DNA of 64,000 bases from contig NC_133233.1 of assembly GCF_040436345.1 (NCBI RefSeq), forward strand, positions 11,241,381 through 11,305,380, given 5' to 3'. Source of the stretch: Pagrus major. Taxonomy: Eukaryota; Chordata; Actinopteri; Spariformes; Sparidae. Of the stretch, positions 1 to 64,000 are shown piece by piece; the stretch's first letter is position 1; every line of letters begins with the position of its first letter. Made by a program: the position numbers and the translations under genes. The notes beneath the pieces were generated by a model. That model was given only the letters and a program-made list of their open reading frames with translations. It was not told the origin of the DNA and searched no databases.

Positions 1-2775
1 ATAAAAAGATGTTATAATTGAACTGACCTGCTCATGACCCTACTGTTTGCATGCACATATACAGCAAATCTTATTTAGAAATTTAGTAGATTTAAGAAAG
101 AGTATTGCAAACATGAGGTTCACTGCGGCCCACTGGAAGATCTGCACACTAATATAAAGTTTTATACATACACTTTGGCCCTGGTTGGTGTTATCATCAA
201 TCCTGAATTATCCAATCACACGTGGTCACTTGAAACACATGGTGATAGGCATGTTAATGCCAGGTGTGAACCGACTGACTTAGAGCTGTCAGCTTGTGAC
301 CTTTGTCTCCACCATCTCTTGCATTTTCTCCACTGACCAGGAGAGGCAGCACCACTGCATCACAGTGGCAAACACCACAGAGAAAGAACGTTCTGGACGC
401 CGTGGTGACCATAAACCACAATGTCTGTGGTTTGCGTCCGGTCAGGGACCCGTGTGCTAATTAGCAATAGCTGCGACCACGTACAGTAAACACACCAGGC
501 AGTCACGCATTCACAGACACACAACCCAACAAACACTCGACCTCCGTGGCTAATTTCAGCCTCATAGATAGTAAGTTGCAGTTAAACAGGATAGGGTGTG
601 CACAACTTTGTAGACCAATGATCTGACTGTCCAACAGAATAAGATACAGAGCTGAAAATGTTACACTTCCCTTACACACTTACACACACGTCAGATTTTA
701 ATTTTTGCTGTGGCAAAATACCTTGCCTCCTGTGGCGGGGCGTGCTGGTGGCAGCTGAAAATTGTACTAAGGCTTTTCTTAAAGGTTCCCTGTGGAGCTT
801 TTGACCACTAGTAGCGCTGTGGAGCGATGTTTTTATAAGTGGGTCCTCGCTTTTCAATTCTGGTATGCAGGTGTATGTATGTGACACCTCGCTGTTGTCT
901 TCATCCTGTAACTTCAACATCCTCCCTGCACTCAGCACAGACAGACTGTCTCCAAACACTCTTGATATACGTCATACTGTGATGAATTGACAGAGCAGCC
1001 CTCTATTTGTCCATTTTAATATCATGCTATTCATCACTTCTTCAACAATTTCAAACAAACAACATGTGTGAGGAGTATTATGGGTGAGTGAACCCATGTA
1101 CAGTGAGAAAAAAGTGCTTAAAAATGAGCCTGTTAATTACCATTGAGGGAAATGTAATAATGTGACAGATTAAAATTAGGATTAAAGGTAACAGATGTGA
1201 GTTTTGATTGTGTGACACAAAGGGTGGATACCAGAATTAGCTGGTGCTAGACAAGTCCAGGAGCTGCTGGAAGTCAGAGATACAGTCTGAGGCTTTCACT
1301 GAGCGTCCGTCTCTCCGGTCAATAGACGTGGTGATGGTGTCTGACCACACTCAGTATAATTGAACTGTAACTCCACCACTGAATGTGGACTTTAAACCGA
1401 GGCCAACCACGTTGTCTGGATGTATCATTTTGGTTATTTCCCTGGAGGTCTGCTCTCTTCAAAGTAAGCTTAATATTATTAAATTATTAACAACCGTATC
1501 GTTATCACAGGAGAGAATTCAACTGGATTACACTATGGTGGAGATAAATCAATGTGTTTAAATTGCTACTGCAAATGAAATAATGAGCTCTGAGGATTTT
1601 TCTGTCAGAAATAGTCTGTGTGGGCAGTAAGAGACTGATAGAGGAGTGTTCTACCTTCATGTCAGATGAGTGAGCAGCCTGACGATGGGAAATCAAAGAG
1701 AAAGTTGTGGCTTATGAACACAGTCCAGATAGACAACCAAAAAATCAGAACCTCACCGGCCTCAGTTCATGACTACAGGGTGTTCAGGCATTAAAGGAAG
1801 GAGATCTTAGTATCAAGCTACTGATCATTTCTACAATACACATGCACGTGTATGATACACAGTCCTTTTAATGGTTTCCACTGCTTGACAGATGGTGGTA
1901 ACGCACTAACTAATGCTGCAATGCACCAGCAAAGGGACGGGAAGAAGGTGACAGCTGGCAATTTGAAATCAATGTCATCAATGCTCAAGCTTTCAAGAAG
2001 AAATCTGCTTTGAAAATGTTTTAGAGAGAGAAAACATTCAGTGTTTTTGTTCGACCTCAGAACAGACAGAGACTTTGTTTACAAGAAAACTTCACATGGC
2101 TCCTTTAATTCTCACCAGACTGAACAAATGATGGCGTTACAAACTTATTTAAACAGTTGAATGATGCCTCACCCTACACTTCTGGTTTGTTTCTGACTTG
2201 GCAAAACAGTGGAGATATAACACTTTTTTATTTCAGCAGATGAGTGGCCCTTTCTCCGGCAAGATCTCCTTTAGTGGCTTTGAAAGAGCTTCATAAACCA
2301 GCATGTCTTTTTTGTTAAAAGCCCCGAAATGTAAAGATTTGGTTGACTTGCCACAAAACGATTAGCTAACAGTATCCAAACGCTGATTCAAACGGGAAAA
2401 AGATGATTCTCTGAGAGGATGATTTGAGAGGAAGCATTTTGTGAGGACTAACGTCATTGTGTGGTAGTTGAAGAAGTCACTTTAAGGAATAACTGTAATG
2501 AGGAAATGGAAACTTGTGCAACATGAAATGAGTTTAAATGTGTCTTAAAAAGTAACACGCTGGAGGGATATAAGGTGGATGTTGGAGGATCATATGAACA
2601 AATAGCCTTAATGTTGTTTTGTTTGTTTTATATGAATCATTTTGTTCTTGCTTTTCTATGAATGTCTTATCTCAGTTTGATTTGATAATAATGAGTTATG
2701 TACGGTGAACACTGGGCCAAAGAGGCTGGAATATTCATGTTTTAAGAGTTTATTGATAAATAAGATATAAAAAGA

Positions 2776-2892
2776 AGGGGTGGGACTTCACTTCTTCTTC
2801 CTTCTTTTCTGATATGAATTTTTTATTTATGTTGTTATTGTGAGTTTGCTGTACATTTTATTGATGATACATGTTAAATAAATAAATCTTAA
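2776..2892 (+). repeat. Possible LINE 3'-tail fragment
   Basis: A pyrimidine-rich run (cttcttcttccttctt) is followed by a T-rich stretch and ends in an AATAAATAAATC tail. This arrangement resembles the 3' end of teleost non-LTR retrotransposons. There is no coding part and no visible target-site duplication, so the assignment rests on composition only. Confidence 0.25.
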
Positions 2893-5217
2893 AGAATCTA
2901 TTCTGAGCGACAGATGGAAATCACTGGACTAGTGTGGGTTTTTTGTTTTTGCTCCAGGACTTTGGGGCAAATTTAAGATGTGTTATACAGAATGGAAATT
3001 TGCATTCTATTTATGAGAGCTGAGGAGGTGGTGCGGCAGTTGGGGTTTAAAGTCCCAAGGGTGAGGGGGGGAAGTGGCCAGCTCATAGCCTGCAGTATAA
3101 AGATACCACAGCAATGAGGACGCACGTGACCAAACATAACTGTCATGAATACTAGAATATGGACGATCATCAGCGACTCTGGTTTAGTGTTTTTTCAAGT
3201 TTCTCCCTCGACCAAAATTCACACCACCACCAGAGATGAATAAAAATAGATGAGATGTATAAAAAGTAAGATGAAGAACCTTGTTCCTCTTGAAATTTAA
3301 TCTGCCCATGACCAGGACTTTCTGTGGTATGAGGCTATTTGCATATCATGCACAAGAGTTGCTGCCCTCCTGTGGAAACAGGATTTAGTGCATATTTATA
3401 TGAGACATGAATCTTCAGGTACCTGAGAGTCACGGATCAGTCCTGCAGAAGCCCTGAGAGCCAAATGAGAGTAATATGTGTTTATGACTTAACAAACAGG
3501 TGAGGAAAGTCGTACCAGGATATTCGTTCTATGATATATAGCGTTTTTTCCCACCTGTTTCACAGATGAATAAGAAATGATAAAATTTCCCTTTTTCCTC
3601 TCAGGGTTTCCTTACAATCTGGTCCTTTGGGTTCTGAGAAGACTGGAGAATTTCTGAGGGATGTTTTGGGTTCATTGGATATCTGGACGGTAAATGCCCA
3701 GTGGTTTATAATTATATCAGGACATTTCTGAGATAGCGAAAAACACAGATGCATTGTGGGCACACTGATGTCTCATCTTGAAATTTGATCTTGTGCATTT
3801 GGAAAAAGTAACTTAAGACAAAGGTCTAACATGTAACATATCTGATTAATGCTAGAAATATTGCCACAAAAGTTTAAAAACAAAGAACACAGTAACGTGG
3901 AGAATGGTTCTGTTTGTATGGGGGTGTTGTTACGTAATTCATTTGAGCATGATGCCTTCAGGGCTGCAGGGCTGGCCAACGAAATCATGGTTATTTCAGG
4001 GGATAGTGATTAAACATTTGTTCTTGTTACATACAATACAGAAAATCACTACTTTATAGAATCTAATATGTAGAGGTGCTTTGTCTGAACATCGTCTGAA
4101 CAACAGAACAGATGTTTTAGATAAAGGCCAGGTACGGTGTCTGTAATTTGCTCTTGTTCTGACCTCCACAGGTCTCAAACTGTACGTGTTGATTAGTGTG
4201 TGCTGCCCTTGTTTCATGTGAATGTATGGATGTATTGCATTACTGTGAGGGAGCTGAGTCGTGGTTATAATGACTATAAATCCAGCAGCTCAGGCAGGTT
4301 TGATGTAACTCTAAACGCTTCATGTAGGTAGGCTGATTGATGGAGTGGCTGACTGACAGGAAGTCAAAAGGATCAAGGATAAAGAGAGTGGCACTGATAG
4401 ACAGACAGTCCAGCAATCAGACATCCAGGGCCAGACAGGACAGAATGTCGGGAAACTGTACCGTATTAGGAGCCACTCAGACTCAGAGAAATCCTAAGAG
4501 AAAGGGGACAAATAGGCAACCAGGCTCTCCGCTTTGGCAGCACATATTTCATCAGTCATTTATTGAAGCAGTAATCCTCTCCCACACCGCTGAGATCACA
4601 CCACAGTGGAACAGTGTGTCCAGTACTGAGATGTCTGTTCCTTTTTATTTCCTGTTGATGAAGGCTGAGCTTCTGTAGGTGGTGCACTTTGTTTTGTGTC
4701 TGTTTATCCACCTTTATGAGTCACACTGATCTGATGCTGTATATTACAAAACAACCTGCTGGTGCTGTGGACTGGCATGTAAAAATCGTCTTCCTGTGAG
4801 CTGGGACAGAACAGACATTCTGTTTTTTACAACAAGAAAGTGCAGTCTGCAAGTTTCATTTATCTGAATATATTGCAGCCTACACTGAGTCACTGTTGTA
4901 CTATGCTTATAGCCTAAGACACTGGTGGATCAAAACAAATATTTCGATAAACATATTGTAAATTATTATTTTAAGAATAGCCTTGCTAAAACAGCCTTTG
5001 AAGCTTAAGATATTAAGAAAAGTCTTCATATTATCTTTAGGCGATATACTTTGTAGTCGTGTCAAGGATGTATACTGATGTTATCTTTAGTGTAATGAGA
5101 CCAGACTGTAGCTCTGCTGTTTTCCCTTTTATGACACGTTATTCTTTGTAGACTATGTTACTACAGTTTGTTAATGTCTATTATACTTATATTATACTGG
5201 TGTAGTAATGAGTCCTT

Positions 5218-5462
5218 AAACCCGGAAATCCGTTAGCATTTTTGGTCGTCCGGTTACCTCCTCTCAAAGTCAATGGGTTTTTTTTCAATGGGTTTTCGGT
5301 TAAAGTGGTGTTTATCTGTGAAGATTATCTTGCTGAACAAAACGTCTAAGTATCATAAACTTGTGTTTACCACAGAGATTATTTTCAGCAATAATCCAAA
5401 ATCCAATTCAAAAATGCCACAGGCTTTTTTTCAGAACCAGGGCAATGCTAACTTCCGGGTTT
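5218..5462. mobile_element. MITE with imperfect terminal inverted repeats
   Basis: The left end reads AAACCCGGAAATCCGTTAGC. The reverse complement of the right end starts AAACCCGGAAGTTAGCAT, so the two ends form inverted repeats of about 20 bp around a 245 bp element. It has no transposase. The short frame inside it is incidental. I see no clear target-site duplication. Confidence 0.6.
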
Positions 5463-6221
5463 GCCTACAAAAATGCATCAGCCTTGAAGACTTACTGATT
5501 AAAATGGTGATAGTCAGACCTCTATTAAAACTTTTACATGTTTTCAACTGATAGTCATTTCAGTGTGACTCACTAATGTATGGCCGTCTGTTATTTACTC
5601 TGGATAAACAAGACTAAAGAGTCCACAGCCGTGCTAGCAGCTCTGTGAGACTGTATGTAGGCGGAGCAGTGCTTTGAGCTAAACACTAATAGCATGCCAA
5701 TATGCTCACAATGACAATGCTACCATGCTCTTGTTTTTCAGGTGTATTGTTAGCCATGCTTGCTGTCTTAGTTTAATGTGTTAGCCTGCTATCATTTGCT
5801 AACTTCTATCAAACATAAAGTGAAGCTGAGACTCCTGGGTACGAGCAGAGAAAAGCCATGGTTGCAATTAAGAGTGAACGTTGACTCACAAACACTGCTC
5901 TGTGTTGTGGGTTTGGGAGTTTCAAACCAAACCATATAAACTCTTTCATGAACTTCTGCCGTTTGTTTTGAGATTTGTTTCCCTCATGATTTGATATGAA
6001 TGTATTTAAATTACGGCTTCTTATTCTTTAGGACAGGCTTATATATAGTGGTCAACTTAAAGCTGATGTTACTGTATTTTTAAATTATTGTGTTGTGCTT
6101 TTGTAAATCCCTTTTTAGTTTGAAATATTTATTGACGAATTCATATTTTATTTATAAATTATTATTTATTATTTTAGAAATTTGTGTCCCATTAAGATAT
6201 AATTTAGTCCTTTAATACAGC

Positions 6222-6262
6222 CATTCTCAACCTTGGGGTCCCGACCCCAATTGGGGTATACT
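6222..6262. repeat. hAT-like terminal fragment
   Basis: The sequence CATTCTCAACCTTGGGGTCC followed by CCGACCCCAATTGGGG resembles the ends of hAT/Charlie-type elements (cagtggttctcaacc). It contains its own GGGGTC/GACCCC palindrome. The other end of the element was not found. Confidence 0.3.
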
Positions 6263-6564
6263 TTAAACTTTCTGTAACTTTCTGTCTTTTCCATTATTTA
6301 CTTATTTTCATGAGCTTGGGAGATTTCACTGGACAGCAACAACATGCAGTATCCAGACTGGTTCCAATCTATATGATCCAGAGCTTAACTTAGTCGTAAA
6401 AGCCATTCTTCCTCTGCAGCCGTGTATTTATTTCCTCAAAATTTGGCTGGTGCATATAACATGGGCTGGATCACATGCAGTGTACATGGACAGCCTCTGG
6501 TATAACAGCACCTATTAACACAAGCATCAAACCGTCTTTATTATAAGGGTGGCACCATGTAGAC

Positions 6565-6570
6565 TTTATT
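6565..6570 (-). terminator. Candidate polyadenylation signal for fbxo45
   Basis: TTTATT on the plus strand reads AATAAA on the minus strand, about 810 nt past the fbxo45 stop. A second AATAAA lies at 6537-6542. Which one is used cannot be told from sequence. Confidence 0.35.
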
Positions 6571-7379
6571 TTTCGCGCCTTAGAACCATACAGCATCTAT
6601 AGTACCATAGATAAAACCAAGAAATAAATAGTGTGTAATACTACGGTAGCACATTAAAAAGGACACACATTAACATGATACAGGTATAGTTTCCATTTTA
6701 CTGGATAGGGATTTTAAAATGGCAGATGTTACAGTCCACTTGCCAGTATCCAAGCACATGCATGACAGTTGGTCCGCGTGTCCTCTGTGTTTGCCTGTAG
6801 CAAAATATAACATCAGGTCACATTTATTTGGCATTAAACCGTTATAATCCAGTCATCAATTATAGTTAAAATGTGTTAATCCATGATGAGCTGCTTCTGC
6901 TAACTCATACAACAGATAGCGATTGATAACAACTACTGTTCACCGCTTGTGTCTTGAAGTATTTGCCACCGTTAAGAAGAGTTTTGGCCTCATTCGAGCA
7001 AGCATAAATTCTCAAGTAAATGCTCAGCACTGTTAGCCTGAATGGCATGGAATTAAATAATGTTCACCTATCCTGTGAATAAAACAGTCCAGCAGCTGAA
7101 GTGTAAAAGTGGACACTTCCACGTTGATACAGAAACATGTTTTATGACAGTTCCCACACAATCCTCCTCCCTGCAGATGGTCCGGTCCAGACACTGACTC
7201 CTTGTGTATCTGTGGTAGAAATGCCGACAGTTAGAGTTATTCTGTGTGGAAGAAACGCGACCACTTGGCATCCAACATCCTTTTAAAACGGTGCAACAAT
7301 CAGAGTCCGTTGACAGAAAAAAGTCCCACAACCGACCAGTGGCCTGTTAGTTTTAATGGTGGCACAGGTTACTCTGCTT

Positions 7380-9216
7380 CTAGCCATCCAGAGGTTTTCC
7401 CAGGTACACCATGGTGACTTCAGTGTTGCCGTACACTGCAGAGACAGCAGGGTACAGGCAGGCCTTGGGCAGTCCACGAAACGCTACTCCGAGGAACTCA
7501 AAACCCCTCTCGAAGGCTAACGTCTTGTCATCCATGTCTAGAATTACTCGTATTCTTTCCCCGATCTGTGGACAAACACAATCACACCTTGCTGGATTAC
7601 AAAAATACCATAAACATACATTTAAAAAAAAAATATAACAGGAAATATCGCTATCTAAATTCTGACGAGGGTGCAGATGTGGCTCAAGCAACTACCTGAT
7701 ATTTTGGTGCGTTGTTACACTGTGGGAAGTTCCCGTTGACCTCTCCGTTGTGAAGCAGGTTGTTGTCGACCAGGTTCCAGCCCCAGCTCTGGTCGTCACT
7801 GCCCAGCAGGGCCACGTAGCCCTGGCACTGCATGGACGCCCGCTTCGTGGCGATGCCTATCACTGCCACTGTGCCAAGAGGGCCTTCCCACCAGATCTCC
7901 CAGGCGTGCCGCCCTTCCGAGAAGCCAATCTTGCCACGCGCACCGTCTGTGCTCTGGGCGATGGGGTTGCGGTGCAGGGTGAAGCCGTTCTTCTTCACGT
8001 AAACATTGCGGGAGCAGTCGTGGGAGCTCAAACCGTGTTGGTAGGCCTTGAGCTGTAGAGGATGAAACGACAGGGACAATAAATAGTTAACCTGGTGTCA
8101 AAATATATAAAAAAAGAGCATATTTCATAACATTATTTTGGAAATATTGGGTGCTGCAGTTCAGAGAAAAGCCTCCTCATTGTATTTGTTGGGAAACACT
8201 TCCTTCTATAGATGCTTACATAAGGAATGTGAGACATGGTCATGGACTTTGAGCTGTAAGCTTCTGTAAGATGTTTCACAATTAGTCAACAAGTAAATGA
8301 TTATGGCTGGTATGATAATTTGAGACAAATGTATCAATATCTTATAATAACAGACCTATGGAAGTGATGACACAAGTTTTCCCACAGAGAGCCCAATTTA
8401 GAGGCTCTGCTAAAAATAGGCTTCACTGTCAGTGGGCCTATAGTTTCCTTGCATATGATGCACACAGTTATGCAATAACAAACAAATACAGCACACTCAC
8501 AACTGGATATTGTAATAAATAAACGGGTCCATAGTCTAAAGTTGGCTTATATAAACAAAACATCATGTAGTTTAGCCTGTTAAATTGTATCCCCAATACT
8601 TTGGCGTCTCAAAACAACCTTACACCAAACCCCGTTTAGAACTCCGGCTATTTAATTCGTGATTTCAGCAGACAAAGGCATTTATTTTGCACATTACTTT
8701 GCATTTGTTTATAAAAGACTGGTATGAATCACTAGGGTCTTCCGGCATACAATATTGTAGCTAATGGATTCATTTGAGGACACTGTGTTCCACCTTCCAG
8801 GTGTTAGCAGAGCAAAGGTACTAAACAGGCTGATTTTTGAATGGAGTTTGGTCCAGTCCGAGAGAACGGCGGTACATCGGTGAACCTACTTTTCCCTTGT
8901 AGGTGGGCAGGTTACACAGGATGTCAGACCGCATAGCTTCATCGCTCAGACTCCGGTTGCAGAGGCTGCGCCACACCTCGCTGTTTTCATCCGCCAGTAT
9001 GTTGTTCCAGTGCCAGCAGACCAACGAGCAGCGCATCAGGTCGGAGAGCTCCAGATAGGAGAAAACATGCTCCAGGACCCGAGCTGGCAACCTCCCGGCC
9101 ACCCCTGCGCCTCCTCCGGCTGCAGCAGCGTAGGGAGAGCCGGCGGAGCTGCAACTGGCTGCCGCTGCTGCGCCCAGACAGGAGGAGCCTCCTCCTCCAC
9201 CGGCCGCTCCAGACAT
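7380..9216 (-). CDS. fbxo45: F-box/SPRY domain-containing protein 1 (Fbxo45)
   Basis: Three coding exons (9216-8890, 8052-7696, 7565-7380; phase 0 junctions) give 289 aa, against about 286 in human. Residues 1-42 are an Ala/Gly/Ser-rich leader. The F-box follows at about 42-90 ([19 protein letters not shown]). The SPRY domain fills exons 2 and 3 and is nearly identical to the human protein ([38 protein letters not shown]), ending in the conserved LGKPLDG. From family knowledge, Fbxo45 pairs with Skp1 and the RING ligase MYCBP2/PAM in an atypical ubiquitin ligase that controls synapse and axon development, and the SPRY domain binds substrates. The start at 9216 is the first in-frame ATG: the frame is open further upstream but offers only a GTG before a stop. 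It is divergent from fam168b. Confidence 0.95.
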
Positions 9217-10073
9217 TGTAGCCCTGCTCTTCACCGACGACACCAGCCAGGCCAACAGTTTCACCTTACACCGGAGAATGATTCCTAATATTAGTCAGAT
9301 AGCAACATTTTACCGATAAAATCACATACAGGTCGCTCTAAATCACAACAGTATGGACCCTACTCTTCCCACTTCAATGGCTGAATGGAAACGATGCGTC
9401 AAGGTCCTCGAAGAGCAAATCCATTTAATGTCCTACTGTACATTAAAGAAACATGTAAAATAAATTGTAATAGTGGTGACAACAGCGGATTTTAATCAAA
9501 ACGGCAAAAACCCAGCGTTGGTACGTTATAAGATAAACGGAAGCCCTGATCAGATTAAAATATTTTTTATTTCCTGCAAGGACCACGTAGCATACATAAT
9601 AATGAGCTCACAGAGGATTGCCTCAGTGTTGCAGTGTGAAGACGTTAAATTGTTACAACGTCAAAGTGTCAGCTAGCTAATGGTGGCAACAGACAGCATA
9701 AGAGGGATTATAATAAATAAAATTACCATTGGTTACTAATAAATCATTTTATCTGATCTGTTACGTCATTTCAGTAGGATTCGTAATCGTTTGTAGAGCT
9801 CGCGCTTTTGTCGGGGAAAATTGAATTAAATTAATTTGGTGCATAAAGATAAAAACACACGTATTAAAAGAAGATTAGTGGTTCCCCGGTAAAGCAAAAC
9901 GTCTTTTTATATTTATATTTTATGTTTGTGGACCACGTGACCGTACACGGAAGTGACGCGGAGTGCTCAAAAGAGTTCAGCAAAGCATCTGGGAGCAAAA
10001 CACCAGCTAGCTTAATTTCATTTTACACCAGAAGACCACAGGAGGGGACTAACAGACGGTCAAACAGTCAACA
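9217..10073. promoter_or_regulatory. Divergent promoter region, fbxo45 / fam168b, with fam168b 5' UTR exon
   Basis: The two genes head away from this segment. Near its fam168b side are a perfect E-box (CACGTG, 9934-9939) in CCACGTGACC and an ETS/CRE-like GGAAGTGACG (9949-9958), a usual promoter pairing for broadly expressed genes. A likely non-coding first exon of fam168b ends at 10073 before the donor GTAAGT. No TATA box is evident. Transcription starts are inferred, not seen. Confidence 0.5.
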
Positions 10074-11444
10074 GTAAGTCCTGGTCGGTTATTGTCCGGA
10101 TAAAAAGATGGTGTGTGTTATCTGTCGTGTCGGGACAGGCGTCACTGCGGTCACAGCTGTCCGGCTGCCTGCCTGCTGTGCTATGCGGCCTGTTGACAAG
10201 CTGTCCCCATCTGGCTGCTGTCCGGGGACAGTCCAGTGGTTTTCCGCGGTCGGACAGGTGATTAGCAGGTCAGTCGGTACAGCCGAACAAACCTGCAATG
10301 ACAAGCACGGTTAGCTAGCGACAGGCTGTGCAGCTAATGAGGCTTGTGGGCTAAAGCTAGCTAATGACAGGATAACAAAGCCCCGCTGCGTTCACGTTCA
10401 CCTTTCAAGAAATTCTTCCACTTAAAGGTTGCCATCTTTGCAGGCACCATGAATACCGTCACCTTTAAGGAAATGCGTGAACACCTTGTGATTATGAAGA
10501 CATATCGGACTAACAAGCAACCCGCTCCGCAGCACTTTATTACGAGCATTTAAAACAACAGCTTGTTAATGTCCACTTTGTGTTTTTCGGCAAAAGAAGA
10601 TAATGACGAGCCTACTAAAATATTTAATATCGACCTAACTATTGGTGCTCACGGTTTTGGATCTATTTTCAATGTGGAAATTAAATAATTAGCATTTATT
10701 CAACATATATTTTGCAACGTGTTTTCCAATTTAAAAAAAGAAAGGGAAAAAAAAGGCTTTAAATAGATTTGATTTCTTAGTTTCTCTCCGTAAGCCGCAT
10801 AAGGCTATGCTGTACTCACCGGAGAATCATGTCACAACACTGGTTCCTTTGCTCTAATTGTAGCACAATATTATATCGATTATAGATTAAGTGCGTTTCA
10901 GTCTGCGTTGCAATTCCCCTTGAATAAGCAGTTGTAAAGTGATGTAATGGTGCACGGGCCGCCGCTAGAGGGCAGCACAGTGACGTAGCTGGAACCTGCT
11001 AATGAGCATCATGTGGAGCAGAGGTCGAACCGGTCCGGTACTGGATCTTTTAACAGTACCTTCGTACTCACCTTATTTGTAGTCATGTCGCACTTTAAAT
11101 ATTTAGCTACAGTAGTGGTTTGGTCTGGAGGTGTAATAGAAGTATAGGAATACTACAGGAATACAAGAGGCAGCAGGGTTCCTCTGATCCTCTTGATCCT
11201 CTGCGACTGCAAGAGAGTATATAGGCTACCATATACACTAGAGAATATGGAGAATATTATAAATCTCAGACTGACTGATGGGCAGGACTGAGAGGAACAG
11301 GCGCCATTTCAAATCTGTCTGCATCGTCAGCACCATGGATTTATCGACACACGGCATAGTTGGACTACTGATATTTCAGAGCCTTGGAGGGTCAGAGAAA
11401 GGATCAATGAGTCAGGCAGACCAGACTAATTTATTCATCTGAAC

Positions 11445-11937
11445 AGGGGTCGACTGATGTGGCTTTTTCAGGGCCGATACAGATTATTAGAAATCAAGGC
11501 GACTGAAATCCGATACTTGGGACCGATATCAGTTTGCTGTAAAAATGAAGCCGTGTCAAAATTTCGCACAACCAGTGATGAAATAAACCTTAGTACAATT
11601 TACTCAAGCACTCCATTAAGTACAATTTTCAGGTACTTTTCTTGAGTATTTCCATTTTCTGCTACTTTATACTTCCTCTCCACTACATTTACTTGATACA
11701 TTTAGTCACTAGTTGTTTTGCACATTCAGATTATTCAGTCTTTATAGGCTATTAACTGTGACGCGTTACCAACCGGATATTGTTGCGGGTGGGACATTGT
11801 GTGAGAGGATGTTGCATCAGAGCCCAAGTTGTACATTTTTAAATTTAGTTTGTTTTAATCTGCAATGTGACAGAAAAATCATTGATACCGATAATTGGAA
11901 AAATGCTGAATATCGGCCCGATAATCGGTCTACCCCT
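11445..11937. mobile_element. MITE with AGGGGT...ACCCCT ends, carrying a nested insertion
   Basis: The left end AGGGGTCGACTGATG and the right end ATAATCGGTCTACCCCT are inverted repeats (reverse complement AGGGGTAGACCGATTAT). The inner flanks also mirror each other (gccgatacagattat against ataccgataattgg). The middle is interrupted by a different repeat at about 11573-11745. It has no coding capacity. Confidence 0.6.
11573..11745 (-). repeat. Teleost interspersed repeat nested in a MITE
   Basis: It holds AAGTACAATTTTCAGGTACT and CTTGAGTATTTCCATTTTCTGCTACTTTATACTTC (given here as two pieces of one run), the signature of a repeat very common in spiny-rayed fish. Related copies lie at 50527-50700 and 52880-52948 in the opposite orientation. 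It is non-coding, and its exact ends are unclear. Confidence 0.5.
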
Positions 11938-12107
11938 ACGTCTAAACAACCCCTCTGCCCCTGCATTCTCCTGTTTCATTGCCCTTCATCGCAACTCAAT
12001 TCTATCATGTATATAACTGTTGAAATGCAAATCTGAAATATGAATGAATGAACCCATAAGGTTGTGTTTAATGAAATGTTTCAAATTGCATCTGTGTTTG
12101 TTATGAG

Positions 12108-12463
12108 TAGAGCCTGACCAATATATTGGTTGGTCAATTGTATCAGCCAATATTTACCTATTTATAGAAAATAATGCAGAAGAACATGCTGGGGGTAATT
12201 TATTAAATTCCCAGTGAAGTTTATTGTGTCAGTGCAGTAAATTCTGGAAAGTTTATTGTTATTCTGGAAAATATCTTTCCTCCATTACATGTCTGTCACA
12301 AGTGTTTGATAACCACATTTGAGGGATCTTTCAAAAAAAGATATGCATATGAATATATCCTGTGTATATCAGAAAATCATCCAATATATCCATATAGGAA
12401 TTTTTTACTTCCTAATATTGGCATTGTCATCTGCCCCAAAAATCAAGTATCAGTCGGACTCTA
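12108..12463. mobile_element. MITE with TAGAGYCYGAC terminal inverted repeats
   Basis: The left end is TAGAGCCTGACCAATATAT. The reverse complement of the right end is TAGAGTCCGACTGATACTTG. The 356 bp between is AT-rich, non-coding and has a palindromic TGACCAATATATTGGTTGGTCA (12116-12137) at the left. It is a typical internally deleted DNA transposon. Confidence 0.6.
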
Positions 12464-13110
12464 GGTATAAGGGTTAGATTTAGTTAGTTACATAGATAGT
12501 TACAAAAGCAAAACAACAGTAAGATGTTCATGGGATGGTAGTGCTCGCGCTTAAAATGAATGTAAAACCCAGGTCCACATTGATGCATCTAGTGCTACAT
12601 CATGTTAGATTATGCATATTATGAAAAACATGAGACCAGCTCCCACAAAATGGTGGAATCCAGTTATGAGTGTGTGAGGAGAGCACTTACACGATAAAGA
12701 AACAAAAATAAATATTTATTGTGTGACTATGACCCAGCAAGGTCATCTCATATAGGCCATTTGTAGTCCTCACTGTTGTCCTGGCCAGATAAGCCATATC
12801 CTCTTTACAATGTTTTTGTTGCCTTTTTAACTATTCTAATTAATGAAACGTCAAGAGCTGTCTATGGAAAGTGCCGCCATGATGCCTTATTTATATAGAT
12901 TTTGGTAAAGGAGATGTATTACATATGGTATTGTTCCACAAGAGAGAGCTACTTCAGTGAACAGAGTTGTAGCTGATGGAGCGTAGGACTTCAGTGTGTA
13001 AAAAAGGCAAAGCAATCTGTGCTAGATTTACCCAGACGATCTTTGCATTCGTTTTAAATTCACATGCTCTTTTCTTCTTTCAATGCAGCATCTGTGAGTA
13101 GGAGGCCATA

Positions 13111-14587
13111 ATGAATCCAGTCTACAGCCCTGCGTCAACAGGGGTCCCCTTCACCAACACTAAGGGCATAGGATATCCAGGTAATTTAATGTTTAAGCAA
13201 ATATTCTTATCCTGAAATCAAGAAAAGTAAAATGTATAATTATATTTTTTGTTGTTCTCTGTTTGGTCATCCTAGCTGGATTCCCTGTTGGCTACGCTGC
13301 TGCTGCGCCGGCATACAACCCCAATGTCTATGCAGGAGCGAACCCAGCCTTCCCCAGTGGTAAGAAAGAAGTCCGCACCTCCTGACTGAACATGACTCTA
13401 AATTCAATAATCAGCAGCACTAACTCAAAGTGTCCTCCTCTCTTCAGGCTATGCTCCGGGCACTCCTTTCAAAATGTCCTGCTCTCCCAACACAGGGACT
13501 GTCCCACCATACTCCTCCTCACCCAACCCCTATTCTGCTGCTGTTTACCCAGTCAGGAGCACCTATCCCCAACAGAGCCCCTATGCACAGGTCAGTGCAC
13601 TGTTGTTGAAGGGTGGCAGATTTTAGCTCTTGGTTCTGGTATTAACATATTACCCACATCTGCCTGAGGATGGTGCTATAATCAGGTCTACACGTCAAAG
13701 TTTGTCACCATGACGTTTTCTTCTGTGTCATTCTCTCTTCTCTTTATCCTGTCACTGCTGCTGATTCAATTCAACTCAATAAACTCATTGTTAGTTGATG
13801 TTTTGAGCCTAAAACTGTGTTTTTCTGTGATCCAGGCATTAATACCTTCACAACAACAAGGCACTTATTACACACAGCCTCTGTATGCGGCACCGCCTCA
13901 TGTTATCCATCACACAACTGTGGTCCAGCCAAATGGGATGCCTGCCGCCATGTACGCCCCACCGATCCCTCCTCCCCGCCACAATGGTGTCGCCATGGGG
14001 ATGGTAGCCGGCACCACCATGGCTATGTCCGCTGGTGAGAATCGGTTTCCATTTTTACATTTATCATGGTTTGTAGGAATGCCAAATTTAAAGTTGTACC
14101 TCAGGGATATTTGGCGATTAGTCCACTATGAGCTTTTTCTGCCCCAAACTGTTGTTATTATATCGACCAATTAAAAATCCAGCATCAGTTGACCTTGAGT
14201 AGTAACTAGGATTAAAGTGCAAGAAATGCTTAGCTTGTTCTTGCAATGTAATCCCGCTAACACGACGCACCCAGGTGGTTTCCAAAAACACTTGCCATGT
14301 GGTTGGATGAACAATCTGTCTTTTCTTCCAATGAAATATACCCTCCAACCCCCCTGTATTTGGCCACAAGCACATAGCTTAAAGCAAGATCTTGCAAATA
14401 CAGCTGTTGCAAAGTGTACGTTATATCAAACATTGTATCACACTTGTACACTTCAATCTGTGGTTGCTTCTCAGGAACTCTGTTGACAACACCATCACCA
14501 GCGCCTGTTGCTCCCCACCAAGTCACGATGCCCACATATCGGCCCCCTGGCACACCCAGCTACAGCTACGTGCCCCCACAATGGTGA
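13111..14587 (+). CDS. fam168b: Myelin-associated neurite-outgrowth inhibitor (FAM168B)
   Basis: Five coding exons (13111-13180, 13276-13359, 13448-13590, 13836-14034, 14475-14587) give 202 aa, against about 195 in human. The protein starts [19 protein letters not shown] and ends SYSYVPPQW. The central block around [16 protein letters not shown] and [19 protein letters not shown] is diagnostic of the FAM168 family. [20 protein letters not shown] marks it as the B rather than the A member. The protein is proline- and tyrosine-rich with hydrophobic stretches. The family is reported at neuronal membranes, where it restrains axon outgrowth through Cdc42-related trafficking. A six-residue ALIPSQ stretch lies at the start of exon 4 that I do not recall in the human protein. 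The stop lies 12 nt before a further splice junction. Confidence 0.93.
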
Positions 14588-16203
14588 AGAGAGGGAAGCG
14601 TAAGTATGATGCTTTAGTAATTGAAGGCTGTTAATCAGTCTGATAAGATTTTTATAAACGTGTCTTTATAAACATCTTCACACAGACTTTCAGTTTACGT
14701 ATATTTCTACATGTCGTTTGTCTCTGCAGGTCAGAAGATGGTAGATATGCATCCACACTCTACTCCAGTGTTTTTTGCTAGTGGTGAAGACCTGCGCTGC
14801 CAGTGTCTGCAACCAGTTACTCTTCTTCCAGCATAATGTGAATCTAAAACCCAACTACATAGAAAGAGGCCCATTTTGGATAGGAGGGGGTGAAGAATAG
14901 GCCCATCCCCATGACCCCTGTTAATGGAATAAGGCTGCATTCCATGTCACACCCCAGCGCCAGCACCTCGACAACCTGCTGCATATCTCACATCAAACAG
15001 CAAAGCAAAGCCTCCGTGCAAACTTTTTTTCGTGGACTGTCTTGCAGGTTTTTATAGCTTAAACTCTTTAAGTGGTGAAAAGGGAGTTTGGAATTGTTTT
15101 TAGTTTTGTTTTGTTTTAATTTGGGGGATACATATGATGTTGAATGCATGTGTATATATAGATATATGAAGTAATGCTAGCTCAATCTACCTGCTGTGAC
15201 AGATGCAAAATCAACAAAAGGCACACATCCAAAGGAACTAAAAGAGTAATAATCTGCAATGCTGAATCACCAGTGACCATGTCTTACATGTGAAAGAAGA
15301 AAAGACCAGAAATGTTTGTTCATGCAAAAACATACCTGCACAAACAAGTGCAGAACAAACTGTACTATTTTCACTGCTTTGTGTTTTGGTAAGTGACGCT
15401 AGGTTTTTATTCTTTCTCTCAGTGATGCACTGTATGCATTTCGTCTTTCCATTTTTGTATTTTAAGAAAAAGATGGGACTTTGAGTTTCTGCCTCTGACT
15501 GACGGCCATTCCAGCACTTAATCATTCTAAGTCTTTTATTTTTCCTGCCCTGTCTTAACTTTTTTTTTTCTTTCGGAAAAGTGTATCAGCTTTTCCAAAG
15601 GTGTGGAGCAGATTTTGTTTCCTGCTTGAAACATTTTTTGGTGTTTAAACAATTCACTTATTTTAGCCGGAAGTATTTTTGTTTGGGAACAAGTAGAGGA
15701 AGTCGATGGAAATCATTTGCACCCATTTAAGAGTGAGTGAGTAGGAACAGTGTTAATGTGTGTGAGTGTAAGTGTGTGTGTGTGTATCAAAGAGGATAAA
15801 AATAGAAACCATTCAAAATGGTGCCATATAGTGCGACACGCCTAGAATATTCGACCTATATCTCACAGTAATCAATTTGTTCTTAGGTAGGTCTGAAGCA
15901 CTACATCTTGAAATCACTGCTAACTGTGGACATATTAGGAAAAAACATGATATTGCTAAACTCCATTTGTGAATAGCACTACTGAAGCAAGGCACTAATT
16001 CAAAAACCGTTTATAAAGATATCTGACCTTTTACATTTGCTGGCTGTTTTACCTCAAGGTTCCAGGCTAACACACCAATATCACTGTTTCAGACATGCTT
16101 TTCTATGTTGCCTCAGTCACCTCAGTTAAATAATATGTTTTGTAAATGTTATTTTTGTGATTTTGGTTCTTGTTTTGTATTCTTAAGAAAGACCAAAAAT
16201 AAA
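14588..16203 (+). other. fam168b 3' UTR with an intron
   Basis: Twelve nt after the stop a strong donor (AGC|GTAAGT at 14600) pairs with a strong acceptor (TTGTCTCTGCAG, ending 14730), giving a 131 nt intron inside the 3' UTR. The final exon then runs about 1.5 kb to an AATAAA at 16198-16203. A (TG)n tract is at 15771-15786. No other coding sequence is visible. Confidence 0.6.
16198..16203 (+). terminator. Polyadenylation signal, fam168b
   Basis: AATAAA in CCAAAAATAAAAAC is followed by a GT/T-rich stretch (ttaatctttgtcttttcc), the usual downstream element. It is the first strong signal after the stop on this strand. Confidence 0.55.
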
Positions 16204-16518
16204 AACAAATATAAGGAAGTTAATCTTTGTCTTTTCCTTAATTGTGTCATTTTTCTTAGCAGTGCATAAACTGTGTATTGTTAGCAAAAGAGAGGATATG
16301 GTTACACATTCTTGATTGACAGCCAGGGCAGCCAATTAAAATGCGACTGCTGTAATTCAGCACGCTATGTTTATTTACATATGCAGAAGAAGAACAATCC
16401 GCTCGATATGTTTATAAAAACATATTATTATGCCAGAATTATCTTAATATTCTTGGCAGGTGTAGTTAGTTAATCGTTTTGACGGTGGCATGTTTGGGAG
16501 GGGAGGGCGTCAACGAAT

Positions 16519-16570
16519 AGTAGTAGAAGCAGAAGAAGACGACGTAGAAGAAGAAGAAGAAGAAGAAGAC
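16519..16570 (+). repeat. Trinucleotide (AGA/TAG) repeat next to the rbbp8 promoter
   Basis: An imperfect run of TAG, AGA and GAC triplets ends in a pure (AGA)7-type stretch just upstream of the inferred rbbp8 transcription start. Confidence 0.7.
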
Positions 16571-17391
16571 TTCCCAGCATGCAACTCGGCGCGCGAATTT
16601 GGATTTTCTGGTGAAGTCAACATGCGAATACTGCTCAAGCTACGTTAACACGTTTGCCTAACAGTTTATCACTTACAAACTTCTGCGTGTCTCTTGGACT
16701 TGTTGGTGTAAGTCTTGTTCATTTTAAAAAGGCGACAGCCGCTCCTGAGGTGTAAGTTATCGAGTTAAAGTTCGCGTTTGTCGCTAACAAAGTAACGTCA
16801 GTGTTAGTTTGTTTACATCCAGGGGAAGCTGTTAAATGCGCATAACGTTAAAGACGGAGCAAACGCTAATTTATATTTGCTTTAAAACAAGACAAATACA
16901 AAGAATTCAGTGTTTTGAGGTGTGCAGTGTGTGTTATACTAGTATGAACTTGTTTTTGGCTTTAAAATATCTCAGTAGTGACTGTCAAGTGTGTTGAACT
17001 CCCGAGTGGTAATGTATAGCCAATGTAACCTATCTAGCATTACCTGTGACTTTTATTAACGTTACTTTTCAATTTAACTTATGTTTTGGAGCATGACAGG
17101 CACAAACTGGGGATACACATAAACGAAAGCTAAACTTAAGTGAAAAGTGATTTAACCGTTCATATACATGTACGTAACACAAGGAAGGACATTGGTCAAC
17201 ATCATATTAATGTTCATTATAAAAGTTTTGAAGGCTGAGCTTGTGGCATGCAGTAGTTAGTATATCCATTGAGAGACCAACGTGTGCCCACACTGAGTCA
17301 TGAATGCATATGCGATAAACGTGTTTCTTTCCCCCCCAGCTAGTGTTTTTAGGTTGCTGCAGGGCTCCTGTGTTGAAGCAGTGAATGGAGG
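16571..17391 (+). promoter_or_regulatory. rbbp8 promoter, 5' UTR exon and first intron
   Basis: The segment GCAACTCGGCGCGCGAATTTG (16580-16600) is locally CpG-rich and holds an E2F-like TTCGCGCG on the minus strand. A non-coding first exon probably ends at 16707 before GTAAGT. The next exon begins at 17340 after a C-rich tract and CAG. Expression linked to S phase would fit a resection factor but is inferred. Confidence 0.4.
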
Positions 17392-23189
<5,798 letters not shown>

Positions 23190-23444
23190 AAAAAGAATGT
23201 TGTCTCTTTGGAAACATTGTTGGGATTTGCCCATTTATAGAAAAAAAATTAAGTATATGAAGAACAGGCTTGTACTGGGAGTACAATGAAGCTCTGTTTT
23301 ATACAGTGACCTTAATAAGAATGTTGACCCTTCGACATGTTTTTCAGTTTCAAATCAATAATTCCAGTGTGCTGTCTGTACGAACGGACTCTTGGTGTTT
23401 AGTTTGTTTTTGTAAATAGCGAGTGAACAGAAATACTGTGTTCC

Positions 23445-23450
23445 AATAAA
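23445..23450 (+). terminator. Polyadenylation signal, rbbp8
   Basis: AATAAA in TTCCAATAAATAAAAG lies 256 nt past the rbbp8 stop and is followed by GT-rich sequence (tctgtggagtgatgtg). Confidence 0.55.
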
Positions 23451-23635
23451 TAAAAGTGAAGAACTTATCTGTGGAGTGATGTGAATGACCAAAGTTATGG
23501 CATCAACAAGAAAACCTCTTTGCTTTACCTCTTCAAATAAATGCTGCACTTCCTCCTTCAGTGTGATTTAGCAGGACCACAAAAGTGACTGTTTACTAAG
23601 CACACTTCACAGTACGATATGTAGACAAAGATCAT

Positions 23636-23641
23636 TTTATT
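23636..23641 (-). terminator. Candidate polyadenylation signal, tmem241
   Basis: TTTATT on the plus strand (AATAAA on the minus) lies 123 nt past the tmem241 stop. It leaves under 200 bp between the signals of two convergent genes. Confidence 0.45.
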
Positions 23642-23763
23642 TGGTCAGCAGATCATCAGCGCATAGAAGAAAAATTACAAAAATAATGTGAAAAATAAAC
23701 ATTTTTTTCTTAAAAAAAATCTCTTAAAGGAGTGCAAGTTGAAGGTTAATCTCATCACAGCGG

Positions 23764-26700
23764 TTATTCTCTCTCGGCGTACACCAGCAGGGCCTCTGCA
23801 ACGTGACTGACGAACACACTGACCAAACACAAGACAGGAAATCATGAATAGTTTGATGATGACCTCATCTCAGTGTAAAATAAAGAGGACAAACATTAAT
23901 CAAATTGTTTTTAGTTCCTAAAATAAGCAGATGATGTTCTTACCAAATGAGAGCTGGAGCATTAATGTCCATGTTGAAAATAAACGGAGAGAGGGACATG
24001 GCAGTCACCTGGAAGGAAAGAGTAGCAAAATAATATGTACTTGTTGAGCAGTAGGTCGAACCAATGCAACATAAGCCTTAATTTGAGAAAAAAAAAAAAA
24101 ACTTAAAAATTTACCTTGGACATAAAAATCCAGACGCCAAAGTGCTCCAGCGAAAATCCACTTTTTAGTTTGACTGTGGCCAACAGCAGCAGAAACCCCA
24201 GCAGTGCACTGTCAAAAGAGTCACAATGAAGTGAGTGCTGCAAACAAACATTACATTTTCTGACATAAAAAGAAGTGTTGCACGACTCATACTGCAATTA
24301 ATTTGACAGATATTACGAATGCAATATGATTATAATTAGTGGTAATGACCTTCACAAACACAATTTTCATTGTCTCAGGAAATAAACTAAAAATCATGAC
24401 GATCATGTGACATTTGGGGTTTTTTAACATGTGAACAACAAGATTTGCCTTGTGATTTTAATATTGCACTTGTTAATATTTCGATTTCTATTATAATTCA
24501 ATCAATTGTGCAGCCCTTATAAAAAGAAATCTAAACTTGATACTAAAACATGTTATTAAGACTTAATAACTGATCCACTCAGAACCATGTAAAGATATTA
24601 CTGCATCTGCAGTCCTCCACGTGTTACAAATAGTTAACTGTTGTTGTTTGATACCCCACAAGGTTACATCGACAGTCGGGCTCGGCGTCAGATGTCAACT
24701 GGCACCGAAAGCCTGTTCTATTTTGATACTGTAGAATGTGAACTATACTAGTGCTGCCTCTCACTATAACAAGAACATCACGTGGCTGAGCCATTGTTCA
24801 AAACGACGAAAACTATTTATGTTGCTCTCTTCAATATAAAGTGGTTACAAAAAACAAAAAAACCTTCACCTGGCGCAGCAGCCACAGTGAAATGTGTAGG
24901 ACTGAAGGGAGGGGAACTCCAAGGCACCCATGAGGTCACCTGTAGAGGGACACAGATCTGTTTGCAAGGTACAAATGTAGACTTTGTATTCTTAAAACAT
25001 TTACATCATGTGTACATCGTGTGAGTTGTTGATACTTTTACTGTGTTAGCACTGACACTCAGGACAGGAAATAAGAATAGTCTGCACAGAGTCATTCATA
25101 CCCGTTGGGTGAGCAGCAATGGCCAGCAGCAGCACACTGTTATGTAAAGGCAAGAAAAGTTTAAATTAGTCACTGATGATACCTGAAGCTTTACTCAAAA
25201 TGTCCTGTGACATTATGTAATTTAATTTTAAAAGGAGTATCACTACAGTGTGTCAGGATGCAGAAGCAAATCACTTCATTAAAGTAAGTTAAAAGTATGA
25301 AGGTTTACTGTGAACTGTTGCCATAAGCTACTATTTATACGCAGTTCCTCATTTCTTCACATCAACTTGTAAAGGCCCGTTACCTCATCTCTTAACTTGA
25401 ATGGTGGGTTCCTCCTCCAGTCTTTCTGTTGCTATATTAGGGTTTATCTGTGTGACTTAATCGAAAAAAAGGGATCTGAATATTCTCACTAACTCTGACT
25501 CATCGTGCTCCTTCTAGAGCTCCATGGAAGGCAAACAAACACGAACGGACCATCTGCGTGTTGCAACCAGAGATGGCACCTTTTGTAAACGTTTCATTTC
25601 TCAAGAAGGAAGAAATAATGAAATAAATATAAATCTACAGGCAGTTTAAATACTATTTGTGTTCAAAACATTCAAATGAGAAAAAAATAAGTTTAGATCA
25701 TTTAAGAAAAACGTGCACACATTGACAAATGAATTCCATCTTTAAAAAGGTGCAATATGTAAGAATTGGCCATTTGTCGAATTCATACACACATCAAAAA
25801 TGGGTGGAGCATATCACTAAAGTAACCGCTAACTGCTGCTAACTGTAGCTGCTGCTAGGTAGTTAGTTCGGTTAGCCATGCAGCTAGTGGTCCAGACGGA
25901 GAGCTTGGAGCACCGGGGGAATCTTGGTGTTTACACCTCCAGCAAAAGAGCTTTGGACTGAGGCGGGGCGTGGCTAGCTAGCTTAGCACGCTAACTTCAG
26001 TTGATAACTTTGCCAAACAATACATAAATGTCATAACATCAAAACTGTTAAAGGTGCACTGTGTAGATGTGGGGAAGGCATTTTGATCAGAAGAGAAACA
26101 TCTTCATTGACTGATTGTTTTTATGCCTAAATGAACTAAATAAACAAACTGTCTTTGCTTTCACGACTGAATAAACTGAATGAACAACCTGACCTTAAAG
26201 GACAACACAGTTTGTTTCAATATCGTTTTACTTTGTTTACATTTGGTGGACCCTGCCACATTTCTAGCTTCAAACACTGTTCTGGTGACCTTAGTTTCCT
26301 CTGAGAACAGCTTGTTTATTCAGTTATGGAAAAAAATAAATATTTTTGAGTTTGTATTATTACCTAATTTTAATATTTACAACTTATATTAAAATTCTGA
26401 GTTTGAATTTCAACTCCAAACCTACATAGTGCGCCTTTAATTCTTCATATTCTGTTGATAATCTTTAAATGTATTCAACTAGAATTTTTGCATGTTGCGC
26501 CTTTCTTGTGCTTATTATGTATGATTCAGTTTTTTAGAAATATGTATTCTTACCTGAACAAGTAGTTGATGCATTGTTGTTCAAGGTCACTGCAATGAAA
26601 AAAAAAATCACAGTGTGTGAGTGTCTTCAGTGAGCTGTTTTGAAATGTTGTAAAAAGAAAGAAAATATATAAAAAGGGAAGTATTACTTCATTTGTTAGA

Positions 26701-29700
26701 CTTACCTTAAATTGCTGGGTTTGTGGTGAACTTGAAACACCTTGTATGCACCTAAGAAAATAAACATTCTTACATTCTCCATCAGAACATCCTATAACTG
26801 ACTCCTGGTTAGTGCACGTTGTGATGGTGATCACCTTAAATACGACCTTTGTCACCATTCATCCTTCTAATCTGGATTGCATTGGTTCACCACACAATCT
26901 AGATTAGATTAGCCTTTATTGTCTCTCTTAGGAGAAATGAGTCTTGGGCATTCGATAGAGAAGACAGTCAACCTAGCAGCAACCACAACAGTTGACATGC
27001 CCAGTATCCCACACAGATCAATAAACAGAAAAAATACAGCAAGAATATTTCACCCGATACACCATATTCACACGGCATCACATTCAGGGTGGAGGCTCGA
27101 ATGTCGTACTGCTGTGTTCTAGGGTGTAATCAGTTCACTGCTTCCTGATTGATAAGAAACTATAAGGACAATGAACAGTCCACTCCAGAGGGACGTCTGA
27201 CTATACTTGAAGGTAAAGCAACAGGTATTACCTTGTTGTCAGGTTTTACATCGTCTTTTCAGTTGCTGATCAATTGGCGAGCTGTAAAATGACAACAATT
27301 CGTCAGATTGCCTAAGTTTATATGACTTGCAACCTGGAACACAGCAGTATAACATTAACATTCCCCCCCTGAGCATGCTGTTGGAGAATATGGCCACTGT
27401 GTAAATAAGGTGTGTGGCAAATGGTTGTATTGGTGCCCCACGCAAAGGTACTGCACGGATGCCATACATCAAAAACATTACACAATTCACCTATATCTAA
27501 AACATTACATGCCCTACACCAGAAAACTGCACAAATACCCTACACCGTTATCACCTCCTCCCAAGAAAATGTCTGTTCAACTTACAGTTACAGGGTGTGG
27601 TTTGGGTCACTATCTCCTCAAACATCTCCTGAACAGAAGATGAGGGCAGCACGCTTACTATTTTTTCAGCCCATCTGATCAGGTTCTGCACTTATGATCG
27701 AAACCTAAAGATCCCCCAAGGCTCAAACCTCGGGTCCCTGTTCTTCTGTTTATGTAACTCTCATGTAGACATTACAGTTAACAGTGTAGCATCTCTATGG
27801 CATATTTTTAGACTTACCAACACAGAACAGATGACCGACAGCCCACAGGTAACCACTGTAGTCAAACTGCAAAAAAAAGGCGAACACGTAAACAGTAGAT
27901 ATTCTTGTATTCTTTCTGCTGAGTAGTTACTGAAAATACATGATTGTAATAAGAAATCCACCATTTGATGATAATGAATTATTACCTGAGGATCGTGGAA
28001 GGGGAGGTTGATGGCTGAGAGCAGCATGAAGCACAAGCTACAAGAAGCACATTTAAAATTGTAGTAAACAGGAATATTTCATCTTTGTGCTTTGTGTTTG
28101 TATTTTTGTAGTTTTATCATCAATGAACCATGCTACTTTCAACTGATATGTAGTGTATTTCCTAAAAATTGGCAAAAAAGGTCAACATCTTCATGGTTGC
28201 GTTCCGTCTTGATGCAAGGATCCAACATATTGCACTACGACTCAGGTTGAAGGAAAAAGGGTCACAAACCTGATGAATTTCAGCCATTGCGCCTTCTGTT
28301 GACAAAAGGACGGATCAGAACACATTTTACAGAGCAAGATGCATCATAGTGGAGGTTAAAGCATGGAGTATTTGGCTGTTCAAGGTCCTTTGAACTTTAT
28401 GTTCCTCGATTTACTTCCAGTGAATAAGATAAGATGAGCTGCACATAGCTGCAGACATTCACATACAGCAGGCAGTGCAGGCTCTTACCTCTCTATGGAC
28501 GACCTTCAAGATTATGTAACTGACAACGTGAGAGGAATTCTGAAGAGTGAAGAAAAAAGGAATGTCCTAGACAGAGAAAAGATGATTTAAGATTATTGAG
28601 AATACAAATATTGTAATATAAAAGACAGGACATCTATGAGTGGTAGGTTACATGACGTACTATGCGTGACAAGGCCCTGGAACCAGCATATATGTTTCCT
28701 ACAAAGAGGAGGGAGCCTGGAAGCCAGGAGAGAGCTGCTGATCTGTAAGACAACATTAATAATACATCTGCTTATTTACAGCCACTGAAAACAGTTGAGT
28801 ATAAATCCTAAAGCAGTATATAAAAAAAGTACCTGGTGATGCGGCTCATCTCCACCCATCCCAGCTTCCCAGAGAGTAGAAGCAGGACGGCGCCGATAAA
28901 TGTCTGCCATCTGTTAATATGCATGTTTTTTTCATGTTAGTGAACACAGTGTCTGCACTCATTTCTTGGGGGCACACGACAGGTCATTGTGACATTAATT
29001 AAGATGCTGATTTACAACTTATGGTGATCACACATTTTTAAGATTCATGAAGAGCGACATTTGTCCTTTAAGACTATCCGAGTGCTGAATTTGTTTGACC
29101 TTTTAAATGCATGCACGCATATGGAAGCCCATTTCTGCCATCTAAGGAAGAAAAAAGTAATAAATATAACTAAATATAAATATGGTAAATGGTAAATCAG
29201 AATTATGAGATAAAAAGTCATAATAATAATGAGATTTTTTTTTTTTAATCAAGGCTTAGTATTCATCTTTTTCTTTTTTTGTTTCTGGCAGAAACGGGCT
29301 TCCATAGATTACACCCTGTGATCACCATGAAGGGATAAAACATGAAGAGGTTCCACATAAAGTATTCATCTTCAGCTACTCACCCTTGAAATAAGGTTGG
29401 ATATGTGAATTTCAACACTGACAGGACAAACTGGAAAACCAAACAAACATATATTTCAGGTCCAGGGATCATCATAAGCAATACAATGCAACTTCTACAA
29501 CTTATCAGGAGATGCTCCACCACTGGCACCAAAACCCATTTCAAAATCCTGCAGTTTCAACGTGTCCATTGCTTTCTGCAACAGCACAACATGGTATAAC
29601 ACAGCAAAGGATACATTACTATTATTAATGTGCCACTCTTCGATTCGGCATTCTTTACACGCAGAAACATGACATCTTTACACGTTGTCTGCACACACTT

Positions 29701-30147
29701 CCTGAAACTGCTTACTACCAAAATAAGAGTTGAGGCGTTGTTCACAGTGCGGCTTTAAAGGGTCTGGTTCATGCCCGATTAGTGCCAGCGATTTGAAACG
29801 GGTCTTAAGTCATGTTAACTTGATGGTTACTGCTGATGATGAGGGTTACATTGCAATGTTACGCAATTCAGCAATTTCAGAGGAATAAGTCACGGGTAAA
29901 TGTGCAGGAACTGAGATGGAGTCTTGTTGCTGCAAAACAAAAATGTATTGCATTATAAAGTCGATTGCTGGATTAAAAAAAATTAAAAAGTCACATAGTT
30001 TTTCTTTTTAACACGTCAAGGAAATAATGCGGTTCTCACTTTGAGTTAACGGCTCCCCATCCTCTCTACACTCACCTTATTAGTGAAATATGAGACAACG
30101 AAAACGACGCCAAAAGCGAGACCAGTGAAATGTCTTCTCCACTGCAT
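23764..30147 (-). CDS. tmem241: TMEM241, putative Golgi nucleotide-sugar transporter
   Basis: Fifteen short exons (30147-30076, 29430-29384, 28910-28833, 28742-28661, 28566-28489, 28295-28270, 28037-27986, 27866-27818, 26751-26706, 26589-26554, 25136-25102, 24939-24870, 24208-24115, 24008-23944, 23818-23764) give 294 aa, close to human TMEM241. Conserved blocks are VLSVLKFTYPTLFQGWQT in exons 2-3, LFVGNIYAGSRALSR in exon 4, LPFHDPQ in exon 7, and LLGFLLLLATVKLKS in exon 13. The protein is hydrophobic throughout, consistent with a multi-pass drug/metabolite-transporter fold like the SLC35 family. It has been reported as a Golgi UDP-GlcNAc transporter needed for mannose-6-phosphate tagging; the sequence alone shows only the fold. 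It is convergent with rbbp8 and divergent from nsmaf. In human the gene also lies near RBBP8, so this part of the synteny is old. Confidence 0.9.
24296..24519 (-). repeat. Degenerate repeat ending '..attgtgcagccctt'
   Basis: The right end, TTCAATCAATTGTGCAGCCCTT, and an AT-rich interior with aatattgcacttgttaatattt match an old fish DNA-transposon remnant. It is non-coding and lies in tmem241 intron 12. Confidence 0.35.
25742..26047 (+). mobile_element. Short non-autonomous repeat, family 1 (tmem241 intron 10)
   Basis: It starts TTAAAAAGGTGCAATATGTA, contains the gctgctaactgtagctgctg motif, and ends near AACATCAAAACTG. The reverse complement aligns to 20671-20926 and, more weakly, to 54427-54840. 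It directly abuts the family 2 element that follows. Confidence 0.5.
26048..26440 (+). mobile_element. MITE, family 2, with TTAAAGG...CCTTTAA ends
   Basis: The left end TTAAAGGTGCACTGTGTAG and the right end CTACATAGTGCGCCTTTAA are near-perfect inverted repeats. The interior (gaacagcttgtttattcag, ttctagcttcaaacactgtt) matches the reverse complement of 32674-32980. TTAA at both edges may be the target-site duplication. Confidence 0.65.
26895..27100 (+). repeat. Interspersed repeat fragment in tmem241 intron 8
   Basis: The stretch from gattagattagcctttattg through atagagaagacagtcaacct to ccagtatcccacacagatca looks like a degraded teleost interspersed element. I cannot name the family and its ends are not defined. 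Confidence 0.35.
27102..27380 (-). mobile_element. DNA-transposon remnant with two inverted THAP-type heads
   Basis: On the minus strand about 27242-27352 encodes CCVPGCKSY, then LLSFYSSPIDQQLKRRCKT followed by a stop. This is the start of a THAP zinc finger (CxxxxC, then LSFY-x-P). On the plus strand at 27104-27130 the sequence TACTGCTGTGTTCTAGGGTG encodes a similar YCCVLGC head before a stop. The two heads face each other. THAP domains occur in P-element, Kolobok and related transposases and in host genes. No catalytic region is visible, so this is a fossil piece. Confidence 0.4.
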
Positions 30148-31364
30148 GTTGACCTGCCGACACACCGCAGCTCGGACATGATTCCGCACAATAAAACAAC
30201 ACTAAACTAAGACATGTTGTCTATTAAACTACAGACATCTCCAAAGATCGGAAACTTCCCTCACCGTCCCGCTGACACGTCAAGACGAAGATCGTCTATC
30301 CATGAGAAGATCATTCACTGGCACAGAAGTGCGTCACGCAGCTTTTATTCAGGTACGTTTTTCTCATTTTCTGCAAGACATTGAAAACAGTATGAAAACA
30401 AACATGTTCTGTAAAATGATTAGTCGATTAGTCTAACAGTAGGATGACAGAAAATTATTTGCAAGCTATTGATAATTTTAGCAATTTTATGTAAATTTTA
30501 ATGTTATAAGGGACCTATTAGCTCTCTTATATAGTAATATGTAGGATACCAGATTTCCTGCACAAAATAAAAGTTAAAATATTAAAATACATTGTCTAAA
30601 CTAAAAAATAAGAATAAAAAATGTTCTTAATAACTAGTAAAACAGCAAGCCTATAGGTTTTTTTATAATGTACTTGGGTTTTGGACTGTCAGCTGGACAA
30701 AACAAGTTATTTTAGGACTTAGGACATCAGAGATGACAACCCTGATGATGTCATCAAGGCTTGGTCCTTAAATTGTTTAACAGAAAGCCTGAAAATGAGG
30801 AAAGTGGTGATGTTTGAAAGATACAGGCATTTGCTAAGCAGGGAGCATTCACAGAAAGGTGCTTTGGAGGAGGGACTGGGATATTTTGACTCTGCCACTT
30901 TGATTTTGAACTTTCTGTCCCCCAACTCCACAGAAGCACAATGCAAAAATCACCGGAGTCCCCCTTGGAAGGAATGGCTTTCTTTTTTTGCACAATTTTG
31001 CATAACTTCAACTTTGTAACTTCGTCCCTAAATAAATAACAAAACACTTTGCAAAGAGCCATCATGTACAGCATATTGTGACACAATAAAGGCAGCACCA
31101 TCAAAATTGTTTTGCCATTTTTTTTTAAACCTTCTTGATAATACACTTTTTGTTACTGATTAATAAAAGGTGCCTCAGCCTGAGCTGAAATCCGTGGTGG
31201 TATCCCTAAAATAAGGTCAGAGTGACACCTCTCTCCTTGCCTTTGTTGCTGGATCGCTTGTGTTCGGGGCGGTCACGTGGTGTCCAGGAAGTTTCCGTGT
31301 TTACAGAGAGCGGACGGACTGTGGCTGCCTTGAGCTCAGCGTCTGAAGAGGATGGTCCGCAGTC
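30148..31364. promoter_or_regulatory. Divergent promoter region, tmem241 / nsmaf
   Basis: The region holds the tmem241 5' end on the left and the nsmaf 5' UTR on the right. On the nsmaf side GGTCACGTGG holds an E-box (CACGTG, 31274-31279) about 90 nt before the coding start. The middle (30340-31170) is AT-rich, with fragments of the attagtcgattagtc type repeat. Start sites are inferred. Confidence 0.4.
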
Positions 31365-47946
<16,582 letters not shown>

Positions 47947-49375
47947 GAAGAAAGAGAGTAAAGAAGAAAGAGAAAGACTTCCGGGTCAATGTACTGGACA
48001 ATACTGGCCAAGTATCCTGCAGACTACATGACCCAACTATCTGACTCTGAGCGGAGACTCCTCAAACGTACTGTAAATGTACAGGACACAACGCAGGAGG
48101 AGGAAGATGAGTCAGCTGTTCTCAGTCCAAACCAAACAAAAGGTCACATACAGTCATGTTAGTTCATATCTACCTGCACATTGAGAGAAAATGTCCAATT
48201 TGCAGTTTAGTGCATGAGAGAAGGAAGCTAAAACAGTGTTCACGCCTTATTTTTCATTTGTGTTTTCAGCTTCTTTTACATTTGTGTGGATTTTTTCCCC
48301 CATGTATTATTTGTTATGTATCATGTTACATTGCTTTTTAACATTTAAATCACGTGTCTATAGCTTTATGTGCATTATATTCTTTGAAGTGGACATTAAA
48401 TGTCTGTCCAAAGCTTCAGGCTGCTCAGGTGTTATATAAAATACAAATTAACACTGATATCTAAACGTCCTCTTTCCATCGTGTCTTCTTTGTTACTGTT
48501 TCTCCGGCCTCAGAGGTTTCTGCTAACTGATTGTTTTCCAGTGCTTTACAAAAAAGTGTCCAGAAACATAAAGTCTTCAAGAATAGAGGGCATGATTAAG
48601 TCTCGAGTATGAAACACTCCCTTTATGTAGACTAAAACAATGTCTGTATAGAGTTTGTGTGTGTTTTAGTGTGTTGACTCTGGAGGGTGATTTTTCGCTT
48701 GTGATGAAAGAAAAGAAAGATCCTGTAAAGGGGCCTCTCATACACAATGCAACAACAACATCTCTGCACTCTGAAACCCATCATTACGATGGCTTGCACC
48801 ACACCACAAAGGCTTTTTACTGCACGGAGCAAAGCGGCTCAAAGTTTAGAAATTTGAGCCACGTTATTGAGTATTTATACTAACACTGTAGAAGTGTAAA
48901 GGGTGAGACAGTCCCTTCTTTTTTGTGCTTCAGGGTGAGTCAGGACTGCTTCATTTGTCTTTAACCTTCCAGTTCTTCTAACCTAAAACAAATCAAAGTC
49001 CAAACTAAAAGGTTCATCATTCAGTGATAAAACAGAGGACATGTTTTGTAGTAAACACCTGAACCTTGTTTAATATGAAAAATGACACATAATTTACATA
49101 ATACAAACCTTAAATGTTAACCTTCACATTTGGCTACTGGAACTGAACAGGTTAAATTTAACCAACATTTCTGTCTCTATTAAGGAAACTACTAAAGTGT
49201 ACCAGGTGAATATTATTTGATTATAACTGCAGATGCCTCGTCTCCACTCTGCTTCTGCTGCATCTGACGACGTCTCACACATCAGTCCTCTCGTGAGCCT
49301 CTTGGTCGTCAATGAAAAAGGAAATATATACAAAATGATATGAAGCAGTGAAGTTCAGCATCACACAACAGGCTC
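47947..49375. other. 3' UTRs and spacer between convergent nsmaf and cngb3 copy A
   Basis: The left part is the nsmaf 3' UTR. An ATTAAA at 48395-48400 is the best polyadenylation signal. The right part is presumably the 3' UTR of cngb3 copy A on the minus strand, but no clear AATAAA was found for it. No coding sequence was recognised, and the short frames here lack homology. Confidence 0.45.
48395..48400 (+). terminator. Candidate polyadenylation signal (ATTAAA), nsmaf
   Basis: ATTAAA lies about 450 nt past the nsmaf stop, followed within 30 nt by TGTCTGTCC and then CAGGTGTT, a plausible GU-rich element. Confidence 0.4.
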
Positions 49376-52300
49376 TCATTGCCTTTGCTCCTCTTTCTGT
49401 GGGCAGAAGGAAAAAAAAACCAGACATCTCACATTCCTGCTCGCTCACCCACGTATATAAAAAGGTCCAATAGCTCATAATATGTACAATAGCTATCCAG
49501 TGCTTATATTTTCTGGAGTATAAGGCTACCCCAGTTATATGTGAATGAAGAACGGTGCATCAGAGTAAAGATTCTACCTTCATTTTCTTCATGACGTTAA
49601 ATGCTCTGATTAACTTGGGTGTCGGTGGCTTCGGTCCAAACAGAGTCAGACCTTTCGGCTTCTCCTCAGCGGTTTTAGCACCTGCAGGGCCTTTGGCTTT
49701 TGTCAGTTTCCTTCACAATCACACACACAAACACACACACACACACAAAATGTAACTTGCAGTTGCACTTTTTGCATATTATGTAGTGTCACAAGCATTT
49801 GTAAATGACTCACTTTCCCTTCCTGGCCAGAACTTTCTGAGACTCTGGGTAGTGGACGAGGATATCGAACAAGTCCTTCTTCTCCAGGACGAAAAGGTTA
49901 GCAAAGCCGTGTGCTTTCACGTTAGCTGTGCGCCTGTTTCCTCCATCTTTGGCAGACTGTAGTAAACTGTGGGGGCAGAGGCAAAAATACACCATGTGTT
50001 CAATGCATAAAGTGATGGGAAAGTTTGAGATATATCTGGGCAATGCAGGACAGTACACAAGCTATAGTCCATAGTCACACAGATCTGAAATGAAGGATCA
50101 CTAATTGCTCCTGCAGACAAACCTGATTTCTCCGAACACACAGCCGGCCTTCAGCGTGACGAACACAATACTGTTGTCAGGACCTCCCACCACCTGCACC
50201 GCTCCACTCTTGATGATGTACATCTCTTTACCGATGTCACCCTGCAGGGAGGGGAACACAGAGGTCAGCATCACACTCATCTTAATAGTTCATTTGCTTC
50301 ATGATGATCACCAAAGCCTATTTATTATAAGATATACCCACTTTCTTGACAACAAAGTCTCCAGGTAGGTAGACGATTGACTTGAGCCTCAGCAACATGT
50401 CCACCAACATCTGCTGGTCACAGCCCTGGAAGAGACAGATTTTTTCTGATTATTGGAATCAGGGTTTTTCTTTTTTTTTATCTGATTGCTGATCAAATAA
50501 ATTCATTTCAAAATGGCTCTGATGCTGCAAAGTAATAACTAAAGGTATCAAATAAATGTAGTGGGGTAAAAAGTGCATCCAAACTGTAGCGAAGTGGAAG
50601 TATAAAGTAACCGAAAATGGAAATACTCACTAGTACAAGTACCTCAAAATTGTACTAAAGTACAGTAATTGCTTAATGTACATCCCATTGCTTGTGTTTA
50701 TTTATGGAGAGTTTATGGATGTAAACACAAAACAAACAGCAAACTCACCACCATGTCAGGCATGAAGGTGGGCAAGTCCAGTTTTTTTTTAACCTCTCTT
50801 AATTTAGTAATATTTTTATTTAATTTAACAATACTGTGAAGATGTGTTGCTCTATTTCTATGCACATGCAGAGTCTAAAAAAGGCTTCAGTTCACAAATT
50901 AAATTAGATTAGCAAACAGATGCTCCTGACAGGGCTGCCCATTAGGGAAAAGGGCAACGTTTCTAGGTCCCATGGAGGCCAGCAATACTCATGTCCATCC
51001 TAGCTAACATACCTAACTAAATTATATTTACTAGCCACTAGTTAGCTAGCGTCAGTGAAGGAAACACCACCACCTGTGAGAAAGAGGATGATGTCAATGA
51101 TGGCAAAGACAATACTGGCTCCTGACCGGAGGACACGGTCAATGTCGGGTCACCTGAAACAGTGCGATCTTCTGGAAGGTGGCCAGGTTGACGTCCACAG
51201 CGATGGCAGTTCTCATCACCAGAGGCATCTTGTCCAGCAGCTCGGACTCATCTGGAGACAACATGGATACGTTGGTCAGAAGCATTTTCTTGACATTCCT
51301 GAATAGTTGCTTTGCCATTTAAATAGTGAGTGAAAAAGTGATTCTTTTGTATCGTCAGGTTTCTTTTTCATTTTTTCGAGGATCCATTTTTGGAGACTCA
51401 CCCAGCATGCCCTGAGCGGTCCAGGTGTAGTTGTACCAGGTCCGCACTCTGTTCTGGACCTCCTTGGGAATCGAGTAGGTGTTCATGTATTCAACACAGC
51501 CGTCCATCGACGCTCGAAAATATGTCTCACCTGCTGTTGCTGCCCCGATGACGTCTCTCATCTGAAAGAAGGTTTTGGGGAGTCAGGTGGTGTAAGTATA
51601 AAGACTGACAGAGAGCAGGGTGTACAGCTCTTTCACCCAGAGCACTGTGGTCAAGTCCTGTATGAAACTTAAATCTCTTTCTTATATTTTTTTTAATCCT
51701 TTAAGAGATTTTGTTTTATGCCTCTCCAATGACTCCACATTTGGTAAGAAGTGAAATCTTAACAGATATAGAATATACATCACAGATTTGTGAATGAAAA
51801 AGTTTCCGTTTTAAAGACTGAATGAATCTACTGATCCTAGATCTGATCCTCTGACAGCTATCACATGACACCTTCCTACCTGTCCAATCAAACTGGAGAA
51901 CACAAAGACGCCAATGAAAAAGTTCGACAGCTGAAAGGAAATCTCAAAGGTGGTCGTAGGCTCTGGAAGACCGCCGATGTTGATCAGACTTCGGACAGCG
52001 AAGTAGTAACAGCGGATGTACCTGTGAGGGGACAGGGAGCATGATTCCTGTGTAGCAGAATGCAGAAAAAACTCAAACAAAATGGTGGACAGGCGGTGAT
52101 TTACTCTAGAGAGCCTGCATGAGATTTGAAAGTGATAATAGCTGCATGGCAGAGAGTTCAGACAACAACACGAACATCTGTAATCATAAACAACTGGACA
52201 AAGTATTGAAGTACATACGCTGTGCCCTTTCCGTCATACACCCATGTAGTCTTTCCAAGACCCTGATGTACTGAGGCAACGTAAAACAAACAGGCGTTGA

Positions 52301-55300
52301 GGTGGAGCACGTAGAGCAGGTAACCTGTGGTGCGAGTCACTCTGCGTCAGACAGACAACAATGTAAGAGACAGAAATAGACAATATTTGGTGTGAGTGAA
52401 CTGATCTGAGAGAACATTGAAAAAATAATACAAATTTCCAAAAAGGCCAAATCAAAAGCAATTTGTCTAACAGTCATTTGCTCCTGGAGCATTCACCTCC
52501 AGATGTAGGCCTTGGACATGACGTTTTCAAGTCGATCGCTGAACTCAAAGAAGGACTCGAGCTAGAATACACAAGGAAACAAACAGGAAATGTGAAGTCT
52601 ATTCGAACAGAAATGTAAAAAGACGGTCAGCCGGGTGCTTACCCTGATGAAGCGGTTGAGTCGGTAGATGGAGGAGAAGTTGAAGTGCAGGCAGAGAAGG
52701 TCAAAGGGGAGGATACTGATCATATCAGTCTAAAACATAGAGGGATCAAAAAAATCAGTTACACAGAAGCTTACACTACTTCTGGACCTCTGAAGTTACA
52801 ACGAGTGGTTGACTTTTGTTAAGGTCTGTTATTTGATCCCCATAACTCAAAAAATGTACTTTGCTGGCATAAACACAGTAGTGGAAGAAGCATTATCATA
52901 ATTTACTTAAGTGAAAGTACCAGTACACCAATGTGAAAATACTACGAAATTGTTCCAAGGTTTCCTCAAAAATACCTGATTGCAAATGTTGAAACGCAGT
53001 CTCGAACAGTGGTCACTGGCTTGGCAGCCTCCTCGCCTGTAACCCCACTAACATCCCTTCCACCTCCTGATATGAAAGTCCGGTCACACTGCACTTTTAA
53101 ACATGTGATGTGAACGCGATAATACACCTTTTGTAGAAACGTCAATACACTACGTAGCCTACGACACGCAAATGTAATCACAGCAGTGGTTTGCAGAAAC
53201 GTGCCAACATTTCTTGGGAACATATTCTCGTTTTTACTGTTATCTTATGTTTACTCATGTAAATAGTAACTATTGCTGATGTAATGAAGTAAAAACTACA
53301 AAATTACCCCAAAAAATGTAGTGTAAAGCACAAATCCCTCCATCTGTATAAAGGTAAATGAGTAAACGATAGTTACTTTGCACCAGCGGACACACGATTA
53401 CACTCTCACCTTGAATCGTGGTGATTTCCGATAATGTTCCTTGGTCACAGCTCTTTCTTTCTGCGGGAGATATATGATTTTTGTGAATCACACACACTGA
53501 TGGGTTTAAGAACACTACGGTCAATAATCGCACTGTTATGCTTTTCGACTTACAATAATGTCCCCGGCTTTGACAAACTGTAGTCGGGGCTGCCAAAGTA
53601 AGATGTCAACAACATTCACGGCGTCACTGAGAATGTCACAAATGATCCAGTAGGGGTTGGCGCTCTCGTTGTGGTAAGGGAAGGCCAAGCGGGCGGGGAC
53701 GAACCAAACATTGTAGTTGTATGCCAACGATACCAAGGACAACCAGGCGATATACCGATAATCTGGAGTGAGAGAGAAACATACAGATTGAATTTAAGTA
53801 TATTTACATGTTCATGTAGTCTTGTGTTCCCTGTCTGTACCTCACCTAAAGGATCTACTGTTTTTCCCAAGACGTCATCCATCATTTCTTCAATCGGATG
53901 GAGGAGGACGTCGAAGCAGGCGCAGTTAATGTCTGGGAGGATCTTTGCTTTCTTCTTGGCCTCCTCTGCCAGCCTCTCCTCCTCTGCTTTCTTCTCGGCC
54001 TCCAGTCTTTTCTCCTCGTCCTTTTTCTTCTTCTCCTCTGCCTTTTTAGCCGCCTCTTCTGCCTTCTTTTTGTCCGCCTCTTCCTTCGCTATCCGCCTCT
54101 CTTCCATCAACCTGGTGTAGTCGTCCGTCCTCAGGAGAGGCGCTGAACAGGCAAAGAGACGTGAGTCAGACGGCCCGTTGACCATGTTTGTGTGTTTGAT
54201 ATCTGCCTGGGTGTTTGCGTGAACATGTCCATACTTACTGACAGGTGGGCTGATTTCTGGGGAAGAGGCGTGAGGGTCTATGGCCTTCTCTCTGAGCTCC
54301 TCAGTCCGCTCCCTTAACCTCTGGACCAATTTTCTCAGTGTGTCATCTGTGTAACGGAAGTAGACAACAGGTGGAGGAGGAGGTTCTTCACTGGAAAGCA
54401 AAAAAAAAAAATCTATATTAGTTCTTTAAAGGTACAATATCTACGAATTTTAGCTGATAACATTCTAATTTTAAGTGAAATTATCGACAGAATGTGAAGA
54501 AATAACAGTTTTGACGTCTATATGTTATGTTGAAGAGATATCTACTTAAGTTAGCATGCTAACCACCCTAATCCAAAGCTGCAAGTGTGCTAGCGGTGGA
54601 AGCACCAACACTCCCAAAGTGCTCCAAGCGTGCAGTCTTTTTGTTGGAAAACGTTCCAACAAAAACATGCACTTGCTTGATGTTTGGCTGTGATAACAAA
54701 TTTGTCATCTTGCTAGCATTTGATGATAATTAATAAATCATATCAAATGTGTGTATGGCTACCCATATTAATGACAATGGTGTATAAATTAGCGCCAGAT
54801 CGCAAAAAAATACCAATTCTTCAGTAATGTTGCTTTAAAAGGCTGTAAAAAGGTTTTCTTTTTCCACTTTTATCTGAACCTCAATGAGAAAACAGGATTT
54901 TGTCATTTTAATAAGAATTATCTCTGTTATTCAGCTATTGTTAATTTGCAAAAATGCACACAAAACAACAAAAATCCATCCAACCAATCCAACTTATACT
55001 CTCTGATCGTTCTCAGTCACAAATACCACTAAGCTCCTAATCTCCTTTCCTACTTTAGGAGTCACAGTGTGATCAGGGCTGCTGCTACTGCAGCTTACAC
55101 ACAGTATGTCCAGATACTGTCGGTACTGTAAGGAAACAGAAACAAGTGGACAAAACTGTCCAACTGTACAATCAGTTAAAAGTAGTGAATGCACAGGGTT
55201 TTGGGAGAATATAACAAGTTAGTTTCAGATTTAGATACTCGCAGCAGCTCTGTACTGAGTTTGTAATTATTTAAACATCTGCACTAACACCTCTGCAGGT

Positions 55301-57263
55301 AAAAGTGTTCTGTCAGCCACAGTTCAAGGGTCGTGACTAAAAAGGCTTTCTCACTTTTGATTCAGCCATCACACGTTCTCCCGTATTCAGTGTTCTACAC
55401 TGTATGAACGATATACACCGTCCCATCAGAATTCATGGAAGCTACTAATAGCTAATGTTCATTATTTACATTTAATATGATACATTCACCATGATAATGT
55501 GAGGTGTTTTCTTTCATGTGGGAAGTGAGGTAGATGGATATGGTTAGCAATGACAACGACGCACTGCGCTCAAAGTAAACAGCCCTGGAGTCTGTTGTTC
55601 AGCAGCGAGCTAAGTCAGTAGCACAAAGCACACAGGCCCTGAGCTAAAGAACAAGTGAGCAACAGACTACCTGCACTGTTGTTCGGCTGTTTCGTTACAC
55701 AAAGCACACAGACCCTGAGCCTAATCAAAGGCCGGCTGTTCCAACAACAGCCTCCTTTGGCCTAAGGAGTAACTGTCACTGGGTAGCCTTTTCTGACTGG
55801 GGTCGTGAATTCATGACAGCTTTTCTTCTTGTTTTTTTCATGTATTTATTAAACTAACAAAGTGCAGAGAGCTCATTGAGCATGCTAACTAACCCTAACT
55901 TTCTAAATGTAACATGCTCTTGTTGGTTTCTTGAGTCTTACTAACCCCACCTTAAAACAGCTGACCATCTGCCATCTTGACTCCATCAGAATCAATCCTT
56001 AGGATGAACACTTGTGTCATTTAATTACATTAATATCCAAAATTATTTTGAACCCAGAGACGGTTCACTTCTAACCATGAAGCTGAACAGACAAACCACA
56101 TGACTGCGCTGCAGAAAAAAACTGTCGCGTAAAGCCAAAAGTAACTTGACATGTCAGGCCTGATATACACGGGTCGCAGAGAACTGGAGCTCGCATGGGG
56201 TGAGATGTGAGGAACACACAGGCTATGATGATGCAGTCTCACCCTTCAGCCCCTTCTGGATTGGCAGCATCACCAGCAGCAGGAGCAGCAGGGGCAGCTG
56301 GGGCAGGGGCAGCTGGGGCAGGAGCAGCTGGGGCAGGAGCTGGAAGAAAAATATAGCACCAGTTTCTAATAATTAAACACATACACTAACAGAGACCACA
56401 ATATTCTCCACTTAATAATTTGCATTTTGTAAGAGACCCTCCTTCAGACCTCTCACCTGGTTTTGGCTCCTCCTTCTTGGGCTCTTCTTCTTTCTTTTCT
56501 TCTTCTTTCTTTTCCTCCTCTTTCTTCTCCTCCTCTTTCTTTTCCTCCTTTTTCTTCTCCTCCTCTTTCTTTTCTTCTACTTTCTTCTCCTCCTCTTTCT
56601 TTTCCTCCTCTTTTTCATCCTTCTTCTCAGGAGGCTTTTCTTCCTGTAAACACACAGTACTGTCACAATGTGCAGGCAAAAGTGGACGACATTTTTCTGG
56701 CTGACTGTGGATCCATGTGCTAAATGCTCAAACTTCAGCTGTAACATTGTGTAATCATGTAACAGCGCCCCCAGCAGTTTCCCCTTTCTCAGTTTTATAT
56801 ATTAATACTGGCGGCCCAGCGGCAGTAATCCAGCCTCTCTGATGAAGTGCCAAGCTGATTTCCGAGGCTTTCGCTGATCTGAGTCACCTGCTACTGTCAG
56901 GACTCACCTTAAAACACCGCTGATGTACTCAGCGTGACGAGCAGGTAGCAAACACAGAACCTTTTCTTTGGTTTGGAAGCTGCAAATGTGCTGGTTTTAA
57001 AACTGACAAAGATAAACATCTTCAAAATACCTTTGTGGACCAGGTCTTTTATATTTAAGATGTGAGAAAGAGGGGTAAAAGCTTCACCTTACTCAGCAAT
57101 AAACAACATAAATTCACCATTTATTAATGATAGACATTATAAAGTGTTACCAAAAGGGGCCAGGCCTTACCTTAGCGGGTGGAGCTGGGGTAGAAGGTGG
57201 GGCAGCAGCCGGGGCAGGGGGCGGCTCAGGAGCCCCGATCAACTTCTTCAACCTGCTGAACAT
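49376..57263 (-). CDS. cngb3: CNG channel beta 3 subunit, copy A (complete)
   Basis: Eighteen exons (57263-57171, 56643-56457, 56339-56243, 54390-54239, 54142-53846, 53762-53554, 53460-53410, 52729-52643, 52561-52497, 52341-52219, 52021-51880, 51561-51402, 51251-51154, 50425-50342, 50241-50123, 49966-49814, 49710-49578, 49396-49376) give 756 aa. The N-terminus has Lys/Glu and Ala/Pro repeats, then a Lys/Glu/Ala coiled coil. Transmembrane segments start in exon 6. The pore is in exon 11 (residues 454-501, [10 protein letters not shown]), then C-linker ([18 protein letters not shown]) and cyclic-nucleotide domain (about 588-700) with VFGEISLL and NRRTANV. GLPEP and the linker fit CNGB3 better than CNGB1. 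CNGB3 joins CNGA3 in the cone photoreceptor cGMP-gated channel. The 21 nt last exon (KEEQRQ) is the least certain part. Confidence 0.88.
49719..49748 (+). repeat. (CA)n microsatellite
   Basis: A CA run with one interruption (cacacacaaacacac...), in the short intron between exons 16 and 17 of cngb3 copy A. Confidence 0.85.
50527..50700 (+). repeat. Teleost interspersed repeat (cngb3 copy A intron 13)
   Basis: AAGTGGAAGTATAAAGTAAC, GAAAATGGAAATACTCACTA and AAGTACCTCAAAATTGTACT are the reverse-strand version of the repeat at 11573-11745. Confidence 0.5.
52880..52948 (+). repeat. Fragment of the same interspersed repeat (cngb3 copy A intron 7)
   Basis: AGTGGAAGAAGCATTATCAT and CTTAAGTGAAAGTACCAGTA resemble the start of this repeat family. 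It is short and diverged. Confidence 0.35.
54391..56242 (-). other. cngb3 copy A intron 3
   Basis: This 1.85 kb intron contains the family 1 repeat at 54427-54840. The rest is unique AT-rich sequence with no exon I can support, though tandem hexamer-like phrases (cacagaccctgagc, cacaggccctgagc) recur near 55635 and 55705. Confidence 0.4.
54427..54840 (-). mobile_element. Diverged family 1 repeat
   Basis: It begins TTTAAAGGTACAATATCTACG and ends AATGTTGCTTTAAAAGG. The interior (aataacagttttgacg, ttagcatgctaacc, aagtgctccaagc) follows the order of the reverse complement of 25742-26047. Confidence 0.4.
56281..56339 (-). repeat. Coding minisatellite, Ala/Pro repeat
   Basis: Units of about 15 nt (ggggcaggagcagct and variants) are repeated about four times. 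They encode [15 protein letters not shown] in cngb3 copy A exon 3 and keep frame because the unit is a multiple of three. Confidence 0.75.
56470..56630 (-). repeat. Coding low-complexity repeat, Lys/Glu tract
   Basis: Plus-strand units of the TCCTCCTCTTTCTTT type encode runs of EEEKK on the minus strand in cngb3 copy A exon 2. A Ser/Phe-rich frame on the other strand is only its shadow. Confidence 0.75.
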
Positions 57264-58507
57264 GGCGGGGCTCGGTGTGGGCTACAGCCGACAGGCCTGC
57301 CCACCCAGGTCTCCTCCTGACGACCCTTTCCTGCGTGGATCTCAGATCCTTGACAGAGTCCTGAGATCCTCCACAGTCCTCGTCTCGTATCCAAACAACA
57401 GACTGAGGCAATTAAATTTCTTAGAGGCATTAATTCCCTTGGGGCACTCCCACTCGCCAGTCAGTGCCAGGAAAGACAACTGTCCTCTTGTAGGGTTGAC
57501 TCCAGAACAAGGGCCATTTAAAGGGCCTGACGTCTTTATCACTTATTGGCAAATAAGTGTCATAATGATGAATACAAGAGTGTAATGGTTCATTATTAAG
57601 TGAAAAGATTATTTATTATAATCACAGCAGGTTGGAGGATGGAGTATTTTCTTCATTATTACAATCTGATCACTAATTCTGCCATTAAGTTGACAGAAAT
57701 ATATAAAAACAACTCAGTTTGTCTGGAAAATACATCTTTCTATATATTTAAATAAAATAAAAATGTAATGGTAGTAAGTCGTGTCTGTACGGGAGGAGAG
57801 TAGCGTCTGTAAAATTAGACTGATGGGGTTATTTCAGTCTCTCCTGGCTGCACAGTTCACAGACAGAGTCCGCTTAGCTAATTAACCCTCACAATGTCGC
57901 TGTGTGGCTAACGGGATTAGCCAGCAGCTCTCGCACTGTAACTCCTGCCTCACACACACACACACACAGCTGACAGACGCACACACACCGAGCAAACAAA
58001 CAGGACAGGACGCCACGAGAAGGAAACTGTAGTTCAGTCAGGGAATTATTTATTTATCATCAAATAAATCAAATATTGTATAGCGAACATTACCAGTTGT
58101 TATGACAGATAGTCTCTGTGAGGCTTTTACAACTATCGGACAATATAGTCATTATAAGCAGACTCAGTATGCGAGTATACAATATACAGCCAGATGTATC
58201 CACTTAGGGCAGTAATTTAGATTAAAATATTGCACATTTCATCAAAATAGTTTGGAAATCTTTGTTTAAATACATGTCTGATGTTTGAATATGCTTGTTG
58301 TCCAAGCTAGCTGGAGTTTGTCACATAAGACAATTCAAATGTTGCTTAAAAGGTGCAACTAAGTAAAGTCAAATTAACTTTCGAAGCATCCCTTTTAAAC
58401 AACATCTCAAAATGACAGCACTCAGTACAAAAGAGTAGTAAGAGGTGAAAATAAAACTGTACAATCACTCCCAAAAAGGAGTCATAAAAAAGAAAATAAG
58501 ATCTTCA
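57264..58507 (-). promoter_or_regulatory. Spacer between cngb3 copies: copy A promoter and copy B 3' UTR
   Basis: This 1.24 kb segment must hold the 5' UTR and promoter of copy A and the 3' UTR of copy B. A GGGATTAG at 57913-57920 fits the OTX/CRX photoreceptor homeobox site (GGATTA), near a TAATTA at 57879-57884. A (CA)n tract lies at 57951-57968. AATAAA on the minus strand (58049-58054) is a candidate copy B signal. Use of these sites is inferred. Confidence 0.4.
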
Positions 58508-61500
58508 CTAGCGTCCAGCAGCACTCTGGGGGAAAGAAATAACAGAATAATGTGTGATTAGCAGTCAGCATAACTTTATACGACCACATCTAGACAGAAA
58601 TGTGAGCGCTGTTACCTTCATTTTGTCAATAAATCCTTTGTTAATGGTTCCGCCGACGGCACGCAGCAGTTTGGGTGTGGGCGGTTTGGGTCCGAACAGC
58701 GCCAGTCCTTTCTTCTTCTCCTCTTCTACTTTAGCTGCGGCCGGACCCTTCGCCCTCATTAGTTTCCTACACACAGAAACATAGAGGCTGGTTAAACAGA
58801 GTGAAGGAAATACGCTGTGAAGAATGAAAAGCTGGTACAAAAAACACTTTTGCTGAATTTCCCCCTTGTGACAACTGTAGGGCGGGTCAATCAGGCTTAA
58901 CCGCAGCTGATTCCAGTCACTGATCTTGACCTCTGTCATGTTTGTGCTGTTGGTACCTATTATAGATTTTTTTTTACAAATATGGAACAAATAATATGGC
59001 TCGCTGTGAGGTTTACTGTATTAACAGAGCGCAGGGGAGGGACAGACGCCGGTATTTTGGATTAGCGACGACCCTGTTAACTGGCAGACAGCTGTGACAG
59101 CTTCTTGAGTAATAAACACCTGGAGATGAGGAGAGCAATTCTTCTTTGGGGGATATTTTTCTGGTGGCACCCTGACTTCAGTGTATCAATAATAGGATGG
59201 TAAAGTGTTCCTGGACATAGTAACTGTAAAAATATTATATACACTATAATAATATCATATTGGAAACGCGTTATATTACTCTGTTACTGCTTAAAGAAAT
59301 ACACCACTGTACATTACCCCCAGCACTGGTTATTGTGAAGGTGAGTAAGAAAGTAATAAATTGCCAAAAATTATAATCTGTTTGCGCATGTTATGATCCA
59401 TCTCCTTTGAAACCACTGTGACTTTGACTGTGCCTCCGACTCACCTTCCCTTCCTGGCCAACACTTTCTGAGACTCGGGGTAGTGCACCAGGATGTCAAA
59501 CAGGTCCTTCTTCTCCAGGACAAAGAGGTTAGCAAAGCCGTAGGCTTTTACATTAGCTGTCCGCCTGTTCCCTCCATCTTTAGACGACTGCAGCAGACTG
59601 AGACAAAAACAAACAAGCAAACCATTTCGTGACTGAAAATTCTTTGAAAGTGGTTTTCGTCTGTGGATTTGAATCTATAGTCGTCTGTGCACATCAAACA
59701 TCTGTGCTGATGTTTATCACAGTGTGACAATTAGAAACTTACAATACTCTAAGATTTGTTCCTCAGACTGCAGATTCGGTCTGACAAAGAGAAACAGTGA
59801 ACTCTATCTCACCTGATTTCTCCGAACACACAGCCGGCCTTCAGCGTGACGAACACAATACTGTTGTCAGGACCTCCCACCACCTGCACCGCTCCACTCT
59901 TAATGATGTACATCTCTTTACCGATGTCACCCTGCAGGGAGGGACGAGTCATATACATACAGAAAGATAACCAACACATGACAGGTTGTTAAGAACAGAC
60001 AGCAGATATTTACATAAAGGATCCAGGATGATGATAATATGACAATAACTCACTTTTTTAACAACAAAGTCTCCAGGTAGATAGACGATAGACTTGAGCC
60101 TCAGCAACATGTCCACCAACATCTGCTGGTCACAGCCCTGTGAAGAAAATCAAACAATTAAAAAAAAGGTTTGATTTCATATCCAAGCTGCAGCGTGCCT
60201 GTGTTACTGTGTGCTGTGGGGTCTTTAGAAGAGGCACCTTGAAAAGATCGATCTTCTGAAAGGTTGTCAGGTTGATGTCCACAGCGATGGCGGTTCTCAT
60301 CACCAGAGGCATCTTGTCCAGCAGCTCGGACTCATCTGAAAGCATCGAGATAATACAGAAGGGGTGGTACCAATCTTTTTAATGATTCAGTATGTGGGTG
60401 TCACAATATACGGATATTAACGATAATCATGATAGATGGCAGACGAGTCTGAGAGGCATCTTTTTTATTTGTTTGTATGAATGTTTGTTACATTCCGACT
60501 GAGCACTGTGTTACTGACCCAGCATGCCCTGTGCGTCCCAGGTGTAGGTGTACCAGGTGCGGACTCGGTTCTGCACTAAATTGGGGATGTGGTTGGTCAC
60601 CATGTACTCCACGGTGCCGTCCATAGAGGCTCGGAAGTACGTCTGTCCTGCTGTGGCTGCACCGATGACATCTCTCATCTGAGGCAAGATGGCGGAGACA
60701 ATAAACACATGAACAGAGGAAAATAGCACATCAATGACAGTCAAACAGTAGATATTAATGGAATTTGTTGTTAAAATGCTATATTAACACATTAATAAGC
60801 CTTTTCACAGTCAAGACTCCACAGGGAACCAGAGAGAGACAGTTGAAGCGATGGTTGATGGGCTGTTAGTGAAGCTATTACGCTACGATGACTGATGATT
60901 GTCAGTATCATTTCTAACATGACATTCATCTCTCACTACGTCAGTACAACAAACAGGTGATGACACGCTACTCTGGAGACGCTAATTTCTATCAGGTTTC
61001 TAGACGGTGCTACGGGCAGAATGAGCCTCGAGGTTACCTGTCCAATCAAACTGGAGAACACAAAGACGCCCGTGAAAAAGTTTGTCATCTGAAAGGTAAT
61101 CTCAAAGACGGTATGGGGTTCGCTAAGACCCCCGATGTTGATCAGACTGCGGACGGCGTGGTAGTAACAACGCAGGTACCTGTGGAGAGGGTGGGGGCGT
61201 TAGAGGCGCTGTCACAATCTACACTACAGTCACTGGCCTGTTTTTTGGACAGAAAGACAGAAGTTTGTGTGAACATGTGGTTTTGGGGGGGAGGGTGTCA
61301 GTCTGTAAATCATTGTTATTTCTCTTTCAAGTTTGATTCCCTTGATGCCTTGCTGAAAAAAAAACCCATTGAAAATGAAAAAAAAAAAAAAAAAAGCAGA
61401 AAAAGATTTAAAAATATTACATAATTGACTACCTGGGCAAGAAAGATGGACATAAACAAAGCCCCAAAAAGGTAGTTTGTCATCTGAAAGATCTGTCCGA

Positions 61501-64000
61501 ACATGGTGTCTGGAAACGGCAACTCAGCGATCATCAGCAGGGACTTCTCCGCATAGAAGAAGCAGCTGAGGTAACTGCGGCAGCAGCAGACATGGAACAT
61601 ACAATGAATCTTTAACATGGGATTGTCTTTGATAGAGAAAAGGTATGTTCCATATTCAGGTTGTCATATTCTACTCTCACCACAGCTGTGTTATTTTGTC
61701 TGGTCTATGGTTTAAAGGTCCAACATGTAGGATTTAGGGGGGATCTATTAGCAGAAATGTAATATAATATTCAGAATTATGTTTTGATGAGTGTATAATC
61801 ACCTTAAACTAGCAATCGTTGTGTTTTTGGCACCATCATGTTTCTACAGGAGCCCAAAATGGACAAACCAAACACTGGCTCTAGAGAGGACCTTTATCCC
61901 GTTTTCATGTTTTCAGCAGCCAACATAGGGGAGGGTGAGACGAGGGGTGTTCAGTTGGTTGCAGTCTGCTACCTCACAGCTCGAAGCTGCTGAATCCTAC
62001 ACACTGGACCTTTAACCGTCTTTAAAACTGAGCAATATGAGTACATTAACCTGGTAACCACCAAAGTCCTCACATCTGAGCAGTTTGCTAATGGTGTGAT
62101 TATACTGCACTGCCCTAATGTGTTGACATCAGTCCAACATGTGTTCATGAGCAGATCTTAATGAGACAGAAGTATCAGTGTGTTTAGTATTAACTACTGA
62201 TACTCAGAAAAACTTCAGATCAGTTCTGGTCTTAAGTGTGTAACACAAACCTGAATGTCAAACACTCAACACGGGCAGGAAATGAAAGGTTTTGTACTTA
62301 CGCGCTGCCGTTACCAGAGTAGACCCATTTAGTTTGCCCAATGCCCTGGTAGTCTGACGCCACATAGTAAAAGCAGGCGTTGATGTGGAGCATGAAGAGA
62401 AGATAGCCGATGGTCCGAATCACTCTGACGGAAAAGAAAAGGTCGGTTAAGTTCTTCATTTTTCTCTCGTTCTAATTTGAATGTTTATGGATGAACTACA
62501 CAGATTTTATTAACCATTTACAACACGTCATAAGCACCAGTTGCAACTTTGTAATAAACAATTACCTAATGAAAGGTTTATAAAGCATTTCATTGTTTGT
62601 TAACAGTGAAATAACTATTAATTAATGTTCAATTAACTATAAATTTACCATTTGTTAATAATGATAAGTATGAGTTGACATAATGAGCTACACCACAACA
62701 CAGTAACTGTTACACATTCACCTTAGAGTCTACAGTTATTATTTCCTTATTTCTTTCACATACATGATTATATAGTATTTAAACGTAGCTGATGTTAAGT
62801 CAAACACCTCGAAAGACACGTGTTTATTATTGTTAATTCATTTAATTTTTGTTTTTAATTTACATTAATTCATTTTTATATACTTTTTAACTCATTATTT
62901 TCTAATTTTTTAATTAAAAATGTTCTTATTTCAATATCAACTATGTGCATATTACTTTATTTAATTTCCTAATGGCTCCAAGACTACATGCATAATTGTA
63001 AGAACGGTGAAAATGAGTCTTACCTCCAGATGTAAGCCTTGGCCATGATGCTCTCTAGTCGATCGCTGAACTCAAAAAATGTATCTGCCTTGAGAAGGAG
63101 CGTGAGAATGTTACTCTGGTAAACTGACTTTAGCGTGTTTTGATCAAAACAAAGGGCACCGTGAGTAAATTCACCTTCAGCAGACGATTGGCTCTGAAAA
63201 TGGATTTGAATCCAAACTGGAAGTACAGCAAGTCGAACGGGAGGAGGCACATCAAGTCAATCTGGTGAGCAGAGACACGTGTGTGAGGTCACTGAGGTGA
63301 GATCACCCTCATGCTCCAGGTTCAAACAATTCAAGTTACCGTACCGTGAATCTCTCTGATTCTCTGTAGTTCTTCTTTGTCATCACTCTGTCTTTCTAAA
63401 AAGGAAGAAGATAACACAGTCATGTTACGTCATAAATGTTCAGTAACAGGCGCTGTTGTCAGGACTATCTGAGGCTTACTATGATGTCTCCTCCTTTGAC
63501 AAACTGCTTGCGGGGCTGGAAGATGATGGTGTCTATGAGGTAGATGAGGTCGGCCAGCAAATCGGCGGCAAACCATTGAGGGTTAGTGTTCTCGTTGTGG
63601 TACGGGAAACATAGGCGGGCCGTGGCGAACCAGGTGTTGTAGTTGAAGGCCAGAGTCACCAGGCTCAGCCAGGCGATGTAGCGGCGGTCTGTGAAAGGGT
63701 CTATGGTCGTCCCAATCACAGAGTCCATCTGGTCCTCGATGGGCTTCAGCACAGCATCCACCACAGACCAGGAGGCTTCTTTCAACCTTGTCTCCATGGC
63801 CTTCTTCTCCACCGTTTTCTCCTGCTCTGCAGCCTCTGCTTTCTTTTTCTCCGCCTCCTCTTTCTTCTTCTCCTCTGCCTCCTTCTTCTTTTTCTCAGCC
63901 TCCTCCTTCTTCTTCTTCTCGGCCTCCTCCTTCTTTATCCGGTCCTCCTCTGCTTGCCTTTTCCTCTCCTCTATGACTCTTGTGTAGTCATCTTTGAGAA
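58508..64000 (-). CDS. cngb3: CNG channel beta 3 subunit, copy B (5' end outside window)
   Basis: Exons from the right edge: 64000-63480 (continuing outward), 63395-63345, 63261-63175, 63088-63024, 62424-62302, a pore exon (61179-61038 or 61574-61433), 60678-60519, 60335-60238, 60137-60054, 59931-59813, 59597-59445, 58766-58616, 58525-58508. Exon lengths equal those of copy A from the KDRVMTKK exon through the NRRTANV exon. The first visible exon codes a Lys/Glu/Ala coiled coil, then S1-S2 ([28 protein letters not shown]) without the intron present in copy A. The C-linker, VFGEIS and NRRTANV are intact; the tail ends KMKSAAGR. A frame-preserving second pore exon is described separately. Zebrafish also carries two tandem cngb3 genes, so the pair is probably an old teleost duplication. 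Confidence 0.87.
61038..61179 (-). CDS. cngb3: cngb3 copy B, standard pore exon
   Basis: A 142 nt exon, entered after two codon bases (GC|G) and left in phase 0, reading [18 protein letters not shown] then [15 protein letters not shown] and ending FSSLIGQ. It corresponds to copy A 52021-51880 ([10 protein letters not shown]) and to the human pore LITIGGLPEP. Acceptor ...CCACAG and donor GTAACC are normal. Confidence 0.85.
61433..61574 (-). CDS. cngb3: cngb3 copy B, alternative pore exon (duplicate)
   Basis: A second 142 nt open exon between the S5-containing exon (62424-62302) and the standard pore exon, with the same phases (GC|T in, CAG| out). It reads [18 protein letters not shown], then [18 protein letters not shown], and ends MSIFLAQ. 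It shares 19 of 47 residues with the standard exon, including FQMTN, and 17 identical nt there (ctttcagatgacaaact). Acceptor GCTGCTGCCGCAG, donor GTAGTC (somewhat weak). The filter reads MIAE instead of NIGG. No equivalent exists in the 197 nt intron of copy A. Confidence 0.7.
61712..62015 (+). mobile_element. MITE, family 3, with TTAAAGGTCC...GGACCTTTAA ends
   Basis: The left end TTAAAGGTCCAACATGTAGG and the right end CCTACACACTGGACCTTTAA are inverted repeats. The interior (ggggggatctattagcagaa, aatcgttgtgtttttggcac) is a familiar fish element. It lies in the intron between the S5 exon and the alternative pore exon of cngb3 copy B. Confidence 0.7.
62425..63023 (-). other. AT-rich intron of cngb3 copy B
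   Basis: A 0.6 kb intron. Around 62540-62660 it holds a degraded repeat (aataaacaattacctaatga, taactattaattaatgttca) similar in style to the element at 45655-46310. Otherwise it is simple A/T sequence with no coding signal. Confidence 0.4.

Follow-up and report, generated by a model that had tools for sequence, protein, structure and literature searches.

A candidate pair of mutually exclusive pore exons in a fish cngb3 gene, one carrying a CNGA-type filter glutamate

Results

Two cngb3 copies and a duplicated pore exon

The window analysed here – a stretch of 64,000 nucleotides of Pagrus major DNA – holds two cngb3 copies, A and B, the second of which contains two pore exons in tandem, one canonical and one alternative (ALT) (Table 1). 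Elsewhere in the window, an open frame on the forward strand (13710-14174) carries a match to Pfam TCRP1 (PF14944; residues 49-109, E 2.3e-35), which we take to be the FAM168 family.

Table 1. Features of the two cngb3 copies, in window coordinates
Feature	Position	Strand	Length	Basis or remark
cngb3 copy B	58508..63999	-		5' end beyond the window end at 64000; clean splice sites
Upstream exon common to both isoforms, S5 region	62302..62424	-	123 nt	Length equals human exon 10
Alternative (ALT) pore exon, filter MIAE	61433..61574	-	142 nt, 47 residues	Splice sites, frame, homologous database exons
Intron between ALT and canonical exons	61180..61432	-	253 nt	
Canonical pore exon, filter NIGG	61038..61179	-	142 nt, 47 residues	Counterpart of human CNGB3 exon 11
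Downstream exon common to both isoforms, end of S6 and C-linker	60519..60678	-	160 nt	Encodes the arginine gate (human CNGB3 R442)
Sole pore exon found in cngb3 copy A, canonical type	51880..52021	-		tblastn and exon comparison

In copy B, the ALT exon (61574-61433) is bounded by an acceptor ending in GCCGCAG and a donor GTAGTC, and the canonical exon (61179-61038) by an acceptor ending in CTCCACAG and a donor GTAACC; the introns measure 727 nt before ALT, 253 nt between the two exons and 359 nt after the canonical one. Each exon opens with the third base of a split codon and finishes on a complete one, and the products of the two are identical at 19 of 47 residues. Copy B exons of 65, 123, 142 and 98 nt equal human CNGB3 exons 9, 10, 11 and 13 in length (human values from the available text of PMC12146803), which makes the canonical pore exon the counterpart of human exon 11, the skipping of which leads to p.(Y394*) according to the same text. 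The pair is thus adjacent, homologous, equal in length and phase, and provided with GT-AG sites at both exons, as expected of mutually exclusive tandem exons. Splice-site strength is not decisive for the use of ALT: of the 13 acceptor pyrimidine tracts scored in the copy B gene, that of ALT ranks last (0.65, canonical 0.82), and the pairing of the donors with U1 is about equal (ALT -7.8, canonical -8.0).

With either exon alone, the window part of copy B reads 589 aa to a single terminal stop. Including both ends the reading frame after 347 aa, at a stop within the canonical exon and 853 nt before the last exon junction; including neither brings one after 282 aa, in the next exon and 764 nt before that junction. 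A first-pass annotation had described two open 142-nt exons lying 253 nt apart with GT-AG sites, matching phases and this degree of identity, all of which were found again in the sequence; its further claims, that only one exon per transcript gives a full protein because 142 is not a multiple of three, and that a tandem duplication comes with an exclusivity enforced by the frame, are borne out by the exon anatomy and the frame tests.

How readily could such a pair arise by chance? When the canonical exon was randomly mutated at 67 sites, the observed nucleotide distance, in 200,000 trials, the frame stayed open in 24% of them, was open with at least 19 identities in 0.04%, and reached the observed BLOSUM62 similarity in a single trial of the 200,000. 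The two exons differ at 16, 18 and 32 of 47 sites at first, second and third codon positions, third positions being the most often changed. Independently of this, an uninterrupted stretch of 17 nt (CTTTCAGATGACAAACT) is common to 61433-61574 and 61038-61179, in exons that agree at only 75 of 142 sites overall; either conversion between the exons or shared constraint could account for it.

The ALT exon in other fishes

Searching other teleosts with the ALT translation had been proposed as a check, and the exon proved to be conserved in fishes. The query comprised the ALT exon with 25 flanking residues (72 residues in all); 141 of 164 candidate proteins passed and 120 of these were listed. An exon was called on the 47-residue segment of each protein that aligned best without gaps, the threshold being 31 identities for ALT and 36 for canonical; this placed ALT in 36 and canonical in 83 of the 120 listed proteins, two (P0001 and P0002) falling in both sets and three in neither; since several rows are close relatives or come from one species, these are not counts of independent events. 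Among the matches listed, the teleost carriers of ALT are flatfishes, perches, swordfish, cichlids, minnow, goldfish, catfishes, a characin, anchovy, denticle herring, smelt and salmonids, and the other carriers are gar, Polypterus, the chimaera Callorhinchus and the sharks Pristiophorus and Scyliorhinus; zebrafish is not among them. Identity over the searched region runs, for the listed ALT-only proteins, from 94% in turbot down to 67-69% in cartilaginous fishes, and 15 of the 47 ALT columns are identical across the window and 35 database proteins (P0001 was omitted from this count and included in the residue counts below). This comparative conservation is stronger proof of the ALT exon than the chance test. 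The refutation proposed in the first-pass annotation, in-frame stops in close relatives, is answered indirectly by the same conservation, because the comparison covered protein entries, where a disrupted exon leaves no trace.

A shark query (14 proteins of 17 candidates) and a composite query (29 of 159) again returned only cartilaginous and ray-finned fishes; neither gave an ALT exon in tetrapods, lobe-finned fishes or lampreys, which is weak evidence of absence because the search needs many shared exact words, and gar itself was missed with the shark query.

A single gene with both exons was observed in teleosts only: in the window, in Denticeps clupeoides, and in turbot, Astatotilapia and Sphaeramia, where the forms also show longer end and indel differences. 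The two Denticeps proteins, X1 (P0061) and X2 (P0021), are gene models of 758 aa each; their 28 differences are confined to the 47 residues of the exon. For gar, Polypterus, the chimaera and the sharks, the proteins listed contain ALT only, and labels such as 'isoform X2' and 'X3' hint at other forms; as far as can be told, such labels come from automatic gene models. One protein of 610 aa with ALT only (P0016) lies on a contig of 2,226 bp, which is too short for so many exons and their introns, so that this contig is probably a cDNA. The exon pair itself appears to mislead annotation: P0001 and P0002 carry both pore exons in one protein, P0030-P0032 (counted as canonical) fuse the first half of ALT with the canonical exon, and P0039, P0040 and P0043 (in neither set) are chimeras, all of which are probably annotation errors caused by the pair. 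P0022 and P0025, counted as they stand, seem to run into the intron at the exon end.

Copy A and the teleost duplicates

The absence of an ALT counterpart from copy A, already noted in the first-pass annotation, was confirmed in two ways. A tblastn search of the whole window with ALT found, apart from ALT itself, both canonical exons and a single weak hit (E 3.2), and no relic of ALT was detected in the copy A introns flanking the pore exon, where the scores were reached by 355 and 392 of 500 shuffles. A local cngb3 duplication has been placed in the teleost ancestor, with a single CNGB3 in gar and reedfish (Lagman and colleagues, available text of PMC9803222), and most simply ALT would have been lost from copy A. 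As a separate observation, the canonical pore exons of A and B end in an identical run of 33 nt (51880-51912 and 61038-61070) but differ at 24 of 142 sites as a whole, perhaps through gene conversion.

Compared over the upstream flank, every one of the 34 listed proteins with ALT alone resembles copy B more than copy A. On the downstream side, copy A is marginally the better match for gar, Polypterus and both sharks, Callorhinchus and Silurus favour neither copy, and P0037 is too short for the comparison. As gar, Polypterus and the cartilaginous fishes stand outside the teleost cngb3 duplication, a copy-B-like upstream flank shows only that copy A has diverged more. Of the proteins listed, a Sparus aurata entry labelled 'tandem duplicate 2' comes closest to copy B, at 91.5% across the window part. 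The available text of PMC8405809 reports that zebrafish cngb3 duplicates differ by cone type, with cngb3.2 enriched in UV cones; since 'tandem duplicate' numbers are inconsistent between species, a trout ALT protein being 'tandem duplicate 1', a link between copy B and UV cones is a lead only.

Pore residues altered by the ALT exon

We used human numbering, in which the YLRC of CNGB3 chain 8etp_D starts at 394, in agreement with p.(Y394*) for exon 11 skipping; the ALT exon then covers positions 394-440. In the available text of PMC10761061, residues 407-410 (TIGG) of CNGB3 form the selectivity filter, with a glutamate in CNGA where CNGB has glycine; R403 is directed at the filter and is expected to reduce the strength of Ca2+ binding; the cavity gate consists of F434 and I438, and the arginine gate of R442. 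Among the matches listed, position 410 is Gly in all 83 canonical exons, and in the 36 ALT exons it is Glu 35 times and Asp once; the window ALT has Glu. The neighbouring positions follow the same division, again among the matches listed: 403 is Arg in every canonical exon (83/83) and Lys in every ALT exon (36/36); 409 is canonically Gly (83/83) and in ALT Ala (34) or Gly (2); 407 is canonically Asn (80) or Thr (3) and in ALT Met (33) or Leu (3); and 434 is canonically Phe (83/83) and in ALT Leu (19) or Met (17). The S6 hinge glycine, Gly430, is kept in all 36 listed ALT exons. The canonical filter of the listed exons is itself mostly NIGG and not the human TIGG, Asn standing at 407 in those 80 of 83.

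The ALT product therefore does not have the CNGB-type glycine at 410 and, with its Glu there, is the product of a CNGB3 gene with a CNGA-like filter acid. Outside the pore exon, the best match among solved structures is a CNGB3 chain (E 2.1e-57 over 151 aa), followed by CNGB1 (6.7e-56), and the arginine gate R442 is kept in both isoforms through the common downstream exon (QMRDV). Pfam Ion_trans and cNMP_binding are both found in the relatives P0021 and P0061, Ion_trans scoring slightly lower in the Denticeps ALT isoform (51.3 bits) than in the canonical one (56.8 bits). AlphaFold models of ALT P0021 and canonical P0061, built from 25-row alignments, had mean pLDDT values of 50.9 and 45.4 and lend no support either way.

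Age of the exon pair

A tree of the 47 exon columns was built from 18 chosen database ALT sequences and the window ALT, 13 chosen database canonical sequences and the window's two, and four solved-structure rows. All 19 ALT sequences form one clade with a support of 100/100, a stem of 1.69 substitutions per site and the cartilaginous fishes at its base; ALT evolved quickly to begin with and was conserved thereafter. This stem joins the canonical exons next to Chanos with a bootstrap of only 48%, and human CNGB1 sits within the canonical CNGB3 sequences, so that 47 columns do not decide whether the duplication is older or younger than the split between CNGB1 and CNGB3. Because ALT occurs in sharks and teleosts, and the canonical exon in teleosts, human CNGB3 and CNGB1, the ancestor of jawed vertebrates would most simply have had both exons, and the pair thus probably predates their last common ancestor.

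Discussion

Taken from its sequence and that of its relatives, copy B very probably holds an ancient pair of mutually exclusive pore exons making two working isoforms. In this scheme, the S5 exon would be spliced to either ALT or the canonical exon, and transcripts with both or neither would suffer a frameshift and presumably be removed by nonsense-mediated decay. The ALT isoform would keep the voltage-sensor-like domain, the C-linker, the cyclic-nucleotide-binding domain and the arginine gate, and exchange the pore helix, the selectivity filter and most of S6: the change of filter from (T/N)IGG to MIAE would restore the CNGA glutamate, accompanied by Lys for Arg at 403 and by Leu or Met for Phe in the cavity gate. 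Should ALT CNGB3 co-assemble in the usual tetramer of three CNGA and one CNGB, a CNGA3 trimer with one ALT subunit would present four filter acids instead of three, and the choice of exon would set Ca2+ block and permeation, with stronger block, lower conductance in physiological Ca2+, and altered permeation and gating.

According to the available text of PMC10761061, Ca2+ blocks native channels less than CNGA homomers, for which the filter glutamate of CNGA and its lack in CNGB are a main explanation put forward, and a Gly-to-Glu mutant of CNGB1 expressed with CNGA1 had a much enhanced Ca2+ block. Judged by its residues, the ALT exon amounts to a natural version of that mutant in the cone subunit, altered at further positions as well. 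We give a stronger Ca2+ block in the ALT isoform roughly even chances; G409A and T/N407M also alter the filter, so its response to Ca2+ need not be the same as in CNGA.

What else could the ALT exon be doing? Perhaps the ALT subunit does not conduct, and acts as a dominant-negative or trafficking subunit that lowers the current of cone or other CNG channels. The substitutions do strike filter and gate together; however, a channel can conduct with a filter glutamate and a hydrophobic cavity gate, as CNGA does, and the hinge glycine at 430 is invariant in the listed ALT exons, and we regard this reading as unlikely. Less likely by some distance is that the pair serves mainly as an expression switch, in which inclusion of both exons or neither yields unproductive mRNA and the ALT protein matters little: an exon length that is not a multiple of three, with early stops after wrong choices, would suit a switch, but the ALT protein sequence is constrained, at the pore positions above all, and a poison exon needs no conserved amino acids. 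That ALT is a relic out of use in Pagrus major, as its poor pyrimidine tract and its absence from copy A might suggest, is highly improbable against an open window exon 94% identical to the turbot protein over the searched 72 residues, 15 invariant columns of 47, and a probable cDNA contig (P0016) in another fish.

The ALT product can be compared with several known systems. It belongs with canonical CNGB3 and human exon 11 in gene, exon length, place and phase and in all its flanking domains, and departs from them in sharing only the 19 residues in the window exon, in MIAE against (T/N)IGG, in K403 and in L/M434. With CNGA subunits, whose filter is TIGE, it has the glutamate in common; unlike them, the ALT exon groups with CNGB, far from CNGA in the exon tree, and its product keeps the arginine gate in the next exon. 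Alternative exons of a single channel gene also swap filter residues in NALCN (EEEE against EKEE or EEKE), but that is a different family, in which alternative pores occur from flatworms to non-chordate deuterostomes and vertebrates have one form (available text of PMC3557258), whereas CNGB3 ALT is found in fishes and exchanges a CNGB glycine for a CNGA glutamate. Human and fly tandem duplicated or mutually exclusive exons are likewise tandem, exclusive, ancient and enriched in ion channels (available texts of PMC9741552 and PMC5740500); these surveys start from human and fly, and CNG gene terms occur 0 times in their main texts as available.

The first-pass annotation held that alternative pore exons are known in some other channel families and that none is known to have been described for CNGB3, and this agrees with NALCN and with the open-access part of PMC, in whose titles and abstract openings we found no description of an alternative pore exon in CNG channels. 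In the available text of Lagman 2022 (PMC9803222), 'exon' appears 0 times and 'isoform' once, in the reference list. Exclusive tandem exons and alternative filters are thus already known; what appears to be new here is the CNGB3 case with its CNGA-type glutamate.

To conclude, it is about an even bet that the cone CNG channel passed down to jawed vertebrates had a Ca2+ filter selectable by splicing, an option that tetrapods would have lost and that teleosts would have confined to one of two tandem cngb3 genes; if true, photoreceptor classes or other sensory cells could set their Ca2+ block, single-channel noise and adaptation by splicing. The change opposite to the CNGA/CNGB filter difference arose in a beta subunit and persists from sharks to teleosts in a cassette that is probably splice-selectable, a natural experiment on the tuning of cone Ca2+ flux. 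The exon pair also matters wherever fish CNGB3 is handled as a single protein, and for gene models in which both exons are fused.
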